The notes below the pieces were generated by a model. It was given only the letters and a program-made list of their open reading frames with translations. It made no database searches and had not been told where the DNA came from. From positions 1-64,000 of IMG/VR virus record IMGVR_UViG_3300044712_001062: DNA of 64,000 nucleotides. One strand, written 5' to 3'. Below are positions 1 to 64,000 of the stretch, one piece after another; position 1 is the first letter of the stretch, and every line of letters begins with the position of its first letter. This stretch comes from a virus. The translations under genes and the position numbers were made by a program.

Positions 1-2
1 TT

Positions 3-44
3 GACCAGATCTGGGCGTTGATGGACGACACATTTATATATTGA
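3..44 (+). CDS. C-terminal end of a + strand gene (partial)
   Basis: An open frame enters from the left edge and stops at TGA 42-44, leaving 13 residues that end ALMDDTFIY. It is in the same direction as the next small gene and, with it, suggests that the region left of the window is transcribed rightward, opposite to almost everything else here. Too short to identify. Confidence 0.45.
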   Translation, partial: DQIWALMDDTFIY

Positions 45-110
45 TTAGGCAAATATTAAATAGTAAATGAGGTTAATTCTGATACTAAAACGTTTTAGTA
101 GGTAATTATC

Positions 111-401
111 ATGGGAAAATTAGTACAGGCAGCCACAGAGGCTTTTAACAACTGGAAAGCAACCACCCCAGTTACAATTGATGCATATGACAAGATTTCA
201 GACGAAGATGTCATTAGCAACTACCGCACTGAACAGAAATACCTTATTGGCATTCGTGATGCAACTGAAATCGAAAGTTCATTTTATGCTGCACGAACTG
301 AAGCCCTTCAAGCACTTGAAACCAAACAACTCGCTGAACGTCAAGCCCTTGCAGCACTCTGGCAAGCAAAGGAAGATGCCGATTATGATGTCGATGCTTG
401 A
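111..401 (+). CDS. Small hypothetical protein, possibly virion-associated
   Basis: A 96-residue acidic, largely helical protein with Ala/Glu/Gln-rich segments in its second half. No recognised domain. It follows the partial gene at the left edge, on the same strand, and precedes a run of micro-ORFs. Its composition would fit a small tail-assembly or fibre-associated protein, but that is a guess from the strand and location only. Confidence 0.6.
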   Translation: MGKLVQAATEAFNNWKATTPVTIDAYDKISDEDVISNYRTEQKYLIGIRDATEIESSFYAARTEALQALETKQLAERQALAALWQAKEDADYDVDA

Positions 402-416
402 TGAAGGTAGTTGGAC

Positions 417-571
417 ATGATCGCAGATGAGATTTACAACATTTCACTTGAAGATGAAAATGGCAATTAATATGATCGATGAAGGTGCTTACACATGATT
501 GATCAAGGACAGCGAAACTTTTCATTTGATGAAGGTACTTACACATGAATGGTGAAGATTTTGATGGTTAA
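417..571 (+). CDS. Run of four translationally coupled micro-ORFs
   Basis: Four tiny open frames (417-470, 17 aa; 472-498, 8 aa; 495-548, 17 aa; 545-571, 8 aa) lie head to tail, several joined by ATGA overlaps. Three copies of a repeat reading approximately GATGAAGGT-N8-ATG, near 400, 478 and 526, put the same ribosome-binding-like sequence in front of successive starts. They may be peptides, or a decayed or duplicated translation-start cassette. Protein-level reality is uncertain. Confidence 0.3.
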
Positions 572-592
572 AGAACGCGAGGGCAATTAAAC

Positions 593-679
593 ATGGCTGA
601 AGTAGAAAGTGCATTAGAAAAAGCAAGACGTATTCGACTTGAAAAGTTGGAAGCCTTGAAAAAACTATTGAACAAATAA
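593..679 (+). CDS. 28-residue charged helical micro-protein
   Basis: ATG at 593 preceded by GAGGG; the product is 28 residues, rich in Glu, Lys, Arg and Leu with heptad-like leucines, so probably one amphipathic or coiled-coil helix. Last + strand ORF before the first promoter-hairpin element. Function unknown. Confidence 0.4.
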   Translation: MAEVESALEKARRIRLEKLEALKKLLNK

Positions 680-687
680 ACATTACA

Positions 688-773
688 TTTATATAAAGTT
701 ACTAACATATTTGTATGTGCACAAGGGCAAAATAAAAAGGAAAGGAACCTTTCTTTTTCGTTTTGTTTAGAGT
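688..773 (+). repeat. Promoter-hairpin element 1 (left border of module 1), putative small RNA gene
   Basis: TATA box 688-697, then the invariant 12-mer ATTTGTATGTGC at 709-720, an A-rich/U-rich hairpin of about 18 bp (roughly 728-765) and the 3' motif GTTTAGAGT at 765-773, followed by a T-rich stretch. TATA-to-12-mer spacing is the same in all eight copies. A TSS 26 nt from the TATA box would fall at the end of the 12-mer, giving a ~60-75-nt hairpin RNA. Points inward toward its inverted partner at 2282-2365. Confidence 0.75.
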
Positions 774-824
774 AGTTTTAAATTGTTGTGCGAACTATTT
801 TGAAAAAAGTAAAGGTTTGATTTA

Positions 825-1583
825 TTAGTATTTTTCATGCTTTGCGAATAACTGTTTTGGAATCTTAAATACTGTGTGATCCCAACTGTAATCGCTGCCA
901 TCGACTTTGAATAAAACCCATCCATTGTCTGGTCGTTGTTGACTTTTCAAACCCATGTGGCCATCAAGACCTTTCCAACATGGCGTGTTAATGGTGATTG
1001 ACGAACTTGAACCACTATATGCGAAATTGTGGGTGTGACTTCTTATGAATATATCTGCATCATCACCCTGTAATTTAAGATTGTTGACGAACTGCTGCTG
1101 TGAGTTATAACGATTTCCTGGATTACCACTATATGAAGCGTGATGCTGGATGTTCATTGTGATGTTTTCAAAATCGGCATCTCCAAACCAACCATACCAT
1201 TCACCGCCCATCATTTCGCAGCAAATTTCATCAGCACTTGGATTATGCCCAGTATGATATCCACTACCTTCAGTAAAGATCCACTCACCCCCGCAATCGA
1301 TCATCTTCAAACATTGTCTGGCGATATCACATTGTACAAGGTAATCACTCACCAAAACATCCTTCCCGCGACCTTTATAATTTAGGCCATCAACGATATC
1401 CCCGTTGCAAATTACAGCATCAACATGCCCAATTTGCTTGCACATCCCTGTCCAATAACTCCATACAAATTCCTGTAATTTAGACTGCTTCAATTCCAGA
1501 TCACGATCTTTATGATAATATCGTGGTGGCAAAAGCCCAAACATCGATCCGCAATGTAAATCTGATATTCCAAGTATTTTCAT
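825..1583 (-). CDS. Calcineurin-like metallophosphoesterase
   Basis: A 252-residue protein with the metallophosphoesterase motifs in order: SDLHCGS near the N-terminus (D-x-H), NGDIVDG (GD), GSGYH in place of GNH, HHAS, and SHTHNF (GHxH-like) near the C-terminus. The family hydrolyses phosphomonoesters or phosphodiesters, including nucleic-acid and nucleotide substrates, with a two-metal centre; the substrate here is unknown. The ATG at 1583 with GAGG upstream is preferred over a TTG one codon earlier. First gene of the module bracketed by elements 1 and 2. Viral homologues can act in DNA processing or RNA repair; neither is shown here. Confidence 0.85.
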   Translation of the reverse strand: MKILGISDLHCGSMFGLLPPRYYHKDRDLELKQSKLQEFVWSYWTGMCKQIGHVDAVICNGDIVDGLNYKGRGKDVLVSDYLVQCDIARQCLKMIDCGGEWIFTEGSGYHTGHNPSADEICCEMMGGEWYGWFGDADFENITMNIQHHASYSGNPGNRYNSQQQFVNNLKLQGDDADIFIRSHTHNFAYSGSSSSITINTPCWKGLDGHMGLKSQQRPDNGWVLFKVDGSDYSWDHTVFKIPKQLFAKHEKY

Positions 1584-1589
1584 CAAGAT

Positions 1590-1838
1590 TCAAACCTCAA
1601 TCCTATGAACTCTTTTTGGATAAGTCCCACCCAATCGAATTTTCAACTTGGAAGATCCCGTGGGCATTCTAGTGATCGAATCCACACCAATTTTATAAAT
1701 ATCCCTAAAATAATCCAGATGATAAACGATATCACTCTTAACTCCATCCTGGACAATACTAACAGTCGCAGTGGAATCTTCCCCTTCATGTTCATAAACA
1801 TCAATGATATATTGAGTGTGTAATGTCATAATAATCAC
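1590..1838 (-). CDS. Small hypothetical beta-rich protein
   Basis: 82 residues if the GTG start at 1838 is used, which overlaps the upstream stop as GTGA; a later ATG at 1829 is possible. The predicted product alternates hydrophobic and polar residues, as in a small beta-sandwich. It lies between a baseplate-like gene and the phosphoesterase. Possibly a virion accessory protein; not recognised. Confidence 0.6.
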   Translation of the reverse strand: MIIMTLHTQYIIDVYEHEGEDSTATVSIVQDGVKSDIVYHLDYFRDIYKIGVDSITRMPTGSSKLKIRLGGTYPKRVHRIEV

Positions 1839-2182
1839 ACTATCTCATCATCAACAATCCACAACCACTGGGTTGCGTATTCTGGATATGTTGCGATATT
1901 TCCACCAGCGGTAACAACCTTAAACATCATGCGATACATACCGCTTTCATCGCTCTCACCAGCACCCCACCAATACTCAACAACACCAGTTCCAGCATCT
2001 ACTATGGAACATGGTTGATCATAGATTGTAGGGGTCGTCTCGCCATCCTTAACCATCGTGAACAAAACAGTCTGACCGGTCAAATCGTGGTCAACATTAC
2101 CTTGAGTATCAATATTCCAGTCCATAATTTGATAACTCAACGGAACCGTGTCACCCTTCTTAAATCGCATCGTATAAGTCAT
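1835..2182 (-). CDS. BppU-like N-terminal domain protein (putative baseplate/tail protein)
   Basis: The frame is open to 2251, but the ATG at 2182 lies about 26 nt from the TATA box at 2203-2214, so a leaderless 115-residue product is preferred. It opens with a KKGDTVPLSYQ segment, has DLTGQTVLFTMV, then SGMYRMMFKV and a C-terminal QWLWIVDDE. The same pattern (QGD.., SGMYR-F, QW-I) recurs in the protein at 58645-59073, near the tail genes. In bacterial phages such domains occur in upper baseplate proteins (BppU). Here it sits in a bracketed module far from the other tail genes. Confidence 0.6.
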   Translation of the reverse strand: MTYTMRFKKGDTVPLSYQIMDWNIDTQGNVDHDLTGQTVLFTMVKDGETTPTIYDQPCSIVDAGTGVVEYWWGAGESDESGMYRMMFKVVTAGGNIATYPEYATQWLWIVDDEIV

Positions 2183-2281
2183 TATATAATAATGAGCGAA
2201 TGAAATATATAAAGTTAACCCCCATGCAATAATGAAAATTGACTGCTGCAAAATAGATTACAAGAAACAACAATGAAAATC

Positions 2282-2365
2282 ACTCTAAACAAAATGAAAG
2301 GAAAAAGGTTTCCCTTTTATCTTGTCCTTTGGGCACATACAAATATATTTTATCCACATATAAAA
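2282..2365 (-). repeat. Promoter-hairpin element 2 (right border of module 1)
   Basis: On the - strand: TATA about 2365-2355, ATTTGTATGTGC at 2344-2333, a hairpin whose lower stem reads CAAGAU/AUUUUG, and GTTTAGAGT ending at 2282. Inverted relative to element 1, so the two face each other across the metallophosphoesterase module. Confidence 0.75.
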
Positions 2366-2385
2366 CTAATGTGGGAATATACCAT

Positions 2386-2886
2386 TTACTTTTTCTTACT
2401 TTTAATCAATAACATGTCTACTCTATTGGCCATTTCACGCGCATGAGAACTCATATATTTGTAATCTCTTGCTCTATGCATATACCGAGTGTAATTGAAA
2501 TTTGGATCAAAGTCTAATAATTCTTGGGCTTTCTCGGGATGTAATTGTTGAAATTTAGACCACTCATAGGCGCATTCCTTACCATACTTCAATATTGCTT
2601 TCAATTTTTGATCCCAAGTTTGGAATTGCGATTGTTTTTGAGAAGCTTCCTGGATAGATTTATTTAGTTTTTCTAACCCATGCTTGATGATCATTTTGTC
2701 CAATAACAATTTTTCATTTTCATCAAGATTTAATTCAATAGCAATATTTTTTACATAGGCATTTTTGATCATTTGCCTATTAGTGATGTTTAGATAATTT
2801 CTTAATAGTTTGTCAACTACTTGTTTGGGATCAAGTTGTTTATCTTTTAAGAGTTTCCCAAATTCAGGGCGAATATCAATTTTCAT
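2386..2886 (-). CDS. Hypothetical helical protein upstream of element 2
   Basis: 166 residues, basic and mostly helical, ending in KSKKK. Residues 70-150 carry many Gln/Lys/Trp/Tyr in a pattern typical of helical bundles. It directly follows the MCM-like ATPase gene in the same direction, so a helicase partner or loader is conceivable, but no motif supports that. Confidence 0.65.
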   Translation of the reverse strand: MKIDIRPEFGKLLKDKQLDPKQVVDKLLRNYLNITNRQMIKNAYVKNIAIELNLDENEKLLLDKMIIKHGLEKLNKSIQEASQKQSQFQTWDQKLKAILKYGKECAYEWSKFQQLHPEKAQELLDFDPNFNYTRYMHRARDYKYMSSHAREMANRVDMLLIKSKKK

Positions 2887-2935
2887 GATCGGTGATTATT
2901 TTTCAAAATTGAAAGTTTCAAAAGTAATTTTTTTT

Positions 2936-4105
2936 TTATTCGTCAAGGAATATGTCGTTTCCTCGAATTGTAATCATTCCATATCTTTTCATTTCTTCAA
3001 GTTTATCATAGAGTGATTGTGCGGACATCTGAACTTGGAAACATACCGTATTAAGATAATTTCTTGTTATCATTATACGACCATCATCTGTGGTAGTTCC
3101 ATAAACCCTAATCAAATTAATTACTTGTTTAAGATCTGGGCCGGTAATGATATCCCTACGCCATTCGAATTGCTTATTTAATATGTCCATTAACCCTTTG
3201 TCTTGAACATCAAGCATTATACTAGTATCTGCACCATATTTTGCCAAATGCCAACCAAGGATCAGTTTGGCGTATGATGAAATTTCATAAGGTTCAATAT
3301 CAAATTTTTCATAAAGGTGGAATACTGATTCATCATAATCGATATTTTCAATAGAATTAAAACTTGTTGTCCACGTCTTAATGGCATCTTTCATCTCGTG
3401 GATTTGCTTAACGTCGGGTCGTTTATTTCGAGAATCCCAGACAGCCCTACGTAAATCACTTTTCAATTTGGCATCTGGTAAATTCAATAAAAAGCAAATA
3501 CGACGACCCATACCACTGCCCAATTCATATTTTGCAGGCTGAACACCGCCCCACAAAGTACAATATGTTTGATATTCTATATCTCCACCAGCAACAGATT
3601 TGCGAACTTCTCCATGATCAAGGGCTGCCAATAATTGAGACTCCATCTGGCTATTAAATGATTGGCCCATTGCATCAGTAATTCCTTTGAATTCATCCAT
3701 CATCAAAAAGCCTTGGCCATGTGTTTCGAATTTACCTTCTCTTTTTACATAATTACCATGGCTTGGTGTATAAGTTCCAACTAATGATGCTTCATTGACA
3801 TTTTGACACTGAATCATTTCATAATTACAATTGCCGAATATAGAATAGTCATCCATTCCCATATTTTTCAAGTAATATGATTTCATGTATCCAGGAGGAG
3901 CCACAAATATAATATGTAATCGCATATTTGGAATTGCATAAGACTCCCAATAGACCTTTCGGCCTTGATTCATGACATTAAAAGCGTGTATTGCATAGGA
4001 GCAAACATATGGCGGGGCATAAGTTTCATAGGATAAAGTCCCTCTCTGTTCCAGATTATCTAATATCATCTGCATTACATCTGGATTATTGGACACTTTA
4101 CTCAT
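2936..4105 (-). CDS. MCM-like AAA+ ATPase (putative replicative helicase)
   Basis: The frame extends to 4291, but the upstream part is noncoding-like. ATG 4105 has GGAG 9 nt upstream and lies just downstream of a TATA box at 4139-4149, giving 389 residues. Walker A is PPGYMKS (70-76), Walker B LMMDEF (134-139), then an S-V-A-G-G-D helix-2-insert-like region (about 170-175) and a GMGRR arginine-finger-like segment (198-202). The layout resembles the MCM ATPase core followed by a C-terminal winged-helix-like tail, without the usual N-terminal DNA-binding domain. Likely role: unwinding at viral replication forks. Diverged, so another AAA+ helicase family is possible. Confidence 0.65.
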   Translation of the reverse strand: MSKVSNNPDVMQMILDNLEQRGTLSYETYAPPYVCSYAIHAFNVMNQGRKVYWESYAIPNMRLHIIFVAPPGYMKSYYLKNMGMDDYSIFGNCNYEMIQCQNVNEASLVGTYTPSHGNYVKREGKFETHGQGFLMMDEFKGITDAMGQSFNSQMESQLLAALDHGEVRKSVAGGDIEYQTYCTLWGGVQPAKYELGSGMGRRICFLLNLPDAKLKSDLRRAVWDSRNKRPDVKQIHEMKDAIKTWTTSFNSIENIDYDESVFHLYEKFDIEPYEISSYAKLILGWHLAKYGADTSIMLDVQDKGLMDILNKQFEWRRDIITGPDLKQVINLIRVYGTTTDDGRIMITRNYLNTVCFQVQMSAQSLYDKLEEMKRYGMITIRGNDIFLDE

Positions 4106-4138
4106 TAAGAAACTCCAACTATACGTTTGACTTATCAT

Positions 4139-4214
4139 TATATAAAATATGCGGTTATAATTCTCCAAGTAGTTATATACAAATTTGATATAAAGTAAAT
4201 GAAATTTGCATATA
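4139..4214. promoter_or_regulatory. Divergent promoter region between helicase and SLOG genes
   Basis: A - strand TATA box (4139-4149) serves the MCM-like gene and a + strand TATA box (gatataaag, about 4189-4197) lies 26 nt before the ATG at 4215. This is the only divergent gene pair inside the window. Confidence 0.5.
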
Positions 4215-4559
4215 ATGAATGTATTAATGATTGCAGGACCACCAACATTTACAGATCGTGAAGTCATAGCCGATAACCTAATAGATGCCATGTTATGGGC
4301 AAATCCCTCACAAATAATTACCAGTGATCAGTTAGGTGTTGATGAAATCATAACACAATTAGTCACATCATATACTAATATAAAATTTTCAAAATACTAC
4401 ATATATAAGGATAAATTTGGAAAATCGGCATTACCAATCGCATTATTTGAAATGACCGCAAAAGCCACTCACATATTAATCTTTGATGATAATAAAATGA
4501 CTGACGTTGAATATTTCGCCAATAGAAATGGCTTGATGATTATGAAAGTTAAAGTATAA
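4215..4559 (+). CDS. DUF2493/SLOG-type nucleotide-binding protein
   Basis: 114 residues from a leaderless ATG. It begins MNVLMIAGPPTFTDRE, then QIITSDQLGVDE in place of the family's IVSGGARGAD, a K-FGK-ALPIA segment matching the DUF2493 W-K-GK-AGPIRN region, and THILIFDD. This is a Rossmann-like (LOG/DprA superfamily) fold that binds nucleotides or nucleotide-derived ligands; DUF2493 proteins are common in phages and have been proposed as nucleotide sensors. The usual GG is replaced by S-D. Only interior gene on the + strand, followed by two ncRNA candidates. Confidence 0.65.
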   Translation: MNVLMIAGPPTFTDREVIADNLIDAMLWANPSQIITSDQLGVDEIITQLVTSYTNIKFSKYYIYKDKFGKSALPIALFEMTAKATHILIFDDNKMTDVEYFANRNGLMIMKVKV

Positions 4560-4579
4560 AACAGTTATCATTTTCTAAA

Positions 4580-4700
4580 TGGTTAAATGAGGGAGCAAAA
4601 CCCAAATAACCAATACTGAACTAGTTGAGAGTATCCCTGGTCAGCGAGGAAATCAATCCTCGAAATCGACAGGTTAAGCACACAACACGCCCGTCAAAAT
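4580..4700 (+). ncRNA. Candidate three-hairpin ncRNA
   Basis: A TATA-like agtataaaa (4553-4562) predicts a start near 4580-4583. Pairings visible: 4580-4585 with 4607-4612 enclosing GGG/CCC (4591-4593/4601-4603); 4613-4617 with 4630-4634; 4636-4639 with 4670-4673 enclosing a 5-bp hairpin 4645-4649/4658-4662. No ORF. G+C is locally above the surroundings. No known family recognised. Confidence 0.4.
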
Positions 4701-4744
4701 AATATAAAATTTACCAACATATAAAAGAGATGTAACAAAATGTT

Positions 4745-4850
4745 GCGAGGGGGTAGAGATCGTGATTATAGCCCCTCATGTGATGTAATGTCATTATTAG
4801 TTTTAATTCGGGAATAATGAAACTAATTTGTGATCTCTACACAATAATAT
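4745..4850 (+). ncRNA. Candidate pseudoknotted ncRNA
   Basis: TATA box acatataaaa at 4717-4726 places the start at about 4745-4748, exactly at the first paired base. GAGGGG 4747-4752 pairs with CCCCTC 4772-4777; GTAGAGATC 4753-4761 pairs with GATCTCTAC 4832-4840 (9 bp), an interleaved, pseudoknot topology. Between them ATTAGTTT 4796-4803 pairs with AAACTAAT 4820-4827, in competition with CATTATT 4792-4798 / AATAATG 4813-4819. No coding potential. Function unknown. Confidence 0.5.
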
Positions 4851-4908
4851 ATGCTTTTATGTTATATAAATTTTGTCATATTAATGTATGAAAAACTTAA
4901 ACGATCTC

Positions 4909-5586
4909 CTATAGCCAGTCGTTGGATTTTCCAATTAGGATATTTTTAATATTTCGTTCCTTGACTTTACCAATGCCTTGGACTTTAGTTAGATCAGCAA
5001 CATTCGCAATATACGTGAGATCAGTTCCATACATCTTGCGGATATTTGACCATTGAATCATAGTGATGTTTAAAAACCTGGAAATTAATGCATCTAAATT
5101 TCTTTGGGCGACAATATCCAAATTGCCTTCGCAAATTTTCATTCCAACTTTAATGGATCTTTTAACGCCATTGAGGTGATCATTATCTACTAAAACTCTA
5201 ATATTGTAGCGAACCATCACACTGGCAATTATAGAATCGAAAATTTCAGGTTTAATATCAACATGTTTAACTCTTTTCATATAATTACAATATTCAGTTA
5301 TATCACCTGAAACCAATAATATTACCACACTATCAGTTTGATGAGTAGTGAGCCTTGCACATTGCGAGGGAAATCTAGGTTTTTTACCTTTACTGCCCAT
5401 CACTGATCCATATAAATCAGCAACGGTCTTGCGTTCAACCAATACTTTCATTGACCCCTCATTCTCACAGTGGATCAATATATCTCCTTCTTTTAAGGCA
5501 ACTTCCTTGAATTTTATATTTGGAAATTCCTTGATAATTTTCTTCCTGAAGTCTGCTGGTTCACGAGTATCCAATATGACTTCCAT
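4909..5586 (-). CDS. XPF/ERCC4-type structure-specific nuclease
   Basis: 225 residues from ATG 5586 (a GTG at 5595 overlapping the upstream stop is an alternative). Catalytic signature: LDTREP (D6, R8, E9), GDIL (34-37) and VERKTVAD (ERK 51-53, D57), the ERCC4 GDx-ERKxxxD motif. The C-terminal ~55 residues contain helix-hairpin-helix segments (VQGIGKVK). Archaeal XPF/Mus81 proteins cut 3'-flap and fork junctions next to PCNA. Single-module, without an SF2 helicase, as in the short euryarchaeal or viral forms. Probably acts in viral replication-fork repair or recombination. Confidence 0.85.
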   Translation of the reverse strand: MEVILDTREPADFRKKIIKEFPNIKFKEVALKEGDILIHCENEGSMKVLVERKTVADLYGSVMGSKGKKPRFPSQCARLTTHQTDSVVILLVSGDITEYCNYMKRVKHVDIKPEIFDSIIASVMVRYNIRVLVDNDHLNGVKRSIKVGMKICEGNLDIVAQRNLDALISRFLNITMIQWSNIRKMYGTDLTYIANVADLTKVQGIGKVKERNIKNILIGKSNDWL

Positions 5587-5591
5587 GGAAA

Positions 5592-5888
5592 TCACACCGT
5601 TGTTTCGTTAATAACTCTTCTCAATATTGCCACTCTATTCCAATCGTCCATCCAAGTTGTCCAATAACCATTAGAACGCATCCAAGTGAACCACTTATGA
5701 ACAACTTCTGGAAGTGGATCATCAGGGCTAATAATCAAATCTCCTTTTGGCATATATTTAATGAATTTGCCATTTTCAAAATAGCCATTGATTGAGACAA
5801 AATCATTAACTGGCATATAAAAAGAACGATGAGTTTTAGGATTATTCAACTCACCTGCAAAAATATGAGCAATATAAATATCATCCAT
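5592..5888 (-). CDS. Hypothetical protein
   Basis: 98 residues, Trp/Tyr/Asp-rich. ATG 5888 lies about 26-28 nt from a TTTAAATA box near 5915, so leaderless. Stops with a GTGA/TGA overlap next to the XPF gene and may be cotranscribed with it. No recognised domain. Confidence 0.6.
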   Translation of the reverse strand: MDDIYIAHIFAGELNNPKTHRSFYMPVNDFVSINGYFENGKFIKYMPKGDLIISPDDPLPEVVHKWFTWMRSNGYWTTWMDDWNRVAILRRVINETTV

Positions 5889-5914
5889 TATATATAAGTG
5901 GATGGATGTATTAT

Positions 5915-6376
5915 TTAAAGATTTCGATTAAGTTCACTAATATAAGATAAGTATAATTCATTGGGATCCCAAACAACACTACTGGTAATGACTTTGGAAA
6001 TTCCCGCATTAATCATTAATTTAGTGCATAGGAAACATGGCTTTGGAATTATTTCTCTTTGCAATTCAATATCATACCCATATAAATATAATATACAGTT
6101 TCTCGCTCTTGAGCCAGCCTGTAACAAAGCATTCATCTCGCCGTGAATTGAGAAACAAGCCTCATACTGCTTTCCTTGTGGTATGTTCAATTGTTGTCGA
6201 ATACAATTATTCAATTCATTACAATGTTGCATACCTTTTGGATTACCATTGAACCCACCTGAAATTTGATGACGTGTAATTGGATCAACAATCACCGCGC
6301 CATATTTTCTCCTAATACAAGTAGACTGCCTTGCATACTCTTCGGCAATGCCTAAAAAAAGTTGAAGATCGTTCAT
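5915..6376 (-). CDS. Deoxycytidylate deaminase-like zinc enzyme (copy 1)
   Basis: 153 residues. Zinc and catalytic motifs of the cytidine/dCMP deaminase superfamily: HGE (78-80) and PCFLC (113-117), plus an N-terminal CIRRKYGAVIVD segment typical of dCMP deaminases. Expected to convert dCMP to dUMP, feeding the thymidylate synthase at 15254-15988. A second, different deaminase lies at 9500-9898. Substrate (dCMP, cytidine or other) cannot be settled from motifs. Confidence 0.8.
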   Translation of the reverse strand: MNDLQLFLGIAEEYARQSTCIRRKYGAVIVDPITRHQISGGFNGNPKGMQHCNELNNCIRQQLNIPQGKQYEACFSIHGEMNALLQAGSRARNCILYLYGYDIELQREIIPKPCFLCTKLMINAGISKVITSSVVWDPNELYLSYISELNRNL

Positions 6377-6429
6377 TGGAAATAATATAATACTTGAAAA
6401 TATAAAAAGTAGATGATCAAAAAAATTAA

Positions 6430-6960
6430 TTATTCGATTTGCTCATCAATCCAATCATAAATCTTAAATCGATCAACTTGTTCATCATTAAAGTCAACAG
6501 GCTTCTTAAGCATATCAGCATTCCAATTTTCATTACCTGGAATATAACTGGGATGGAATTGCAATGGCCAATATGATGAACTGTTAATATTGACGCCCAT
6601 CAATCGATTATAGAAGCACAACTTCCTATGCCACCATGGATCAGTTGCAATTTTATACATGAACCACATCATGAGATTGGTAAACGCCAAGACATTTTTA
6701 TCATTAGGATCTTGTCCATTGGAATATCTCGTCATCCCAATAACATCCCTAATCAAAAATAAATCAACTGACTGATAATACTTTTCATATTTTTCACGAG
6801 ACCAGGTGCACGCATCCAATTCCTGTAGAATCTGATCACTAATTTGTATGCGTGATAAAATGTCAACCACGGGATCTTCTGGCATTTGTGGTATGGTATC
6901 TTGCATTGCAGGCTCACCACTTGGTTTTGGCCCTGTTACATTTGACGGTTCATTATCCAT
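6430..6960 (-). CDS. Hypothetical protein A of a possible paralogous pair
   Basis: 176 residues with a Pro-rich, disordered-looking first 30 residues and a helical, aromatic C-terminal half (DPWWHRKLCFYNRL...YWPLQFHP). The C-terminal layout loosely resembles that of the adjacent protein at 6996-7679 (MRRSINMALIF...DPRMWFPAY). Function unknown. Confidence 0.6.
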   Translation of the reverse strand: MDNEPSNVTGPKPSGEPAMQDTIPQMPEDPVVDILSRIQISDQILQELDACTWSREKYEKYYQSVDLFLIRDVIGMTRYSNGQDPNDKNVLAFTNLMMWFMYKIATDPWWHRKLCFYNRLMGVNINSSSYWPLQFHPSYIPGNENWNADMLKKPVDFNDEQVDRFKIYDWIDEQIE

Positions 6961-6995
6961 ATAAAATTACCTCTAAAAATTTTAAAATTTTAAAA

Positions 6996-7679
6996 TTAAA
7001 AATTTCCTTTGAACATTGCATTTGCGAATTTTCCGCGATATGCTGGAAACCACATGCGAGGATCATATGATTCATCAAATTGCCAACTATTAGCATTAGC
7101 AGTAATAAATATTAGTGCCATATTGATTGATCTGCGCATGAACATATCAGTTTTATATTTCCTAATAACATACCTGAATACCCAATCAATCCAGAAATGC
7201 GTGCGTTTCCTCTTATCATTTTCATACCACCAACGACGAACCCCCTCAATGAGATTGCTATGCTCTTGATCTATGGCAGTAATTTTTTGAAATCTATCAC
7301 GATTATTGACAACGAATTGTATAACTCCACCCATTCGTTCAAAATACGCACTATCATTACGAAAAACAGCCAATGTGAATTGCGCTAATCTCATGAATCG
7401 ATTATTAATTTTATCTTTATCTTCACGAGTCATATTTGCTGGATGATAACCATCACAAACTTTAAAGTAATTGGCCATTAGAGCATTAACAAATTCTTCA
7501 TTCAGGATCTGTCCATTATCGCCTGCTTCATGTCTTGCCAATCGTTCATCAAATGGTAAATTGTCCAACAAACTTTCATCATTACCATCACTATCAATGA
7601 AGCGCCGTAACATGTCCTTCGTGGTGATGTGAAAGTCATAGGCTTCTTTCTTTACCCACCTACCATCAGATAACTTCAA
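6996..7679 (-). CDS. Hypothetical protein B of a possible paralogous pair
   Basis: 227 residues, helical, with many Arg/Asn/Phe. Start is a TTG at 7679 preceded by GGTG; no better ATG in frame near the N-terminus, and a TATA box lies just upstream (about 7690-7698). Directly upstream of the 6430-6960 gene, with which it shares C-terminal character. No recognised domain. Confidence 0.6.
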   Translation of the reverse strand: MKLSDGRWVKKEAYDFHITTKDMLRRFIDSDGNDESLLDNLPFDERLARHEAGDNGQILNEEFVNALMANYFKVCDGYHPANMTREDKDKINNRFMRLAQFTLAVFRNDSAYFERMGGVIQFVVNNRDRFQKITAIDQEHSNLIEGVRRWWYENDKRKRTHFWIDWVFRYVIRKYKTDMFMRRSINMALIFITANANSWQFDESYDPRMWFPAYRGKFANAMFKGNF

Positions 7680-7782
7680 ATATATTTCACCACTTATATA
7701 TTAATGTGGAAGTATTTAAAGGTAATGGTATAGTTTATATAATAAAAAATGTTAAGTTAAAAAAATAGAAATAGTTCAATGA

Positions 7783-8070
7783 TCATTCAATGTTATACTT
7801 ATCCATTGTTCTTCGTAATTTAAAGTCCATGGACATTTCAACATCATAAGGATCGATATTGTAAATTTCCTTAATTTGATTCATGATAAGCATTACATCG
7901 CTAAATTCCTCAACTATTTCATGATCAGTTTTAGTAATGCCATTTTCATAATTTAATATTGCTTTGTAGAGTTCGCCAACTTCTTCTCCTAATTTCATAA
8001 ACTGTTGATATTTTCCAAAGTGCTCAACAATCTTGGTAAGATCAGTTCTCATTAACATATTGTTATCCAT
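7783..8070 (-). CDS. MazG-like NTP pyrophosphohydrolase
   Basis: 95 residues with the all-alpha NTP-PPase pattern: KLGEEVGEL (about 26-34) and EIVEEFSDVM (about 51-60), giving the E-x2-E ... E-x2-D metal-binding motif. MazG-type enzymes hydrolyse (d)NTPs to monophosphates; phage versions have been linked to nucleotide pool control and alarmone removal. A typical small phage MazG domain. Fits the viral nucleotide metabolism set. Confidence 0.8.
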   Translation of the reverse strand: MDNNMLMRTDLTKIVEHFGKYQQFMKLGEEVGELYKAILNYENGITKTDHEIVEEFSDVMLIMNQIKEIYNIDPYDVEMSMDFKLRRTMDKYNIE

Positions 8071-8091
8071 TAAATTTCAAAATATATAAGT

Positions 8092-8238
8092 TCAGTAGTC
8101 TCGTAAATTTTTATCAATTAGATCTCGAATAATCAGTTCGATTTGAACATCATTTCGTTCAGAAACTCTCTTGGCATGATCATACAAACGAAAGAGATCA
8201 TCACGGTATTCATCACCATGGTAATGATAGAGTGCCAT
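8092..8238 (-). CDS. Small hypothetical protein
   Basis: 48 residues, start ATG 8238, leaderless with respect to a TATA box near 8259-8270. N-terminus His/Tyr-rich (MALYHYHGDEYRDD), then an amphipathic charged helix. Between MazG and the coiled-coil gene. Unknown. Confidence 0.5.
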   Translation of the reverse strand: MALYHYHGDEYRDDLFRLYDHAKRVSERNDVQIELIIRDLIDKNLRDY

Positions 8239-8284
8239 AGTGATAATGTATATAAACTAATATATAAAAGTAATGTTATTGAAG

Positions 8285-8653
8285 TTACAATAGTCCAAAT
8301 ATCTTGGCAATTACAAAACCAACTGCAGTGAGAATTCCAATGATAGCCCCACCCAATTTAGTCCCCTCGGTTTTACCTTCACTAACACCTTCAGCCTTAA
8401 TAGTAGCAATGTCTACTCGTTGTTCATTATCATTGCATAACATCTTTTCGATCAATTGAGTTTTCATTTCGCTTTGAGCAATATGAACTTCATGAATTTC
8501 ACGACGAACTTCTTGTAATTCCTGGCGATCAATCTTACGATCTTCGTTTTGTAAATCGTAATTTTTATCTATTTTCTTGTCTAAATTTTTAATTAACTCA
8601 AGAATCAATGCACGCCATTCAGCAGGTGATATACTATCTGGATTGTCAGTCAT
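8285..8653 (-). CDS. Coiled-coil protein with C-terminal membrane anchor
   Basis: 122 residues: a charged coiled-coil (about 15-80) and a single hydrophobic C-terminal segment (about 101-122, GGAIIGILTAVGFVIAKIFG). The layout resembles hemolysin XhlA-type or holin-associated phage proteins and could have a role at the cell membrane, perhaps in lysis. It follows the GAF protein by 6 nt. Confidence 0.55.
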   Translation of the reverse strand: MTDNPDSISPAEWRALILELIKNLDKKIDKNYDLQNEDRKIDRQELQEVRREIHEVHIAQSEMKTQLIEKMLCNDNEQRVDIATIKAEGVSEGKTEGTKLGGAIIGILTAVGFVIAKIFGLL

Positions 8654-8659
8654 TTTATT

Positions 8660-9349
8660 TCACACAAAGTTGGCCATTTCATTATGAGTCTGGGTAAGTT
8701 GCTCAATAGTTGATTTGAGTTCCTCGGCACTTGCTCTCAATTCCTGATTATAACTTTCCAATTCAATTATTTTATTTTCCAATTCAGTTTCAAGTTCAAA
8801 GCGATAAAGGACATGCCCAAGATGTTTTCCCAATGTCCTTAACATATCGCAAATTTCAGGATCCACTGATGCGTGATTTTCATAAGCAGCAAGATTTATA
8901 CAACCCCTCACTCTATTGTCAAAAATAATTGGTATGGATAAAAAAGTTTCAATATCGCCCAATAGCATTGATACTCGTTGATTAACCTTGGAGTAGTTCG
9001 TCAAATATATTACTTTATTAAAATGAAAAAGGTCATGCAACTCTGGGCGATCATTGCACAAATATTTTAATTCTTCTTTTAAATTTCCAGGTATAAAACG
9101 AGTTGCCACAACTTTAATATTTTTATCCTTAACAAGATATATTGAGCCAATATCAAAGTTTACCAATTCTACACAAGAATTCAACAAATTTTGTATTAAT
9201 TCCTTCTGACTATCACTTTCATTTGCCTTAATGATAATCGTATTAAAGGTTCGCAATCTCTTGCGCTCTTTATCCATTATTGTTTCAGTAGAGTTTAATT
9301 TATGTGTATAGGACTCTAGTGCTGAAATCTGATCTGCCAAGGCTACCAT
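8660..9349 (-). CDS. GAF-domain protein flanked by coiled coils
   Basis: 229 residues: N-terminal helix (1-35), a GAF-like domain (about 36-180: CVELVNFDIGSIYLV..., VIYLTNYSK, FLSIPIIFDNRVRGCINLAA, MLRTLGKHLGHVL) and a C-terminal coiled coil (about 180-225). GAF domains sense small ligands, haem or redox state and are usually fused to kinases or cyclases; here no output domain is present. Methanogens have many GAF sensor proteins, so host acquisition and interference with host signalling is plausible (inference). TATA box at 9378-9388. Confidence 0.7.
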   Translation of the reverse strand: MVALADQISALESYTHKLNSTETIMDKERKRLRTFNTIIIKANESDSQKELIQNLLNSCVELVNFDIGSIYLVKDKNIKVVATRFIPGNLKEELKYLCNDRPELHDLFHFNKVIYLTNYSKVNQRVSMLLGDIETFLSIPIIFDNRVRGCINLAAYENHASVDPEICDMLRTLGKHLGHVLYRFELETELENKIIELESYNQELRASAEELKSTIEQLTQTHNEMANFV

Positions 9350-9413
9350 AAAATTATCGAAATAGTGAATGCTTACTTTATATATAGGGTGTGGATATAT
9401 CGATCAACCATAA

Positions 9414-9507
9414 ATTTATATATAGTTAAGGATATATTTGTATGTGCAGCGGGACAATCGAAAAGGAGAAAGAGAAATCTTTTTTCTTCTTTGTTTGTTT
9501 CAAGGTG
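9414..9507 (+). repeat. Promoter-hairpin element 3 (left border of module 2)
   Basis: TATA 9415-9424, ATTTGTATGTGC 9436-9447, long A-rich/U-rich hairpin, 3' motif diverged to GTTTCAAGGTG (9497-9507), then TTCTTTTA. The 3' motif overlaps the last codons and stop of the - strand deaminase gene (9500-9898), so the module boundary abuts the gene end exactly. Confidence 0.7.
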
Positions 9508-9898
9508 TTCTTTTATTGTCGTTAATTTCTAATTGGACTATTTTGCCATTGACATCACTGTAAAATACATTGCCAATTTCCATTTCAAGGATTAAACTCA
9601 TGCAGTGTATACAAGGTTTTGAATTGCAAAGTTTATTGGGACCGACTCTCACTACCAACAGTGATGCACCTTTAAGATCTTCACGCGAGGCTCTCACTAT
9701 GGCATCACATTCAGCATGTAATAGTAACTTGGGATAATACTTCATCAATGCTGATGGCACTGTCCTCGTCTTGTTAAATCCACGCGATATGACCCTGCCA
9801 CGCTTGTCAAATACGACAGCCCCATGTTTGAACCTTTGTAATGTTGAATCATTCGCGGATTTTACGGCAAGTGAAATTAAGTGATCATTTGGAAACAT
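9500..9898 (-). CDS. Cytidine/dCMP deaminase-like protein (copy 2)
   Basis: 132 residues with HAE (61-63) and PCIHC (95-99) zinc motifs and an N-terminal RFKHGAVVFDKRG strand pair. Shorter than copy 1 and with HAE rather than HGE, so possibly a different substrate. Leaderless: a TATA box lies about 26 nt before ATG 9898. Last gene of the module bracketed by elements 3 and 4; probably works with the RNR set. Confidence 0.75.
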   Translation of the reverse strand: MFPNDHLISLAVKSANDSTLQRFKHGAVVFDKRGRVISRGFNKTRTVPSALMKYYPKLLLHAECDAIVRASREDLKGASLLVVRVGPNKLCNSKPCIHCMSLILEMEIGNVFYSDVNGKIVQLEINDNKRTP

Positions 9899-9950
9899 AA
9901 TAAAATATTAGTCCTTGGTATAAAAATAAGTAGCGTAAAATTTTTCTATT

Positions 9951-10331
9951 TTAGATCCTTGGAGTAACATTAATGGTATATGATTCGCCATCGAAATATT
10001 CCAGGCAAAACATCGCTGCGGTATCTGGATTATATCCCTTACAACTGAAAATGTCAATATATGCAACGCCATTAACTTCGTCAAAGTGAGCAGTTATGCA
10101 TGAAGTTTGGATGAGTTGCACAACAGAATAGCCTTCGAGATTTCCCTGACCAAACCTTACAATGAGTGGTTCACCATAACTATCCATCGCAATGTAATCA
10201 ACCAAATCAATTATCCATTCATAAAGGTAATTTTCATCACTAATTAGTGTAACATCCACCCCGTAAATGTCCACTGATGTGCTCATACCCCACCATTCCT
10301 CTTCATTGAACTTTGCAATATAATCGATCAT
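9951..10331 (-). CDS. SpeD-like (S-adenosylmethionine decarboxylase family) protein
   Basis: 126 residues, the usual length of prokaryotic class 1b SpeD. The core IQTSCITAHF...GVAYIDIFSC aligns with the family's ISESHLTIHTWPE...YAAIDLFTC: Ser77 is the expected autocleavage/pyruvoyl serine, His82 and Cys97 match the catalytic His and Cys. The residue after Ser77 is Cys rather than His and the preceding Glu is Thr, so the substrate may not be AdoMet; SpeD homologues with arginine or ornithine decarboxylase activity are known. ATG 10331 is leaderless to a TATA box at 10351-10361. Unexpected in an archaeal virus. Confidence 0.65.
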   Translation of the reverse strand: MIDYIAKFNEEEWWGMSTSVDIYGVDVTLISDENYLYEWIIDLVDYIAMDSYGEPLIVRFGQGNLEGYSVVQLIQTSCITAHFDEVNGVAYIDIFSCKGYNPDTAAMFCLEYFDGESYTINVTPRI

Positions 10332-10364
10332 CACAAGTTGTGATCATTTGCAGTATAAAAAGAT

Positions 10365-10571
10365 TTAGAAATTAATATTTGTACGCTTGGAATTCAATGC
10401 ATATAAATTACAAATTAGTAAGATGATAAATATACAATTCCACGTTACAAATGAAAAGGGAAATAGCATTATATTGGCAATTTGAATGATGAAAAAAAGT
10501 TGAATTATGGAGTATGTTGGGGCAATTAGACCATTTATGAAAAGTTGAATGTAAAATGGTATGGTTTTCAT
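10365..10571 (-). CDS. Small membrane protein coupled to the FDR-like gene
   Basis: 68 residues from ATG 10571, which overlaps the upstream stop as ATGA. Two to three hydrophobic segments fill most of the protein (FYIQLFINGL..., IIQLFFIIQIANIMLF, CIFIILLICNL). An upstream in-frame start (10625) would overlap the neighbour and is not preferred. Location after the RNR electron-carrier gene may be coincidental. Confidence 0.55.
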   Translation of the reverse strand: MKTIPFYIQLFINGLIAPTYSIIQLFFIIQIANIMLFPFSFVTWNCIFIILLICNLYALNSKRTNINF

Positions 10572-10840
10572 TTGAACAGCCCGCAAATACATTTCGAAGT
10601 TGTTGTATAGTCTATGCATGGACAAATATTATCATCAGTTTTTTGAATTTTACAAGGGCAATATGTTTTTCCAAACCTCTTAAAATTCATTTCAAGACCC
10701 ATAATAATTTTAATTACTTTTGCACCATTATCATTCAATGCGTATTTTTTAACAGCCTCTTCAATTCTTGGATGTTTCAAAATTGGATAAAGTTCTCCAT
10801 CCAATTCAACAGTCGTTGGGTTAGTATTTTCTATAGGCAT
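10568..10840 (-). CDS. Ferredoxin:thioredoxin reductase catalytic-chain-like protein (ferredoxin:disulfide reductase)
   Basis: 90 residues. Cysteine motifs CPC (61-63), CPC (73-75) and CIC (84-86) match the FTR catalytic subunit pattern CPC...CPC-x8-CHC that carries a [4Fe-4S] cluster beside a redox disulfide; the first spacer here is 9 rather than the plant enzyme's 16 residues. In Methanosarcina barkeri such a protein passes electrons from ferredoxin to NrdH for the class III RNR. It overlaps the end of NrdD by 20 nt, strongly suggesting the same role here. Confidence 0.8.
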   Translation of the reverse strand: MPIENTNPTTVELDGELYPILKHPRIEEAVKKYALNDNGAKVIKIIMGLEMNFKRFGKTYCPCKIQKTDDNICPCIDYTTTSKCICGLFK

Positions 10841-12836
10841 TGTTACACACCGTGAAGTCTTTGGTAAAGGCAAAATACCCGAGGTTGGTTGTCTTACAAA
10901 TTTTAAGGGTCATATCCATTAGACCTCGTGGATCTGGTCGTTTCTCGCCAAGATATATGTTACAGATATTCCCACCATCTAAAATTGGGAAAAATGCTTG
11001 TTCGATTTTAATTTTTTCAGCGAGCGGAATTTGAGCATCTACTGGGATATGCGTTCCATTTGTATAGTAGATTGGTAAATCTCTTCCACCAGTTTCGGCA
11101 TAAATTTTAATGGCTTCTCGAACATTTCCCTTAACAAATTTATGAGCATCACCATACGTTAACAAATCTAATACAGCAAATCTTTGTGCAGTTGTTTCAG
11201 CAGGAGTTCGCGCAAATGCAATAGTAATTCCAAGTTCATTTGATTTTTCTTGGCAATACTTCTTCATTTTCATGATGAATTTCATTGCCTTGACTTGAAC
11301 ACTACGATCTTCATGAAGTTGCCTGCCATATAGGATTTCACAAACTTCATTTATTCCAGTAACTCCAATTGTATAAACAAGTGAATCGAAGTCTACTAAT
11401 TTAGAACCATCATGAATTTGTTGTAAGAATGGTGCAGACACATCCTTAAGCATTTCCTGCTTTAATTTGAATACATCACAACACAAATCAATTTTTTGCA
11501 TTGCCAGAAGTTCGAATTCTCCATCAATATTTCCACCAATGTGCTTTGCTTCATATGCCAATCTTGGAAAATTAACAGTCATAACTTGATAACTGCCCAT
11601 TGAAAAGTGTGCACCATCTTTGAAATGCAACTTATCATCAAATGAATTATCAGACTCTGAATTGGAATTGAAGCAATATGCGCAACATTGGAAACACGAA
11701 ATACCTTTACCAGCACCCCTGTATTGTGGGATTTGATTATCAAAATATGGGGTGCCAAACTTACTTGCTAATTCAAATGATAGTAAATACAAACTCCAAA
11801 TTGATGGCATATGCTCTGGGACATACAATGCTTCATATTCCATCATTTCAATAAATTGTGGTTCAATACTGATCTCTGGTTTTGGGAAGTAAAATGGTTT
11901 ACCAGAATAATCTCCTTCAAGCATAACTTCCATGAGTGATTTAAACAGTAATCGATTTTCAAGTTCAAATTGTCCATAAGTTCGAAGTTCTGATTGATTA
12001 CCATCCCAAATTTTTCCCCTATAAACAACCGGTATATCTTTCCATAGTTCAGGAATTCCAGGAGATAACTGAACCGAACTAAACACGACTTGACCACCGC
12101 GAGCCACGAGCATCTGGGTCATCTCATATACGAACATCTGCATACATTGCTTATAGGTGTCGTATTCATATCCTTCAAAGAATGGAGCAAGGAATGTCAA
12201 GAAATTGTAAAATCCCTGCCCACCTGCGCAATTCGTCTGTGAAGAACCCAGAACTTTAACAGCATGTAATATTGCAACTTCTGGGCGCATTGCTGGTGCA
12301 GCAAAACTTGTATGTTCTCCAGTCCCATCTCCTACAAATCCGTGGTAGAAAAAGTATCTTAAATCACTATCCAAGCAAAATTGACGAGTCCCGAAGTATT
12401 CCAAGTCATGAATATGAATATCTCCATTCAAATGTGCTTCTGCTATGTGATCGGGAAACATCAATAAGAACTCTTCCTTGCTTAACTGATCAGCCTTTCT
12501 TTTATGGCCAGTTTCTGGAGATTCTTGCAAATTAGCATTATCACCTTTTCCAGCACCAACATCAATCTTCCTGGCATCGTATACTGGCATTCCAACACGA
12601 GTATACTTCTTTCGACAATCATGCAATTCGTGTTCAAGAAATTTAGTATTTACTACTTCACGAATTAACGATCCAGTAATAATCTGAAGTGTTGATGTAT
12701 TTAATGCATGTTCAACTTCATCAACAATTTGCTCAATAATCTTTCCAGTGCAACCAGTTTCTTTGCGAATAGATTCAATAATTTTATCTTTATTAAAAGA
12801 CTCCTTATATCCATCTTTACGCCTTACTTTCAGCAA
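10821..12836 (-). CDS. nrdD: Anaerobic (class III) ribonucleoside-triphosphate reductase, large part lacking the glycyl-radical tail
   Basis: 671 residues. N-terminal ATP-cone (1-90), then the NrdD barrel: HIHDLEYF, SSQTNCAGGQG, GGQVVFSS, CFQCCAYC, FPRLAYEA, FARTPAETTAQR, DGGNICNIYLGE. It ends FTKDFTVC plus seven residues, precisely where normal NrdD enters the zinc site and the RVTGY-type glycyl-radical loop. That missing tail is a separate gene at 13048-13344. Reduces NTPs to dNTPs anaerobically after activation by NrdG, which is not found in this window. Start is TTG 12836 with GGAG upstream, overlapping nrdH. The order GRE-tail, nrdH, nrdD, FDR is one operon. Confidence 0.9.
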   Translation of the reverse strand: MLKVRRKDGYKESFNKDKIIESIRKETGCTGKIIEQIVDEVEHALNTSTLQIITGSLIREVVNTKFLEHELHDCRKKYTRVGMPVYDARKIDVGAGKGDNANLQESPETGHKRKADQLSKEEFLLMFPDHIAEAHLNGDIHIHDLEYFGTRQFCLDSDLRYFFYHGFVGDGTGEHTSFAAPAMRPEVAILHAVKVLGSSQTNCAGGQGFYNFLTFLAPFFEGYEYDTYKQCMQMFVYEMTQMLVARGGQVVFSSVQLSPGIPELWKDIPVVYRGKIWDGNQSELRTYGQFELENRLLFKSLMEVMLEGDYSGKPFYFPKPEISIEPQFIEMMEYEALYVPEHMPSIWSLYLLSFELASKFGTPYFDNQIPQYRGAGKGISCFQCCAYCFNSNSESDNSFDDKLHFKDGAHFSMGSYQVMTVNFPRLAYEAKHIGGNIDGEFELLAMQKIDLCCDVFKLKQEMLKDVSAPFLQQIHDGSKLVDFDSLVYTIGVTGINEVCEILYGRQLHEDRSVQVKAMKFIMKMKKYCQEKSNELGITIAFARTPAETTAQRFAVLDLLTYGDAHKFVKGNVREAIKIYAETGGRDLPIYYTNGTHIPVDAQIPLAEKIKIEQAFFPILDGGNICNIYLGEKRPDPRGLMDMTLKICKTTNLGYFAFTKDFTVCNNAYRKY

Positions 12837-13051
12837 ATACCCAACTCCTTCATTGCAGATGTTTTATCAAAATACTGATCGTTTATTTTTACAATAGGGG
12901 CTTCAACTAATGTAACCCCATCTAATAGAAGTTCTGCATATACATCTGGATCTTCCAAATCCAGACTTTTATAGTTTATATTTTTTAATTCAAATAAATG
13001 TTTAAGTTCATCACAATTTGGACATACTGGAAGTGAATATACCAATATCAT
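12830..13051 (-). CDS. nrdH: NrdH-like glutaredoxin/thioredoxin-fold redoxin
   Basis: 73 residues, thioredoxin fold with CPNC (C10, C13), a cis-proline region EAPIV and a short C-terminal helix ending in Cys. Sits between the glycyl-radical-domain gene (ATGA overlap) and nrdD (overlap). In Methanosarcina barkeri the operon redoxin NrdH carries electrons to class III RNR, receiving them from ferredoxin:disulfide reductase; the same chain is complete here. Confidence 0.8.
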   Translation of the reverse strand: MILVYSLPVCPNCDELKHLFELKNINYKSLDLEDPDVYAELLLDGVTLVEAPIVKINDQYFDKTSAMKELGIC

Positions 13052-13344
13052 ACATCATACCTAACGCGGTCAAGAAGTTCTTGCGTTTTCCCTTTAGCCC
13101 AAGCATCTACCGGGGAATAGTAACCTGTTACTCTAGAGATCGGGCTGACATCATGACTACCACATTCTGGACAAACAAACCCACCACATTTTTCACAAAT
13201 TTTAATCCCATCAACAACCCCACAACTGCAACTCCCAGAGTCACATTCGCACATCTCAACAACAGCACCCTTACATTCAGGACATTTTCCTTCTATAAGG
13301 TCAGAATCTTGTAGAATGTATCTACACTTCTCACACTTATGCAT
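13048..13344 (-). CDS. Stand-alone glycyl-radical domain of class III RNR
   Basis: 98 residues. The C-terminal third carries a zinc site (C50, C53, C58, C61) followed by VSPISRVTGYYSPVDAW, the NrdD glycyl-radical loop with Gly74 as predicted radical site, and an RxxELxDRxRY tail seen at NrdD C-termini. The N-terminal half adds eight further cysteines in a second zinc-ribbon-like part. ATG 13344 lies about 26 nt from a TATA box at 13364-13376 (leaderless). The main NrdD polypeptide lacks this region, so radical and substrate domains must combine in trans. Overlaps nrdH by ATGA. Confidence 0.85.
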   Translation of the reverse strand: MHKCEKCRYILQDSDLIEGKCPECKGAVVEMCECDSGSCSCGVVDGIKICEKCGGFVCPECGSHDVSPISRVTGYYSPVDAWAKGKTQELLDRVRYDV

Positions 13345-13420
13345 AAGGATAAGTATATTATTGCTTATATATAAGGCAATCGCATCGCATAAAAAAGTCC
13401 CAATTAAACATCTGAAAATC

Positions 13421-13506
13421 ACTCTAAACAAAACAAAGAAAGAAGAAATTCTTCCTCTTCGTAATGTCCATGGGCACATACAAATAGTGCTTGACTATTT
13501 ATAAAT
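13421..13506 (-). repeat. Promoter-hairpin element 4 (right border of module 2)
   Basis: - strand: TATA 13506-13496, ATTTGTATGTGC 13485-13474, hairpin, GTTTAGAGT 13429-13421, then GATTTTC. Faces element 3 across the deaminase/SpeD/RNR module. The RNR operon has its own TATA box further in (13364-13376), so this element is not the only promoter. Confidence 0.75.
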
Positions 13507-13512
13507 CTATTG

Positions 13513-13854
13513 TTAGAATTTATATAAAAGTTTATCAAAGATCCAATTGAGGAATCGTTTATGGATTGGTAGTTTTAGAGGTTCCTCATTGAATTTCCAA
13601 ATAGAATTATCATCGCCAATTGCTTTATCTATACAAATTGGTTGAGTATGCCTATCCCAAACTTTACTATCAAATGAACCTTTGAATTTTTCAATTGTTC
13701 CATGATCATATGCTTCAAGCATATTTGATACCCATGCACCTTTTTTGAAGTATCCAGCATTAACCATATCTTCATCAATTACCTGATCAATGATAATTCG
13801 ATCATTATTAACTTCATCATTTTTATTTTCTATCCACGCGCCTTTAACAAACAT
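13513..13854 (-). CDS. Hypothetical protein with KGAW motifs
   Basis: 113 residues. Two copies of a short motif, FVKGAWIEN at the N-terminus and YFKKGAWVSN around residue 35-44. Related KGAW/RGAW sequences occur in the proteins at 14027-14254 and 48544-48786. Rest not recognised. Confidence 0.55.
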   Translation of the reverse strand: MFVKGAWIENKNDEVNNDRIIIDQVIDEDMVNAGYFKKGAWVSNMLEAYDHGTIEKFKGSFDSKVWDRHTQPICIDKAIGDDNSIWKFNEEPLKLPIHKRFLNWIFDKLLYKF

Positions 13855-13855
13855 A

Positions 13856-14014
13856 TTAGCGACCTTTTATAATTCTAATTCCGCGTTCATTTAATTTTCC
13901 AATAGTAAATATTCCAAGTGTATGTATCCATTCAAAGAATATACCATCAACTATACCAATTTTATATGGTATACATTTATTAAGTTTAATCCAATATTTT
14001 CCAAATAATAACAT
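13856..14014 (-). CDS. Small hypothetical beta-rich protein
   Basis: 52 residues, basic, with short hydrophobic strands (KYWIKLNKC, YKIGIVDGIFFEW, LGIFTIGKL). The pattern suggests a small SH3/OB-like barrel or a phage-type short domain. Stop and next start nearly overlap. Confidence 0.5.
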   Translation of the reverse strand: MLLFGKYWIKLNKCIPYKIGIVDGIFFEWIHTLGIFTIGKLNERGIRIIKGR

Positions 14015-14026
14015 AATTAAATCCTC

Positions 14027-14254
14027 TTATAATTCTGGGCACCATTTTGGCTTTACAACATTATGAATGAAATAATTTTCATCATCATACAAATTTTGAA
14101 TTTTACGATCATTCATAAAATGACAGATGTAATATGGATTTCCAGCATCATCTACATGTTGCCATAGGCCATCATGACATCCACCACAATAATATTTATG
14201 ATAATCCTCGTGCCAAGGTTGTAGATCTATCCAAGCACCTCGTATAAACACCAT
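14027..14254 (-). CDS. Small hypothetical protein with RGAW motif and possible zinc site
   Basis: 75 residues beginning MVFIRGAWID, with YCGGCHDG, ICHF and KWCPEL providing Cys/His that could bind zinc. Shares the N-terminal motif with 13513-13854. Unknown function. Confidence 0.5.
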   Translation of the reverse strand: MVFIRGAWIDLQPWHEDYHKYYCGGCHDGLWQHVDDAGNPYYICHFMNDRKIQNLYDDENYFIHNVVKPKWCPEL

Positions 14255-14301
14255 AATAAATTCCTTTGTATATTAAATTTTAAAATATAAAAAACTAATT
14301 A

Positions 14302-14979
14302 TTAATTTTGAGGTTCGATCATTGGACTTATTAAATACTTGGCATTTAAATTCTCACTACTAAATATAAATCCTAATGGCGTATTGTTACCCAATAACAT
14401 TTGATGAGTTGTATATGCTTTGTAACTTGTAAAGATGTCCTTGAGATAATCACCTTTAACCTTGGTGTAAAGTTCACCATCATTAGGACATTCGAATTCA
14501 ACGCAAGTAGCCAATTTATCTTTCACACAATCATCAACAGTAATTATATGATTTTTCAAATTAAATGCATATTCCTTTTCATTCTTTGCGATATCATAAA
14601 TTTCCTTGACATTTTCAATAGTCAAATTTACCACTTCATGTGGCCATTTAATTGGTAAAGATTCCTTCGTTTTAATCGTTGGATCACAAGTAATCGGTAA
14701 AGTGTATTTAGTACTTCCACATTTAAACACAACTTTATTCCCATCAATATTCAACTCCGCAACATCACCCTTAATAGATTTTAACTCATTTACATCAAAT
14801 TGCAATACAATTTCCTTTGAGCAGATCATTTTGTTAGTGATATGAACAAAGCAAATGTTTGCAGTGTCAGCCTGACAAATTTCAATTCCATCGGGTTTTA
14901 CTTGCGCATTTATAGTGTATAGTGTTCCCAAACTTGATAACCACTCTTTAAAATTTGGAATTGTAGTTATGTGTTCCAT
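14302..14979 (-). CDS. PCNA-like sliding clamp 1
   Basis: 225 residues, PCNA length. N-terminal FKEWLSSLGTL helix and VKPDGIEICQADTANICFVHI strand pair match the first half of PCNA, and the C-terminus SSENLNAKYLISPMIEPQ matches the YLLAPRIE tail. The clamp tethers polymerase B, XPF and other partners to DNA. More diverged than the second clamp at 28773-29498; the two could form a heteromeric ring or serve different complexes. Confidence 0.75.
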   Translation of the reverse strand: MEHITTIPNFKEWLSSLGTLYTINAQVKPDGIEICQADTANICFVHITNKMICSKEIVLQFDVNELKSIKGDVAELNIDGNKVVFKCGSTKYTLPITCDPTIKTKESLPIKWPHEVVNLTIENVKEIYDIAKNEKEYAFNLKNHIITVDDCVKDKLATCVEFECPNDGELYTKVKGDYLKDIFTSYKAYTTHQMLLGNNTPLGFIFSSENLNAKYLISPMIEPQN

Positions 14980-15015
14980 TATGAGAATATATGCTATAGA
15001 AGTATAAATAGATGA

Positions 15016-15156
15016 TTATTTACCCCATCGGTTTTTCAACTTGGGATCAGGTAAATCCACGGGTATTGTTAATCCACATGTCAAACATACAAATCCACCT
15101 TGATCAGGAATTAATGGCATTTTGTTACCACACCTCTTACAATTAATCTTTACCAT
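15016..15156 (-). CDS. Small zinc-ribbon protein
   Basis: 46 residues with CKRCG and CLTCG (two CxxC pairs about 20 residues apart), the classic zinc ribbon, then a basic tail. ATG 15156. Probably nucleic-acid or protein binding. Between PCNA-1 and thymidylate synthase. Confidence 0.6.
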   Translation of the reverse strand: MVKINCKRCGNKMPLIPDQGGFVCLTCGLTIPVDLPDPKLKNRWGK

Positions 15157-15218
15157 ATAGTATTATATATGATAAGTGATTGTATAAAAAGTTTATTATA
15201 TAAAATAGAGTTATTTAG

Positions 15219-15238
15219 ATTCCTCGAAAGTGAGGAAT
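15219..15238. terminator. 7-bp hairpin downstream of thymidylate synthase
   Basis: ATTCCTC (15219-15225) pairs with GAGGAAT (15232-15238), loop GAAAGT, in an AT-rich intergenic spacer after the thymidylate synthase stop. Could be a terminator or a 3'-end stabiliser; archaeal termination mostly relies on T-tracts, so modest confidence. Confidence 0.35.
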
Positions 15239-15253
15239 TTAAATATTATTAAA

Positions 15254-15988
15254 TTATAGATATGAAAATGATTTGCCATTTCTATCTAATCTTTTCAATT
15301 TTAATTCACTCATATCACGCTTGTGGTATATGTGGCCATTGTCGATTATATCATAATACCAGCCAATTGGCTTGTTAACATTTTCAGCGACAAAATTATG
15401 CAGGGCATTCATTGCATATAAGTTTCCACCAAGAGCCATTAGACAGTCCCTGGAGCGCCATAAAGTAGTCATATCGAGTCTACCATCATTGACTTCGAAC
15501 TTAACCCACTGTAGGCATGGTGTGGTAGTCTTACCACTGTTATCTTCAAATGGATACCAAGTTGTTGCACATGCCCGACGAGTCCCTTGATGATTATTAA
15601 TCTTATCGATTATACACTGAATTTGATCTATTTTGACATTTCGAGTAATACACCGATCATTAACCTCTAAATTTCTCAATTGTGTATATTCAAATAGTCT
15701 ATCGTAATAGCAATAGTCAAATTCTTGTGCAGTTCCTTTCGTGGGATATTCACCAGTCATTACTTCATCAGCATATACTTGCATACCATGAATTCCAAGT
15801 GGATACCAAGCAATGAGTCGTTCAAGATCGGTGTTTGGCTGACTGACTTCCAAGGTTATCATATGCTTGGATTTCCAAACAACTTCTTCATCCTCGGTAA
15901 TTCGTTCCTGGTGGTTTTGCGGCCATACAATGTGTTCGATAGTCTGTCTATATGCATCAGCAAGGTTGTTTACAGTAATTACTTTCAT
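15254..15988 (-). CDS. Archaeal-type thymidylate synthase (or dNMP hydroxymethylase)
   Basis: 244 residues from ATG 15988, which has the AACTTGGAGAA leader (15996-16006). The core GTRRACATTWYPF, PCLQWVKF (nucleophile Cys158), DGRLDMTTLWRSRD, GGNLYAM and HIYHKRD is the ThyA fold arrangement of archaeal thymidylate synthases. Converts dUMP to dTMP with a methylene-pterin; phage paralogues hydroxymethylate dCMP or dUMP instead. Together with the dCMP deaminases it would supply dTMP. An earlier in-frame TTG (M-E-N-I-I) covers the ribosome-binding site and is not used. Confidence 0.8.
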   Translation of the reverse strand: MKVITVNNLADAYRQTIEHIVWPQNHQERITEDEEVVWKSKHMITLEVSQPNTDLERLIAWYPLGIHGMQVYADEVMTGEYPTKGTAQEFDYCYYDRLFEYTQLRNLEVNDRCITRNVKIDQIQCIIDKINNHQGTRRACATTWYPFEDNSGKTTTPCLQWVKFEVNDGRLDMTTLWRSRDCLMALGGNLYAMNALHNFVAENVNKPIGWYYDIIDNGHIYHKRDMSELKLKRLDRNGKSFSYL

Positions 15989-16012
15989 AATAATATTCTC
16001 CAAGTTAAAATT

Positions 16013-16327
16013 TTATTTGTAAAATTCACCTGATAAATGATCATCATCCAATTTCAACAAATATTTCAAATCGGCATGTTGCTTGTGAATTTCATTCAAT
16101 AGCGATTCTATAGTATCGATTCTTGATAAAATTTGATCGATTCGATCTTCAATGCCACTATCATGGTTTTCAAGAGGGCACCAATCAGGAATTAAAATTT
16201 CTTCAGTATCTTCTATCCATTCATTACTATACAAACATTGATGGTGATCACTATGTCCATATGAAATAAATAATGGGCAAGACTCGCAAGATTCTTTAAT
16301 AATTTCACGTAATATTTTTTCAACCAT
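16013..16327 (-). CDS. Hypothetical protein with Cys-rich head and coiled-coil tail
   Basis: 104 residues from ATG 16327. CESCPLF, HHQCLY and DWCPLE provide four Cys/His-type ligands, followed by a coiled coil (about 60-100). Overlaps the stop of the upstream gene. Unknown. Confidence 0.55.
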   Translation of the reverse strand: MVEKILREIIKESCESCPLFISYGHSDHHQCLYSNEWIEDTEEILIPDWCPLENHDSGIEDRIDQILSRIDTIESLLNEIHKQHADLKYLLKLDDDHLSGEFYK

Positions 16328-16532
16328 GATATTCGTCCTCTTGATCATTCAAATTGTCCATGGCGGCTTCAATGATTGTCATGACCTCGCTATATCCCTT
16401 GTACATTAGACATATGACATCACGTTTGGTAATTTGATCGATTTGATCATTGTACATTAACTTATCGATATCTTCGATAGTCTTCAAGACCATTCCATTC
16501 ATTGAGGCTTCAAAAAGTTCAAGTTCAATCAT
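16320..16532 (-). CDS. Small acidic hypothetical protein
   Basis: 70 residues, acidic and helical, ending NDQEDEYHG. Overlaps the next gene. No recognised domain; acidic small proteins of phages are often inhibitors, but nothing shows that here. Confidence 0.5.
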   Translation of the reverse strand: MIELELFEASMNGMVLKTIEDIDKLMYNDQIDQITKRDVICLMYKGYSEVMTIIEAAMDNLNDQEDEYHG

Positions 16533-16625
16533 TTAATCATCCATAACCCAAATGTATGCCCAAAGATATCCCAATACAATTGTTAATATAATGCCCAAAA
16601 TTATGGTGCTTAAAATTTCGCTCAT
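16533..16625 (-). CDS. Single-pass membrane micro-protein
   Basis: 30 residues, nearly all one hydrophobic helix (LSTIILGIILTIVLGYLWAYIW). ATG 16625 overlaps the previous stop as ATGA. Unknown. Confidence 0.45.
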   Translation of the reverse strand: MSEILSTIILGIILTIVLGYLWAYIWVMDD

Positions 16626-16750
16626 AAGTCAATCGGATCATAATGATCGCAATGGGATTCTTCTGGCATTTCTTTATCGGTTACTTCGCACCATCGAAGA
16701 TCGTTAAATTTTCTCATAGGTGCTCCATGGATACAATCTTTACAAAACAT
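16622..16750 (-). CDS. Small cysteine-containing protein
   Basis: 42 residues with CKDC at the N-terminus, WCEV and SHCDHYDP, a four-Cys/His pattern of the short 'CxxC...WC...C-H' zinc proteins that recur across this genome. Coupled by ATGA to the membrane micro-protein. Confidence 0.5.
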   Translation of the reverse strand: MFCKDCIHGAPMRKFNDLRWCEVTDKEMPEESHCDHYDPIDL

Positions 16751-16793
16751 CTGTAATTATTGTATACATTTAATTATATAAAAGAGTATGGGA

Positions 16794-17450
16794 TTATTTA
16801 ATGATTGCCATGGTCCCACTGTAGTCAGGAAGTGGAATCATTTTCAAATTTAAACTGTTGAATGTTTCGAAATCATGAACTGCTGCACGAGCACCATGGA
16901 AATCTTCAGGATGATTATAATCATGGACAAATATATATCCATTATCTACCATTCGTGGATAAAAAAAATCCAAGGCTTGTAATGTTGGTTGATACAAATC
17001 CATATCAATAGATGTAAATGCAAAGGTTAGATCTTTTGCTTCGTTCATTGTATCTTCGAATTTACCAATGTGATATATAGCATCTGGAATTGAACTTTTC
17101 ACTTTGTCTACTGAATTGTTGTCAAACATATCATAATTATAAGCATTAGTCAGCAATCCACTATTATGATCATGTTGTAATTCATCTTTGTCAAATCCTG
17201 AAAATGTGTCAAACAAATGAAGTTCTTTATCTGGGAATGCTTCGCTAATATATCTTGCAAAGTAGCCAAACATAACTCCTGCTTCAGCAACTTCACCAAG
17301 TAATTTTTTACGACGAATTTCCTTGGTAACATATTTAAATGCAATTAATCTTTCACTTTCAACTTCAGGATCTATGTTAAAATTTCTTATGGGCTTGATA
17401 TCTGAAAAATGAGCAAGGGATTTTTTAGGATTAAAAAGTTTAATTACCAT
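16794..17450 (-). CDS. TylF/macrocin O-methyltransferase-family protein
   Basis: 218 residues. SAM-binding region GEVAEAGVMFGYFARYI, then ELHLFDTFSGFDKDE (TylF hallmark), SIDMDLYQPTLQALDFFYPRM with metal-binding Asp residues, and GYIFVHDY. TylF-type enzymes methylate sugar hydroxyls. With the next methyltransferase and three glycosyltransferases it forms a glycan-building cluster. Overlaps the upstream methyltransferase stop. Confidence 0.8.
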   Translation of the reverse strand: MVIKLFNPKKSLAHFSDIKPIRNFNIDPEVESERLIAFKYVTKEIRRKKLLGEVAEAGVMFGYFARYISEAFPDKELHLFDTFSGFDKDELQHDHNSGLLTNAYNYDMFDNNSVDKVKSSIPDAIYHIGKFEDTMNEAKDLTFAFTSIDMDLYQPTLQALDFFYPRMVDNGYIFVHDYNHPEDFHGARAAVHDFETFNSLNLKMIPLPDYSGTMAIIK

Positions 17451-18151
17451 GGATTCCTACCTTTACAAGCATCAAATATCTTTTGATGAGATCGATAATA
17501 TTCAAGTTCGAAATTTCGCTTTCCATTCAAAATTACTATCATTCCAAATCCCAAATGATAAATGCCATTGCGCCCCATTCCACTGATATCATTGGTCGAT
17601 GGATCGCTATGACACATGCATCCCAATTCCCAACGACATCCCTGAATAATATCCAAATCAACAAAGTGAATGTAGGGATGTTCTTGCCAATTTATACTAT
17701 CCATGGCTTCTCGAACTTGTGGATAAAATGTATCATGAATCAACACTATAGTGTAATTTTTTGGAATATAATGTTTGATAATGTCCAATTCCTTTTTTAC
17801 ACTTTCAGTTTCATGATCTCCATCAACCAAAATCAAATTGACATTATCATTTTCTGATAGTAATTTTCCCAAGACATTCCAAGAATAATCATCAATGAGT
17901 GTTAGATTTTTAATCCCAGTATATTTTTCGCTATTAAGTGGAATGGGATCTATACTGATACACTTCTTCGAGTAATCAGCCATTGGAAATGTACTTCCAC
18001 CTTTATATCTACCAATCTCAATAGAAGTATCAATGGTGAAGTTTTGTAATATATAATAAAAGAATGCCCGTTCTCCAGGATTCATCAACCATCCATCACT
18101 TTCTGGATTATCAAATAAAAAAGAATTTATATCAAAATTCATATTAAACAT
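17444..18151 (-). CDS. Class I SAM-dependent methyltransferase (Methyltransf_24-like)
   Basis: 235 residues. Motif I IEIGRYKGGST, acidic SIDPIP, DNVNLILVDGDHETESVKKEL (metal/SAM region), VLIHDTF. Similar enzymes act on sugars in surface glycan clusters. C-terminal third (about 165-235) is Cys/His/Trp-containing and not recognised. Probably modifies glycans made by the adjacent transferases. Confidence 0.7.
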   Translation of the reverse strand: MFNMNFDINSFLFDNPESDGWLMNPGERAFFYYILQNFTIDTSIEIGRYKGGSTFPMADYSKKCISIDPIPLNSEKYTGIKNLTLIDDYSWNVLGKLLSENDNVNLILVDGDHETESVKKELDIIKHYIPKNYTIVLIHDTFYPQVREAMDSINWQEHPYIHFVDLDIIQGCRWELGCMCHSDPSTNDISGMGRNGIYHLGFGMIVILNGKRNFELEYYRSHQKIFDACKGRNPW

Positions 18152-18162
18152 TTAATTTTTTA

Positions 18163-19209
18163 TTATATTAAACTTTCCCAAACACTCTCAATTTTTGGTA
18201 TCACTGCTTCATAACTATAATTCGCCAAGGCATATCTTTGCCCATCAAATGCATGGAGATTTCTCATCGCATCGTTCTCAATCCACTGATTTAATATCAT
18301 AGTATACTGATCTACATTATCAACTACTACTCCACCACGCCCAATGGTCATTTTCATTGCATTGTAATTAGGTGATGAATGGCTAATACAAGGCAACTTA
18401 TGCAGCATTGCCTCGGCAAGGACCATTCCATAAGTTTCGCCATCTTTGCGACCATGAGTATAAATGTCCAAGGTATTTAAGAATGAACTTACCTCATCCG
18501 CATAATCCAGGAAAGTAATGTGTTTAATGTTGAGTTGTTTGGCCTGTTCTCTATATAATTTACTACCATTGAGTACAATCATATGAGTAAATTCATCCTC
18601 AATATTTTTATATGCCTGTAATTGAATTGGTGAAAATATTCGATCATCAGCCCTTTGATGAAAGCCACATACAGTAACACCCTTATCAATCCCTAATTTG
18701 GATCGCAAATTATCATTATTAACTATTTTACATGGAACTGGAATTGCCGTTGAAATATTTTCACTTCCTCCACTTTTAATCCATTGTTGTCGCAACCACT
18801 CACTATTTAATATGTGATGTTGAACTCCATTAAACTTTACATAAGGTGGAAATACAGTAAACTCACAAAGATTATTTGCCTTACCAAGTGAATTATATGG
18901 ATATTCATCCCATCCAAAATTAGTGCTTTGAACTACATCATAGTCATCTACCTTTAGATTTTTCCACAAGTTGGACCATGTAGATTTTAATTTATTCAAT
19001 GGCCATGGATAATCACAAATATCAAAATGTATTACATTAACATCATGATCAATTAGATATTGCTCACGATCTGGACTTGCATCCATGTTAGTTGTATAAT
19101 AATCAACTTCGAATTTATTGTGATTTACTTCAGCAGCCATAATCTGAAGGAACTTTTCAGTCCCACCATAAAACAACCCATTATGTCTAAAAATAGCGAT
19201 TCGATACAT
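18163..19209 (-). CDS. GT-B fold glycosyltransferase (GT4-like)
   Basis: 348 residues. N-terminal GLFYGGTEKFLQIMA acceptor-side helix, C-terminal donor half with VCGFHQRADDR, then DGETYGMVLAEAMLHKLPCISH (E-x7-E glycosyltransferase motif). Transfers nucleotide-activated sugars, retaining mechanism in GT4. Part of the cluster with two GT-A enzymes; overlaps the upstream gene by 23 nt. Confidence 0.75.
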   Translation of the reverse strand: MYRIAIFRHNGLFYGGTEKFLQIMAAEVNHNKFEVDYYTTNMDASPDREQYLIDHDVNVIHFDICDYPWPLNKLKSTWSNLWKNLKVDDYDVVQSTNFGWDEYPYNSLGKANNLCEFTVFPPYVKFNGVQHHILNSEWLRQQWIKSGGSENISTAIPVPCKIVNNDNLRSKLGIDKGVTVCGFHQRADDRIFSPIQLQAYKNIEDEFTHMIVLNGSKLYREQAKQLNIKHITFLDYADEVSSFLNTLDIYTHGRKDGETYGMVLAEAMLHKLPCISHSSPNYNAMKMTIGRGGVVVDNVDQYTMILNQWIENDAMRNLHAFDGQRYALANYSYEAVIPKIESVWESLI

Positions 19210-20209
19210 TTTTAATCTTCCATATTATAATTGACATCAAATAGTTATAAATCCTACTAAATTCCCCACGCCAAACAAGATTCTTCACTTGATTCCAATT
19301 AAGTAATAAGTGGAGGTATCTTGCAGACATCACATCCTTATAAACTACCCGATTATAATTGAAATCCTTGACAACTTCTTGAGCAATTTGCAATATTTCG
19401 ATGTCTCTCCAAACATCCAGGGAGTAAAATTCATCAGACCAATTATTTACAAACTCTATTTTTATTTTCTCCAAAAATTTATCAGTTGGATTAAAATTCG
19501 AAATAATCCCATTATCGATATTTTCTGGATAAGTTCCATGAGTAATCAAACTTACATTTTCATCAATGTTTCGCAAATATCTCAAATTACAAGTATGTTG
19601 ATCGAGATCTCGTCTATACTCCAAGATATGATAATATCGCTTTTTCAACCTTAAAAAATTTGAATTACATCCACCAAAATGAAATAGGCGTTCATTAGTA
19701 ATTATGTATTTTTTAGGATTAGAAATTGGATGTCCATATGGAGTTTTATCTTCATGAATTAAATCCTGGCCATTCAAATTATCAAATGAATTATCATGCC
19801 AAGCCAACGCCTGTAACTTGCAATCAAAATTATCCAATTCGTAATTCAAATTGCTGGATACATGAGTCCACAAACACCCAATAGCCATACCACTGGGCAA
19901 CTTTGGCAATTCAACATTTAAATATGTTATTAATTCCTCGCTTAAAATTTCATCAGCATCTATACAAATGAAATGTGTACCGAAGTGTTCTCTACCTTTA
20001 TCGATGGTAAATTGCCTACGATCTTTATAAGACATTGACATTACTTCATCATATACATAAACATTTGAAAATTGCCCAAGATATTCCCTGGTATTATCTG
20101 TTGAATTGTCCAAGATGATTACTTCATCAACCACCCTTAACAAATTCGGCAAGGAATATTTAATGAAATGTTCCTCATTATAAGTGATCATCAAGCCAAT
20201 TTTCTTCAT
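19187..20209 (-). CDS. GT-A fold glycosyltransferase (GT2-like)
   Basis: 340 residues. Begins MKKIGLMITYNEEHFIKYSLPNLLRVVDEVIILDNSTDNT, with FICIDADE as the DxD-like metal site (about 80-86). C-terminal half contains HFGGCNSNF and hydrophobic helix near the end. Likely adds sugar to virion or cell-surface glycans. Stop/start overlap with its upstream neighbour. Confidence 0.75.
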   Translation of the reverse strand: MKKIGLMITYNEEHFIKYSLPNLLRVVDEVIILDNSTDNTREYLGQFSNVYVYDEVMSMSYKDRRQFTIDKGREHFGTHFICIDADEILSEELITYLNVELPKLPSGMAIGCLWTHVSSNLNYELDNFDCKLQALAWHDNSFDNLNGQDLIHEDKTPYGHPISNPKKYIITNERLFHFGGCNSNFLRLKKRYYHILEYRRDLDQHTCNLRYLRNIDENVSLITHGTYPENIDNGIISNFNPTDKFLEKIKIEFVNNWSDEFYSLDVWRDIEILQIAQEVVKDFNYNRVVYKDVMSARYLHLLLNWNQVKNLVWRGEFSRIYNYLMSIIIWKIKNVSNRYF

Positions 20210-21090
20210 AGATGTTCCTTGATGGAATTTATCATACCATTAAGTAAGGTGTATTGGACGAATTTTGGACATTCCACATATGAAAATCTAAAAATTATCT
20301 TCATTAAATATACCAAGGTTATCCATAAATTTGTCAACCACTGCCCTTTCATCCAACTAATCATAAAGTAATTCAACAATATGCATTTTATTCCATTTAT
20401 TTTATTAAAATTTCTATATATAACCTCATCATAATTTGACAAATATCGTGAAGGGTTTCCAACATCAACTGAACCTTTATGATATGCAATGGCATCTGAA
20501 TCAATAATAACTAATTTATTATCCTTTAGACATTTCAATGACAAATCCAATTCATTCATATAAATATTAAAAGTTTCATCATAGAAATCAAATTTTGCAA
20601 TATCAGATTTCCTCATCAATGCACATGCACCTTTGAAATCAAAGTATAAAATTGAACCATCCAATTTAATCTTTTGGCCATTTACATTTCTAATATGCAT
20701 TTGAATTTCATCATCCAAGCCCCTGACTCCAGCACCCACAATTGCCATATCAGGTTCGCTAATAATATCATCATATAAAAATTGCAAACAATGTCTTTCC
20801 ATCCAAGCATCATCATCTAAAACAACAATGAATTCACCATTAGCCATCTTAAATGACTTATTTAATGTTTGCATTGCTGTAAAATTACTATGGGGCATCC
20901 TATAATATATAAGTCGATCACCCAATAGATTTCCAAGGTGATAGAGGTATTCCACAGTATGATCCCTGCTTGCATTATCAACAATTACCAATTCCCAATC
21001 AGTAAATGTTTGTTCAAGAACAGATTTTACACATCTTCTCAAATCATCAATTCGATTAAACGTGCTTATACATATAGATACCCGTGGCAT
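20206..21090 (-). CDS. GT2 family glycosyltransferase
   Basis: 294 residues from ATG 21090, leaderless to the TATA box at 21106-21117; an in-frame extension to 21243 lacks support. MPRVSICISTFNR, LVIVDNASRDHT, GEFIVVLDDDAWMERH (DDD metal site), EFNIYMNELDLSLK region, and hydrophobic segments near the C-terminus (IKCILLNYF...LWITLVYLMKIIF), suggesting membrane association. Rhamnosyl-transferase-like GT2. First gene of the glycan cluster. Confidence 0.8.
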   Translation of the reverse strand: MPRVSICISTFNRIDDLRRCVKSVLEQTFTDWELVIVDNASRDHTVEYLYHLGNLLGDRLIYYRMPHSNFTAMQTLNKSFKMANGEFIVVLDDDAWMERHCLQFLYDDIISEPDMAIVGAGVRGLDDEIQMHIRNVNGQKIKLDGSILYFDFKGACALMRKSDIAKFDFYDETFNIYMNELDLSLKCLKDNKLVIIDSDAIAYHKGSVDVGNPSRYLSNYDEVIYRNFNKINGIKCILLNYFMISWMKGQWLTNLWITLVYLMKIIFRFSYVECPKFVQYTLLNGMINSIKEHL

Positions 21091-21131
21091 ATATATAACA
21101 GTTATATTTATAGATTTATAAATGTTTGGAT

Positions 21132-21305
21132 TTAAAAAATCAAACTTTCCACAAATCCAATTACATACCAAAATAAATACATCACAATCAGCATTGGTAA
21201 TATAGTCCAAAATCCAAAATAAACAAGAATAAATAATGAACAAATTAGAAACATCGAAGCATTAAGTAAAGTTAAACACAAAAATTGACAATAGGTGATC
21301 ATCAT
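21132..21305 (-). CDS. Small two-TM membrane protein
   Basis: 57 residues with two hydrophobic helices (FLCLTLLNASMFLICSLFIL and GFWTILPMLIVMYLFWYVIG). Two tandem ATGs at 21305/21302. It lies just upstream of the glycosyltransferase TATA box. Unknown. Confidence 0.5.
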   Translation of the reverse strand: MMITYCQFLCLTLLNASMFLICSLFILVYFGFWTILPMLIVMYLFWYVIGFVESLIF

Positions 21306-21313
21306 ATAACCTA

Positions 21314-21517
21314 TTATTCGCCAATTTTAGAACTATAATGTGAGAATATTGTCAATTCCAGGAACAACATCGATAGATATGTCCAAATTGTAATTGGAAT
21401 TGCCGAAGTAAATATCACACCAACAAATAAATTGTTCAGCGAAACGATTACTCCAAGTGGAATTAGAGCAACTAGAATGATCATTACAATCACAAAACCA
21501 ATAACTTTCAAATCCAT
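21314..21517 (-). CDS. Small membrane protein
   Basis: 67 residues from ATG 21517, leaderless to TATA atatataag (21538-21546). Two hydrophobic helices (VIGFVIVMIILVALIPLGVIV and IFTSAIPITIWTYLSMLFLEL). Pairs with the next small membrane protein. Unknown. Confidence 0.55.
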   Translation of the reverse strand: MDLKVIGFVIVMIILVALIPLGVIVSLNNLFVGVIFTSAIPITIWTYLSMLFLELTIFSHYSSKIGE

Positions 21518-21565
21518 AATACAAATATACAATTCATAATATATAAGTGTAACCCAATCAATACA

Positions 21566-21650
21566 TTTTTATATAGTTATGATCATACTTGTATGTGCAG
21601 AGGGCGAAACAAGGAAGGGAAATTTTTCTTCCTTTTGTTTTGTTCAGAGT
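21566..21650 (+). repeat. Promoter-hairpin element 5 (left border of module 3)
   Basis: TATA 21567-21575, ACTTGTATGTGC 21587-21598 (one change from consensus), hairpin with CGAAAC/GUUUUG lower stem, TTCAGAGT 21643-21650, then GTTCTTTTA, which is shared with element 3. Confidence 0.75.
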
Positions 21651-21885
21651 GTTCTTTTACTTACCATTTGGAAAACAGTTCACTGATCGAATGGTTTACT
21701 GATCACCTAATACATTCCCATCCAGATTTTGAATCGGATGTATGCCCATAGAATTTCATTACATATATCTTTTATGCTCATAATTAAATAATAGTAGTTA
21801 TATTATTTAAGTCTTTGTACCCAGAAAATTGCGCGCAAATAATAATAGTGGTATAATGTCATAAAAATAGTAGGGTAAATGTTCA
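21651..21885. other. AT-rich intergenic stretch without a convincing gene
   Basis: About 230 bp between element 5 and a micro-ORF. Contains short direct repeats ACTGATC near 21680-21705 and a GCGCGC palindrome near 21830 (attgcgcgcaaat). No ORF with gene-like features on either strand and no obvious long stem. Confidence 0.4.
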
Positions 21886-21951
21886 GTTGTCATCAAAGAG
21901 ATTTGGCATGAAATCAATCAATGTGCTTTGGTTGTCCATAATATACATCAT
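21886..21951 (-). CDS. Possible 21-residue micro-ORF
   Basis: Reads MYIMDNQSTLIDFMPNLFDDN, 21 residues, with a TATA-like sequence just upstream. Acidic; ends DDN. Its reality is doubtful; listed because the surrounding stretch has no other gene. Confidence 0.25.
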
Positions 21952-21981
21952 CCTTTATACAATATATAACTAATGGAGGAG

Positions 21982-22836
21982 TTAGGTTGCCTCTCCAAAA
22001 GTTAAGTTGGAAGTTAAATTCACTTCAGTTAAGTTTGCAACCTGATCAGATGTCTGATTGTCCACTACAGTTTTATTTGACGAATATTCATTAACAGTAG
22101 TAACATTCAATACTTTATCATATGCATCTTTGAAACCGTTATAACTCGTATCCTTGCCATCGTCAATCCCTGCAAATTCATCTGCTTGAAGAAGGTCATG
22201 CTCGGTAATCTGATTGTTATAACCATACGAACTATCTGATTTGTTGAATCCTTTAGTTGCTGATGTATGAATGTTATTCATCAAGTAACTTCCGTAATTT
22301 GCAGCCTGGAGTCGTGTTGAAGTAAGTACATTGTCGTTTACCATACCAACATCAGCAATATAACCACCGACATTACTTGACATGGTTCCAACCATCTGAC
22401 TTACACGCTGTTCACTGGGGTAACGTGATGAACTTAAATTACTGTCCATGGCAATTATATTACCCTCGGCATCACAAATCGTAGCAGGAATATTAGACCT
22501 CAAATCAGTCATTCCAAGGTTGTCGAAGGAATTGACCATTCCAGCACTTTCAACTTGAACGGTGCTTTCATAACTATTGGATGTCGAAGCGCTTACTGAC
22601 ATATCACGAGCAACACCAGATCTGCCCAATGTCAATGTGGCGTGTGTTGCCCCTTGTTCATTCAAAGTGCCACTTAATGAGCCAAATTTGTAACCGCCAT
22701 CAAGCGCACTGGAATACACAGCAGATTTGGTTGTTGAAGTCCCACCATTATGGTTTACAGAACTTGTGTATCCCGCGTCAATTGGCGATACGATGATCAT
22801 CAAGGCGATCATCAAAATTAAAAAATTAAATTTCAT
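21982..22836 (-). CDS. Secreted or surface Ser/Thr/Asn-rich protein with signal peptide
   Basis: 284 residues from ATG 22836. A classic signal peptide MKFNFLILMIALMIIVSPIDA (cleavage after A-x-A-like IDA), then a low-complexity Ser/Thr/Gly/Asn-rich chain with many NxS/T sequons near the C-terminus (NVT, NKT, NQT, NLT, NLT), consistent with archaeal N-glycosylation. No anchor. Main cargo of the module bracketed by elements 5 and 6; perhaps an exported superinfection or surface-masking factor. Confidence 0.7.
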   Translation of the reverse strand: MKFNFLILMIALMIIVSPIDAGYTSSVNHNGGTSTTKSAVYSSALDGGYKFGSLSGTLNEQGATHATLTLGRSGVARDMSVSASTSNSYESTVQVESAGMVNSFDNLGMTDLRSNIPATICDAEGNIIAMDSNLSSSRYPSEQRVSQMVGTMSSNVGGYIADVGMVNDNVLTSTRLQAANYGSYLMNNIHTSATKGFNKSDSSYGYNNQITEHDLLQADEFAGIDDGKDTSYNGFKDAYDKVLNVTTVNEYSSNKTVVDNQTSDQVANLTEVNLTSNLTFGEAT

Positions 22837-22850
22837 AAAAATCACCAACT

Positions 22851-23018
22851 TTACTTTGGTGCTTCGGCATCTTTAAATGTACATGCCTTTTTAATTCGAT
22901 TCCACCCACGGCTCACTAAACTGGCCTCTTCCTGGAGTTCACCAATTTGCTGTGATACTGTAGATTCTTTCTGGCTATTATTCCTGTTGAGTAATGAGCC
23001 AAATTTTTTCAATACCAT
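22851..23018 (-). CDS. Small basic helical protein
   Basis: 55 residues, ATG 23018 leaderless to a TATA box at 23039-23049. Helical Gln/Glu/Lys-rich middle and a single Cys near the C-terminus. Cotranscribed with the secreted protein gene. Unknown. Confidence 0.5.
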   Translation of the reverse strand: MVLKKFGSLLNRNNSQKESTVSQQIGELQEEASLVSRGWNRIKKACTFKDAEAPK

Positions 23019-23112
23019 ACAGTATATTGTATGATTTACATATTATAAAAGATGGTGGTCATAAAGGATCGTGGAATTTTTCAAATTTGAGCGTAGAAAA
23101 GTTCTCAAGATT

Positions 23113-23199
23113 GCTCTAAACAAAATAAAGAAGAAAAAGATATCTTCCTTTCTTTTGTTCTTGGGGCACATACAAATATGATCGTAATTATATATAAAT
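23113..23199 (-). repeat. Promoter-hairpin element 6 (right border of module 3)
   Basis: - strand: TATA 23199-23187, ATTTGTATGTGC 23177-23166, hairpin with CAAAAG/AUUUUG base, GTTTAGAGC 23121-23113. Inverted partner of element 5. DNA polymerase lies just outside it. Confidence 0.75.
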
Positions 23200-23215
23200 G
23201 TAGTGTGGTGAAATT

Positions 23216-25510
23216 TTAGAACCACTTATCAAGATTGGTTTGACCTTTTATTGCGCCATCCCACTCGATATTAACTGCCCAGAAATATGACTGGAGTTTT
23301 GATTTTATGGTTTTATCTGCCATAGTATGCCAATCAATTTCATTGCGAATTTGTTCAGTATCAAATCCATCATCAATACAAATTACTTGATTATGCAGGA
23401 GATATATTAAGCGGGGTTTTTCACCTTCCTGGATAATATAATTGTAATTTTCTTTTGCGTAATCTCTGCCATTAACCCATGAATTTTTATTGTCATATGA
23501 TATTGCTCGAATTTCCTTTGGCATTGATATTGAGTAAATATCGGCAGTTCCATTCAATACATCATTGTATTTGTTTCGGACATATGATAGGGCTTTATCA
23601 AGATCACCGTCTATGATTGAAGTTGTTAAGAAGTATTTTAGGCAATCCTTGGTAATGTTTGAATTGTCTGATCGTTTTATTTCGAGACCCATGAATTTAA
23701 ATTCATTACAATCTCTACCTTCTTCCCAGATGAGATGTCCTGCATACTTTTTCTTTCCTGGAACATTTCTATTATTTGATTTTGGTTTGAATAGTAATCG
23801 CCTGAATAATTTTTCTGCTTTTAATGTGAAGTGTATTGACGAACCATTTTCATCTGACCACTTGGCAAGTTCTTCATTAAGCCACTTTTCAAGTTCAAGA
23901 CATTCGCTTCCAGTATGCACCTCTGAAATGAAAACGGAATCAGTATCTCCGTACGTTATGGTTTTAGAGCGAGATTCACATAGTTTTTGAATATGCCTAT
24001 TTAATTTTTGCCCAGTGGAAGTTATGAACAATGCTTTCTCCTTATCGTATAATCTCGATGATTTGGCTCCCATTATACCATACACACTGTTAACCAATGA
24101 CTTGGCTGAGGAATCCCTGGCAGATGCTCCAAGCAATCCTTGTTTCTTCTGTTCTCTGTAGACATCTCGCAAGTCCATTAACTTTTTTGTTGACTTTGCA
24201 ATTATGTTGTCAATGTCAGGTGATACATTGTAGCCTACAATGATGTTCGGGTATAAGGCATTTAAATCGACGTTCGCCACCCATTCGTGAATTCCTGACT
24301 GGGGCTTGACTACAAGTGCTCCTTCGAACTTTTCTTTTTCACCACCATACTTTTTACGAGGCATTGGTTTAATACCTTCATGCATGACATAAATTTCAAG
24401 AATGAGACTGTTATGAAGCCCATCCATGATTTTAGATCCTACGAGGACTCGTGTAGTCTCAAAGAAATTATATAACCCTAATTTTTTATCAATGGTTCGT
24501 AGTGCAATAACATCATTTTTACAATATTGAATGTATTCGACAAATCTCTTCTCATTTATTACTCTATCGAGTATAGGCCCTAAATCTTGATATGTGAATG
24601 CTGCATCTTTTAATAGATCTTTATCGGCTATAACAGATTTCAATCCATTTGATTCACGTTGCCCCTTTCCAATATTATATTTCTCAAAGGCTTCCATTTG
24701 GTCAAGGAATGCTCGTCCTGGAACATAACTGCGGAATTTTCCAGTCGTTGAATCATATTTAGTAGAACATTCACCATAACGTGATAACCCACTTAAATTA
24801 GTTCCAATGTTTGATGCTCGCTTAATTAAATATGGTAAGTCGAACTGATCAGAATTCCATGCAGCCATAATATCAGGATTCAATTCTGAAATATACATAG
24901 AGAATATTTTTAATAATTCTTTTTCACTCTCACAATATATTTGATCAGGATCATTTATATTGTCAATTTCAAATGTAAATACTGCAATTTTTTCAGTATA
25001 ATTATCCATAGTCTGAATGGAAACAATTGGATATTCTGAATCATAAGCATGAGGAAATATGCCCTCGGGAGATCTAACTTCAATATCAAAATATACTATG
25101 CGAGGATCCATTGGATGTTCTACATCAACTGGAATTGGTTTGTCATCAACTATTTCATATGCATATTTTATTTTATGATCGACTAAAAATCTTTTATCAA
25201 ATACCACATCACTTTCATCAGTCCAACTATAGATGTCTCGAACCTTGGGAACATCACCAGGGACTCGTACATTAACCCTACAAATCTCACGACCCTTTGC
25301 ATCCAATACAACATTCGGATCAACAGAAGTAATCAAGTGATGATGCTTGTGTGCTTCACTGGCTGGACAATAAAAGTAAGGGGTATATGGAAATGTATTA
25401 GTAATAGTTTCCATTGGATTATTATAATTTCTTGAATATAAATTAACGTAAGGTTTGTTGTCTTTGACGTGATAACCCGATTCCATTACAACCCAAATTT
25501 GAGTATCCAT
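23216..25510 (-). CDS. polB: Family B DNA polymerase with 3'-5' exonuclease
   Basis: 764 residues. Exonuclease: DIE (142-144, Exo I), NSDQFD (219-224, Exo II), YCKND (329-333, Exo III). Polymerase: motif A DLNALYP (415-421), motif B K-x3-NSVYG (474-478), motif C YGDTDS (520-525), and KKKYAG (thumb-proximal). All catalytic aspartates are present, so an active proofreading replicase is expected, using one or both clamps. Shorter than cellular archaeal PolB (about 780-900). TATA attttataaaat near 25531 gives a nearly leaderless start. Sits next to a large ncRNA candidate. Confidence 0.95.
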   Translation of the reverse strand: MDTQIWVVMESGYHVKDNKPYVNLYSRNYNNPMETITNTFPYTPYFYCPASEAHKHHHLITSVDPNVVLDAKGREICRVNVRVPGDVPKVRDIYSWTDESDVVFDKRFLVDHKIKYAYEIVDDKPIPVDVEHPMDPRIVYFDIEVRSPEGIFPHAYDSEYPIVSIQTMDNYTEKIAVFTFEIDNINDPDQIYCESEKELLKIFSMYISELNPDIMAAWNSDQFDLPYLIKRASNIGTNLSGLSRYGECSTKYDSTTGKFRSYVPGRAFLDQMEAFEKYNIGKGQRESNGLKSVIADKDLLKDAAFTYQDLGPILDRVINEKRFVEYIQYCKNDVIALRTIDKKLGLYNFFETTRVLVGSKIMDGLHNSLILEIYVMHEGIKPMPRKKYGGEKEKFEGALVVKPQSGIHEWVANVDLNALYPNIIVGYNVSPDIDNIIAKSTKKLMDLRDVYREQKKQGLLGASARDSSAKSLVNSVYGIMGAKSSRLYDKEKALFITSTGQKLNRHIQKLCESRSKTITYGDTDSVFISEVHTGSECLELEKWLNEELAKWSDENGSSIHFTLKAEKLFRRLLFKPKSNNRNVPGKKKYAGHLIWEEGRDCNEFKFMGLEIKRSDNSNITKDCLKYFLTTSIIDGDLDKALSYVRNKYNDVLNGTADIYSISMPKEIRAISYDNKNSWVNGRDYAKENYNYIIQEGEKPRLIYLLHNQVICIDDGFDTEQIRNEIDWHTMADKTIKSKLQSYFWAVNIEWDGAIKGQTNLDKWF

Positions 25511-25552
25511 AACTCATATATGATGTTTACATTTATAAAATAGAAGGATCTA

Positions 25553-26060
25553 AAATTTGTATACCACCAAAGGCCTGACCGCAGCAAGTCTTTGGGATTA
25601 CGATGCCACTGCTGTGATATACAAATACCCCATCCCGGTATGACCCAGAAACAGAGCAAGAGATCTAATTTCCTTTTAATTTGGGCGAGTAAATTAGATC
25701 TCTCCTAATTTCAGCGTTTCCCTGTCCAGATATGTAACGCCATACCAACGTTTACCTTCTGATAGCACTCCTACGGCGAAGGCAACCTGCGTGTCACGTT
25801 TGCTATCCAACGTACCGGGCCGATCCGTTTCACCCAGTAAACCACATCTCGATCCAATGATCGCATATCGGAAGTGGAGATACCCCCCAGATGGAATCGA
25901 ACCATCGAACCCGTATACAGGTTAACCGCCACTTTATAGGGGGAGTCCACACGGCTGGAATTGCACCACCTTAATAGAATATCACCAGTTCTTCAGCGTT
26001 GTCATGACACCGAACGGATTTTTCTACTGAATGCTTGATTACGTGTGGAAATTCGTATTA
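25553..26060 (-). ncRNA. Candidate ~500-nt structured ncRNA with tRNA-elbow-like domain
   Basis: No ORF on either strand; G+C clearly above the flanks. TATA cctttatatattt (26093-26081, - strand) predicts a start near 26060. Stems seen in - strand sense: 13-bp hairpin 25691-25703/25659-25671; 7-bp 25801-25807/25761-25767; CCGUUCGG at 26017-26010. A tRNA-like domain at 25874-25950: UCCCCC (25944-25939) with GGGGGG (25888-25883), extended by GUGGA/UCCAC, enclosing a perfect T-arm GATGG-TTCGATT-CCATC (25906-25890) and a short arm AACC..GGTT (25923-25908) with a UAUA-type loop instead of an anticodon. The 3' end can form interleaved helices 25567-25572/25590-25595 and 25582-25586/25610-25614. Confidence 0.65.
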
Positions 26061-26103
26061 CATACTAATGTTATACTTCAAAATATATAAAGGTTATGAT
26101 CGC

Positions 26104-26277
26104 CTATAACCCAATTTGAGTAATATAGTTTTTAAGGCAATATGAATTGCAAAATGCTAAATTACGATTAACCAAAACATTTGGTCCTGTGACAATTTCA
26201 ACTTTCTTAATATAAATGGAATGGTTTTTTAGCATTTCCATTACATTATCGCAAAAATCACAATGTTCTATTTTCAT
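26104..26277 (-). CDS. Small zinc-finger-like protein
   Basis: 57 residues. CDFC near the N-terminus and FCNSYCLKNY near the C-terminus give a C-x2-C...C-x3-C pattern like TRASH/MYM fingers, a type repeated elsewhere here (for example 43347-43556, 49210-49434). ATG 26277 overlaps the helicase stop as ATGA; ends just before the promoter of the large ncRNA. Confidence 0.55.
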   Translation of the reverse strand: MKIEHCDFCDNVMEMLKNHSIYIKKVEIVTGPNVLVNRNLAFCNSYCLKNYITQIGL

Positions 26278-27782
26278 GATCTCATAGCCTCGCTTAATAT
26301 TGAACTAAATTGTTTGGCTTTTGGGCTTAACATCACAGTAAGTTGATTGGATGATCGTGTTACCGCCACATAATATATGCGATGTTCTTCGGCAAGATCT
26401 CCTGCGGGATTGAACCCCATATCATAGATGATAACTGCTGGCCATTCCAAACCTTTCGAAGCATGGATAGTGTCAATGACTATGGAGTTGGGGTTGATTT
26501 TCTTTCCGCTTTTGATGGCCTTGAAGTAAATTTTCTTCAGGAATTCATCACCCCAGGCAAAATGCAAATTATAGAGATCTTTAATTCCAGTTACTGGATT
26601 TGTATATGCTTCGTTGATGAATTTGCCCATATCGAAATAAGATTTTTTACCACCTTTGGTAATCCACGCAGTTGTCCAAGTATTATAACGGTTGGTTAGT
26701 GATGTGTGGGGAATTCCCGCATAATTCAACATATTATGAATGTCCGTACAACCACGCTTGATACGTGATAGAATGACCACTTTACCATATATTTTATGGA
26801 GGTTTAGAATTTCATCAATAACCTGATCGTTTTTCAGAGGGTCTACCACTTCAATACGACCTCCGATGTACGCGGGATCGCCATGAGAATTATGCCCTAA
26901 TACTTTATCAGCGAAATTTACAATGGCACTTGGATTTCGAAAAGATTTCACCCTTTTGCCATTTTGTGCACCAACATCAATAGCCTTCTCATTGACGATG
27001 TATTTTGGATCTGACCCTCGGAAGGAGTAAATGGCTTGGTTTTCGTCACCGGCGATGTATATGCTTTCGAATACATTTGCATCTCTCCACATTTCATAAA
27101 GTCTGTATTGCAAGGTACTTACATCTTGCATTTCATCAAGTAAGAGCAACTTGCGTTTGTATGGCATCAACTTATTATCAATGCACATTTGGATGTAATC
27201 ATCATGTTCAACTAATTGCCTTGCCTTCTTGAACTCTTTCCATGAATAAAACATTGCTTCGTTGATAGATTCTACTTGCTTGAATTCAAATTCGAATTTA
27301 TTAGCAATATTTGACCATTCACTAATTGGCAACATACAAGTCGTCATATACGAATTGATCTTGAAAAAACAATTACCAGTTGCCAAAGTTTTATTGAAAT
27401 CAGGATCAGTTTCCATTTCGTCGGTGATGTATTTAGATTCATACATCATGTGATTCAATGAGCAAAATTCCATATAATGGTTAATGCAATCCTTACTTTC
27501 GGTGATTACCGTTGCATGTGGCATTAAATTTGACTGTAGAAAGATTGACAATGCTGCGCCATGGATAGTGCGGACATGCGAATTGATGGTTTTTTCATCA
27601 GCAATTTTAAAGATTTTATGAATTCGTGCTTTGATATCGCTGATTTGACTGCGAGTAAATGAAATAAATAAAATGTCCTCGATGTTGAGAGAATTTTCTA
27701 CAACCTGCTCTTCAATGTATTCAAGGAGTCTTGTTGATTTTCCACTCCCTGCTGCTCCAATATACCTAATTACTTTAGTCAT
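26274..27782 (-). CDS. UvrD/Rep-like superfamily 1 DNA helicase
   Basis: 502 residues from ATG 27782. Motif I GAAGSGKST (9-17), Ia ILFISFTRSQ, II LLLDEMQDVS, III GDENQAIYSFRGSDP, IV VKSFRNPSAI, V IDTIHASKGLEWPAV, VI YYVAVTRSSNQL. Shorter than cellular UvrD, with reduced 1B/2B subdomains, like phage Dda/UvrD-type helicases. Likely 3'-5' translocation for replication restart or recombination. Forms an operon with the zinc protein downstream. Confidence 0.9.
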   Translation of the reverse strand: MTKVIRYIGAAGSGKSTRLLEYIEEQVVENSLNIEDILFISFTRSQISDIKARIHKIFKIADEKTINSHVRTIHGAALSIFLQSNLMPHATVITESKDCINHYMEFCSLNHMMYESKYITDEMETDPDFNKTLATGNCFFKINSYMTTCMLPISEWSNIANKFEFEFKQVESINEAMFYSWKEFKKARQLVEHDDYIQMCIDNKLMPYKRKLLLLDEMQDVSTLQYRLYEMWRDANVFESIYIAGDENQAIYSFRGSDPKYIVNEKAIDVGAQNGKRVKSFRNPSAIVNFADKVLGHNSHGDPAYIGGRIEVVDPLKNDQVIDEILNLHKIYGKVVILSRIKRGCTDIHNMLNYAGIPHTSLTNRYNTWTTAWITKGGKKSYFDMGKFINEAYTNPVTGIKDLYNLHFAWGDEFLKKIYFKAIKSGKKINPNSIVIDTIHASKGLEWPAVIIYDMGFNPAGDLAEEHRIYYVAVTRSSNQLTVMLSPKAKQFSSILSEAMRS

Positions 27783-27881
27783 GGTTTTATATGTACATAT
27801 ATGAGGGTAGAATATATAAAACCTTGGATGTGACAACAATTTACGAACGAAAAAAGATTAATAATTTAAAAATTTACTACT

Positions 27882-27992
27882 TCAGCACTTCTTGCCTTTA
27901 CAAGGAACAACTTCTTTTTTTCCTTTTTTCATGGGGAACTTCTTCTTGCCCTTGTCATCAGTAGATTTGTTGGCTCCAGTTTTACATGCCAT
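27882..27992 (-). CDS. Lysine-rich micro-protein
   Basis: 36 residues, about 14 lysines, three cysteines (CKTG, CKGKKC). Highly basic, possibly nucleic-acid binding. ATG 27992 close to the next gene's stop. Low complexity makes protein-level certainty modest. Confidence 0.45.
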   Translation of the reverse strand: MACKTGANKSTDDKGKKKFPMKKGKKEVVPCKGKKC

Positions 27993-28000
27993 AACATAAA

Positions 28001-28225
28001 TTAATTATTGACTTTATTTGAACGCAGTGGATCGTCGATTAGCATGAAGTGATCTTTTGCACTTTCTATATACATTTTAGTCTTGCACTTTTTACACTGC
28101 CCACTAATAGATATTAAATTGCAATCATGATCTTGCTTAAAATTCACTGGAATCATACCATCACAAAACTGACAATAGGTGAACATCGCACTACTTTCCT
28201 TAAAAAGTTTGATTTTATACATCAT
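28001..28225 (-). CDS. Small zinc-ribbon-like protein
   Basis: 74 residues with CQFC and CKKCKTK pairs about 25 residues apart, separated by D-H-D-C. Start ATG 28225 has the conserved CTTGGAGAA leader (28231-28240). Unknown. Confidence 0.55.
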   Translation of the reverse strand: MMYKIKLFKESSAMFTYCQFCDGMIPVNFKQDHDCNLISISGQCKKCKTKMYIESAKDHFMLIDDPLRSNKVNN

Positions 28226-28252
28226 AAGAATTCTCCAAGTAAAGAAATTAAG

Positions 28253-28414
28253 TTATAGATCTATTTCTGAATACTGATCACTATAGTCTATTGGGTTTGT
28301 AAAGTGATATTCACAATGAGGATCTTTACAGTAGGTTGCCAGAGTGTCCAAGTTCAAATATAGATCCCTTCCACAGTTTGGACATTCCATTTTTAAATTT
28401 ATATCTGGTGACAT
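28253..28414 (-). CDS. Small zinc-ribbon protein
   Basis: 53 residues: ECPNCGRD ... YCKDPHCEYHF, a C-x2-C...C-x4-C ribbon, with acidic tail. ATG 28414. Likely nucleic-acid or protein binding. Unknown. Confidence 0.55.
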   Translation of the reverse strand: MSPDINLKMECPNCGRDLYLNLDTLATYCKDPHCEYHFTNPIDYSDQYSEIDL

Positions 28415-28469
28415 ATTTAATTATAAAATTTGATGTTATAAAAATATGCCGATCAGATTGTGTATATTA

Positions 28470-28754
28470 TTACAAGTCTTTTCCAGTTTCAAACAACATG
28501 GTATTAAATGGTAAAAAGTAGTGCTCAAATCCAATTAATTTAACATACTGCCGAATCATATTAAATGATGAACTCGCACTACAATAATCACCTTGCGTTG
28601 TCCATTGTTCAATTGCCTTGCGCATAATATCTAAATGTTTATTAAATGTCTCATAATCGCATTTTCGAATCAATAAAACTTGATCGGTGAAAATTTCTCC
28701 TTTGAAATACTCACCAATCACTATACATTTATATTCATTTATATTTTCAATCAT
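28470..28754 (-). CDS. Hypothetical protein near PCNA-2
   Basis: 94 residues, no motif recognised; N-terminal strand pair (YKCIVIGEYFKGEIF) then helices. Immediately downstream of the second clamp, same direction, so perhaps a clamp-associated factor, without direct evidence. Confidence 0.55.
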   Translation of the reverse strand: MIENINEYKCIVIGEYFKGEIFTDQVLLIRKCDYETFNKHLDIMRKAIEQWTTQGDYCSASSSFNMIRQYVKLIGFEHYFLPFNTMLFETGKDL

Positions 28755-28772
28755 AATAAAAAAGTGTGATGA

Positions 28773-29498
28773 TCACTCTGTTTCGATTCTTGGGGCTATA
28801 AAGTAATATCCACAAGGATTTCCAGCAATGTTCAAAGCAATCCTACATGGTCTATCATCGCTAAATGAAAAGTCTACTGTACCTTTTACAATTTTAAATG
28901 CTGTATTGATGTAGTCCATGGAATACAAACACCATTGATCATTGTCTTTTACAATACCATTGTCAATTACAAAATTCAACACATAATCATTGTCTTGCTG
29001 ATCAAGTGATTTTATTACAGTTTTATCATTAGTAACTATGAATTTAACTTTATCAGCAATCATCGATGCGCCTTTTAAATACTTACGCATATCACTGGAT
29101 GAAATCAATACACTAGCATTCATTGACATTTCATAAAGATTGTTGACAATGGGATCTTTTTTGATATTTTCATTATCCAGGCTTTTCATGACCATTTCAT
29201 ATTTTCCACTTCGAAAAGTCAATTTATTTTCATCCTGGATAATGGTAACAAATCCATAACACATCTCCATAAATGGCTTGAGTTTTTCCAAATCCAAACA
29301 AATAACTTGATTAATTAGATTATATTGCTCAAAGGAGGTTCTTGGATACTCAAAGTCAATTAACATGACATTTGCCAAATCACTGGTTTTACACCAAATT
29401 CTATCAGGAGTAATATGCAAGCGAACTTCATTACGCACTTTACAAATTAAGTTTATAAAATCTCTAAAATCCAAATACTTTAAAATAGCACTTTGCAT
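28773..29498 (-). CDS. PCNA-like sliding clamp 2
   Basis: 241 residues. N-terminal FRDFINLICKVRNEVRLHITPDRIWCKTSDLANVMLIDFEY matches PCNA domain 1; VICLDLEKLKPFM; the C-terminus YYFIAPRIE is the canonical archaeal PCNA ending. Closer to cellular PCNA than clamp 1. May be the principal processivity clamp, with clamp 1 as partner or specialised form. Confidence 0.85.
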   Translation of the reverse strand: MQSAILKYLDFRDFINLICKVRNEVRLHITPDRIWCKTSDLANVMLIDFEYPRTSFEQYNLINQVICLDLEKLKPFMEMCYGFVTIIQDENKLTFRSGKYEMVMKSLDNENIKKDPIVNNLYEMSMNASVLISSSDMRKYLKGASMIADKVKFIVTNDKTVIKSLDQQDNDYVLNFVIDNGIVKDNDQWCLYSMDYINTAFKIVKGTVDFSFSDDRPCRIALNIAGNPCGYYFIAPRIETE

Positions 29499-29535
29499 AA
29501 TAATGATTAGTCATTTAATTATAAAATAGTTTGTA

Positions 29536-29712
29536 TTATAGTGATTTATTTGGATAATGCCCAGTTCGAATATATATCATGAGAACATCCAAATTAACAT
29601 TACCTTGTTCAATCACTTTAATGGAATTTTTAATCCTCGAACGATAATTGGCGATTTCAAAAACACTACAATCAAAAGATGAAATTACATCTGGGCAATG
29701 ATTAATTTTCAT
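29536..29712 (-). CDS. Small hypothetical protein
   Basis: 58 residues, ATG 29712 overlapping the upstream stop (ATGA). Mixed alpha/beta pattern ending RTGHYPNKSL. No motif recognised. Confidence 0.5.
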   Translation of the reverse strand: MKINHCPDVISSFDCSVFEIANYRSRIKNSIKVIEQGNVNLDVLMIYIRTGHYPNKSL

Positions 29713-29852
29713 CTAAAAAGCCCCAATAGATAATTTGCCCATTCAGGGAGAGTAATATTAAATGTCTTACATGATTTTCCAATTGTAAAATATCCAATAT
29801 ACATTCCAGAAAGGAAAAATAATAACATAAATGCTATAATTTCCGTGATCAT
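29709..29852 (-). CDS. Single-pass membrane micro-protein
   Basis: 47 residues from ATG 29852 (GGAG upstream), with one hydrophobic helix (IIAFMLLFFLSGMYIGYF). Longer in-frame starts cross the neighbouring micro-gene and are not favoured. Coupled upstream (TAATG) and downstream (ATGA). Confidence 0.5.
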   Translation of the reverse strand: MITEIIAFMLLFFLSGMYIGYFTIGKSCKTFNITLPEWANYLLGLFR

Positions 29853-29941
29853 TATAAACTCCTGGACATCAAATAACCCATTACAATCCCTGAAATAAAT
29901 GACGATATTAATACTATACAAACTATAAATATAATTTCCAA
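29852..29941 (-). CDS. Membrane micro-protein with TTG start
   Basis: 29 residues, one hydrophobic helix (EIIFIVCIVLISSFISGIVMGYL). A TTG at 29941 with GAGGTG about 7 nt upstream is the likely start. Stops TAATG with the next gene. Confidence 0.4.
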   Translation of the reverse strand: MEIIFIVCIVLISSFISGIVMGYLMSRSL

Positions 29942-29951
29942 AATGAACACC

Positions 29952-30578
29952 TCAATTAAATTTACCTACTTCATTTCCATGTGAATCCCAATTTGGAAAT
30001 CTCTCCCTAGCAAATAATTCAATTCTCGTTACATCCCCATATAAAATTTCAAGGCGTTTTCTTACTTCATCAGGCTTTCTGGAATGCTCACGAATTGGAG
30101 AAATAACAGTTGACCTAATTGATGCATTGGCACGCCTTACACCCTTCCCGCGTATGCCAAGCAATACAAATTCAGCATTGGACCGGGTATGATTGCCCAT
30201 GCCCATGAAATCTCCATGCGTAATCTCATCACCTTCAACTGATGTATGCTGCAAATAATAATTGCGAGTTAAATGATTATTTGGAGTTGTATCAGAAGAA
30301 AATGGATTTTTATTGGTTTTGACCCAAGTAAAGGCAACTGTTTTGAATTTGTATCCCCATTCTGCCATCAATACAATTGCATTTGGTAACATTGGTGCTG
30401 TGGTCCACATAAATAAAACTGAATCTATTGCTGCAATTTCATCTATATAATCTTTCATATCTGCTAATTCTTTAATAGACATGCAAGGATATTTAAATTC
30501 AGCACCACGGTTTCCAGCAATTGCCTTATCATTGTATGACCACGGCGGGTCACATAGTATTAATTTATATTCATTCAT
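29952..30578 (-). CDS. MT-A70-family N6-adenine methyltransferase
   Basis: 208 residues. DPPW (10-13) catalytic motif, then YPCMSIKELADM, LFMWTTAPMLPNA, TVAFTWVKTNK, GMGNHTRSNAEFVLLGIRGKG and PDEVRKRLEILYGD - the standard MT-A70 order. Methylates N6 of adenine in DNA (or RNA). In a virus it most likely protects DNA from host restriction. Overlaps the stop of the upstream zinc protein. Confidence 0.9.
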   Translation of the reverse strand: MNEYKLILCDPPWSYNDKAIAGNRGAEFKYPCMSIKELADMKDYIDEIAAIDSVLFMWTTAPMLPNAIVLMAEWGYKFKTVAFTWVKTNKNPFSSDTTPNNHLTRNYYLQHTSVEGDEITHGDFMGMGNHTRSNAEFVLLGIRGKGVRRANASIRSTVISPIREHSRKPDEVRKRLEILYGDVTRIELFARERFPNWDSHGNEVGKFN

Positions 30579-30747
30579 CTAATAATCCTCCACACCAACA
30601 TGTAAATGGATGTGTTCGTAACTGTGCGCCACCATACATAGGTGCTGTAAACATTCCAATCTCTTCTGCTTGTTTTTGAATTTTATAAGTTTCATCATCA
30701 ATACAAAAAACCTCACCACAATCTCTACAAATCATCTTAATTGGCAT
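30571..30747 (-). CDS. Small zinc-ribbon protein
   Basis: 58 residues: CRDCGEVFC near the N-terminus and TCWCGG near the C-terminus, a split zinc ribbon. Overlaps the methyltransferase start by 8 nt, so translationally coupled to it. Unknown. Confidence 0.5.
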   Translation of the reverse strand: MPIKMICRDCGEVFCIDDETYKIQKQAEEIGMFTAPMYGGAQLRTHPFTCWCGGLLDE

Positions 30748-30753
30748 TTTAAA

Positions 30754-30927
30754 TCACCAACAACTCGTGTCACTAATTTCAATTCGCTCGCCGCAACCTC
30801 GACATCTTACATATACATTACTTGCGATTCCATTTGGAAAGAATATAATTTCAATTTCCCCACAGTGTTTTTGTCTAAATGCATTGAACCTTTCTTCTTC
30901 AAGATCATTTAACTTGAAAGTTATCAT
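30754..30927 (-). CDS. Small zinc-ribbon protein
   Basis: 57 residues with KHCGE and RCRGCGERIE, a C...C-x2-C zinc pattern, ATG 30927. Upstream of the previous ribbon gene in the same run. Unknown. Confidence 0.5.
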   Translation of the reverse strand: MITFKLNDLEEERFNAFRQKHCGEIEIIFFPNGIASNVYVRCRGCGERIEISDTSCW

Positions 30928-30972
30928 GTATAATATGTATATTAGTGATTGTATAAAAAAGATTGCAGGAAA

Positions 30973-31197
30973 TCATATATTATTCATAACTCCCATACAC
31001 GCAGTAATGAAATATATTCCAAATAAAAATGCTGGATTATATTGTTTGGTTTTTATGAAGTAACCCACCCATATTAAATTTGAAACAATCCATATAGAAA
31101 ATCCATACAATCTCAAATCAGATGTAGATGCAGTAACTAAAAAAGCGCCAATTAATGATAGAGTGGTTGAATAAATTGTAGGATCTCTTATATTCAT
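30973..31197 (-). CDS. Small three-helix membrane protein
   Basis: 74 residues, three hydrophobic stretches (TLSLIGAFLVTAS, FSIWIVSNLIWVGYFI, AFLFGIYFITACMGVM). Resembles a half-SWEET/MtN3-like or YgaP-like small carrier in layout, but no defining motif. ATG 31197. Confidence 0.5.
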   Translation of the reverse strand: MNIRDPTIYSTTLSLIGAFLVTASTSDLRLYGFSIWIVSNLIWVGYFIKTKQYNPAFLFGIYFITACMGVMNNI

Positions 31198-31243
31198 AAT
31201 ACAAATATAATTTTAAAATATATATTTGTTTTGTAAATGATCC

Positions 31244-31465
31244 TTAACTATTCATTGAATTATAATAGCCAATGACAAGCATTATGGCCATCACAAATGT
31301 TGGAAATATCAATTGCCAAAGTTCCAGATTAATTTTCAAATATGCATTTAATAAAAACATCGCACATTGGATGTATACCAGGATAAATGCTGGTGAAATA
31401 CTTGAGTTTCTAAACGAATTATGGTAATTGTAAGTTACTGAATGTGGTTTTTGCTCATCTGACAT
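31244..31465 (-). CDS. Small membrane protein
   Basis: 73 residues, two hydrophobic helices after a polar, His/Asn/Tyr-rich N-terminus. Leader contains GTGGAGAA, a variant of the conserved leader. Unknown. Confidence 0.5.
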   Translation of the reverse strand: MSDEQKPHSVTYNYHNSFRNSSISPAFILVYIQCAMFLLNAYLKINLELWQLIFPTFVMAIMLVIGYYNSMNS

Positions 31466-31500
31466 TTGGATTCTCCACGTAAAAATAGAAAAAGTTAAAT

Positions 31501-31779
31501 TTAACTTATAACGGGATCTACAAGTTCATTAGGTGTAATGGCTTCATTGTATTCTTTAATGGCCATTTCGCGAAGTTCATTAAATGCAGCAAGGAAATTG
31601 GTCTCTTCTTCTTCTGTTATACTCTGAAGATCGTTGCATGATTTTAGATAACTAATTTCAAGATCTTTCTTCTGAATTTCATCAGTAATAGCATCAAGGT
31701 CTACTGAAGAGACGTAAAAATGGTTCATAAAAACAATCAGTGTTCTGGCAGTTTCTTTGGATAAATTCCATTGAATCAT
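31501..31779 (-). CDS. Hypothetical helical protein
   Basis: 92 residues, acidic, helical (DEIQKKDLEISYLKSC, EEEETNFLAAFNELREMA). No domain recognised. Preceded by a ~165-bp noncoding stretch containing the AGCGCG motif. Confidence 0.55.
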   Translation of the reverse strand: MIQWNLSKETARTLIVFMNHFYVSSVDLDAITDEIQKKDLEISYLKSCNDLQSITEEEETNFLAAFNELREMAIKEYNEAITPNELVDPVIS

Positions 31780-31843
31780 AGTAATACGTTGCAGGGGTGA
31801 TCATTTAAGTCTTTCCATTTAATTGCAATTGGCGATTTGTATG

Positions 31844-31946
31844 GTATATAAAATTTATAAAAGATTGATGATGTAATCACCAGAGCGCGAGTTATAAACT
31901 GGTGCAGGGAATGTTAAAATAGAAAGGTTGAATGATATTACTATTT
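31844..31946. other. Intergenic region with hairpin and AGCGCG motif
   Basis: TATA-like boxes (31844-31864) readable on both strands, then TAATCACCAGAGCGCGAG (31874-31891), with CACCAG pairing with CTGGTG about 15 nt downstream (6-bp stem). A near-identical TAATCATCAAAGCGCGAA lies at about 33797-33814, in the next long intergenic gap. No ORF. Confidence 0.35.
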
Positions 31947-32831
31947 TTAAATGTATAAATTATAATCCCAACAATCCTTTACCACACCTTCTTCGACTTC
32001 CAATCGAATATCCTCTTCATTAACCTGATATAATCCTGCTTCTTCAGGAGTTTTACAGCACGAACACTTCAAATATTTATTTTCTGTGCATGTTGGTGGA
32101 TATTCCTTGACATTTTGCAAATCATATATTTTTTTCTCCACCGTAGCATCCCGCTTAAAGTCTAAATAATTAATTTCTTTGGTTTGGGGATTAATCAAAC
32201 AACCACAAACAATATCCCAATCTTTGAACTCATCTAAATTTTTCAAGATAATTTTATAAAATGTCAATTCATCCTTGATGTTATCCTGGGTAAACTTACT
32301 TTGTATAGAACTTTTACCCGTCTTATATTCGTCAATAATCAATTGTTTGCGACCTTCTACTACACCATCCACAATTTTATTGAATGTTCGTTCACTCAAG
32401 GTAAAGCCAACATCCTTGGCCATATAAGATAGCATACCAGGAGATACTCTATCATTCCGATCAATGACACCACGAATCTTAAGTCCATGATGATAATACA
32501 TTTGCTCGGTGGATACTGGCAAAAAGTATTCACGACCACCCTTAACCAATCGCTTATATTCTTGATCAATAAACCACTTAAGCATATCAACTTCATATGG
32601 TGCAAATGATGGATGTATGAAACTATACCAATTGACTGGATCTACTTCCAATGCGTATTTGTGGAATGTTTCGGCAAAATTATGAAAACGGCTTCCCACG
32701 GCCATTGAAAAATTCTGCGGATCCTTTTCACCAAGCACATAATTATGATAATATTTTTTTGGACAATACTTCATCAAACTCAAGCGACTTTTGCTTGTAT
32801 AATCCTTATATTGATCTACTTCATCACTCAT
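31947..32831 (-). CDS. PD-(D/E)XK nuclease of the RecB/Cas4-like family
   Basis: 294 residues. N-terminal SKSRLSLMKYCPKKYYHNYV with the family's Cys, GSRFHNFAETFH (GxxxHxxxE), LIIDEYKTGKSS (D/E-x-K core), later helix region, and C-terminal Cys cluster (CTENKYLKCSCC) that could bind Fe-S as in Cas4/AddB proteins. A 5'-3' or end-processing exonuclease acting with the RecA-like ATPase downstream would fit recombination or packaging. No cas1/cas2 or CRISPR array seen, so not CRISPR adaptation on this evidence. Confidence 0.8.
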   Translation of the reverse strand: MSDEVDQYKDYTSKSRLSLMKYCPKKYYHNYVLGEKDPQNFSMAVGSRFHNFAETFHKYALEVDPVNWYSFIHPSFAPYEVDMLKWFIDQEYKRLVKGGREYFLPVSTEQMYYHHGLKIRGVIDRNDRVSPGMLSYMAKDVGFTLSERTFNKIVDGVVEGRKQLIIDEYKTGKSSIQSKFTQDNIKDELTFYKIILKNLDEFKDWDIVCGCLINPQTKEINYLDFKRDATVEKKIYDLQNVKEYPPTCTENKYLKCSCCKTPEEAGLYQVNEEDIRLEVEEGVVKDCWDYNLYI

Positions 32832-32858
32832 GATCGTAAAAAAGATAAATGGAGATGC

Positions 32859-33680
32859 TCAAAAGAACTTTACGCCGGTTCGCTCACTAATAGCAGCCTT
32901 GATAGAATCAAATGTTGGATTCTCAATCTCAAATCCCTTAAGATTACCATAATTAGTGCCAGTCACTTTAAAGATTCGCTTATCTCCAATCATCATGACC
33001 TCGCCATAAAATTCAAAGAGATAACCACTACCTTTCTTTGCATCCATTATTTTGATGCCAGTATCTCCTTCATTATTAAACACACTTTTCATCCACATCG
33101 TGCAAACCAAATTCATCTTCGTTTGCTGGAGTAATTCACCAATGGTAAGATATTTGGCCTTTGCCTTTCCATACTCAAACATATATGGCTTTCCAGTCTT
33201 TGGATCTTTCTTGACAGTTGGTGAGTTTTCAAACCAATCCGCGACCCATTGTGACACCGATGAATAACTATCAAATACAATGGTTCCCTTTTCAAGATTC
33301 TTAACTTTCTGCAAAACATCGTGAATATAATCAATGGCCTTGACCTTATCAAAATCACCATTCTCATCACGAACTTTCTGCATGATATTTACATAATAAA
33401 CATCAGTGAGATCTCCCATCTGTTTAAGTGTAATGTCCTCTTTATTTTCAGTGCTAAAGATGTAAATTGGCCTTGGAACATTAAAAGCCAGCGTACTCTT
33501 GCCGCATTTGTCATCTCCATATATCCCAAGTTTAAAAGATCTCACACCAGGAATATTTACCGCTGGTTCAAAATAATCCCCAAATGGATTAGAAGATCCT
33601 ATACCCTTCTCAACTTTTGGAGAATCAACAACCTTCGATGGCGCTGCCTCCTTAACATCGCTTTCTTCCCATTTCGTCAT
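32859..33680 (-). CDS. Phage RecA-like ATPase (AAA_24/Sak4-type)
   Basis: 273 residues. A disordered N-terminus (1-35), Walker A GDDKCGKST (55-63), YIFSTENK, Walker B GTIVFDSYSSV (about 120-130), a late TIGELLQQTKMNLVCTMW strand and C-terminal lid. Phages with such genes use them for ssDNA annealing/recombination (Sak4) beside SSB and nucleases. The neighbours (nuclease, OB-fold-like protein) support that role. Confidence 0.8.
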   Translation of the reverse strand: MTKWEESDVKEAAPSKVVDSPKVEKGIGSSNPFGDYFEPAVNIPGVRSFKLGIYGDDKCGKSTLAFNVPRPIYIFSTENKEDITLKQMGDLTDVYYVNIMQKVRDENGDFDKVKAIDYIHDVLQKVKNLEKGTIVFDSYSSVSQWVADWFENSPTVKKDPKTGKPYMFEYGKAKAKYLTIGELLQQTKMNLVCTMWMKSVFNNEGDTGIKIMDAKKGSGYLFEFYGEVMMIGDKRIFKVTGTNYGNLKGFEIENPTFDSIKAAISERTGVKFF

Positions 33681-33683
33681 GTT

Positions 33684-33839
33684 AAAATTCCACTACTAAA
33701 TTTTTAGTTTGTAGAATATAATGTTGTCTTTGATTAGATATAAAGATAGTGTATACAATGTAAGTTATAAAAGTTAAAATCGAAAAATAAAATGTTTAAT
33801 CATCAAAGCGCGAAAAAATAATAAAAAAAGTTAAAGTAT
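33684..33839. other. Noncoding gap upstream of the RecA-like gene
   Basis: About 155 bp, A-rich, containing TAATCATCAAAGCGCGAA (about 33797-33814), a near-repeat of the motif at 31874-31891. No ORF or strong stem. Confidence 0.4.
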
Positions 33840-33977
33840 TCAATATGCATAGAGTGCTTTAGTGATGTTCAAAATTGTTGTTGATAAAGTAAGCAACTCA
33901 TCAAAATCACCACTAATTGATTCTCCCTTCATTCTTTCATAAAGAATATTGAGAATTTCATCACCAATATCATTCAT
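33840..33977 (-). CDS. Small hypothetical protein
   Basis: 45 residues, acidic amphipathic helices (DEILNILYERM, DELLTLSTTILNITKAL). ATG 33977. Unknown. Confidence 0.45.
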   Translation of the reverse strand: MNDIGDEILNILYERMKGESISGDFDELLTLSTTILNITKALYAY

Positions 33978-33983
33978 AAAAGT

Positions 33984-34184
33984 TTATTCCTTTAATTTCC
34001 ACTGACCACACTTGAAATTCTGTGGATAATCTTCAATTTGTTCCCATTTAGGATTCAATGTGCATTTAAACCTCTTCGTATTATCACTCCCACCAAATCG
34101 ATGCTCACAAGTAATGCAAAATTTATTACCATTGGTGGCAGCCTTTGCCGCTTCAACCAATTCACTCTCATTTTTAACAGCCAT
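33984..34184 (-). CDS. Small zinc-finger-like protein
   Basis: 66 residues: FCITCEHRFGG, FKCTLNPKW, FKCGQW - four cysteines in C-x2-C...C...C, a small zinc fold. Downstream of the OB-fold-like gene. Unknown. Confidence 0.55.
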   Translation of the reverse strand: MAVKNESELVEAAKAATNGNKFCITCEHRFGGSDNTKRFKCTLNPKWEQIEDYPQNFKCGQWKLKE

Positions 34185-34221
34185 GATATATTACCTTTAT
34201 ATTTTTCAAAAAAATTAAGGA

Positions 34222-35424
34222 TTAGAGCAATCCTTTGTCGCGAAGTCTTTGAAGCACTGCATCTTTACCGGCATCACGGTTACGGATGACTCCCCAAAGT
34301 TCGTAATACTGGATCATTTCATCCTTATCGTTTTTGAACTGCATCTTACGTCCAACAACAACAACTTCATCACCAATGTTCAGTTCTTCAACATCTTCAA
34401 CAACCGGCAGATAATTAGACTTCATTCCAATTCCGCCGATCAGGTCATCACTATTAATTCTGATTCGTGCTGAAAGACCATCGCCCTCAATCTTCTTCTG
34501 CTGGATAGAACCTGAAGTCGCAAATACAGTTCTTGGATCGGCATCCATCAAAGCATTGAGGTCCATCCAGTGTTCAGTAGTCTGAAGCACTCGCATTGCC
34601 GTTTCATATGCCTTGTCGTAAACACCCTTATCTTCATGACCAAGATCAAATATACTCCAGGTCGTCCCATACTTATTTGCATAGAGAATGCTCTTGCGAC
34701 CAACCTTTGGAACATGACGGAAATCCTTGTTATCTCTATCCCATGGCAAGTTCGCAATTACAAAATCTTCCTTATTTTCATCAACAGTCTTAACAATCTT
34801 ACCATCTTTACCGACAGCACACTGTTCAACTGCAGTGATGATCATTGGGACTTTAACACGAAGAACGGTCTCAATTTCCTCGCCAAACTTCTTATTCTCC
34901 TTGGTTACCGTTGCACCACTTTCATCCTTGTAAGTTGTCTCACGCTCGCTTTCCAGGGGAATTGGATAATCCTTACCGTCCTTTGACTTACCAATCTTGA
35001 TTTTACCACTGGTGATCCACTGGTTAATCATTTCTAGATTTGGAGCATGATTCTTCTCTACATACTCACCAGTTTCGACATCCTTCTCTTTCCAAGTTCC
35101 ACCATTCAAATATCTGTAATACCACTTGCGAATGTCATTCTTCTTGTAGTCGTTCTTATCTTCATACTTGGAAACACCAAGAACAATTGCATATAGCCCC
35201 TTGTTCTTACCTTTCTCAAATTCACTCTTCGCGTATTCAAAGCCACTTGGTCTGAACAAACTTGACACATTGGCAGTTACAATTTTCTCAACTTCAGCAT
35301 CGATGTGTTCAGCATCATAAAACGTGGCCAATTCCACCTTAATTTTTGCTGAATATTCTTCGATCTTCTTCTTAACTACAGCCTCATCAACTGTATATCT
35401 CTCGGCAATTGCTTTATAATCCAT
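34222..35424 (-). CDS. Putative OB-fold single-stranded DNA-binding (RPA-like) protein
   Basis: 400 residues, many Lys/Asp/Glu, low Cys. N-terminal helical part (1-60), then two beta-rich regions; the C-terminal region EELNIGDEVVVVGRKMQFKNDKDEMIQYYELWGVI has the strand pattern of an OB fold. Composition and location beside RecA-like ATPase and nuclease fit an RPA/SSB, but no diagnostic motif. It has an unusual ~85-nt leader (35425-35541). No other SSB candidate is visible in the window. Confidence 0.5.
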   Translation of the reverse strand: MDYKAIAERYTVDEAVVKKKIEEYSAKIKVELATFYDAEHIDAEVEKIVTANVSSLFRPSGFEYAKSEFEKGKNKGLYAIVLGVSKYEDKNDYKKNDIRKWYYRYLNGGTWKEKDVETGEYVEKNHAPNLEMINQWITSGKIKIGKSKDGKDYPIPLESERETTYKDESGATVTKENKKFGEEIETVLRVKVPMIITAVEQCAVGKDGKIVKTVDENKEDFVIANLPWDRDNKDFRHVPKVGRKSILYANKYGTTWSIFDLGHEDKGVYDKAYETAMRVLQTTEHWMDLNALMDADPRTVFATSGSIQQKKIEGDGLSARIRINSDDLIGGIGMKSNYLPVVEDVEELNIGDEVVVVGRKMQFKNDKDEMIQYYELWGVIRNRDAGKDAVLQRLRDKGLL

Positions 35425-35541
35425 GATATAGATCCTTAACTTTCTCGATTTCTTACATGCACAATTGAATGTGCGAGGTTTTTAAAACCCAATTTAGTTT
35501 GTGGGTATTACTAATGTTTGTGTTGAAGTTATAAAAAGATG
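35425..35541 (-). promoter_or_regulatory. Structured long leader of the putative OB-fold gene
   Basis: Most genes here are leaderless or have ~15-nt leaders, but the TATA box ttttataac (about 35531-35541) predicts a start near 35509 and a ~85-nt 5' leader. It contains GGTTTTAAAAACC and GCACA-N6-TGTGC inverted repeats. Could serve autoregulation by the ssDNA-binding protein. Confidence 0.35.
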
Positions 35542-35585
35542 ATCATAGATGCCCATTAAAAAGTATAAAATTGTTAAAATTTAAC

Positions 35586-35783
35586 CTAATATTTCTCGAA
35601 CCCGCATACCTTACCAGTTCGATCCACCATTTTTCCCTTCAACGAACAATATGATATAGTGATCAATTTACCACACCTCGAAATATATTCCATGCCAACC
35701 CTATCTATATACCCACAATCACCACAACATGAAGGCCCAACATATTGATCGCTTTGAAATTCAACGCCAATTTGCTCAATCAT
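35586..35783 (-). CDS. Small zinc protein
   Basis: 65 residues from ATG 35783 with AGGTGG upstream. SCCGDCGYIDR and later RCGKL, YCSLKGK, VCGF provide paired cysteines of a zinc ribbon. Follows the neighbour's stop by 8 nt. Unknown. Confidence 0.5.
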   Translation of the reverse strand: MIEQIGVEFQSDQYVGPSCCGDCGYIDRVGMEYISRCGKLITISYCSLKGKMVDRTGKVCGFEKY

Positions 35784-35790
35784 ATTCCAC

Positions 35791-36171
35791 CTATTTTTCA
35801 ATCTTAATTCCAGTATATCGGTAATTTTCAATTCCTTTCATTGCTTCATCAGTTCGCTTCATATAATAAGCCTTGTTGAAAACCTTAACCCTAAACAGCC
35901 AGTGTTCTTGCCTAACCATAATTTCATACAAATAGTGCCTGGCTAAATGTCTTGTTATACCAAACTTATCTATAAAATCAGTAGTTTGAAGCACCCAGTC
36001 CCATTCCCACTCATTATGATAAAAATCCATAAATCTCTGATACAAACTTCCGTCAAAAAAACAGCAAGGAACCAACTCAACTCTTCGTTTCTTACACGAA
36101 CCATCTTCCTTTATATACTTGCAGAACTTACATTGTGGTTCCACGATATTAGTATTTAAGTTCTTCTTCAT
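35791..36171 (-). CDS. Hypothetical protein with Cys-cluster head
   Basis: 126 residues. N-terminal CKFCKYIKEDGSCKKR...CCFF, a zinc-type cluster, then an aromatic, helical body (WEWDWVLQTTDFIDKFGITRHLARHYLYEI) like a helix-turn-helix. Possible DNA- or RNA-binding factor; no known family. Confidence 0.55.
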   Translation of the reverse strand: MKKNLNTNIVEPQCKFCKYIKEDGSCKKRRVELVPCCFFDGSLYQRFMDFYHNEWEWDWVLQTTDFIDKFGITRHLARHYLYEIMVRQEHWLFRVKVFNKAYYMKRTDEAMKGIENYRYTGIKIEK

Positions 36172-36285
36172 TACCTTTATATATCCAATTAATAGTATTT
36201 AAAGTTTACCATCCAATTTATATATAGTAAATGAATTTGACACTTTTATTTAAAGATTGTGCAATGTAATGACCTTAAACACTAC

Positions 36286-36383
36286 ATTTTTATACAAGTT
36301 GTTACATATTTGTATGTGCCACAAGGTAACAAGACTACTAAAGCAAGGAGTGGGATCCTTTCTTTATTTGTTTTGTTTAGAGT
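36286..36383 (+). repeat. Promoter-hairpin element 7 (left border of module 4)
   Basis: TATA 36286-36297, ATTTGTATGTGC 36308-36319, an extended hairpin with CAAGAC/GUUUUG base and about 20 pairs with three mismatches, GTTTAGAGT 36375-36383. The longest stem of the eight copies. Confidence 0.75.
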
Positions 36384-36416
36384 ATGTGGTAATCGACTTG
36401 TTTTCCCGAAATTAAC

Positions 36417-36509
36417 CATGTAGATTACATTCTCCATATGGGCGTGGGGTTTTCCAAGTTTCAAAAAAGTTTGTATATGGGCTTTGAGTTCTCCACATGG
36501 GCATTATAT
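36417..36509 (-). CDS. Possible 30-residue micro-ORF in repeat-rich spacer
   Basis: Thirty residues, Trp/Pro/Tyr-rich. The DNA carries three imperfect copies of CCCATATGGAGAA-like sequence (near 36430-36505), so this may be a decayed promoter/leader repeat rather than a gene. Confidence 0.25.
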
Positions 36510-36517
36510 TTTAGATA

Positions 36518-36826
36518 TTATATTTTTCTTTTTTGGCTTTTGATATTTTTTTGTTTGCGAAGATCGATCATTGTGACATTTGTTGGCGTGGTGAAAGTTT
36601 TGAAACCCCTGCTACACACCGTATGGAAGTAGTTTCGGCTAACCTTGACACTGGGAAACTGCTCAACAAACGCATGGTATATGGCATATTCGACAACTTC
36701 ATCTATATCATATTCAATGCCGAAGTCCCGGACAAAGTCCCTTATGCGTTCGCTCTTGAAGCCTGGGCCATTATCCTCGATGGCCAATGAAGCGAGAAAT
36801 TTGTAAAATTCATCAAGGCGCTCCAA
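36518..36826 (-). CDS. Hypothetical protein of module 4
   Basis: 102 residues, acidic N-terminal two-thirds (DEFYKFLASLAIEDNGPG..., IDEVVEYAIYHAFVEQFPS), basic C-terminus (KQKNIKSQKRKI). The helix-strand alternation could be a small wing-helix fold. Unknown. Confidence 0.5.
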   Translation of the reverse strand: MERLDEFYKFLASLAIEDNGPGFKSERIRDFVRDFGIEYDIDEVVEYAIYHAFVEQFPSVKVSRNYFHTVCSRGFKTFTTPTNVTMIDLRKQKNIKSQKRKI

Positions 36827-36958
36827 AATTATACACCTCGAAATATAAAAATTGAACCTATATTAATCATCTATAGGAAAGTGCTCATTACCTATATATA
36901 AATGTTTGGTAACAATGTTACACGATTATTTACAATTTGTGAGTAAAAAATGAAAAAT

Positions 36959-37378
36959 TTAAATGGTCAATCTGATCATTTCACTCATGCCGAATTTTGT
37001 GTCGTGGTGATATGAGCAAACTTTAGCATTGAATGAGATTTTATCCCCAGGTTTGATATCATTAAGCATTAAATATGAAAGTTGATTGACATTTTGAATG
37101 TAGGTGTGATTAGTCACATATTCACCATCGATCATCAAGTCGCCCACCAGTGCATATTTTGAATTGTTACGGTAATGGACACAACCCTTTTTAATGAATC
37201 GCCCAGTGCAATTTACCCAACCCTTATCAAGGAATTTCTTGAGGTATTCACGGCGCTTAAACGAATCATTAGTCACACTTTCATGAGATCCACAGACACA
37301 CCCGTTAATTTGAAATTCATCCTCGATGGTAGTTTTTCCACATTTTACACATTTGACAATTGGTATGCCTTTAATCAT
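36959..37378 (-). CDS. Zinc-ribbon plus OB-fold-like protein
   Basis: 139 residues: CVKCGKTT...CVCG zinc ribbon (about 10-30), then a beta-rich region with KPGDKISFNAKV typical of OB folds. Could bind nucleic acid, perhaps a mini-RPA-like or TFS-like factor. Second gene of module 4. Confidence 0.5.
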   Translation of the reverse strand: MIKGIPIVKCVKCGKTTIEDEFQINGCVCGSHESVTNDSFKRREYLKKFLDKGWVNCTGRFIKKGCVHYRNNSKYALVGDLMIDGEYVTNHTYIQNVNQLSYLMLNDIKPGDKISFNAKVCSYHHDTKFGMSEMIRLTI

Positions 37379-37459
37379 GAATGAAATGTTAGCAGCAAAA
37401 CTATTTAAGTTTAACTATTTGTATGCGGCAAAAGTTTCCTAACAAAAGATCCCAGAAAT

Positions 37460-37544
37460 ACTCTAAACAAAACGAAAGAAAAGAAATTTCTTCTTTCTGT
37501 CTTGTTCGTGGGGTACATACAAATATATCTTAACTTATATAAAA
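37460..37544 (-). repeat. Promoter-hairpin element 8 (right border of module 4)
   Basis: - strand: TATA 37544-37533, ATTTGTATGTAC 37524-37513 (one change), hairpin with CAAGAC/GUUUUG base, GTTTAGAGT 37468-37460. Its TATA box overlaps the last codons of the gene at 37535-37798, again an abutting border. Confidence 0.75.
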
Positions 37545-37798
37545 ACCTTGTGACACGAAACAGTTTTGTGAGGTGAACGGATATAACAGGCTACATTTCC
37601 ATATTCTACTTTTCGTTTATACCAAATGTCGTATTCGTCTACAAATTTCATTAGATCGCCTGGACAAACTTTAATCCATTTAGGATCTGTTGGTAGTTGA
37701 TCAGAGATAATAATACTTTTATTACTTTCGATTTTTTCAAAGCGAGTTTTGAGATGCTTTAATTTTCCATACTTCAAATTATGAGTAATAATGTTCAT
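37535..37798 (-). CDS. Hypothetical protein ending in element 8
   Basis: 87 residues, basic, with KVCPGDLMKFVDEYD and several Trp/Tyr. Leader has the AACTTGGAGAA box (37804-37814). Its 3' end overlaps the TATA box of element 8, so the C-terminal residues may have been reshaped by element insertion. Confidence 0.5.
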   Translation of the reverse strand: MNIITHNLKYGKLKHLKTRFEKIESNKSIIISDQLPTDPKWIKVCPGDLMKFVDEYDIWYKRKVEYGNVACYIRSPHKTVSCHKVFI

Positions 37799-37815
37799 TT
37801 AGGTTCTCCAAGTTA

Positions 37816-37962
37816 TCAATGTTCAGGCAGTAATTTATATTCAATTTTATTGGTTATATCCCTCATTATCATTTCATAGGATATGCCAAATGTTCGTGAT
37901 AGTCCATAGATGTAGGCTGATGCATTTTCAATCTCATCATTATAAGTTTCGGACTTTAACAT
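37816..37962 (-). CDS. Small hypothetical helical protein
   Basis: 48 residues, helical, containing ASAYIYGLSRTFGISYEMI, a helix-turn-helix-like pattern. ATG 37962. Unknown. Confidence 0.45.
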   Translation of the reverse strand: MLKSETYNDEIENASAYIYGLSRTFGISYEMIMRDITNKIEYKLLPEH

Positions 37963-37973
37963 TGGTGATTACC

Positions 37974-38447
37974 TCATACAAGTATGTTTGAATGATTTCT
38001 ACCAAGATGCCTATCATATTTAACTGGTTCATCGCAGTAAAACATGTCAAGTTCAGAATATTCTGAAAATGTCGTGGTTGTCGATCTACAAGGTTCTTTG
38101 ACATTTTCCAATTTCATTCGCTCGCGATTACTTTTTGCGATTTTTCCATGGCCATTACAAGTTAGGTAATTTTTATCATACCATACTTTAATTTCACTAC
38201 CCAATTTATATTGGTATTGATGAATGCGAGACCAATTACCAGTGGCAAGTTTTACGTGCTTAACTTCATCGCTAACTTTTATTAGCAAGCCTTTGGCAAG
38301 TAACTTACGGTGTAATGATATAGTATATTCACTGTCTAATGTTTCCAAATCGTTGAATGAAAAGGAATTGTTTAGGTATTTTTGGCAAATTTTAGATAAA
38401 ACTTCACTATATATCCAAAATGTATTGCCATGGGGGCGTCCTGCCAT
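37974..38447 (-). CDS. Hypothetical protein with possible winged-helix head
   Basis: 157 residues. Residues 10-75 (ILNNSFSF...LETLDSEYTISLHRKLLAKGLLIKV) look like a winged-helix DNA-binding domain; the C-terminus is polar. Leader carries the AACTTGGAGAA box (38454-38464). A possible viral regulator. Confidence 0.5.
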   Translation of the reverse strand: MAGRPHGNTFWIYSEVLSKICQKYLNNSFSFNDLETLDSEYTISLHRKLLAKGLLIKVSDEVKHVKLATGNWSRIHQYQYKLGSEIKVWYDKNYLTCNGHGKIAKSNRERMKLENVKEPCRSTTTTFSEYSELDMFYCDEPVKYDRHLGRNHSNILV

Positions 38448-38517
38448 TTTAGTTCTCCAAGTTGTAATTTTTTGTCATAAATAAAATAGAGGTGTAATGG
38501 TTATATACTTTTCGATT

Positions 38518-38757
38518 TTATATAACATTAAGGAGGAATTTAAGGCATAAATTGGCTTCATTATTATCTTTACATTTAAATGATAGGAAATTTGAATCAT
38601 CAATTCTATCAGCGCGGATATAAATATGATCTTCGCGGGTTGATAAGGCCAAGATGTCTGAACGTCTAATTACAATGGTTGTTGGGACTGGTGTATTGGT
38701 AATGTCGAATGTTAACCATTTATCATTAGTTTCGATATTTGCAAATGAAAATTCCAT
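38518..38757 (-). CDS. Small PH-like or beta-barrel hypothetical protein
   Basis: 79 residues, beta-rich (FSFANIETNDKWLTFDI, PTTIVIRRSDILAL, HIYIRADRIDD) ending in a helix with NEANLCLKFLLNV, the pattern of a small PH-like fold. AACTTGGAGAA leader at 38764-38774. Confidence 0.5.
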   Translation of the reverse strand: MEFSFANIETNDKWLTFDITNTPVPTTIVIRRSDILALSTREDHIYIRADRIDDSNFLSFKCKDNNEANLCLKFLLNVI

Positions 38758-38877
38758 AATTGGTTCTCCAAGTTATAAAGTTGTACATGTATTGATAAAA
38801 ATACAATGTGTATACATGGTAATGAATGGTTACTATGCATTCACGTAGTAATTATGTTCACGGGTTCATTATACTTT

Positions 38878-39102
38878 TTAAATTTCTTGTTCATCAAATC
38901 TTTCAACATCTTCTTTGTGAAGATAGTATGAAGTATTGATGAATTTTTTAAATGTTTCAAAGTAATCTGGATGAAATGTGATGACTTTAGTAGTATCTGA
39001 ATGTTCTGGGGATTCTTTTACAGTTATTTCAATCATATCTTCATATGTCTGAATTTCAAATTTAAGAGTGCAACCGTAATCAGCATAAATATTATAGTTC
39101 AT
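38878..39102 (-). CDS. Small acidic hypothetical protein
   Basis: 74 residues from ATG 39102 (AACTTGGAGAA at 39107-39117).  Beta strands then Glu/Asp-rich helix. Such small acidic proteins are typical of phage early regions. Unknown. Confidence 0.5.
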   Translation of the reverse strand: MNYNIYADYGCTLKFEIQTYEDMIEITVKESPEHSDTTKVITFHPDYFETFKKFINTSYYLHKEDVERFDEQEI

Positions 39103-39106
39103 AGGG

Positions 39107-39117
39107 TTCTCCAAGTT
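39107..39117 (-). promoter_or_regulatory. Conserved AACTTGGAGAA leader box (representative copy)
   Basis: One of at least nine near-identical boxes placed 5-12 nt before start codons of small genes; others at 15996-16006, 28231-28240, 37804-37814, 38454-38464, 38764-38774, 39699-39709, 51646-51656, 57354-57364, 58364-58374. It includes GGAG of a Shine-Dalgarno site, but the conserved flank (AACTT, AA) goes beyond it. The expected TATA-defined start lies about at the box, so it may be the 5' end of the mRNA. Confidence 0.55.
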
Positions 39118-39150
39118 ATAAAATATAGTTCTTAAAGTATAAAAATCTAA

Positions 39151-39333
39151 TCATTCTATGTAGTTTAATACATGAGATTGTTGCCAGGCTTGAAGATCAA
39201 GGGATTTGCCATTTAAATTGTATAGCGGTTTGAAATTATCGCAGCGGAAAACCTGCAGGATGAATTTTCTATATATAAAATTTTGATCACAATTCTGGCA
39301 TATTTTACAGCATTCAATGGGATATTTAAACAT
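39151..39333 (-). CDS. Small Cys-containing protein
   Basis: 60 residues with ECCKICQNC near the N-terminus, then RCDN; a partial zinc site. Start adjacent to next gene's stop. Unknown. Confidence 0.5.
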   Translation of the reverse strand: MFKYPIECCKICQNCDQNFIYRKFILQVFRCDNFKPLYNLNGKSLDLQAWQQSHVLNYIE

Positions 39334-39531
39334 TTAATTTTCCTTTTTTGATTTTTTTAATTGTTTAATGAGGGGTTTTCGCTTTGGCTTATCCATAACA
39401 TACTTGCACCATGTGTGATCGTTTAATTGTTCAATTAGATGCTCACATCCTTCACAATCGTTAATTCGTTGATTTAGTGATCGCATTGGGCAATAAAGGA
39501 TGTGATTGTGGTAAATTTTATTTTCCAACAT
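39334..39531 (-). CDS. Small zinc-type protein with basic tail
   Basis: 65 residues: YCPMRS, DCEGC, WCKYV give four Cys; C-terminus is KRKPLIKQLKKSKKEN, strongly basic. Possibly nucleic-acid binding. Unknown. Confidence 0.5.
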   Translation of the reverse strand: MLENKIYHNHILYCPMRSLNQRINDCEGCEHLIEQLNDHTWCKYVMDKPKRKPLIKQLKKSKKEN

Positions 39532-39552
39532 AGAGTTTATCCAAGTTGATAG

Positions 39553-39693
39553 TTATTTTGGTTCATAACAATCGGATTCTTCAAGGTTCATATTCGCGTA
39601 TGATTGATTTGTAGATTGTGGGTGTGTCATGTAATTGCGGTAACATGTGGCAAATTTAGGGCAATATACGTTTGTGCATAATGTTAGATCCAT
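39553..39693 (-). CDS. Small Cys-rich protein
   Basis: 46 residues: LCTNVYCPKFATCYR with C-x4-C-x5-C and a later Cys. AACTTGGAGAA leader at 39699-39709. Similar in style to the other one-finger proteins around it. Confidence 0.45.
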   Translation of the reverse strand: MDLTLCTNVYCPKFATCYRNYMTHPQSTNQSYANMNLEESDCYEPK

Positions 39694-39729
39694 AATGGTT
39701 CTCCAAGTTATAGATATATATATGTTTGT

Positions 39730-40140
39730 TTAATAATTATATTTTTGCTCCATGTTTTGTAATCCACGACGTTCACCAAATGCATCTTTTGGATTTCCTG
39801 ATATAGCATCTGGTAATGTGCAATCTATGTATTTTATATTTGCATTTGGAAATTCTTCTTGCAATGATTCCATTTTGTCAAGTGCCAATCTCCTTCCACC
39901 ACTTATCATTTTTGGATATTTACGAAATTCCATGATTATATTACCATCATAATTATAGAATTTAAAATTTGATATGTAATACCAAGAATATTGTTCATCA
40001 GCGTCATAACTTATAGTTATTTCGTGGCCAATATCTTCGATTCCATTAAAGGAGTCTACAGTATCTCTTATATTTTCACAAACGTCTGACATAGTCGAAT
40101 TTGATAAATTTCGTAGTATGGTTGATAATGATTTTATCAT
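39730..40140 (-). CDS. Hypothetical protein
   Basis: 136 residues; beta-rich middle (HEITISYDADEQYSWYYISNFKFYNYDGNIIMEF) and GRRLALDKM helix. Not recognised. Leader variant AATTTGGAGAA. Confidence 0.55.
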   Translation of the reverse strand: MIKSLSTILRNLSNSTMSDVCENIRDTVDSFNGIEDIGHEITISYDADEQYSWYYISNFKFYNYDGNIIMEFRKYPKMISGGRRLALDKMESLQEEFPNANIKYIDCTLPDAISGNPKDAFGERRGLQNMEQKYNY

Positions 40141-40172
40141 GATAATGATTCTCCAAATTACATTTTTTAAAT

Positions 40173-40415
40173 TTAATAATTTTCACTACTTGTTGTTCTC
40201 ATAAATTCTAATTGACCATCGTTGTTTACGTGTAGATTGGTTTTATGGCATTTACACTGCAGCCAATGATGGTAGAGTAACATTACTTTTAGTTGATCGC
40301 TATTAATCATGTAAGTGGTTTGACATATGGGGCATTTAACTGAAATGACATTTGATGCAAGAATTGGTGTGATTACTGGAATATCATCATACATTTTATA
40401 TTCACCAATCATCAT
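40173..40415 (-). CDS. Small zinc-ribbon-like protein
   Basis: 80 residues, KCPICQTTY and CKCHK, a zinc-type C-x2-C...C-x-C. Start may be ATG 40412 (second M). Ends with TTSSENY. Unknown. Confidence 0.5.
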   Translation of the reverse strand: MMIGEYKMYDDIPVITPILASNVISVKCPICQTTYMINSDQLKVMLLYHHWLQCKCHKTNLHVNNDGQLEFMRTTSSENY

Positions 40416-40551
40416 AATGGTGTGTAAATTTCAATGTAAAACTATCTGAATATGTTTTACCTTTCATTTCTTCGATTATCTGTTCACATGCACAAATAAT
40501 AATTTGCTTATGTGCTGTTGAAATATCAATGTTTTCCATAATATATACCAT
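40402..40551 (-). CDS. Small hypothetical protein
   Basis: 49 residues from ATG 40551, which overlaps the upstream stop (TAATG). Contains IIICACEQIIEEMKG; helical. A longer in-frame start would overlap the upstream coding sequence in another frame. Confidence 0.5.
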   Translation of the reverse strand: MVYIMENIDISTAHKQIIICACEQIIEEMKGKTYSDSFTLKFTHHYDDW

Positions 40552-40886
40552 TATAATATATTCACGCCATATCCATAGCCTAATAAGAATGATAATATAC
40601 ATGCCATGATTACCAGGGTAATTGTAAATACTGTCCAATATGGTGAATCATGATCACCAAATGATGTGTGTGATAATTTCGTTATTGGTCCGGGCGTCAC
40701 TTTTTCAGAATTTGCTACAACAGTTTTATAAAATCCTGCAGCATGAACTCTTTTCATTACATTCTCTGGTAAATGTGGATTAGCGTTTTTAATACGATCT
40801 TCCCATTCATCATTTGATATTACACCATATTGTGGACTTGCACAACTAACTGGTGTATTATGTCTATTTGGATCGTCGTTAATCAT
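40551..40886 (-). CDS. Hypothetical protein with C-terminal membrane helix
   Basis: 111 residues, polar N-terminal domain then one TM segment (VFTITLVIMACILSFLLGYGYG) at the C-terminus. A tail-anchored layout. Unknown. Confidence 0.5.
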   Translation of the reverse strand: MINDDPNRHNTPVSCASPQYGVISNDEWEDRIKNANPHLPENVMKRVHAAGFYKTVVANSEKVTPGPITKLSHTSFGDHDSPYWTVFTITLVIMACILSFLLGYGYGVNIL

Positions 40887-40920
40887 ACTTCCTCAATTAC
40901 TTCTTTTATGTTGATAATTT

Positions 40921-41094
40921 TCATGATGAATATGCATTGATTTGTTTTTCTAATAATACAATACCACATTGGAATGAACATACTTCATAATCACATGATT
41001 CGATATGACAACAATGAAGGGGTGAATTATCTCTAATTGTAATGGAATTATGCGTGCATTCTTTCTTACAATTATCACATAGAATTTGTCTCAT
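40921..41094 (-). CDS. Small zinc-cluster protein
   Basis: 57 residues: CDNCKKEC, LHCCH, ESCDYEVCSFQCG - up to nine Cys, several C-x2-C/C-x3-C pairs, compatible with two zinc sites. Unknown. Confidence 0.5.
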   Translation of the reverse strand: MRQILCDNCKKECTHNSITIRDNSPLHCCHIESCDYEVCSFQCGIVLLEKQINAYSS

Positions 41095-41123
41095 TATAGT
41101 AATTTATAGGGTTTAAAAATATA

Positions 41124-41300
41124 TTAAGGTTTGTAATTGATAATGGCCTTTGTTAATTTTTTGAATCCTGGTGTATCTGAAGTATATGTTATATTCATAT
41201 GTGATTTATTTTTCATCCATGAATCTGAACCTGTAATGCAATCTACAAGTTCAATGAGTTCACCAATAGACATTTGAATAGTAATTTGATTATCAGTCAT
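41124..41300 (-). CDS. Small hypothetical protein
   Basis: 58 residues, mixed, starting MTDNQITIQMSIGELIELV. Overlaps the stop of the upstream gene. Beta-helix pattern like small RHH/AbrB-type regulators, but not matched. Confidence 0.45.
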   Translation of the reverse strand: MTDNQITIQMSIGELIELVDCITGSDSWMKNKSHMNITYTSDTPGFKKLTKAIINYKP

Positions 41301-41535
41301 TTTTATAAATTTCCTCGCAATACATTAGAAAGGCATTTGCCAATCCTTCTTCAATGGTATCTGCTTTCATTACAAATTGATGGTATGTTTCTTGAATTTC
41401 ATCATTGTAATCCAATTCATCACCAAATAATACAGACATTACAAAATATTCAAATTCTTCAATACTTCGTGCTGGTAAATTTGAAACACCACGCAATTCA
41501 GCACATTTTAAAATTATTTCGTAAATTTCACCCAT
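41293..41535 (-). CDS. Small acidic hypothetical protein
   Basis: 80 residues, acidic, helical (EEFEYFVMSVLFGDELD, ADTIEEGLANAFLMYCEEI). Unknown. Confidence 0.5.
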   Translation of the reverse strand: MGEIYEIILKCAELRGVSNLPARSIEEFEYFVMSVLFGDELDYNDEIQETYHQFVMKADTIEEGLANAFLMYCEEIYKND

Positions 41536-41555
41536 GATTAATAACCTCTATATAA

Positions 41556-41813
41556 TTAATACGCTTCGATCATAAATATTCTAACATATGTTGAGATATT
41601 ATATACGTATAAATCTCCATATGACAAATTCCCTGCATGATATACTGATTCAGTGGGATTTAGTTCAGTAAATTCTACAAATGATAATTTGCTAACTAAT
41701 TTTTGAAATATCATTTTAGATGTAGTATTTTTAGATATAAATGATTTACTTCTTAAAATCCAAGAATCATCATTCATTTTTTCTTCTAAATACAAATATG
41801 TATCAACACCCAT
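41556..41813 (-). CDS. Small hypothetical protein
   Basis: 85 residues, Ser/Tyr/Lys-rich, beta-strand-like. ATG 41813; leader ATAGAGGTTATTAATC repeated before several neighbouring genes (41535, 42539). Unknown. Confidence 0.5.
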   Translation of the reverse strand: MGVDTYLYLEEKMNDDSWILRSKSFISKNTTSKMIFQKLVSKLSFVEFTELNPTESVYHAGNLSYGDLYVYNISTYVRIFMIEAY

Positions 41814-41858
41814 GATTAATAACCTCTATAATTTTAAATTTTTTGAAAATGTTTGTAT

Positions 41859-42014
41859 TTACCAGCCGAAATCACTTTTTCCAATTACAAACCCAATATC
41901 AGCAATAGTAGTGATAACAACTTTACTATTATTCTCGTGTTCAATAAATATAGGTAAATTTCCATGAGTCTCAATTAGATAATTAAGATTGTTGATAAGT
42001 TCGCCTGCTAACAT
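41859..42014 (-). CDS. Small hypothetical protein
   Basis: 51 residues from ATG 42014, MLAGELINNLNYLIETHGNLPIF... ending FVIGKSDFGW. A beta-rich pattern after a helix, seen in small phage modifier proteins. Unknown. Confidence 0.45.
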   Translation of the reverse strand: MLAGELINNLNYLIETHGNLPIFIEHENNSKVVITTIADIGFVIGKSDFGW

Positions 42015-42015
42015 T

Positions 42016-42168
42016 TTATACCTCACATGACGGATCATTAGAACCATCTAAATACCAAGATGCATCTGAATCATACATGCAATTTAATGGAAGATTTTTA
42101 TCATCTGTTTCAAGGTAACATGTCCGAAAACATGCTTTGCATTTATAAAAATATGTGAATGTTGTCAT
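42016..42168 (-). CDS. Small zinc-type protein
   Basis: 50 residues: CKACFRTC, NCMYD, SCEV; single-finger style. Nearly overlaps its downstream gene (2 nt). Confidence 0.45.
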   Translation of the reverse strand: MTTFTYFYKCKACFRTCYLETDDKNLPLNCMYDSDASWYLDGSNDPSCEV

Positions 42169-42212
42169 AGTTAATCACTTATTATTCTTAAGTTGAAAAA
42201 CTTAAATGTATA

Positions 42213-42539
42213 CTATTCGTTAAATTTCTTTCTTAATTTAAGATACAATTCATATTCTGCTTTTTCAACCGCATCTTTGTTAGCGGTTAGAATTTTAAAT
42301 TTCAAATCATCAAATTTTTCATGCATTTCACAATACAGTGACATTGAATCTTTAAGACCATTATCTCGGTTTAGTTCGATGACTTCGACTTCAAGATTAC
42401 ATGAATCATCAATATATTCAAATGAATCGATTGGATTACCTCTATCATTTAAAATTTTAGTAACAAACCAAATTCTACCTTTTAAAAAGGCATCATCATA
42501 CACATCGGCAAGTCTTGTTAATTTTTCAACTTTTATCAT
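42213..42539 (-). CDS. Hypothetical protein
   Basis: 108 residues, acidic, with beta strands (GRIWFVTKILND) then a long helix (KFDDLKFKILTANKDAVEKAEYELYLKLRKKF). Not recognised. Confidence 0.5.
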   Translation of the reverse strand: MIKVEKLTRLADVYDDAFLKGRIWFVTKILNDRGNPIDSFEYIDDSCNLEVEVIELNRDNGLKDSMSLYCEMHEKFDDLKFKILTANKDAVEKAEYELYLKLRKKFNE

Positions 42540-42582
42540 AGTTAATAACCTCTATAATTTTAAATTCGTATAACTTGAATGT

Positions 42583-42828
42583 TTATTTATGATATTTATT
42601 CTTAAAGTATAATTCTTTTTCCATTTCAAATTCATAAGCATCGAGCAATTCTTTATACATTCGCCCTTTCATTCCACAATCATGAAGGTGTGATTTAATA
42701 CATTGTTCGACATTATCAGAAATTTTCAGTTCATTATATATTTCATTTTTGATTTTATATGCTCGTTTTGATGAATTTAAATGAACTAAAAATTCGGTGA
42801 GGTATAATAATTTTTCTTTAATCATCAT
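42583..42828 (-). CDS. Small helical hypothetical protein
   Basis: 81 residues, Lys/Glu/Tyr-rich helices with one DCGMKGR stretch. Unknown. Confidence 0.5.
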   Translation of the reverse strand: MMIKEKLLYLTEFLVHLNSSKRAYKIKNEIYNELKISDNVEQCIKSHLHDCGMKGRMYKELLDAYEFEMEKELYFKNKYHK

Positions 42829-42856
42829 AGTATATTAGTTTTTAAAAAACTTAATT

Positions 42857-43363
42857 TTAACTGAATTCGCAGTACATTTGAAATTCGATCATACAATACT
42901 TGAGTTCTTGGATGAATTCATCAGCAGTAAATTGATGACCATATTCATCGATAATAATTTTTTGATCTGGGCAATCTATGAGGCATTTGGTAACCCATGC
43001 TTTATGTTTCATCATCGTCCATGTAAATGACGAGACACCTTGAACACCAATTAATGAAGTTGTATCATTACTATCGAAGCCTAATTCTTTATGAACCGCA
43101 CTATATCCACTTGAAGAACGCTGATTTCCACAATGTGGACATGACTTTAGAGATTTACTGGTATATGATTCATATTGCTCTTTGAACATACCTTTACTAT
43201 GAGCATATTGAGTGCAATTGGCTGATAGGTAAATTCCACAATCATAACAATATAGACCCGCAGCACTTCGTTTACCAATGTGAATGCGAGGATCATCCTC
43301 ATATAGTTCTAATGGATTTTCGATTTTATAGAAATTACAGCCCATTTTAATCAACTCGTCCAT
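42857..43363 (-). CDS. Hypothetical protein with two zinc pairs
   Basis: 168 residues. YCYDCG (about 38-43) and CPHCG (about 74-78) form a zinc knuckle pair about 30 residues apart; C-terminal alpha domain. Overlaps the zinc protein upstream. Function unknown. Confidence 0.55.
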   Translation of the reverse strand: MDELIKMGCNFYKIENPLELYEDDPRIHIGKRSAAGLYCYDCGIYLSANCTQYAHSKGMFKEQYESYTSKSLKSCPHCGNQRSSSGYSAVHKELGFDSNDTTSLIGVQGVSSFTWTMMKHKAWVTKCLIDCPDQKIIIDEYGHQFTADEFIQELKYCMIEFQMYCEFS

Positions 43364-43556
43364 TTATGTAGTCTAACATGTGTTTTTTAGAACAAAAGTG
43401 CACATCTTTTGATAAAAACAGATGTTTTGCATCTTTAATGTTATTACCAATATATGCACCATCATGAGCACTTATACAATAATATAATTCGTCTTCGTTA
43501 ATTGTTACATTACATTGATCGCAAATCATTAGATCCGGTTGTGATTTAAACGACAT
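43347..43556 (-). CDS. Small TRASH/MYM-like zinc protein
   Basis: 69 residues: ICDQCN near the N-terminus and HFCSKKHMLDYI near the C-terminus, the C-x2-C...C-x3-[CH] pattern that recurs in several genes here. Probably a small metal-binding fold. Confidence 0.5.
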   Translation of the reverse strand: MSFKSQPDLMICDQCNVTINEDELYYCISAHDGAYIGNNIKDAKHLFLSKDVHFCSKKHMLDYINGRVD

Positions 43557-43627
43557 AAATGTTATTCCTTATAATTGATTAATTACCTTCGTTGTTGATT
43601 ATAAATTGTCATCAAATCTCTAATTTA

Positions 43628-43783
43628 TTAATCAACATTTTCACAACACCTTATAGACATTACAATATCTCCATACTTTATAGTTGCAAACTGTTCAGCA
43701 AGTTGTCTACATGCTTCAACCGTTTCACCTTCTATACCTTCAAGTTTAAGATCTTTAAATTTGACTATAGCATTACATTTCAT
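43628..43783 (-). CDS. Small hypothetical protein
   Basis: 51 residues, MKCNAIVKFKDLKLEGIEGETVEACRQLAEQF..., beta-alpha; reminiscent of small ferredoxin-like folds. Unknown. Confidence 0.45.
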   Translation of the reverse strand: MKCNAIVKFKDLKLEGIEGETVEACRQLAEQFATIKYGDIVMSIRCCENVD

Positions 43784-43785
43784 GA

Positions 43786-44064
43786 TTAATCACTTTCATT
43801 GTTGATTAAATTTTTTAATTCATCATCGGTTACTTTGCTCATTAAGATTCCAATGCCATTGTAATCGGGGTGTGGTTGAGCACGATACAATTTACCACAT
43901 TCATTGCAGGTGCCAATTACTGATTTGTCATGTGCGTCAATTAGAACCATTGTAACGTGATTACACCATGGACATCCACAACCTTCATAGTTGAGTTTTG
44001 GTTGAGTAAAATTTTCAGTGTATTTGCAAGATTTGGAAAATACATAATCTAAATTATTATTCAT
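43786..44064 (-). CDS. Zinc-ribbon protein
   Basis: 92 residues: GCGCPWCNH and TCNECGKLYR, the paired ribbon about 20 residues apart. Overlaps downstream and upstream starts. Likely nucleic-acid or protein binding. Confidence 0.55.
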   Translation of the reverse strand: MNNNLDYVFSKSCKYTENFTQPKLNYEGCGCPWCNHVTMVLIDAHDKSVIGTCNECGKLYRAQPHPDYNGIGILMSKVTDDELKNLINNESD

Positions 44065-44239
44065 TTACTTCCTCACATTCATAATCATGATAATCGGTTA
44101 TTTCATAGATTGACCAATTATTAACATTTTCCATTTCTAAATCGGCAATTTCCATAGCAAATTCATCATCATTCGCTTCAATGATTTTTTCATATTGAAC
44201 ATATGCAGTGGCAAATCTAAAAATTTTAAATTTTGACAT
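44057..44239 (-). CDS. Small acidic hypothetical protein
   Basis: 60 residues from ATG 44239 with GGAG 9 nt upstream. MSKFKIFRFATAYVQYEKIIEANDDEFAMEIADLE: a ferredoxin-like beta-alpha pattern. Unknown. Confidence 0.5.
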   Translation of the reverse strand: MSKFKIFRFATAYVQYEKIIEANDDEFAMEIADLEMENVNNWSIYEITDYHDYECEEVNE

Positions 44240-44252
44240 CGAATATTCTCCA

Positions 44253-44549
44253 TTAATCAAATTTTGGAGATTTAATAATGCGTATTTCGCCAAATTGATC
44301 ACATTGGATTATAAGTGGATTTTCACTTATTGCGTCAATTAACTGGATGAGAAATTCAGTTGCCTTGAACATTCGGTCTTCGCCTGTATATTCAACTGAA
44401 ATGTTGTTCCAATCATCTGACCAATTATGTTTTACAATTTGGACAACTGCATATGATTTAGAACCAGGGGGATTATACTCATGAATCGAAAATATTGGTT
44501 CTTTAACTGAAAATGCGTTGTTGTTGGGTGTTATAATGTAAGTCATCAT
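44253..44549 (-). CDS. Hypothetical protein
   Basis: 98 residues, beta-rich. Tandem ATGs at 44549/44546 overlap the upstream stop (TGATG). Unknown. Confidence 0.5.
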   Translation of the reverse strand: MMTYIITPNNNAFSVKEPIFSIHEYNPPGSKSYAVVQIVKHNWSDDWNNISVEYTGEDRMFKATEFLIQLIDAISENPLIIQCDQFGEIRIIKSPKFD

Positions 44550-44764
44550 CAATCCTCGTTTAATGGGCACCATGATGGTCGAACGGTTAGATCATCTTCA
44601 CAAAATCTGTAAAGTATTTGCAGCATTGGTATATTTCCAAGAATTACAGACCCACCTTCAACTTTATAAGATGTACAAAAATGTGGATTATTATACATTT
44701 CATTGAGTGTATGGTGATTATAACATTCATTGCATCCTTGAACATCAAGTCTAAATTTATTCAT
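44549..44764 (-). CDS. Small Cys-containing protein
   Basis: 71 residues: GCNECYNHHT and FCTSY, FCEDD, WCPLNED, a C-x2-C plus separated cysteines ending with the same WCPLxxD motif as 16013-16327. Unknown. Confidence 0.5.
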   Translation of the reverse strand: MNKFRLDVQGCNECYNHHTLNEMYNNPHFCTSYKVEGGSVILGNIPMLQILYRFCEDDLTVRPSWCPLNED

Positions 44765-44961
44765 TCAATTTTACTCTTGCAAATTCCTTCGATATAATCA
44801 ACTATTTGATCAATTTGTTCATTGGATAATTTATTAATTTTAATTTTCATAGATCCTGTTATTATGGGATCTTCTAATTTAAGGTGGTTGTATACTTGAC
44901 GTTTAATTGTTATATTACAATCGGGATTGTTATTCATTTTTTCGAGCATAATAATAATCAT
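44761..44961 (-). CDS. Small hypothetical protein
   Basis: 66 residues; later starts possible (MLEKMNNNPD). Lys/Ile-rich, helix-strand-helix. Overlaps its downstream gene. Confidence 0.45.
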   Translation of the reverse strand: MIIIMLEKMNNNPDCNITIKRQVYNHLKLEDPIITGSMKIKINKLSNEQIDQIVDYIEGICKSKIE

Positions 44962-45059
44962 CAGGTTTCTTTTGTTCGAGTGATCGTTACAGGTTGATTT
45001 AAGTTAATTGCAAACATTGTGACCTTTAATTAATAGGTGGTAATATTACTTATATTTTA

Positions 45060-45251
45060 CTAATCATTGAATGATTCTAACATCTTTTTGAGTTCCTGGA
45101 CATCATCACCATCGAAATAACTATCAATTACACGATTTACCAAACAATCATCTTCTTTGCAGACTATAATTGCTTCAATGGCATTTTTAAGTGTCAGTAG
45201 TTCATCACCATTAATTTCAATGGTAAATTTACATTCTTTTATGATTTTCAT
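45060..45251 (-). CDS. Small hypothetical protein
   Basis: 63 residues, MKIIKECKFTIEINGDELLTLKNAIEAI..., beta-alpha with acidic C-terminal helix. Preceded by a ~100-bp AT-rich gap. Unknown. Confidence 0.5.
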   Translation of the reverse strand: MKIIKECKFTIEINGDELLTLKNAIEAIIVCKEDDCLVNRVIDSYFDGDDVQELKKMLESFND

Positions 45252-45261
45252 AATAAAATTC

Positions 45262-45492
45262 TCATATAGTTGTATTTTTTAGATGTTCTTTAATTTCATT
45301 TGGGGTGTAATTAAAATCACATGGCCATACATCTAATATATGCTGATCTGATGAATCACCCCAGAATTCCATTCGTGCATAATAAATATTTGGTGGTCGA
45401 TTTGAACTTCCAAGATCGATACTACAATAGTATCTACCATCACCATCGTGATAAAATCCACATGTCATACAACTTCTATTTTTTCTATTCAT
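45262..45492 (-). CDS. Small Cys/Trp-containing protein
   Basis: 76 residues: CMTCGFYHDGDGRYYC, then WPCDF; resembles other CxxC-F/Y-x-D-G proteins here (47259-47549, 56236-56460). Possibly an Fe/Zn-binding module. Unknown. Confidence 0.5.
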   Translation of the reverse strand: MNRKNRSCMTCGFYHDGDGRYYCSIDLGSSNRPPNIYYARMEFWGDSSDQHILDVWPCDFNYTPNEIKEHLKNTTI

Positions 45493-45515
45493 AATAAAAT
45501 TTCAAATATATAATT

Positions 45516-45683
45516 TTATAATTTTTCTACTGCCTCGAACTGCCTAATCAATCCAATAACTTTGGCATACCCCTCTTTTGATTCAACAAACCACGAAGGC
45601 TTATCCTCAAGATGATAGACCATATGTTCAACCATCTCATACTCCGACTCATCAAACGTAATAACTCTACCCTCAATTTTCAT
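45516..45683 (-). CDS. Small hypothetical protein
   Basis: 55 residues from ATG 45683, which follows the upstream membrane-peptide stop. MKIEGRVITFDESEYEMVEHMV, acidic helix. Unknown. Confidence 0.45.
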   Translation of the reverse strand: MKIEGRVITFDESEYEMVEHMVYHLEDKPSWFVESKEGYAKVIGLIRQFEAVEKL

Positions 45684-45687
45684 AACT

Positions 45688-45777
45688 TTAGTTCCCCATA
45701 CAAAATCCGAAAAACCATCCCAGTAAAAACGCCGCAACCATCACAAATATCGTTCCACCCGTCAACTCAACAATCAT
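45688..45777 (-). CDS. Membrane micro-protein
   Basis: 29 residues with one helix (IFVMVAAFLLGWFFGFCMG). Overlaps the upstream stop as ATGA. Encoded in a different frame from the long in-frame extension of the downstream gene, which argues for its own start. Confidence 0.45.
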   Translation of the reverse strand: MIVELTGGTIFVMVAAFLLGWFFGFCMGN

Positions 45778-46019
45778 TCTAAACCTTTCCGTTCCACAAT
45801 TTTATCAATATAGTCAGTAATCACGTCAAGTCCCTCATGCCACTTAATATAATACATACATGGCTTATATGCATCCAGTCCTTCGGCATCTGCATAATTT
45901 CTATCTTCTTCAGACTCAAACCCTGACTTCTCTGGTATCATGCAATTACAACTTTCATACTCAATAAAAATACACTGTTCAGGCCAAGTGCAACTATCAG
46001 TATGTAACTTCATCTTCAA
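45774..46019 (-). CDS. Small hypothetical protein
   Basis: 81 residues with CTWPEQC, SCNC, PCMYY cysteines and an acidic middle. Unknown. Confidence 0.45.
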   Translation of the reverse strand: MKMKLHTDSCTWPEQCIFIEYESCNCMIPEKSGFESEEDRNYADAEGLDAYKPCMYYIKWHEGLDVITDYIDKIVERKGLE

Positions 46020-46176
46020 ACCTCCTACTAACCGGCCTATTCAACTTATCAATTATATCTCCAACAGTTCCCTCAAATTGAGATCCTTCATGCAGCATCA
46101 TATGTGCCATCAATATCCCATTAAGAATCGACTGCTCATATGTCGTCAATTCAATGCAAATAAATTCACTCTTCAT
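45997..46176 (-). CDS. Small hypothetical protein
   Basis: 59 residues from ATG 46176, directly after a TAATG stop/start with the membrane peptide upstream. MKSEFICIELTTYEQSILNGIL... helical. Unknown. Confidence 0.45.
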   Translation of the reverse strand: MKSEFICIELTTYEQSILNGILMAHMMLHEGSQFEGTVGDIIDKLNRPVSRRFEDEVTY

Positions 46177-46259
46177 TAAATCCACCGATACATCCAACAA
46201 AACACAATTAGTCCAACTACAGCAATACATACCCAAATCGCACTAATAGCATCAATCAT
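46176..46259 (-). CDS. Membrane micro-protein
   Basis: 27 residues, one hydrophobic helix (ISAIWVCIAVVGLIVFCW) and Arg/Trp end. Joined to neighbours by stop/start overlaps. Confidence 0.4.
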   Translation of the reverse strand: MIDAISAIWVCIAVVGLIVFCWMYRWI

Positions 46260-46404
46260 TCGACTCCTCCAACATCATATTCGCTGCGATGAGTCCAATT
46301 TGATATCCCTGATACTCACCCTTCCAGAATCCAATTAAGTAAGACGCCAACGCGGTGAAGGATAACATGAATAGAATAGCGACACACTCAACTGTTCCAA
46401 TCAT
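46252..46404 (-). CDS. Small membrane protein
   Basis: 50 residues, one TM (VAILFMLSFTALASYLIGF) then polar tail with GYQIG and LEESND. Overlaps both neighbours. Unknown. Confidence 0.45.
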   Translation of the reverse strand: MIGTVECVAILFMLSFTALASYLIGFWKGEYQGYQIGLIAANMMLEESND

Positions 46405-46718
46405 TCAGAGTCCCTCCGGAGTGAGAGAACCCATTTTAGCGATTCTTTAAGATATTTATATCTGTCATGAGTATGTTCATTTACTTTACCATATTCAATC
46501 CCTTGATCGATCTTCTCCTTCAACCAATCAGGGATCTCATTTGATTCAACCCGTGTGTTCCATGCTGCGATTGCTTGTTCTATGGTTTCATATTCGTTTA
46601 CTTGACATCCACACACACTACAATCAACACCGTATCCATCTGGCTCACATTCATGTGAAATTGTAGATACATACGCCTCACTTTTACAAAGCGGGCAGGG
46701 CTTCAGGTCATTGATCAT
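46401..46718 (-). CDS. Lar-like restriction alleviation-type zinc protein
   Basis: 105 residues from ATG 46718. MINDLKPCPLCKSEAYV... followed by VDCSVCGCQVNEYETIEQAIAAWNTR: exactly the layout of the Lar family (L-K-PCPFCGS...C-x2-CG...A-x-x-WNxR). Lar-like domains in phages are linked to relief of host type I restriction; many distant members are only named by similarity. The C-terminal 45 residues are extra helix. Upstream gene overlaps (ATG inside). Confidence 0.65.
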   Translation of the reverse strand: MINDLKPCPLCKSEAYVSTISHECEPDGYGVDCSVCGCQVNEYETIEQAIAAWNTRVESNEIPDWLKEKIDQGIEYGKVNEHTHDRYKYLKESLKWVLSLRRDSE

Positions 46719-47187
46719 CCTTTTGCTCCTTTTCATTATTTAGACAAGTTAAACTGTAATTATTATCTTCTAAGTATTGCATAATAACATTTTCAGTTCC
46801 CTCTTCAGGGAAACTTAATTTATCTACATTTGGGAAAATACCCATATATTTCTCCACCAAACAACTCACAGTCTGACTTAATGCAATGGGATCTATATTC
46901 CCTGTATCTACTGAGTAAACATCACCTCTGTTCCATCCCCCTATTTCTGGGGAAGCAATATCTGGTACCAATTCCTGCAATGCTGGCTGACCTGAACATA
47001 TTAAGAAGGCAGCACAGATACAATCGGTTAGATCCCGAAATGTTATTCCAGTAATTTCTGTTGATCCCCTGACCCCTAAATCTGTCCATGGCTGACCATC
47101 ATAAGGTCTATACCTACTGTTACTAGAATATTCACCATTTACTGATGCTAACTTCCTTTCGAGAGCATCAAAAAAATCTTCATCCAT
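46708..47187 (-). CDS. Hypothetical protein
   Basis: 159 residues, acidic, with somewhat more G+C than neighbours. Contains TDCICAAFLICSGQPALQELVPDI and SQTVSCLVEKYMG, i.e. helical with a few Cys. A possible recent acquisition by composition. Function unknown. Confidence 0.5.
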   Translation of the reverse strand: MDEDFFDALERKLASVNGEYSSNSRYRPYDGQPWTDLGVRGSTEITGITFRDLTDCICAAFLICSGQPALQELVPDIASPEIGGWNRGDVYSVDTGNIDPIALSQTVSCLVEKYMGIFPNVDKLSFPEEGTENVIMQYLEDNNYSLTCLNNEKEQKDDQ

Positions 47188-47262
47188 TTATCTTCTCAAG
47201 GACACATTACATTCTAAATATTCAGATTCTCCGCAGAATGGACATGATTTTAATTCACTCAT
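47188..47262 (-). CDS. 24-residue truncated Lar-like zinc knuckle
   Basis: Starts MSELKSCPFCGESEYL and stops after 24 residues: just the N-terminal knuckle of the Lar-type fold found whole at 46401-46718. Start overlaps the next gene. Either a remnant or a mini-protein. Confidence 0.4.
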   Translation of the reverse strand: MSELKSCPFCGESEYLECNVSLRR

Positions 47263-47549
47263 TCAGAGTCCCTCTTGGTTGATTTATACTTTGGACAATA
47301 CACAACGCAATGTAATTTATTACGGCTTTTTTTATGGCGACAATTGCCACACTCATCTACAACCTTCGAGAGTTCCTTGCTATTGTGCTGGTCGATGAGT
47401 AATTGCATCTCTTTTTGACTGAAATTAGAATTGCAGTTAGATTCGCATCCACCAATATCATACAATGTGCATGAACTATACTCCCCATCAAAGAATATAC
47501 ATTCATCATGTCCACGTCTGACCTTCCGTTCTTTGATTGATGAGATCAT
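47259..47549 (-). CDS. Small Cys-rich protein
   Basis: 96 residues, with CIFFDGEYSSC, GGCESNC, CGNCRH, CVVYC, about nine Cys. Begins similarly to other short CxFF-DG proteins. Unknown. Confidence 0.5.
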   Translation of the reverse strand: MISSIKERKVRRGHDECIFFDGEYSSCTLYDIGGCESNCNSNFSQKEMQLLIDQHNSKELSKVVDECGNCRHKKSRNKLHCVVYCPKYKSTKRDSE

Positions 47550-47734
47550 CTTGGTTCACCGATGTTGTGGTGGTCAATGATTAACTTAACCCATTGCAAT
47601 TCAGTCAATAAGGTTGTTAAAAGCACATTTGATATTTCTCCTTCTCTGTATTGATCATGCAAATCAGAAATTCTAATATCAATATCCCATTTGATATTTT
47701 CTATTACTGATCGTTCCTCAACCGGTGGAATCAT
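47546..47734 (-). CDS. Small hypothetical protein
   Basis: 62 residues, helical (ENIKWDIDIRISDLHDQYREG, LLTTLLTELQWVKLIIDHH). Overlaps both neighbours. Unknown. Confidence 0.45.
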   Translation of the reverse strand: MIPPVEERSVIENIKWDIDIRISDLHDQYREGEISNVLLTTLLTELQWVKLIIDHHNIGEPR

Positions 47735-47922
47735 GATTTATCCACCATTCGGGTAACTTTTAATTTTTTAATTGCTTTTATGGGAATCCAGACATCGTGA
47801 TCTCTGGGTTTATCTCCACATATAATTATGAACCAATTTTCAGAATCTTCATAATTATTCGCTTCAAAATATTCAATAGACCCACTTTCAAATTCAACGT
47901 AAATATCATAATTATAAGGCAT
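47731..47922 (-). CDS. Small hypothetical protein
   Basis: 63 residues, YDIYVEFESGSIEYFEANNY with beta strands. Ends with a basic helix. Unknown. Confidence 0.45.
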   Translation of the reverse strand: MPYNYDIYVEFESGSIEYFEANNYEDSENWFIIICGDKPRDHDVWIPIKAIKKLKVTRMVDKS

Positions 47923-47925
47923 TTA

Positions 47926-48090
47926 TTAGGGCCTCCAAAATTCACCGGTCTCACAATCAACTTCGAAATATCGTTTTATCAAATCTTTAATCATTCGCTG
48001 TGGTGTTGTTTTATATTTTTTCGCCTCGTCCCTCAATGTTATCAATGCCCGTGGATGCACACTTATTGTAATAGTTGGTTTATTACTCAT
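47926..48090 (-). CDS. Ribbon-helix-helix (CopG/Arc-like) DNA-binding protein
   Basis: 54 residues. PTITISVHPRALITLRDEAKKYKTTPQRMIKDLIKRYFE has a beta strand of alternating T/I/S residues followed by two helices, the RHH repressor layout. It would dimerise and bind operator DNA. The one clear small transcription regulator in the accessory region; operator not identified. Confidence 0.6.
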   Translation of the reverse strand: MSNKPTITISVHPRALITLRDEAKKYKTTPQRMIKDLIKRYFEVDCETGEFWRP

Positions 48091-48365
48091 AACCATTCAC
48101 CCTTTGGCATTTTACCAATGTAATTATAATTTCTTCCATGTCCTGCATAAAAACTCCAATTTATACATTCTTTTGCGATTGGTGATGTAAATTTGTCTGG
48201 CATCTCTTTATGTAATCGGGTTAGTAATTTTTGTGCTGCTTCATCCGGGGTATCTGCAAATTCACATTCGCCATCCTGAAGATTTACACCAAAAAGTGCA
48301 CACCATTGATCACCATCTTTATAAACTCGAATCATCGATTTACTCTTGTGAATTATCTCGGTCAT
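48087..48365 (-). CDS. Hypothetical protein
   Basis: 92 residues with FADTPDEAAQKLLTRLHKEM helix and GHGRNYNYIG. Start ATG 48365 overlaps the upstream stop. Unknown. Confidence 0.45.
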   Translation of the reverse strand: MTEIIHKSKSMIRVYKDGDQWCALFGVNLQDGECEFADTPDEAAQKLLTRLHKEMPDKFTSPIAKECINWSFYAGHGRNYNYIGKMPKGEWL

Positions 48366-48553
48366 TATTCTTCTCCAGGGGATGATAGAATTGCAACAAA
48401 TACAGCATCCATACCATCTTCATTTCCTTCAAGCCCACATGATATACTCAAAATTTCATATCCATCAGATAAATATTGGTTGATTTTATCGTCAAATGTT
48501 TCGTGAACCCATTCTTTTAATGTAACGATCATCTTGGCCATATTTACACCCAT
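48365..48553 (-). CDS. Small hypothetical protein
   Basis: 62 residues; DGYEILSISCGLEGNEDGMDAVFVAILS suggests a small phage DUF1737-like fold (GWEILS pattern). Starts at M1 or M5. Unknown. Confidence 0.45.
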   Translation of the reverse strand: MGVNMAKMIVTLKEWVHETFDDKINQYLSDGYEILSISCGLEGNEDGMDAVFVAILSSPGEE

Positions 48554-48786
48554 GCACCTTTATGGAAATATCCAAATGAGCCTTCCCATGTATAATAATC
48601 AACTCCGAAATATTTAGCAGCATATTTACAAGTTTCTTCTGATGAATAGCCAAATATTCCGTTTTCTGGATGGTGTAGCCAAAATTTCATACCATCGTAA
48701 GTTGCTGGAGCCAAATAATCGCTGTCTCCATCAAACAATGCGATAGTATTAGTATTTGGATGCAGCATTGCAATAAATTCGTTCAT
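48544..48786 (-). CDS. Small hypothetical protein ending in KGAWV
   Basis: 80 residues from ATG 48786. Ends YFHKGAWV, repeating the motif of 13513-13854 and 14027-14254. Contains DGDSDYLAPATYDGMKFWLHH. Unknown. Confidence 0.45.
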   Translation of the reverse strand: MNEFIAMLHPNTNTIALFDGDSDYLAPATYDGMKFWLHHPENGIFGYSSEETCKYAAKYFGVDYYTWEGSFGYFHKGAWV

Positions 48787-49076
48787 CGTTTTACTCCAGT
48801 GAATTGTCTCAACCACTTCTTCAATTGGTTGGCAGCCTTTCGTGGCCTGGTCTTTTGGATATCATATAGATGTCTGGCATCAACATACACATTGTAAGAT
48901 TCTCTGGTTCTAATTATGGTTACGTGATGCCACTGACCGTCATTTGGAATCGGTGGATATGTTTGTTGCTTTTGCTTATAACAGAAAAAATCAATGGTAA
49001 AGTCTCCAGATTCAATATTGAAATCTGTTGGACCTTCATGAACTGTGTAGTCCAAATAATCATTAGAATCACTCAT
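48783..49076 (-). CDS. LamG/concanavalin-like fragment
   Basis: 97 residues from ATG 49076. FTIDFFCYK, NDGQWHHVTIIRTRESYNVYVDARHL is the hallmark of LamG lectin-like domains (D-G-x-W-H-H-V...R...xx-YVDG). Only about half a domain is present, so it may be a truncated glycan-binding module of a virion or host protein. Confidence 0.55.
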   Translation of the reverse strand: MSDSNDYLDYTVHEGPTDFNIESGDFTIDFFCYKQKQQTYPPIPNDGQWHHVTIIRTRESYNVYVDARHLYDIQKTRPRKAANQLKKWLRQFTGVKR

Positions 49077-49213
49077 TCTTCCCTCATCATTTTCTGGTAA
49101 CATTCTTCGCAATATACACTGAAACCAAAAAGTGGTTCGTTTGATTCCCACCTGATGCCCAGGTGATCTCTACCAACTTTTTCAATTGGTTTGCTACAAA
49201 TCTTGCAATTCAT
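49073..49213 (-). CDS. Small zinc-ribbon protein
   Basis: 46 residues: CKICSKP and YCEECYQK, two C-x2-C pairs. ATGA overlap with the LamG fragment. Unknown. Confidence 0.5.
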   Translation of the reverse strand: MNCKICSKPIEKVGRDHLGIRWESNEPLFGFSVYCEECYQKMMREE

Positions 49214-49434
49214 AATTCACTCATTAATTCTTCAGTTATCCATGCTGCCATGTGTTTAGGGCTACAAAAATCCAGTTCATATATTGATGTTTCATTTTTC
49301 AAAATACCAGCACAAATATGATCAAAATGTAACCAGTGATTATCTCCGGCGTAAATATGGATATAATCAGTTTTATCTGTGAGAATATACCCACAATAGT
49401 CACATTTGCATATTTTGATTTCTTCGGTGCTCAT
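49210..49434 (-). CDS. TRASH/MYM-like zinc protein
   Basis: 74 residues from ATG 49434: KCDYCGY ... DFCSPKHMAAWI, same style as 43347-43556, with HWLHFDH between. Probably a metal-binding module. Confidence 0.5.
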   Translation of the reverse strand: MSTEEIKICKCDYCGYILTDKTDYIHIYAGDNHWLHFDHICAGILKNETSIYELDFCSPKHMAAWITEELMSEL

Positions 49435-49457
49435 AATTAACTCTATAATATATTTTA

Positions 49458-49754
49458 TCAATTATCAATTACTTCTACAATTCGAAATGTATTGATGAAA
49501 TTTTTGGCTTCTTCTACACTATCAAATGTGTTATTTAATAGATATTGATCTCTTGATACGACCTTGTATTTTGTCTGTTTAGGTATAAATTCCTTACAAT
49601 ATATTTTAGCATCCTTGGAATTTTCAAATGGACAATTTGCCATATATCCAGGATTTACATGTTCATGTATTGCACTTATCATATGATTCATACACAATTT
49701 ACATTTGGTATAATCGTTTGAAATTGTATAAAATTTACAATTTATTTTTGTCAT
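49458..49754 (-). CDS. Small Cys-containing protein
   Basis: 98 residues: CKFYTIS-x4-KCKLC, NCPFENSKDAKIYCKEF. Similar N-terminal half to 56072-56239 (CPFESWAQAKFYCKYY), so likely paralogous. C-terminal half is alpha/beta. Unknown. Confidence 0.5.
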   Translation of the reverse strand: MTKINCKFYTISNDYTKCKLCMNHMISAIHEHVNPGYMANCPFENSKDAKIYCKEFIPKQTKYKVVSRDQYLLNNTFDSVEEAKNFINTFRIVEVIDN

Positions 49755-49878
49755 GTCAATTACCTATTTATAAATTACCTTTAATTTTTTTCATTTTTAA
49801 TAATTTAGAAAAATAATATAGTTTATTCCTCTAATTGACAATTATGTATAGGTCGTGAAATATATTAAATCTTTTCAT

Positions 49879-49968
49879 TCATAATAATCCATCAATTAAA
49901 TAATTTGTAAGGATGATCAATACAATTACTAATATAATGATCAGTGAGATTTTAAATGTTTTTATCAC
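49879..49968 (-). CDS. Membrane micro-protein with GTG start
   Basis: 29 residues, one hydrophobic helix (FKISLIIILVIVLIILTNYL). GTG 49968 overlaps the upstream stop as GTGA. Unknown. Confidence 0.4.
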   Translation of the reverse strand: MIKTFKISLIIILVIVLIILTNYLIDGLL

Positions 49969-50315
49969 GCACGACCACCTTGATAATACATATGCGGCCA
50001 AGGATTATCTGGTCTCCCAACTATTGGCGGAGATGCATACCACGTATCGATATCAACTTGTTCAATTTTATGCTGACCATTCTGATTCACATAAGTCACA
50101 AAATAAACAATAACACCACTATATCCAGCATCATGTGGTTGCATTGCCCAACATTTATCCATTGGAGTCCATGTATCCACATTCGTTACAGTAGGCTCTG
50201 ATTTTGGAAACAACTCAAATGCATCAGCAGGTGCAGCACACCACAAAATTATAATTGCAATGACCAGCACTAAAATCCCACAACCAAACAATTCGTATTT
50301 TCTATCATTATTCAT
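49965..50315 (-). CDS. Membrane-anchored or exported hypothetical protein
   Basis: 116 residues with an N-terminal hydrophobic helix (GCGILVLVIAIIILWCAAPADA) suggesting a signal anchor, then a soluble domain rich in Trp/Tyr/Pro. A surface-exposed factor is plausible. Confidence 0.5.
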   Translation of the reverse strand: MNNDRKYELFGCGILVLVIAIIILWCAAPADAFELFPKSEPTVTNVDTWTPMDKCWAMQPHDAGYSGVIVYFVTYVNQNGQHKIEQVDIDTWYASPPIVGRPDNPWPHMYYQGGRA

Positions 50316-50317
50316 AA

Positions 50318-50533
50318 TTAATGACCAAATCTTACTGATCCACTTGTTCGATGATTAATTGCCGAAAGCAACTTATCCATTCGTTCAACCGTCTTTTCAA
50401 GTTGTTCAATTCGCTGTTCCAATAACTTGACTCGTTCTGCAACTGGATCAACTGGAACTGATCGACTATATGATGGTATCAATGCTTCTAATTCTTTATT
50501 TCCATACCATCGAAGCCAACCTTCATCATTCAT
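50318..50533 (-). CDS. Small coiled-coil protein
   Basis: 71 residues: a leading WLRWYGN segment and a coiled coil (RVKLLEQRIEQLEKTVERMDKLL). Unknown. Confidence 0.5.
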   Translation of the reverse strand: MNDEGWLRWYGNKELEALIPSYSRSVPVDPVAERVKLLEQRIEQLEKTVERMDKLLSAINHRTSGSVRFGH

Positions 50534-50855
50534 TTTTATTCTCCAATTTTAAAGTGTTTATATTATACAATTTATCCCATATATCTTTAATCATAGGTTT
50601 AGCATCTTCATAAATGAAAAATAATCTGCCTGCTTTACCCGGTACAGTTTCACCATATTCACCATAGAGTATCATCCAATCAAAGCATTCATCAATAGCA
50701 AGTGAAACCTGATCAGCGGTTAAGTATGGAGAATCATTTACAATTTTACTGAACCATGAATTAACACCATGTTGCTCTTGATTGTAGATGTATGCGGCTA
50801 CTATGAGTGAATTGTCATAAGTGATTCCATTAATGGTGGTTTGAATCATTTTCAT
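50526..50855 (-). CDS. Hypothetical protein with possible HTH
   Basis: 109 residues; TADQVSLAIDECFDWMILYGE region and C-terminal helix, with a mixed winged-helix-like layout (about 10-80). Not assigned. Confidence 0.45.
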   Translation of the reverse strand: MKMIQTTINGITYDNSLIVAAYIYNQEQHGVNSWFSKIVNDSPYLTADQVSLAIDECFDWMILYGEYGETVPGKAGRLFFIYEDAKPMIKDIWDKLYNINTLKLENKNE

Positions 50856-51202
50856 TCTCCAATTAGTGCGAATTCATGTTTGTCAAAATGATCTTTAAAT
50901 TTCATAGTTCCATTAGTTTTTACAAATAATCGAATTATAGGATACCAACCACCATATTTCTTAATGCATTTACATAATTGCTTGTAATGAGATTTACAAA
51001 AATAATAAGTTCCATTTTTGTAAACCACCATTGCATCAGTATCGCACATACTGCATTTAGTTTTATATCCTGCTGTTTCACCATGAACTTTATAATTCAT
51101 GTCTTGCCATTGAACTTCTGCTCCATCAACATAAGTCTTATCATCCAAAAATGATATTAGGTGCATCTTACCTTCAATCATAAACCATCGTTGAACATTC
51201 AT
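50852..51202 (-). CDS. Hypothetical zinc-pair protein
   Basis: 116 residues: TKCSMCDT ... YYFCKSHYKQLCKC, a C-x2-C...C-x2-H type site (about 49-80). Basic. Possibly nucleic-acid binding. Confidence 0.5.
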   Translation of the reverse strand: MNVQRWFMIEGKMHLISFLDDKTYVDGAEVQWQDMNYKVHGETAGYKTKCSMCDTDAMVVYKNGTYYFCKSHYKQLCKCIKKYGGWYPIIRLFVKTNGTMKFKDHFDKHEFALIGE

Positions 51203-51205
51203 AAT

Positions 51206-51640
51206 TTAACACCAAGTTCTATGGTTTTCAGCAATCCATTCACGACCATCATCGCTTTCATGAATTTCCCAATTAACTCCATCAGGAACTTCAACAACTT
51301 TAATTGAATGTGGCCTACATGCTACTTTATCTGGAAATCTCTCCACAAGATCTATTAATATTGGATTGGATCTATACTCATCTTCGTATCCCCATGGACA
51401 AAAATACAAATCATAATCAAAGTCATCTGAATCGAGTGAATCTCCTTGATCCATAGTTGATATCAAAAATGCTTCTCCATTATATGAAATTGGATCATAT
51501 CGCTTACACATCATTTTATCATTTTCAAGATATTCAACATAAGCATATCCATCTATATTTTGCGATTTCAAAATTTCAAGGCAACCCCATATTGATAAGT
51601 GGAATCCACCAATCTCACAATTGATTGCAATTTTTGTCAT
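51206..51640 (-). CDS. Conserved phage protein of unknown function
   Basis: 144 residues. The pattern INCEIGGFHLS ... RSNPILIDLVERFPDKVACRPHSIKVVEVPDGVNWEIHESDDGREWIAENHRTW is that of a family I recognise across many phages and plasmids, always uncharacterised (RxDP-L-EVVE-LG...L-I-V-EIPDDVEW-I-EYDG-E-I-E-HR-W). AACTTGGAGAA leader (51646-51656). Confidence 0.6.
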   Translation of the reverse strand: MTKIAINCEIGGFHLSIWGCLEILKSQNIDGYAYVEYLENDKMMCKRYDPISYNGEAFLISTMDQGDSLDSDDFDYDLYFCPWGYEDEYRSNPILIDLVERFPDKVACRPHSIKVVEVPDGVNWEIHESDDGREWIAENHRTWC

Positions 51641-51667
51641 TAAAATTCTCCAAGTTTAATCAATTAA

Positions 51668-51907
51668 TTACCAATTACAGGGAAATTCCTTGGTTACTAT
51701 ATTATCAATTTCGAGAATACTCATACCTTTTTGAAAATATGTTTCTCCAAGTTCATTACGTGATTTGTATATTTCATTGTTAAATAAACACTTTTGTTCA
51801 AATTGTATACGCTTCTCACATTTATAACAAAAATGAGCACCATTTTCAATCATTTCATTTCGTATACTTTCTTGTTTAGCAATTTCAATTTCATATTTAT
51901 CAGTCAT
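51668..51907 (-). CDS. Small zinc-type protein
   Basis: 79 residues from ATG 51907: FCYKCEKRI plus KCLF and FPCNW. A one-finger style. Unknown. Confidence 0.45.
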   Translation of the reverse strand: MTDKYEIEIAKQESIRNEMIENGAHFCYKCEKRIQFEQKCLFNNEIYKSRNELGETYFQKGMSILEIDNIVTKEFPCNW

Positions 51908-51919
51908 AATCAACACCTA

Positions 51920-52120
51920 TCAAGAACATCTACAACTACTCTGAATAATTATTAATGCTACAAAGAACGCAAACCAACTCATGAAGTAAATAACTATCCA
52001 TATATTTCCCCCAACAAAATCACTCCCATACACATCATCATATTTCCCTTCGTCGTAATGTGCAGTAGAATAAATCTCATCAGTTAACCCCTCCATATAA
52101 TCATCACGATCTCCCATCAT
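51920..52120 (-). CDS. Membrane protein with acidic head
   Basis: 66 residues: acidic N-terminus (DRDDYMEGLTDE) and one TM (IWIVIYFMSWFAFFVALIII) with terminal Cys. First of six adjacent genes, five of them for small membrane proteins. Confidence 0.5.
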   Translation of the reverse strand: MMGDRDDYMEGLTDEIYSTAHYDEGKYDDVYGSDFVGGNIWIVIYFMSWFAFFVALIIIQSSCRCS

Positions 52121-52393
52121 TTACTCCAACAAACCCCTGCAATCTTCAATAACTTGCTGGATGTAACATACAAGGAATATCCCAACAATAATTGCAACTG
52201 CTGCAAGACAGATAATTAATGTTGCACTCATTGTGATCCCAATTAATTCGGCAATATATGCAAGCGCAAGACACATTCCAACAACTAATACTACAATTCC
52301 ACCACCAATTATAACAAGCCACAACAACATACTCGCAACAGCACCTGCATCTGCCAAAATTCGCATAACAATTAACGTGAATAATTTATTCAT
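52121..52393 (-). CDS. Small multi-TM membrane protein
   Basis: 90 residues, two long hydrophobic segments (LLWLVIIGGGIVVLVVGMCLALAYIA and ATLIICLAAVAIIVGIFLVCYI). Ends QQVIEDCRGLLE. Unknown; overlaps next gene. Confidence 0.5.
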   Translation of the reverse strand: MNKLFTLIVMRILADAGAVASMLLWLVIIGGGIVVLVVGMCLALAYIAELIGITMSATLIICLAAVAIIVGIFLVCYIQQVIEDCRGLLE

Positions 52394-52578
52394 AATTCAC
52401 CTAAATATACTCCAGGTCTACAATTCATCAATTTATTATCAACAATATAATGATTGGCTTCGTCAAAGTTGTTAAATCCAGATTTAATTACTATATCAAC
52501 ACCACCATCGATAACAATGCCACGATTCAATTCATTAAACAGTGACGTTGTTGCATATATTACAATTTTTTCATTCAT
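52390..52578 (-). CDS. Small hypothetical soluble protein
   Basis: 62 residues, MNEKIVIYATTSLFNELNRGIVIDGGVDIVI, alpha/beta; the only predicted soluble protein in a run of membrane genes. Unknown. Confidence 0.45.
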   Translation of the reverse strand: MNEKIVIYATTSLFNELNRGIVIDGGVDIVIKSGFNNFDEANHYIVDNKLMNCRPGVYLGEL

Positions 52579-52793
52579 AATTCACCCAATACATAAATAA
52601 ATGGCAATAACATAATACAACCAACAATTAAAAGTAATATAACATTTTTATATCTTCTATGTTCATAATTTCTACTTTCAAATAATTCACAAAACGATCC
52701 CATAATACAAATTGTTCCTAAACACGATATTATAATGAATAACACAAGTATTATAAATCTAACTACACCAATTGTTAAAGTTTCAATTATCAT
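52575..52793 (-). CDS. Small two-TM membrane protein
   Basis: 72 residues with two TM helices; ends YVLGEL. Its C-terminus resembles its neighbour's (ICAMITGEL), hinting at duplication. Confidence 0.45.
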   Translation of the reverse strand: MIIETLTIGVVRFIILVLFIIISCLGTICIMGSFCELFESRNYEHRRYKNVILLLIVGCIMLLPFIYVLGEL

Positions 52794-52985
52794 TCATAAT
52801 TCACCTGTGATCATAGCACATATAATTAATATTACCATAACAATCATAAGGCTGTATGCACCAGCAAGTAGCCATTCCTTGTTTTCAGCAAATTTAATTA
52901 TCATTAAAATCATTGAACCAAATAACGACAACCCCATCCCAATAATACACAATCCCATTAACACTATTAAAATTTCAATAAACAT
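52794..52985 (-). CDS. Small two-TM membrane protein
   Basis: 63 residues with two TM helices (EILIVLMGLCIIGMGLSLFG, SLMIVMVILIICAMI). Loosely similar in layout to the next gene (52986-53174): both start MFI, have two TM helices with an E-x-W/R-L segment between them. Confidence 0.45.
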   Translation of the reverse strand: MFIEILIVLMGLCIIGMGLSLFGSMILMIIKFAENKEWLLAGAYSLMIVMVILIICAMITGEL

Positions 52986-53174
52986 TTAATCACCAATCAA
53001 CTCATTCCATATAAACAACACAGCACCAATCACCATAATCACATACAATGCCGTGAGTACCCACAAACGATCTTCGATTAATGAATGGAAGAAACAACCA
53101 ATTGTATATAAAAATATTATAAGTATTGGCATAGAAACCATTAATGCTATTAATAATGTAGATTTAATAAACAT
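52986..53174 (-). CDS. Small two-TM membrane protein
   Basis: 62 residues, two TM helices separated by HSLIEDRLWVL. Probable paralogue of 52794-52985. Unknown. Confidence 0.45.
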   Translation of the reverse strand: MFIKSTLLIALMVSMPILIIFLYTIGCFFHSLIEDRLWVLTALYVIMVIGAVLFIWNELIGD

Positions 53175-53183
53175 CTAATCACT

Positions 53184-53720
53184 TCATTTGTAATTTTTCA
53201 ACACTGAATTTCGCTTATTTTCACAACATTGGTGTTGTCGTTCGTAGTCTAATTTCTTTTGCTTTTCGGCATTGTCGATTTCTTGGACATGAGATAAATA
53301 CAATTTACTGATATTTAATTTGGCCATTTCATTTTTGAGATCTGTCATCCATGGCCCCTCAACATATTTATGAGAATATCCATCCGCATATATCTCTGGA
53401 TAACAAAATGACGAACTAAATGTTGAGAAATTTTCATCATATTCAAATTTATCATCTATAAGATATATACGAATTAATGTAAATTCATTCTTATTGAAAT
53501 ACTTACAATCACAACTATCTCTAAACCGTGTATAATCTATTAGGAATTTGTCGAAATATATTTCACAAAACGCTGATGATGGAGATCCATAGGCGCCGTA
53601 ATGAGAACTTATCTTCTTATAAGATCCCGTGGGATGTAAATGCAATAACATTTTGACTTTATCATCGAACTTTACAAAATTTGGAGATGGAGATAAAATT
53701 TTCTGTATGAAATTCAACAT
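53184..53720 (-). CDS. Hypothetical protein
   Basis: 178 residues; alternating beta-rich region (SYKKISSHYGAYGSPSSAFCEIYFDKF), several Cys (SCDCKYF) and a charged C-terminal helix. No family recognised. Confidence 0.5.
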   Translation of the reverse strand: MLNFIQKILSPSPNFVKFDDKVKMLLHLHPTGSYKKISSHYGAYGSPSSAFCEIYFDKFLIDYTRFRDSCDCKYFNKNEFTLIRIYLIDDKFEYDENFSTFSSSFCYPEIYADGYSHKYVEGPWMTDLKNEMAKLNISKLYLSHVQEIDNAEKQKKLDYERQHQCCENKRNSVLKNYK

Positions 53721-53762
53721 TAGAATACCTCTATGATTTTAAATTCGTAATGGATCTTCAAT

Positions 53763-54008
53763 TTACATCCAGTCAATGAAGTCAGGGCCTTTAACCTGCA
53801 TCATTACATCGTCATTGCACGCTTTTGCAAACGACAGCCCATTCCAAAGTAGAAATAGACCAGTTTCAACATCCTGATTATGTTCAATCATATTGTAACC
53901 TATAATGGCTTCGTCTATGAACCGTCTAACTTCGTTCACTTTATATACTAACTGTCGATGTTCCATTTGAGGAAGATCACTTTCGTTAACTTCTATAATT
54001 CTACTCAT
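53763..54008 (-). CDS. Small hypothetical protein
   Basis: 81 residues, helical and acidic (RQLVYKVNEVRRFIDEAIIGYNM). Ends KGPDFIDWM. Unknown. Confidence 0.45.
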   Translation of the reverse strand: MSRIIEVNESDLPQMEHRQLVYKVNEVRRFIDEAIIGYNMIEHNQDVETGLFLLWNGLSFAKACNDDVMMQVKGPDFIDWM

Positions 54009-54050
54009 TTTAATACCTCTATGATTTTAAATTTGTAAACTAATCACTGA

Positions 54051-54182
54051 TCACCATTTATGACCGCATTGTCTACACTCATGATCGAAATACCGTTTCG
54101 TTAATATCTTATTCCTATTCTCAATATGAGTAACATCATAACTGCCACACATTGGGCAAGTTTCTACTCTATCATTCATCAT
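54051..54182 (-). CDS. Small zinc-ribbon protein
   Basis: 43 residues: TCPMCGSYD...ECRQCGHKW, textbook ribbon with paired C-x2-C. Tandem ATG start at 54182. Possibly transcription-elongation-like, but unproven. Confidence 0.5.
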   Translation of the reverse strand: MMNDRVETCPMCGSYDVTHIENRNKILTKRYFDHECRQCGHKW

Positions 54183-54203
54183 TTTATACACCTCTATTAT
54201 TTA

Positions 54204-54365
54204 CTACCAGTAACCTTCGTATAAAACACATGATAATTTGGCTAAATCCCAAGCACCCATGTGATATCTACACATTTGATCTTCAGCATAATAATATTCT
54301 TTAACTTGTCGAATTGAATAAACATTACATTTCGATCCATCGCAATGTATACATGAATCAGACAT
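54204..54365 (-). CDS. Small Cys-containing protein
   Basis: 53 residues: SCIHCDGSKC and MCRYHMGAWD (contains GAW), CVLYEGYW. Unknown. Confidence 0.45.
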   Translation of the reverse strand: MSDSCIHCDGSKCNVYSIRQVKEYYYAEDQMCRYHMGAWDLAKLSCVLYEGYW

Positions 54366-54367
54366 TG

Positions 54368-54607
54368 TTAAACACCATTTTCTGGATCATAACTTGAACA
54401 TCTATCAATGTTATCATAACATGCTAAAATTCCACGAATTCTTCCTTTAAGTTCACAAAATTGAACATCTTGTAATTTACCATCAGGATCTTCTCGTGTC
54501 CAATATTTAACAAATTCATATCCAGGATACTCAACATTTTTCAATTGACAACTTGGATAATTATCAGCATTATGATCTAAATGTTTACACTTTTGCAATT
54601 CAGACAT
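54368..54607 (-). CDS. Small Cys-containing protein
   Basis: 79 residues, KCKHLDHNADNYPSC, FCELKG, ACYDN, RCSSYDPENG. Similar style to neighbours; unknown. Confidence 0.45.
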   Translation of the reverse strand: MSELQKCKHLDHNADNYPSCQLKNVEYPGYEFVKYWTREDPDGKLQDVQFCELKGRIRGILACYDNIDRCSSYDPENGV

Positions 54608-54634
54608 TATGCACCTCTATCATTTTCATTCATT

Positions 54635-54733
54635 TTAACGAAGATCCTTAAACATTAAATATATAGTTCCGATAATTAAATAACCAATACAAAATACGTT
54701 AATTGATGTCATTATATAATCTGCAATTGTCAT
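54635..54733 (-). CDS. Membrane micro-protein
   Basis: 32 residues with one helix (SINVFCIGYLIIGTIYLMF). Abuts the previous gene's stop. Unknown. Confidence 0.4.
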   Translation of the reverse strand: MTIADYIMTSINVFCIGYLIIGTIYLMFKDLR

Positions 54734-55050
54734 TATGAACCTCTGGGATTATCGAGGATATATGGTTCTCCAATTGGTGAATTTGACAAATCTCCTCTGG
54801 TTACTAATACTGGAATTTCATCACTAATGTTGTATAGTTTTACACTGGTGATACGCACTTGGGTATTATTTAACTTCATTGTATAGGTATAAAGTGATTT
54901 ATCTTTAGTTATGGATGTTACTGTTGCATTTTCAATTGATTCATGATTTGCAAATGAATCATACATTATAATTGTTGCCGTTGCTATTATCCACATTATA
55001 ATAATTATTATTAAAATAAATCCAATGTCCATAATTTTTTCGCTATTCAT
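54733..55050 (-). CDS. Membrane-anchored protein
   Basis: 105 residues, one N-terminal TM (IGFILIIIIIMWIIATATII) and a soluble domain with beta strands and NAT/NNT sites. Type II topology. Unknown. Confidence 0.5.
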   Translation of the reverse strand: MNSEKIMDIGFILIIIIIMWIIATATIIMYDSFANHESIENATVTSITKDKSLYTYTMKLNNTQVRITSVKLYNISDEIPVLVTRGDLSNSPIGEPYILDNPRGS

Positions 55051-55057
55051 TTTTAAA

Positions 55058-55261
55058 TTACCAATGATAGGGTTTTCTACATGGGGCTACGTAATATCCA
55101 ACTGGAAATAGTTCACCTTTCATGTAAATGTGTCCATGATATTTACATTTAACACAACTTGTTTCAAATTTCATTGCCTGTTTATCACTTTGAACACATG
55201 GTTCCCAATGCCCATCGGGACAATGAACACCAAGCGATCCATTACAAATTGGGCATTTCAT
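55058..55261 (-). CDS. Small zinc-finger-like protein
   Basis: 67 residues: KCPICNG...CPDGHWEPC, SCVKCKYHGH, ending PCRKPYHW. Two zinc pairs. Unknown. Confidence 0.5.
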   Translation of the reverse strand: MKCPICNGSLGVHCPDGHWEPCVQSDKQAMKFETSCVKCKYHGHIYMKGELFPVGYYVAPCRKPYHW

Positions 55262-55302
55262 AATTTAATTACCTTTGTTATTTAAGTTCTCATCTCTAAA
55301 AT

Positions 55303-55506
55303 TTATTCGTGATTCAAATCCTTTGCTTTTTCAAATGCATATCCTCTGGTCATTAGTTCATCAAGATCCACTTGATTTCTAATTTCCATTTCAAGATATA
55401 CAAGATTCCCTGCAATGTTAACCATATCATTCTTTTGCAAACTTTCTTGCATCTTAAATATACAACCTATGCAAAATTCCCGATGAGTGTATTTAATTTT
55501 ATTCAT
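55303..55506 (-). CDS. Small helical protein
   Basis: 67 residues with FCIGCIFKM then a long helix. Unknown. Confidence 0.45.
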   Translation of the reverse strand: MNKIKYTHREFCIGCIFKMQESLQKNDMVNIAGNLVYLEMEIRNQVDLDELMTRGYAFEKAKDLNHE

Positions 55507-55509
55507 AAT

Positions 55510-55734
55510 TTAATCAACCCAGAAAAAGTCAATTGTTCCATCTCTATTCCATTTATACCAATAATCTCTCTGACATTTAGAACAATATTCTACTCGTGGA
55601 CTATCATTTACATGATCAAAGAAATAATCATCATTGTATCCTGATAGATAAAATGCAGTAGATTTTTCACAATTGCATCTTATATCTTCGGACATAAGAT
55701 CTCTACCACCAATACATTTCCATTTAATTTTCAT
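55510..55734 (-). CDS. Small zinc-type protein
   Basis: 74 residues from ATG 55734 (a later ATG at about 55695 is possible): IRCNCEKS...EYCSKCQRDYW...FFWVD. Paired Cys. Unknown. Confidence 0.45.
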   Translation of the reverse strand: MKIKWKCIGGRDLMSEDIRCNCEKSTAFYLSGYNDDYFFDHVNDSPRVEYCSKCQRDYWYKWNRDGTIDFFWVD

Positions 55735-55735
55735 T

Positions 55736-55906
55736 TTATTCAACTACTTTAATATATTGACAACCAATTTTAGATTCTATTAATGCATCATAATCAGATT
55801 TATTTTTAACAAATACTGAAATTGGACCATATTCCAAATCTCTCATAAATTTCGATCCACCCATAGAAAAACACACCATCAATTTAACTTCGAATGAATC
55901 ATCCAT
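55736..55906 (-). CDS. Small hypothetical protein
   Basis: 56 residues, beta-rich, ending GCQYIKVVE. Unknown; overlaps none but nearly abuts neighbours. Confidence 0.45.
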   Translation of the reverse strand: MDDSFEVKLMVCFSMGGSKFMRDLEYGPISVFVKNKSDYDALIESKIGCQYIKVVE

Positions 55907-55908
55907 GA

Positions 55909-56085
55909 TTAAATTAACTTTTTAACTTCAACGATCATAGTCTCAAGAATTTGCACAATATGCTTTAGAACCATCGTGCGTTCTCCTCTCGTAAGCATTT
56001 CATTAGCAGCAAACGTCCGAATGGTCATCATAGATTGATGATGATCGTGATCGATTTGTCTTATAATTTCATCATAAATTGTCAT
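55909..56085 (-). CDS. Small helical protein
   Basis: 58 residues, helical, His-rich (IDHDHHQSMM). Overlaps the upstream gene by 14 nt. Unknown. Confidence 0.45.
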   Translation of the reverse strand: MTIYDEIIRQIDHDHHQSMMTIRTFAANEMLTRGERTMVLKHIVQILETMIVEVKKLI

Positions 56086-56239
56086 TTAATTCACTTCCTT
56101 TGTAATATTTACAGTAGAACTTTGCTTGTGCCCAACTTTCAAAAGGGCAGTAAATTGGAACTCCCGGATTACTATAATAACATAGATTTCCTTCTGGAGT
56201 AGTATGTTTACATTGAAGACATTTGAGATTTAATTTCAT
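56072..56239 (-). CDS. Small Cys-containing protein
   Basis: 55 residues: KCLQCKHTTPEGNLC, YCPFESWAQAKFYCKYYKG. The second half matches the pattern in 49458-49754 (CPFENSKDAKIYCKEF), indicating a small duplicated family. Confidence 0.5.
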   Translation of the reverse strand: MKLNLKCLQCKHTTPEGNLCYYSNPGVPIYCPFESWAQAKFYCKYYKGSELNDNL

Positions 56240-56460
56240 CGTTTTATTCCATCGTCATTTTCAAGCATTTTCCACATATCATTAATATCCCTACGATCAA
56301 AGCATGGAGGTAATACTTTTTTCACACGACTACTTACTTGTGAACGACTATCAAATCCATTGTTTTTGACATTGCATGTATCTCCCCAACCTCCATCTCC
56401 ACCATCGTAAAAAACACACCCAAAACACTGTCCAAATTCTCGTTTATATGTTTCATTCAT
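56236..56460 (-). CDS. Small Cys-containing protein
   Basis: 74 residues: QCFGCVFYDGGDGGWGDTC, PCFDRRD; same CxxC-FYDGGDG style as 45262-45492. Unknown. Confidence 0.45.
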   Translation of the reverse strand: MNETYKREFGQCFGCVFYDGGDGGWGDTCNVKNNGFDSRSQVSSRVKKVLPPCFDRRDINDMWKMLENDDGIKR

Positions 56461-56471
56461 AATTTATTACC

Positions 56472-56678
56472 TCAATTCCACGCTATCAATACGAACATCA
56501 GAGCAAATAGCGTTAGTATTATTCCAAGTCCAGTTCCCATAGTTTGGTCGAGAATTGGCCCATTACTTGGATCACAAATCCATTGTCCTGTTTCAGTGAT
56601 GTGGCAATAATATCCACGATCACTGTACGCTGTGTAAATTGGGTTAGTAATATTCATATTAAATTTCTCCATGTTCAA
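56472..56678 (-). CDS. Hypothetical protein with C-terminal membrane helix
   Basis: 68 residues, polar head with YCHITETGQWICD and one TM (GLGIILTLFALMFVLIAW) at the end. Unknown. Confidence 0.45.
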   Translation of the reverse strand: MNMEKFNMNITNPIYTAYSDRGYYCHITETGQWICDPSNGPILDQTMGTGLGIILTLFALMFVLIAWN

Positions 56679-56721
56679 AATTTAATTCAGGGATATGATC
56701 ACTTGAGTTTGTTGATTTCAT
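56659..56721 (-). CDS. Possible 20-residue micro-ORF
   Basis: 20 residues, acidic, overlapping the following gene's start. Listed with low confidence; may be noise. Confidence 0.2.
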   Translation of the reverse strand: MKSTNSSDHIPELNFEHGEI

Positions 56722-56726
56722 AATTT

Positions 56727-57029
56727 TTACCTGGAATATTTTAGATTATTTTCATTAATTTCTTCAGGTGTTAGGAATTTGTAAGTATCAGTTATTACTT
56801 GATTTTCAATTTCCTCATGGACATATGGCATTACATAATATATTTTTATTAGAATTTCGATGATCAGTAAGATACTTGGCATGTATAGATAATACCAGGG
56901 GAAGTTTATCGTTCCATAGAATTGAGCAGATACAAATGCAAATTGACATATGATCAGCATATAAAATAATACAACTGATAATTTGTTTAATTTGCTATTT
57001 TTCAACTTCTCAATATTTTCACTTGACAT
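56727..57029 (-). CDS. Two-TM membrane protein
   Basis: 100 residues from ATG 57029. Helix LSVVLFYMLIICQFAFVSA and YYLYMPSILLIIEILIKIYY, separated by a short loop, then soluble tail. Unknown. Confidence 0.5.
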   Translation of the reverse strand: MSSENIEKLKNSKLNKLSVVLFYMLIICQFAFVSAQFYGTINFPWYYLYMPSILLIIEILIKIYYVMPYVHEEIENQVITDTYKFLTPEEINENNLKYSR

Positions 57030-57150
57030 TATTATCTCCACGTTTTTTATTTGTTAGATCGATAATGTCAAGGTGGATAACCTTATGACCATTACATAAG
57101 ATACAAATTTTATTTTGTCCTTGACATTTTGGACAAATTACCTTTGCCAT
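57019..57150 (-). CDS. Small DnaJ-like zinc knuckle protein
   Basis: 43 residues: VICPKCQGQNKICILCNGHKV, a paired CxxC-x-G unit as in DnaJ-type zinc modules. Unknown role. Overlaps the downstream gene. Confidence 0.45.
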   Translation of the reverse strand: MAKVICPKCQGQNKICILCNGHKVIHLDIIDLTNKKRGDNNVK

Positions 57151-57221
57151 ATTATATTATATGGAGTTAAAAGAGATAAAGGTTGTGGTTGAGATTTGAA
57201 GGAAGAATAAGGTGGTGAATA

Positions 57222-57347
57222 TCAAAATTTACTTTCAGTTTCGATGATCTCCTTTTGGCAAATTGGACAAGTATATTTTTTACCATTTTCAAATTGAGTT
57301 TCAATCATTTCAACATTACAAATCCCACATAGAATTTTAGTTTCCAT
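57222..57347 (-). CDS. Small zinc-ribbon protein
   Basis: 41 residues from ATG 57347 (AACTTGGAGAA leader, 57354-57364): LCGICNVEM...TCPICQKEI. Two C-x2-C pairs. Just downstream of the tail fibre gene. Confidence 0.5.
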   Translation of the reverse strand: METKILCGICNVEMIETQFENGKKYTCPICQKEIIETESKF

Positions 57348-57363
57348 TTTAAGTTCTCCAAGT

Positions 57364-58044
57364 TTAATATAAGCGCATTCCATAACACGCAAGAGAATAA
57401 TTACTACTGAATGACGATTTACCAATCACAACCAATTCGATTAAATTATAACCAGCGATTAATGAATTACTTAATGTGACTTCACGCTGTGCATTGGTAG
57501 ATGTTGAGGTATAATCATCATAACCTCCGGAATCCCTTACGCCATTAATATATAAATCATATACTGCACGAGTATTAAATTTATTATTGCTAAAGGATAG
57601 TTTAGTTTCGTTTCCTATTGCGTATATTCTAAATTGATAGCGATCATTGATGGCTGGACTATCCATTATAGTATCATATGATCCAATAGATACTACTTTA
57701 ATAGTGCTATTATTTATGATTTTATTTAATCTTGTTATTGTCCCGGTAACTGGAAGGCAATTATTAGATATATAAGTTCTAATTGCTTTTTCGCTTGGGA
57801 CTTTAAGATCGGTGTTGGTTGATAATGTTCCATCAGTATCCAAATAACTAATTGGCATTTGAGCATCATTAGTAACATTACCAAGCCCTACTTGCGATTT
57901 GGTAACATTATGGGGATTAGTGGTTACATTATCCATATGTCCGGTAGTTTCACTTACCATGTCATTCCAATCACTTGCATTTAAACGACCATTTATAGCA
58001 TCAGTTGGTGCGTTGTCAATTTTAGTAGTTTTCCAAGTCATCAT
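57364..58044 (-). CDS. Tail fibre protein
   Basis: 226 residues. HNVTKSQVGLGNVTNDAQ is the classic tail-fibre repeat motif (V-L-G-x-V-D-N...), preceded by DGTLSTNTDLKVPSEKAIRTYISN typical of phage fibres. C-terminal 130 residues are beta-rich and likely a receptor-binding head. Next to baseplate-like and spike genes. Confidence 0.8.
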   Translation of the reverse strand: MMTWKTTKIDNAPTDAINGRLNASDWNDMVSETTGHMDNVTTNPHNVTKSQVGLGNVTNDAQMPISYLDTDGTLSTNTDLKVPSEKAIRTYISNNCLPVTGTITRLNKIINNSTIKVVSIGSYDTIMDSPAINDRYQFRIYAIGNETKLSFSNNKFNTRAVYDLYINGVRDSGGYDDYTSTSTNAQREVTLSNSLIAGYNLIELVVIGKSSFSSNYSLACYGMRLY

Positions 58045-58055
58045 ACACCACCTCG

Positions 58056-58358
58056 TTAAATGCCCTCAAACTCGGCATAAATTTTAACATTAATTGCTCT
58101 ACCTTTGTATATGGAGCCATCAGTCATTTCAGCGTATGATTGGATGATGTAAGTTCCTGCTTCATCCAGATCACCATCAACTGTATTATATTCGATTTGG
58201 CCATTAACTGCACTACCATAAATACTGGCAGTCCATTCTTGTTTGGCTAATGAAGGTTTTCTAACTAATATTTTAACAGTTTGATAATCAGTTAGATCAA
58301 TATTCATATTTAACTGAAAGGTAATTCCTATTGAATTTCGATATATGTAATATGCCAT
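58056..58358 (-). CDS. BppU-like baseplate domain protein
   Basis: 100 residues, beta-sandwich pattern: GITFQLNMNIDLTDYQTVKILVRKPS...TYIIQSYAEMTDGSIYKGRAINVKI. Resembles the N-terminal domain of phage upper baseplate proteins, third such protein in the window. AACTTGGAGAA leader (58364-58374). Confidence 0.6.
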   Translation of the reverse strand: MAYYIYRNSIGITFQLNMNIDLTDYQTVKILVRKPSLAKQEWTASIYGSAVNGQIEYNTVDGDLDEAGTYIIQSYAEMTDGSIYKGRAINVKIYAEFEGI

Positions 58359-58417
58359 TGGGGTTCTCCAAGTTTAGACTGGATTTTTACATTATAAAAA
58401 ATAGAGGTGATCAAAAA

Positions 58418-58630
58418 TTAGTAAAGGATCAAGTTGTCTACTTTAGAATTTAATGAAATTGTTTGGTCTACCTGGCTATCTAATGCCAAACTCTTATCGA
58501 TATATGAATCACGAATTACGTCAAATGCTCGATCAGCATGTGTCCATCCAAATGTTAATAGTCCATAAGTAGATTGACCAAAAACAGATGATGGGGTTGC
58601 AGTAACTATTTGTTCATTTTGTCCTGCCAT
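58418..58630 (-). CDS. Small virion-associated hypothetical protein
   Basis: 70 residues, MAGQNEQIVTATPSSVFGQSTYGLLTFGW..., ending with repeats of SLALDSQVDQ / SLNSKVDN (fibre-like). Between two baseplate-like genes. Probably a virion component. Confidence 0.5.
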   Translation of the reverse strand: MAGQNEQIVTATPSSVFGQSTYGLLTFGWTHADRAFDVIRDSYIDKSLALDSQVDQTISLNSKVDNLILY

Positions 58631-58644
58631 AATAATTCTCCATA

Positions 58645-59073
58645 TTATAAATTGGATGAGTTTCCCTCATCTATAATAATTCCTGAATCTCCACCATCCT
58701 CAATAACATCATTAGGTCCTTCAATTACAATTGGATGCGTTCGTTCTGGATAGATGTATAACCATTGAAGTTCTGAATTTGGAAAAGTTCGAGATAAATT
58801 TCCATTTGTTATAGTAAATTTCAATCTATACATTCCAGTATCCATAGTATCTAATATAGTAAATTTGATTAATCCTTCAGTTTGTTCGACAAATTCAACC
58901 TCACCATTTTCCACCAGGTATTTTTTAGTAAAATCGTTAAGAATGCTATATGTTACTTGATCAGTGTCTTTTATAGGATATGGTTCATAATTAACGATTG
59001 TTTTATTATACTGAATTAATTGATAATTTATATTTGGTCGATCTCCTTGTTGAACTCGAATCGTTTCTAACAT
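58645..59073 (-). CDS. BppU-like baseplate/tail protein
   Basis: 142 residues. VQQGDRPNINYQLIQYNK, VTYSILND, GMYRLKFTITNGN, ELQWLYIYPE; the same layout as the module-1 protein at 1835-2182 (KKGD, LSYQI, SGMYRMMF, QWLWI). C-terminal acidic/Gly tail. Virion baseplate role inferred from neighbours. Confidence 0.65.
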   Translation of the reverse strand: MLETIRVQQGDRPNINYQLIQYNKTIVNYEPYPIKDTDQVTYSILNDFTKKYLVENGEVEFVEQTEGLIKFTILDTMDTGMYRLKFTITNGNLSRTFPNSELQWLYIYPERTHPIVIEGPNDVIEDGGDSGIIIDEGNSSNL

Positions 59074-59122
59074 TTTTAAATTTTCCCTTTGTAATTTTTA
59101 AAAATATAATGGTGGTTTAGAA

Positions 59123-61981
59123 TTACCAGAATAGTAATTGTCTCCACATTGGAGTTCCTGCAGCGGCTCCTGTATGCTGGAGTATATATAAGTATTTGAG
59201 GCCATCAATAGTTTGGATGATATCCATTCTTGCACCAATCAATGCTGCACCCATACCATAAGTTACTTGTCCAGCACCTTCAATTGTGCCAGTGACAGTG
59301 TTTAATGCATAAATTCTCCCCGTTGCATTTACTTGGACAAATATTCTGTCTTTGCCATCGTAACACCACATAGTTCCGGTTGTGAATAATTCACTCTGTG
59401 GCATCATGGTGAATGTTAGATCGTAGAGTTCAGTGGTGATGTCATAGCGATCTATTACATTGCTGTTACCACCTCTTGGGATTAAGAAGTATCTGCCGGG
59501 ATTAGTGGTGGAATTTGAAAGCCACTGAATGGAAGTTCCTGCACCTCTTGCTGGTGGATCCATGATAGCGTATACTGAACTGTTGACTACTGGAATTGTA
59601 GTGAAGACACCTACGCACGTAATGGCAGTTGTTGTGTTGCCTGTGATGGCAATTTCTTGACCAGCACCGTCACCAGCGACGATTCGAAGACGTTTTCCTG
59701 CCCACATGTTAGTCTGCCACAATTTAGTAGAATCAGTTAATACTGCGTTGGTTGTGTTGGTAATTGCAGTAACGAGACCATAGGTGTCCATTATTTCGTA
59801 TTTAGTGGTTGCATCTGGGGTGAATCCTGCAGATGAATACGTTAGGGTTGTTGGTGTGTTACTGGTGATGGTAATTTCGTTTTTATCGAATCCGGTGCCA
59901 CTTACTACGCGGAATTTGTAACCAGCCCATTGATTCCCAATCCAGTTTTTAGTGGTGTCAATTAATGTTGTTAGTGATCCACCCGTTGCATATCCAGTTG
60001 CACTTAATGTTGGATTTTTGTATTGAACGGCGCGACCAAAGGGTTTGACATCGTGAATAATGTAGCGGGATGTTCCGTTCGTTGCCGCTGCTCCCATAAC
60101 TGGAGATACAGTGATTGTAGTAGCAGTATTTGCAGTGATTCGACGCAATGTTGCTGCTCCAGCCTGACCTGCTGCTGAAACTTGAATGATTTTACCAATG
60201 TGTTCGCCGGGAGTCCATGCTTGTGATGAATCAGCGATGATAGCGGTAGTTTGTGCTTGTGCTGCGGTGGCCGCTCCTGCTGCAGTAATGGCGAATTCAA
60301 GGGTTGTTAGTGATGGAACTCCTAATACTGTGTAAGTTCCTGCCCATAATGTGTCACCAGTAAATTTAACAGATTCACCAATTTTAATGGCATGACTCAT
60401 TGCAGTAGTGACAAGTCCAACTGTGCCAACTGTGGATATGGTTACGGCACCTGCAGATCCAGTTCCACCAGATGTTGCTGAAGTTCCTGCTGAATATCCA
60501 GAACCACATGCTACGAGTGCAAGTGATGAAATGGCTCCTGCAGTGGTAGTGCCAGTTACTATGACTTTGCCGTTTGTACCGGTGGTTGTTAATGTTAATA
60601 TATCACCAACAGAATAACCAGTTCCTGCGGTTTGTGGGGTTGCTGAAATTGCAGTGACACCAGTTACGTTTCGAGCACCAGAAGTAACACCGTATGCTTC
60701 CATTCCACCAGTTTGGACTGCCATCTGACGAGCAATACCAAAGCCGAATACTGAACCTTGTGTCCAATTGTCGGAATCTTCAAAGTGTTGGTAAATGGCT
60801 GGTGATGCATTTCCTACAAGATATTCAGCATCTCGATTTGCATAAATTTTGTAGACTGATGTGTTGTCAGGTGTAGTGTCGAATGCTCGATTAACAGTGA
60901 GAGTAGTTGGTGAATTGGCAATTATACGACGACCTTGACCGATTCCAGTTCCTGAAGAAATGAACACTTCAAAGTTACAGTATTGATCAACGGTCCATGT
61001 TTTGGTGGAATCTACGATAGTTCGTGCAGTTCCAGATGATGCAGTTCCGGTGTCGTAAATTCCTGCAATTTCACCAGTTCGTTCAATGGCAATGTCAGTT
61101 CCAAGGGCTGCTGTTAATAGACCACCTATGGCTGAACGGGTTGACCATGTATCAGATAAAATGTCGTAAACCTGATAGGTGTAGAATGGTGTTGCTGCTG
61201 CTGAACTCACTAATAGAATTGCACCGCTATGAATCTGGAACCATGAGAGTGAGTCGGGTGTTGGTGAATATGCGGTGTTAACAGTGATAATTTGAGATTC
61301 AATGGTGTAGTTGGTCTGTGTTCCTGCTGCTGATACTGGGAGTGCGTAAGGTGCGGTTGCTGAAAATCCAGTGTTTCCCTGTGCGAAATGTTGTTGCCAG
61401 TTTACATCGTAGAAGTAAAGGTTGGTGGCATCATTATAGAGGATTTTACGGTATTGGGTCTGACCAGTTCCATAGACAAGTTTGCACTGGTAACCTTTCC
61501 ACTGATTAAAGTTCCATTTTTTGACGTTGTCAGTAATGGAGGCTGCTGCAGCGGTAGTACAAACACCGTGATCTTTGATGATTGGTTCTGCAGATGATAG
61601 AATGGTTCGTTCTTGTCCCTGTCCAGTTCCACTCATAATTCGGATAGTTTCGCCATTTAATCGGTTGGCTTGAAGTCCCGGAATTTCGAGGGTTGTTGAA
61701 CTTGGTGCTGATAATACACGACCAACATAACGTCCATATGGTGAAAATTTCATTGCAACGGCAGTTAATGCTGCAGTTGGTGGTGATGCTAATTGAGTGA
61801 AGGTGTCAGTTACAGTATCGTATCTCCAGAAAGTTGCTCCTGATATAACGTAGAAGTATCGTTCTCCGGGAATTTCAACTGCTGACATTGCTGATAATGC
61901 TGGTGTTGCTGCTGGAAGAAATCTCATCCATTCAAAGACAGGCACATCAACTTGTGCTTTATTATTATTTGTTACGGGCAT
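59123..61981 (-). CDS. Large tail spike/fibre-like structural protein
   Basis: 952 residues from ATG 61981 (GGAG upstream). Begins VFEWMRFLPAATPAL; residues 90-800 hold about seven repeats of the type D-x-TK-x-W-x2-x-W-A-G-x2-x-R-I-x2-G-x-G-x-GQ-x3-I-T-x-NT-x-TT-I, with Gly/Thr/Ala-rich beta strands, and a final DRYDITTELYDLTF, GMGAALIGARMD beta-propeller-like region. This repeat is common in large tailed-phage virion proteins. Likely receptor-binding or adhesin. Confidence 0.75.
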   Translation of the reverse strand: MPVTNNNKAQVDVPVFEWMRFLPAATPALSAMSAVEIPGERYFYVISGATFWRYDTVTDTFTQLASPPTAALTAVAMKFSPYGRYVGRVLSAPSSTTLEIPGLQANRLNGETIRIMSGTGQGQERTILSSAEPIIKDHGVCTTAAAASITDNVKKWNFNQWKGYQCKLVYGTGQTQYRKILYNDATNLYFYDVNWQQHFAQGNTGFSATAPYALPVSAAGTQTNYTIESQIITVNTAYSPTPDSLSWFQIHSGAILLVSSAAATPFYTYQVYDILSDTWSTRSAIGGLLTAALGTDIAIERTGEIAGIYDTGTASSGTARTIVDSTKTWTVDQYCNFEVFISSGTGIGQGRRIIANSPTTLTVNRAFDTTPDNTSVYKIYANRDAEYLVGNASPAIYQHFEDSDNWTQGSVFGFGIARQMAVQTGGMEAYGVTSGARNVTGVTAISATPQTAGTGYSVGDILTLTTTGTNGKVIVTGTTTAGAISSLALVACGSGYSAGTSATSGGTGSAGAVTISTVGTVGLVTTAMSHAIKIGESVKFTGDTLWAGTYTVLGVPSLTTLEFAITAAGAATAAQAQTTAIIADSSQAWTPGEHIGKIIQVSAAGQAGAATLRRITANTATTITVSPVMGAAATNGTSRYIIHDVKPFGRAVQYKNPTLSATGYATGGSLTTLIDTTKNWIGNQWAGYKFRVVSGTGFDKNEITITSNTPTTLTYSSAGFTPDATTKYEIMDTYGLVTAITNTTNAVLTDSTKLWQTNMWAGKRLRIVAGDGAGQEIAITGNTTTAITCVGVFTTIPVVNSSVYAIMDPPARGAGTSIQWLSNSTTNPGRYFLIPRGGNSNVIDRYDITTELYDLTFTMMPQSELFTTGTMWCYDGKDRIFVQVNATGRIYALNTVTGTIEGAGQVTYGMGAALIGARMDIIQTIDGLKYLYILQHTGAAAGTPMWRQLLFW

Positions 61982-61982
61982 A

Positions 61983-62150
61983 TTATACTCCAATCGAATT
62001 TAACTGTGTAATGGTAATTTTGGTTTCATTGAATTCTGCTTCAAGGGATGCATATCGTTCAATGTTACCTTCATTCATTGCGACGATCATTGCCTGTTCA
62101 AGTGTGTTTAGTTTGTTTGTAGCAAACGTCTTTAAAACATCTATATTCAT
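61983..62150 (-). CDS. Small coiled-coil protein
   Basis: 55 residues, helical: MNIDVLKTFATNKLNTLEQAMIVAMNEGNIERY... ATG 62150. It overlaps neither neighbour by more than a few nt; perhaps a spike chaperone or trimerisation factor. Confidence 0.5.
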   Translation of the reverse strand: MNIDVLKTFATNKLNTLEQAMIVAMNEGNIERYASLEAEFNETKITITQLNSIGV

Positions 62151-62152
62151 AT

Positions 62153-62695
62153 TTAACTCCATGATAAGTTACTGCGAAGAGTATTTCCATAAATCATTCG
62201 CATATTATCCATTAATTGTAGACGAGGATCAATACCACCAAATGTTGCGACGTTACCCACCGGCACTGCATTAGTTACAGTAGTTACAGTTCCCACAGTT
62301 GTAACAGTTCCGCTGGCAATTATCGCTGAATCACAAACGGTGCGTTGACGTTGTTGAACATCTTGAGTTGCCGATGGCTCTAAAAACTTGGTGATTTGTT
62401 TAAGTTGCCATAAGTTTTTCTCGAAAAAGTCAGCAATGTTGGTTGACATCGCAGCATCATCATAATAAATTTGTAGGATATCACTGTTATCCATTGATGA
62501 TGTATCATAATCCAACGTTAGAACATTGGCATTTACGGTTCCACCAGTTGATGGATCTGCGAAATTGTAAATGATGATATTGTCAGTTACATTCGTAATT
62601 AATAGAACACTTGCAAGTGAAATTGAAGTGTAATCATTAAAAGTGATTTGTCGTGTGGCTTTGTTGAATGTATAGTCAAAAATTAAAGTTTTCAT
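62153..62695 (-). CDS. Virion structural protein (tail region)
   Basis: 180 residues. LIFDYTFNKATRQITFNDYTSISLASVLLITNVTDNIIIYNFADPSTGGTV and LTLDYDTSSMDNSDILQIYYDD is a beta-rich unit I recognise from tail proteins of many tailed phages, uncharacterised. Thr-rich repeat near residue 125-145. C-terminal FGGIDPRLQLMDNM. Confidence 0.65.
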   Translation of the reverse strand: MKTLIFDYTFNKATRQITFNDYTSISLASVLLITNVTDNIIIYNFADPSTGGTVNANVLTLDYDTSSMDNSDILQIYYDDAAMSTNIADFFEKNLWQLKQITKFLEPSATQDVQQRQRTVCDSAIIASGTVTTVGTVTTVTNAVPVGNVATFGGIDPRLQLMDNMRMIYGNTLRSNLSWS

Positions 62696-62698
62696 TTC

Positions 62699-64000
62699 TC
62701 ACCCCAAGGCGATTGATAATGCAATGGCAATTGCTTGTGATACTCCACCACTTGAAGCCGGTAACTGACCACTTGGAACTTTACCATCTGCACCCAAACT
62801 TGCTATTCCATTCACATTTCCTTTACTTGATATAAAGGTATCAATCTGTGCATGAGTATTTGTACCTTGATCATAGGTGTGAGAATGAGTGCTAATAGTT
62901 CCAATTAACTTGGCTTCGATTTCAGCACCAGTTATGTCAGAATTCTTTTGGGCATCTGAAGGTGCATGAGTTGCCTGGCTATGATCATATGCAGTTTTAC
63001 CTTTATCACCGACATATGCAGTGGTTGACGATTCTCCTAATGCTAAATGCGCTGATGATATATGAGATTGGATATTAACATTGGCAGGTTCATAAACTCC
63101 AGTGTGATTATGTGTTGATATTGCATATGTTGATGTATCAATGGACCATGTATTTTCTGCAGTTTTCTTTAGTAATCCATATGTTCCAGTTAATGCTGCA
63201 ATGTTTGTTAGATCGGTATCTGCTGGTTGATATACACCACTATGATTATGTGTGGATATAGCGGCATCAGTAATTCCATAACCAGCGAGGGTAGTTGCTG
63301 GATTTTGTTTACCATTCCAAGTTGACTTTTCGGTGTCAGTTACAAAACGGTTGGTTGAATCTTGAGTAATTATACTTGGTGGGTGATTTGCTGGATGAGT
63401 ATAGTTGTTGGCATCACTTGGGGCATGTAATGATGTTATGTGGGTTTGAATTGCTGCATCGGCTGGTTCATAACTGTGAGTGTGGGAATTTATTCCACCA
63501 GTTAATACACTTTCAATTTCACTTTTAGTTATGTCAGAGTTTTTCTGGGCATTGCTTGGAGCATGTGAAGATTGGCTGTGATTGTAGGCAGTGTTACCAT
63601 AATCACCACGGAATGCCGTAGATGAAGTTGTACCGAGTGCCACACCTTCATTAATACGGACGTAAACGGTTCCAGACCACCTATATGCGTAGTTAGTATC
63701 GATGGTAATGTATGCGACTCCAGAATCGCCAGTAACTGGAAGTGCTGCATAATTGGCAACTTCAATGATATCGTCTACGTATGCGGGTAATTGAGTTGTC
63801 GGGATTTTACCACTTTCATTGAGGGATGCCAAACCATTTACTGCACCTTTACTCGCAATAAACGTGTCAATCGTTGAATGTGAATTGGTGCCTGCCCCCG
63901 ATAAGTTTTGGTGAGTGATGTTGCTTTCGTTGATATCGAGGTTTATGGAGTGGTGATCGGTGTCATCGGTTAAACTTAATTTATTACTCAATACGTGAAT
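62699..64000 (-). CDS. Tail fibre protein (5' end beyond the window)
   Basis: At least 433 residues; the frame is open to the right edge, and the first in-window candidate start is a TTG at 63991. Four to five repeats of HSQSSHAPSNAQKNSDIT / THPANHPPSIITQ / GVYEPANVNIQSHISS and AIDTFI-SKG-NGIASLN-G-IP-QLP, typical of long tail fibres. Ends IAIALSIALG. Confidence 0.8.
   Translation of the reverse strand: MHVLSNKLSLTDDTDHHSINLDINESNITHQNLSGAGTNSHSTIDTFIASKGAVNGLASLNESGKIPTTQLPAYVDDIIEVANYAALPVTGDSGVAYITIDTNYAYRWSGTVYVRINEGVALGTTSSTAFRGDYGNTAYNHSQSSHAPSNAQKNSDITKSEIESVLTGGINSHTHSYEPADAAIQTHITSLHAPSDANNYTHPANHPPSIITQDSTNRFVTDTEKSTWNGKQNPATTLAGYGITDAAISTHNHSGVYQPADTDLTNIAALTGTYGLLKKTAENTWSIDTSTYAISTHNHTGVYEPANVNIQSHISSAHLALGESSTTAYVGDKGKTAYDHSQATHAPSDAQKNSDITGAEIEAKLIGTISTHSHTYDQGTNTHAQIDTFISSKGNVNGIASLGADGKVPSGQLPASSGGVSQAIAIALSIALG

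What the first reader, a model, noticed from the sequence alone, without database searches (positions are those of the whole stretch)
4745..4850. Compact pseudoknotted RNA with mutually exclusive hairpins
TATA geometry puts the 5' end exactly at the first paired base. GAGGGG/CCCCTC and the 9-bp GTAGAGATC/GATCTCTAC interleave (pseudoknot), and two internal hairpins of 8 and 7 bp compete for 4796-4798, as in switching RNAs. No coding potential; lies downstream of the SLOG/DUF2493 gene.
Basis: seen in the sequence. Interest (0 to 1): 0.7.

Follow-up and report, generated by a model that had tools for sequence, protein, structure and literature searches.

The report
Orphan pseudoknot RNA in archaeal virus
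A 94-base stretch between two genes of an unclassified archaeal virus can fold into an unusually stable, strand-specific knotted RNA with a plausible promoter, but it is found in no relative and shows no sign of being a switch, so it is at best a small orphan RNA of unknown partner.

Summary
The described helices exist exactly as stated (4747-4752/4772-4777; 4753-4761/4832-4840; the two competing hairpins). The window lies in a 135-kb archaeal tailed-virus record. Ordinary folding is unremarkable (z about -1.9). With a crude pseudoknot-aware score, the element is the best intergenic case in the record: -31.4 kcal/mol, 7-9 below its best unknotted fold. None of 400 shuffles of the element reached it. 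In about 5.7 shuffled copies of all gaps, one window matched the energy gap and none matched gap and stability together. The signal is on the + strand only (minus strand -19.2). A TATA box projects the start to 4748 +/-2, close to the first paired base (4747). The "switch" reading fails: the 7-bp hairpin has probability 1e-4 against 0.9998 for its rival, and no co-directional gene lies downstream. No Rfam family matches. Covariance models and pattern scans found no copy in related viruses; the syntenic ERCC4-ATPase gap is absent or unrelated in them. Best reading: an accessory orphan small RNA, unproven; chance folding is the main rival. A TATA box on the opposite strand projects to 4840, the other boundary, so an antisense or DNA-level role is not excluded.

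The parts
4720..4727 (+). TATA box (TATAAAAG) that would drive the + strand RNA; projected start 4748 (about 4746-4750)
   Evidence: Motif and spacing of 29 nt calibrated on the record's own genes; chance of such a motif in a 5-nt slot is 2.8%
4747..4752 (+). P1, 5' strand GAGGGG
   Evidence: pair probability 0.996 in the nested ensemble
4772..4777 (+). P1, 3' strand CCCCTC
4753..4765 (+). P2, 5' strand: GTAGAGATC (9 Watson-Crick pairs) plus GTGA (4 pairs, three of them G-U), directly abutting P1
4828..4840 (+). P2, 3' strand (4832-4840 GATCTCTAC Watson-Crick; 4828-4831 the extension), directly abutting P3
4780..4794 (+). Small 5-bp hairpin (4780-4784/4790-4794) that fits in the linker when the P2 strands are kept for P2
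   Evidence: constrained fold
4796..4827 (+). P3 hairpin, 8 bp extending to 10 (4796-4805/4818-4827), loop 4806-4817
   Evidence: pair probability 0.9998
4792..4819 (+). Alternative 7-bp hairpin CATTATT/AATAATG that overlaps P3; not competitive
   Evidence: pair probability 1e-4
4863..4870 (-). TATA box TTTATATA on the opposite strand; projected start 4840, the outer edge of P2
4575..4700 (+). Separate G+C-rich stretch with three or four hairpins between the SLOG-like gene and the TATA box; folds better than shuffles (z -3.1)
4221..4559 (+). Upstream small SLOG/DUF2493-like gene (112 aa); assignment weak
   Evidence: PHROG 289 E 1.9e-5, no Pfam or NCBIfam match; weak homologues elsewhere in two relatives
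4909..5586 (-). Convergent ERCC4-type nuclease gene on the other side
   Evidence: Pfam PF02732 E 2.7e-11
2936..4105 (-). ATPase-like gene that follows ERCC4 in relatives; the element sits in an accessory slot between the two

Best explanation
The segment is an accessory small non-coding RNA of an archaeal tailed virus, about 94-110 nt. It would be transcribed on the + strand from its own TATA box and begin at or within about 2 nt of G4747. P1 and P2 share one continuous 5' strand and interleave, so the RNA closes into a pseudoknot; a 10-bp hairpin (P3) stacks on P2 and presents a 12-nt loop. Inferred function: the 5' end is buried in P1 and the 3' part in P2, which would make a nuclease-resistant RNA acting in trans (antisense or protein binding) rather than a cis-acting switch. 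Shown: the pairings, the strand-specific predicted stability, the promoter geometry, the absence of a downstream gene. Inferred: transcription, the 5' end, the actual fold, and any function.
For: A pseudoknot-aware score puts it 4.1 sd below its own shuffles (0 of 400) and far below the opposite strand (-31.4 against -19.2). It ranks first of all intergenic windows by energy gap and fourth by energy, and no shuffled intergenic set matches both together. It has the strongest P1+P2 stacking in the record. P2 extends through G-U pairs that exist only on the + strand. A TATA box lies at the right spacing. There is no coding frame. It lies in a long intergenic gap.
Against: No homologue anywhere that was searched, so no covariation. 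The 17 hits of the exact pattern in bacterial and archaeal genomes equal the chance expectation (about 17) and none carries the P2 3' strand. Genome-wide, including coding DNA, 13 of 11,248 windows reach the same energy. The nested fold is ordinary. With a higher pseudoknot penalty and no stacking bonus, the knot is weaker than the unknotted fold. An equally good TATA box points the other way. No transcript data.
Confidence: 0.42

Rival explanations
1. Chance complementarity in A+T-rich intergenic DNA: the stems are fortuitous and the TATA box is one of several that such sequence contains; nothing functional is made.
Against: Best of all intergenic windows by pseudoknot gap, unmatched jointly in about 5.7 shuffled sets; strand asymmetry; TATA box at the right distance (2.8% by chance).
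Confidence: 0.36
2. DNA-level or antisense arrangement: convergent promoters at the two edges (TATA boxes at 4720 and 4870) with the 9-bp inverted repeat GTAGAGATC at or just after both start sites, either as an operator pair for a regulator or giving overlapping sense and antisense RNAs.
For: Projected starts 4748 (+) and 4840 (-) bracket the element within 1-2 nt; the inverted repeat is perfect.
Against: The repeat arms lie at different offsets (+6 and +1) from the two projected starts; TATA-like motifs are common here (seven in 420 bp); the minus strand folds poorly; no similar sequence elsewhere in the record.
Confidence: 0.12
3. Structured 3' end or terminator region between the convergent SLOG-like and ERCC4 genes rather than a separate RNA.
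For: It lies between convergent genes; the adjacent stretch 4575-4700 is also structured, and 4587-4593 can pair with 4773-4779.
Against: No terminator-like stem with a T run; it starts about 190 nt past the SLOG-like stop codon, after two TATA-like boxes; SLOG-like homologues in two relatives have no such region.
Confidence: 0.1

Closest known systems
H-type pseudoknots with a hairpin in the third loop (the layout of c-di-GMP-II and preQ1-II riboswitches, from general knowledge)
   Same: Two interleaved stems with an extra hairpin in the loop between the P1 and P2 3' strands
   Different: No Rfam match at E <= 10, no gene downstream on the same strand, no evidence of ligand or switching
HDV-like self-cleaving ribozymes
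   Same: P1 of 6 bp at the very 5' end, P1 and P2 5' strands nearly continuous, a variable P4-like hairpin before the P2 3' strand; R2 ribozymes have P1 of 6-7 bp, P2 of at least 5 bp and a variable P4 (PMC3774820)
   Different: Only 10 nt (6 with the extended P2) between P2 and P1', with no P3 stem or L3 loop; those regions are the conserved core (PMC3774820). No Rfam match
Archaeal H/ACA guide RNAs (from general knowledge)
   Same: ACA directly follows the 9-bp stem, and the upper stem P3 ends 13 nt before it
   Different: 34 nt on the 5' side of the would-be pocket, no kink-turn seen by eye, no Rfam match

Membership tests
H-type pseudoknot | Two stems whose strands interleave | tested here: met
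H-type pseudoknot | Knotted fold more stable than the best unknotted fold and than shuffles | tested here: met
   -31.4 against -24.3; 0 of 400 shuffles; crude energy model, and the result depends on the penalty and coaxial stacking assumed
H-type pseudoknot | Compensatory changes in both stems across relatives | tested here: inconclusive
   No homologue found; relatives too distant
HDV-like ribozyme | P3 stem with L3 loop between the P2 5' strand and the P1 3' strand | tested here: not met
   Only GTGATTATAG lies there and its ends do not pair; core features from PMC3774820
HDV-like ribozyme | Covariance-model match | tested here: not met
Cis-acting riboswitch | Lies in the 5' leader of a gene on the same strand | tested here: not met
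   The next gene (ERCC4) is convergent; the neighbouring long ORFs downstream are on the minus strand
Cis-acting riboswitch | Two mutually exclusive structures of comparable stability | tested here: not met
   Hairpin probabilities 0.9998 and 0.0001; the knotted and unknotted uses of the P2 strands do compete, but without an output gene
Cis-acting riboswitch | Match to a known family | tested here: not met
Intrinsic terminator | G+C-rich stem followed by a T run | tested here: not met
   0 found in 4540-4930
Archaeal H/ACA RNA | Kink-turn in the upper stem and guide match to rRNA | not tested
   No kink-turn by eye; the host is unknown, so no rRNA target could be tested
Repeat hairpin family of this record (TATTTGTATGTGCC) | Conserved leader TTGTATGTRCC | tested here: not met
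   Twelve copies elsewhere in the record, none at 4560-4908

The most novel reading that the evidence does not exclude
A new class of archaeal-virus small RNA whose 5' end is locked in a pseudoknot from the first transcribed nucleotide, giving a nuclease-resistant trans-acting RNA carried as an accessory element between conserved replication genes.
Probability: 0.12. Interest if true: 0.65.

Novelty: new member of a known kind. Interest (0 to 1): 0.33.

Why it matters
Small structured RNAs of archaeal tailed viruses are hardly described: a full-text search for archaeal virus, pseudoknot and non-coding RNA together returned two papers, a general review of viral RNA structure prediction and a paper on Fanzor. 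If transcribed, this would be a testable example with an unusually exact 5' end. If not, it is a calibrated case of how convincing a chance pseudoknot can look in A+T-rich intergenic DNA.

Tried and rejected
Rfam at gathering and at E <= 10: nothing. Single-protein scans of viral contigs with ERCC4, the SLOG-like protein, DNA polymerase and the ATPase found nothing; the terminase gave one relative and alignments of the polymerase and the ATPase gave more, but none has the element. Covariance models of the element and of 4575-4700 hit only the own record. Exact-pattern scan of viral contigs: 0; of genomes: 17, the chance number, none with the P2 3' strand. HDV-like ribozyme rejected for lack of P3/L3. 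Cis riboswitch rejected for lack of a downstream gene and of hairpin competition. An automatic promoter motif search drifted to the Shine-Dalgarno signal and was not used; the simple TATA count was used instead. Structure prediction of the SLOG-like protein gave pLDDT 42 and was discarded.

Full report
What the sequence is. The window is the first 64 kb of a 135,061-base virus record. It encodes a family-B DNA polymerase about 25% identical to those of halovirus tailed phages, an anaerobic ribonucleotide reductase, an ERCC4-type nuclease and a dCMP deaminase, and, further on, genes that I read as a terminase and structural proteins (the terminase is supported by weak matches to annotated terminases). 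This is an archaeal tailed virus (inference) with no close relative in the collections: single-protein scans with four proteins found none and the terminase gave one, 51% identical. Alignment-based scans found a few more distant relatives.

The observation. Three details strengthen the fold. P2 goes on for four more pairs through G-U pairs possible only on the + strand. The P3 hairpin extends to 10 bp and directly abuts P2. A 5-bp hairpin fits into the remaining linker. Thus 4747-4840 holds four nearly contiguous helices with few loose bases.

Chance. Ordinary folding does not single the element out: z is -1.8 to -2.1, and 11% of intergenic windows of the record are below -2. By pair count, 6+9 bp pseudoknots are expected 3.6 times per record by chance. 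By stacking energy this is the strongest of the record, with 0.18 expected per simulated genome. I then wrote a crude pseudoknot-aware score (stem stacking, nested folds in loops, a 9.6 kcal/mol penalty, 1.5 for a flush junction). The element scores -31.4, against -24.3 for its best unknotted fold and -19.2 for the opposite strand; its shuffles average -18.1 (sd 3.2), and 0 of 400 reach it. Over all intergenic windows it is first by gap to the unknotted fold and fourth by energy. Shuffled intergenic sets, about 5.7 of them, gave one window with as large a gap and none with both gap and stability. Over the whole record, coding DNA included, 13 of 11,248 windows reach the same energy. So it is the best candidate of its kind in the intergenic DNA, with a genome-wide chance that I put at roughly 5-20%, before the promoter is counted (my estimate).

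Promoter. The record's own genes show an excess of WTATAWW about 29 nt before start codons, the expected signature of leaderless genes. Applied to TATAAAAG at 4720, this puts the start at 4748, give or take 2, close to the first paired base 4747. A study of Methanolobus reports promoter elements about 19-22 nt from the start (PMC5378194), which agrees. A motif in a 5-nt slot has a 2.8% chance here. However, TTTATATA on the opposite strand projects to 4840, the outer edge of P2, so the element is bracketed by two inward-facing candidate promoters.

Is it a switch? No support. In the nested ensemble the 8-bp hairpin has probability 0.9998 and the 7-bp one 0.0001. There is no gene downstream on the same strand to control: ERCC4 is convergent and the neighbouring long ORFs are on the minus strand. 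No riboswitch model matches.

Relatives. The element lies between the ERCC4 and ATPase genes. In one relative (G002) these overlap with no gap. In L102/L103 (ATPase 53% identical; one difference in 7,146 bases between the two) the gap holds unrelated small genes. In L105 and G001 the gap is unrelated sequence. None of these gaps has a comparable pseudoknot. SLOG-like homologues sit elsewhere in G001 and G004, without such a region. Covariance models of the element and of 4575-4700 hit only the own record. An exact pattern of P1 plus the P2 5' strand has no hit in viral contigs and 17 in genomes, about the number expected by chance for 257 billion bases, none with the P2 3' strand. The slot is therefore a variable accessory site, and the element is an orphan.

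Mechanism. The most likely reading, at 0.42, is an accessory + strand small RNA with a knotted, end-protected fold that acts in trans. Transcription and function are inferred. Chance (0.36) is a serious rival. The convergent-promoter or antisense reading (0.12) and the 3'-end reading (0.10) remain open.

Known families. The layout recalls HDV-like ribozymes, but the P3/L3 core is missing: only 10 nt lie between the P2 5' strand and the P1 3' strand, whereas P1.1, P3 and L3 are the conserved parts of that family (PMC3774820). It recalls riboswitch pseudoknots with a hairpin in loop 3, but the setting excludes a cis switch on the + strand. It is not an intrinsic terminator by consensus scan.

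Other observations. The record carries a 12-copy family of hairpins with the conserved leader TATTTGTATGTGCC, with stems that differ between copies but stay paired; one copy is in a relative. The stretch 4575-4700 just upstream of the element is itself more structured than shuffles (z -3.1).

Noticed in passing
window 2342(-), 13483(-), 23175(-), 36310(+), 37522(-); record positions 82548(+), 82922(-), 90076(-), 95730(-), 104221(+), 104481(-), 124065(-); L102 6829-6839(-): Twelve intergenic copies of (T)ATTTGTATGTGCC followed by a long purine/pyrimidine hairpin, mostly ending TTTGTTTAGAG; stem sequences differ between copies but remain paired, and one copy occurs in a related virus. Looks like a family of small hairpin RNAs or terminators.
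   Followed up: partly
window 4575-4700 (+): G+C-rich stretch with three or four hairpins between the SLOG-like gene and the element, z -3.1 on the + strand; no Rfam match and no copy in relatives.
   Followed up: partly
window 4863-4870 (-): TATA box TTTATATA facing into the element; projected start 4840 is the outer edge of P2.
   Followed up: partly
L002 13108-14489 (record 77108-78489): About 1.4 kb without ORFs of 60 aa or more, holding tRNA-Leu(caa) and strong hairpins at 78058-78190 (-); another strongly structured G+C-rich stretch lies at 78820-78930 (+).
   Followed up: no
window 1-174 and the end of the record: The last 40 bases recur at position 135, so the record closes on itself imperfectly; probably a complete, circularly permuted or terminally redundant genome.
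   Followed up: no
window 14302-14979 and 28773-29498 (-): Two different proteins that look like sliding clamps (PCNA-like) by eye in one virus.
   Followed up: no

What the first reader, a model, noticed from the sequence alone, without database searches (positions are those of the whole stretch)
25553..26060. A ~500-nt GC-richer noncoding region: large structured RNA with a tRNA-elbow mimic
Between polymerase and helicase genes lies half a kilobase with no ORF, its own TATA box and many stems, including a perfect 13-bp hairpin. An internal domain has an acceptor-like helix, a canonical T-arm (TTCGATT loop closed by 5 bp) and a minimal arm where the anticodon arm should be, so it imitates a tRNA elbow without an anticodon. 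Ends can form interleaved helices. Large ornate RNAs of unknown function (GOLLD, ROOL) occur in bacterial phages, often near tRNAs; an archaeal-virus counterpart would be new.
Basis: partly seen in the sequence, partly recalled or inferred. Interest (0 to 1): 0.85.

Follow-up and report, generated by a model that had tools for sequence, protein, structure and literature searches.

The report
Archaeal virus RNA with tRNA mimic
Between two replication genes of an uncultured, apparently archaea-infecting tailed virus lies a half-kilobase unit with its own promoter that probably makes a structured noncoding RNA containing a small imitation of a tRNA without an anticodon; a related virus has a similar element, but transcription and function are untested.

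Summary
The observation largely holds. Window 25553-26061 (minus strand) is noncoding and the most GC-rich noncoding stretch of a 135-kb tailed-virus record: GC 0.46, against 0.327 +/- 0.031 (maximum 0.39) in other noncoding 400-nt windows. An archaeal TATA box predicts a start near 26061, and polB behind it has its own TATA box at the leaderless position. The 13-bp perfect hairpin is the only one of at least 12 bp (loop under 40 nt) in the genome. Rfam, phage, plasmid and IMG/VR searches found no sequence homologue. The 61-nt tRNA-like element (25883-25943) has a 7-bp acceptor, a GG-bearing D-like strand, a 6-bp mini-arm and a canonical T-arm; chance gives about 5e-5 per 500 nt of this composition. 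A relative (terminase 51%, PolB 43% identical) carries another anticodon-less tRNA-like element in its own most GC-rich noncoding stretch. Limits: overall folding energy is no better than shuffled sequence (z -0.87); the tRNA-like fold is favoured only with short flanks; homology of the two RNAs and covariation are unproven. GOLLD/ROOL membership is not supported. The closest analogue by anatomy is mascRNA/menRNA, so I favour an RNase P/RNase Z processing signal. A decayed viral tRNA is the main rival.

The parts
26084..26091 (-). TATA box of the RNA unit; predicted start near 26061
   Evidence: genome-wide TATA peak at -32 to -25
25553..26061 (-). predicted noncoding RNA
   Evidence: GC outlier, no ORF, flanked by two independent TATA boxes
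25947..26049 (-). 5' domain closed by the 8-bp helix 26042-26049/25947-25954
   Evidence: fold, z -1.73
25883..25943 (-). tRNA-like element: acceptor 25937-25943/25883-25889, D-like strand with GG 25924-25936, 6-bp mini-arm 25908-25923, T-arm 25890-25906
25659..25703 (-). 13-bp perfect hairpin, 19-nt loop; only one of its kind in the record
25555..25626 (-). 3' terminal hairpin closed by a 13-bp helix with one G-T pair
25533..25540 (-). separate TATA box of polB, 30 nt before its ATG (25510)

Best explanation
The stretch is a separate noncoding RNA gene of an archaeal tailed virus, transcribed on the minus strand from the TATA box at 26091. The roughly 508-nt transcript has a 5' domain, a tRNA-like element without an anticodon arm, and a 3' part with strong hairpins. 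The element's T-arm, the GG of its D-like strand and its acceptor stem imitate the tRNA elbow. The most likely role of that imitation is to recruit host tRNA-processing enzymes (RNase P cutting before 25943, RNase Z after about 25882), so that the RNA is matured into defined pieces, as MALAT1 and MEN-beta are at mascRNA and menRNA. Shown: composition outlier, promoter geometry, presence and improbability of the element, a comparable element in a related virus. Inferred: transcription, the fold within the whole RNA, processing, and any role of the pieces.
For: GC outlier; own TATA and a separate leaderless TATA for polB; unique 13-bp hairpin; tRNA-like element with about 5e-5 expected per 500 nt of local composition; with the shortened-spacing definition 0.03 (G000) and 0 (G001) expected per simulated genome, one locus observed in each; the G001 element sits in that genome's most GC-rich 160-nt noncoding window; anatomy close to mascRNA/menRNA, whose elbow is recognised by RNase P and RNase Z (PMC11693755).
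Against: Whole-region folding energy ordinary (z -0.87); in the full-length model the tRNA-like fold is a minority; no transcription data; sequence alignment with G001 not significant overall; in G001 the element is not next to polB and its acceptor has one mismatch and is weakly predicted; no encoded CCA; no element found in G002-G004.
Confidence: 0.4

Rival explanations
1. A decayed viral tRNA gene: the virus once carried a tRNA here, the anticodon (or D) arm was lost, and T-arm and acceptor remain without function inside or beside another feature.
For: The record also holds a true tRNA-Gln, so tRNA genes come and go in this virus; a 15-nt stretch matches the tRNA-Asn anticodon arm at 14 of 15 positions; T-arm plus 3' acceptor gives a 25-nt match to a phage tRNA-Phe.
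Against: The tRNA-Asn match is reached by 20 of 300 shuffles; acceptor pairing is intact at 7 of 7; a second virus has the same kind of loss in its most GC-rich noncoding DNA; the GC-rich unit is eight times longer than the element.
Confidence: 0.25
2. A structural or scaffold RNA of the GOLLD/ROOL sort in function: the RNA acts whole, uncut, and the tRNA-like element is a docking site for a tRNA-binding host protein or an RNA contact.
For: Size of about 500 nt, no ORF, viral location, several strong hairpins.
Against: No Rfam match; no homologues for covariation; ordinary folding energy.
Confidence: 0.12
3. A cis element of DNA or mRNA: a structured leader of polB, or a replication origin with inverted repeats beside the polymerase gene.
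For: Position directly upstream of polB; inverted repeats.
Against: polB has its own TATA box 30 nt before its ATG; cumulative GC skew has no turning point near 25.5 kb; no iterated direct repeats.
Confidence: 0.1
4. The tRNA-like arrangement is a chance pattern picked out by eye in GC-rich noncoding DNA of other origin, for example recently acquired host DNA.
For: No homologues; motif chosen by eye; ordinary folding energy; given a T-arm, an acceptor with GG turns up in 1.7% of simulations.
Against: Chance rates; independent element in G001; unique 13-bp hairpin.
Confidence: 0.13

Closest known systems
mascRNA / menRNA, the tRNA-like elements of MALAT1 and MEN-beta
   Same: About 57-61 nt; 7-bp acceptor; canonical 17-nt T-arm; reduced D part with two Gs; anticodon arm replaced by a longer stem with a small loop; part of a long noncoding RNA (PMC11693755)
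   Different: Those are mammalian 3'-terminal elements with shown RNase P/Z cleavage; here the element is internal, viral, archaeal by inference, and cleavage is untested; no sequence relation claimed
tmRNA tRNA-like domain
   Same: Acceptor and T-arm with an unpaired D-loop and no anticodon arm (own knowledge of tmRNA)
   Different: No tmRNA call by ARAGORN at default settings; a 10.6-bit Rfam scrap covering the T-arm only; no credible tag reading frame; not at the RNA ends
GOLLD and ROOL RNAs
   Same: Large noncoding RNA of unknown function in a tailed virus
   Different: No Rfam match; smaller; no tRNA island in the window; no covariation-supported structure

Membership tests
GOLLD / ROOL | match to the Rfam covariance models | tested here: not met
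   no match at gathering score or E up to 10
GOLLD / ROOL | near a tRNA island | tested here: not met
   no tRNA in the 64-kb window; nearest ARAGORN calls are over 50 kb away
tRNA | full cloverleaf with anticodon | tested here: not met
   ARAGORN none; 30 nt between acceptor and T-stem against 41 in the true tRNA-Gln
tmRNA | tRNA-like domain at the RNA ends plus tag frame | tested here: not met
   relaxed ARAGORN gives only an unidentified tag
mascRNA-like tRNA mimic | acceptor and T-arm, two Gs in the D part, compact arm in place of the anticodon arm | tested here: met
   one search compared with PMC11693755; as a fold it is favoured only with short flanks
mascRNA-like tRNA mimic | cleavage by RNase P and RNase Z | not testable with these tools
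   needs biochemistry or RNA-seq
Conserved structured RNA family | covariation across homologues | tested here: inconclusive
   one possible counterpart (G001), not alignable above chance; no other homologue

The most novel reading that the evidence does not exclude
A family of noncoding RNAs of archaeal tailed viruses that carry an anticodon-less tRNA mimic used to capture host RNase P and RNase Z for their own maturation, a prokaryotic-virus parallel to MALAT1/mascRNA, diverged beyond sequence recognition between G000 and G001.
Probability: 0.25. Interest if true: 0.8.

Novelty: new variant of a known kind. Interest (0 to 1): 0.5.

Why it matters
Few noncoding RNAs are described for archaeal tailed viruses as far as I know (own knowledge; two targeted paper searches, brought up none by title or abstract). 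An RNA that borrows the tRNA elbow would suggest that viruses of archaea use host tRNA enzymes to process their own RNAs, and would give a simple 61-nt substrate for testing what archaeal RNase P and RNase Z need to see.

Tried and rejected
Rfam at gathering and relaxed thresholds: only chance-level matches; the Plastid-ycf2 match is the antisense of the T-arm. BLASTN against phages and plasmids: a 25-nt T-arm match to a phage tRNA-Phe and a 43-nt chance match. IMG/VR scans with PolB, UvrD, terminase, PolB alignment and tail-protein alignment: one good relative, three distant. A loose pattern for the element hit ordinary tRNAs whose anticodon arm contains AGTGG; the specific pattern hit nothing. 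GTDB genome scans with terminase alignment and NrdD: no relatives, host not identified. ARAGORN with relaxed limits gives many meaningless calls. Derivation from tRNA-Asn: not significant. Replication origin: no skew turning point. Shared 8-mer GTGGTTTA 35-37 nt after both elements and GCATTCAGT in the upstream parts: noted, but the downstream alignment is not significant (169 of 500 shuffles) and the upstream one marginal (10 of 500). G002-G004: no element found, but those records may be incomplete.

Full report
Setting. The window is bases 1-64000 of a 135,061-base virus record. It encodes family-B DNA polymerase, a UvrD-like helicase, anaerobic ribonucleotide reductase, an ERCC4-type nuclease, RuvB and a tailed-virus structural module. 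Two lines point to an archaeal host. TATA-like boxes pile up 25-32 nt upstream of start codons, as expected for leaderless archaeal transcripts (49 matches in those 8 positions, against roughly 5 to 12 per 8 positions in most of the flanking bins; a similar peak in relatives G001 and G002). The full-length PolB matches that top the phage list are haloarchaeal tailed viruses, at about 25% identity. The host itself was not identified.

The stretch. Between a 57-aa ORF (stop at 26104) and polB (ATG at 25510) lie about 590 bases without a credible reading frame. GC is 0.46; other noncoding 400-nt windows average 0.327 with sd 0.031 and reach at most 0.39. Long, GC-rich intergenic regions in AT-rich genomes are the signature used to find structured RNAs in bacteria (PMC8632094). 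The TATA box at 26091 predicts a start near 26061, and a second TATA box at 25540 lies 30 nt before the polB ATG. The stretch therefore looks like an independent unit on the minus strand and not a polB leader, although read-through is possible.

Structure. The 13-bp perfect hairpin is unique in the record, and its segment folds clearly better than shuffled sequence (z -3.12). A 13-bp helix closes the 3' end. The whole region, however, is not more stable than shuffled sequence of the same dinucleotide content (z -0.87), so the case rests on composition and motifs and not on energy.

The tRNA-like element. Bases 25943 to 25883 read CCCCCUA-UAAAGUGGCGGUU-AACCUGUAUACGGGUU-C-GAUGG-UUCGAUU-CCAUC-UGGGGGG: acceptor, D-like strand with GG, 6-bp mini-arm, T-arm, acceptor. 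A scan for acceptor plus T-arm plus GG finds only this and the true tRNA-Gln in the record; 0.2 are expected per strand of a simulated genome and 5e-5 per 500 nt of local composition. The T-arm carries most of this improbability: given a T-arm, a perfect acceptor with GG turns up in 1.7% of simulated cases, and imperfect inner acceptor matches are common in real tRNAs. With flanks of 0-60 nt the acceptor is favoured (0.73-0.94) and the T-arm about even with alternatives (0.39-0.46); in the full-length model the element is 2.5 kcal/mol above the minimum and competes with an AAGUGG/CCACUU helix. Such models ignore tertiary elbow contacts, so this is undecided.

A counterpart. The one good relative in IMG/VR (G001; terminase 51%, PolB 43% identical) has nothing similar upstream of its polB. 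A genome-wide scan for canonical T-arms found two places in it, one on the strand opposite polB and one in a noncoding gap. The latter, G001 74095-74157 (L016:14095-14157), reads as acceptor (6 of 7 pairs), U8-A9, 4-bp D-arm with a GG loop, then only about 11 nt before a 5-bp T-arm. D-arm and T-arm are strongly predicted with short flanks, the acceptor weakly (0.43 at best). Given a T-arm, this combination arises in 5.6% of simulations. Its surroundings are the most GC-rich 160-nt noncoding window of that genome (0.444; mean 0.256, sd 0.050; runner-up 0.438). Infernal aligns it to tRNA-Sec with the anticodon arm missing, below threshold. So two related viruses each have an anticodon-less tRNA-like element in their most GC-rich noncoding DNA. 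Sequence alignment does not prove common descent.

Interpretation. By anatomy the element is closest to mascRNA and menRNA, in which the D-loop/T-loop elbow recruits RNase P and RNase Z and the anticodon arm is replaced by a longer stem with a compact loop (PMC11693755). I infer that the viral RNA uses the same trick to be cut by host enzymes. By the tests made it is not a tRNA, a tmRNA or a known GOLLD/ROOL RNA. A decayed tRNA remains the main rival. None of the functional steps is shown.

Noticed in passing
L002:14755-14925 (record 78755-78925, + strand): Second candidate structured RNA: GC-rich (0.45) noncoding rod closed by a 16-bp end helix, folding z -2.5, beside an RNase H gene.
   Followed up: partly
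L002:14211-14274 (record 78211-78274, - strand): C/D-box-sRNA-like sequence (ATGATGA ... CTGA with a GGCA/TGCC terminal stem); a dozen C/D snoRNA models match below threshold. A virus-encoded modification guide would fit an archaeal host; guide targets not examined.
   Followed up: no
L002:13579-14489 (record 77579-78489): A 911-nt stretch with no ORF of 50 aa or more, holding an unlikely ARAGORN tRNA-Leu call that Rfam does not support, and a T-arm-like hairpin at record 77961-77977.
   Followed up: no
G001 33560-33900 (in L014): The other GC-rich noncoding stretch of the relative, nearly equal in GC to the element-bearing one; no T-arm motif found.
   Followed up: no
L002:6451-7380 (record 70451-71380, - strand): A RuvB homologue with N, lid and C domains, to my knowledge a bacterial-type protein, in a virus whose promoters look archaeal.
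   Followed up: no
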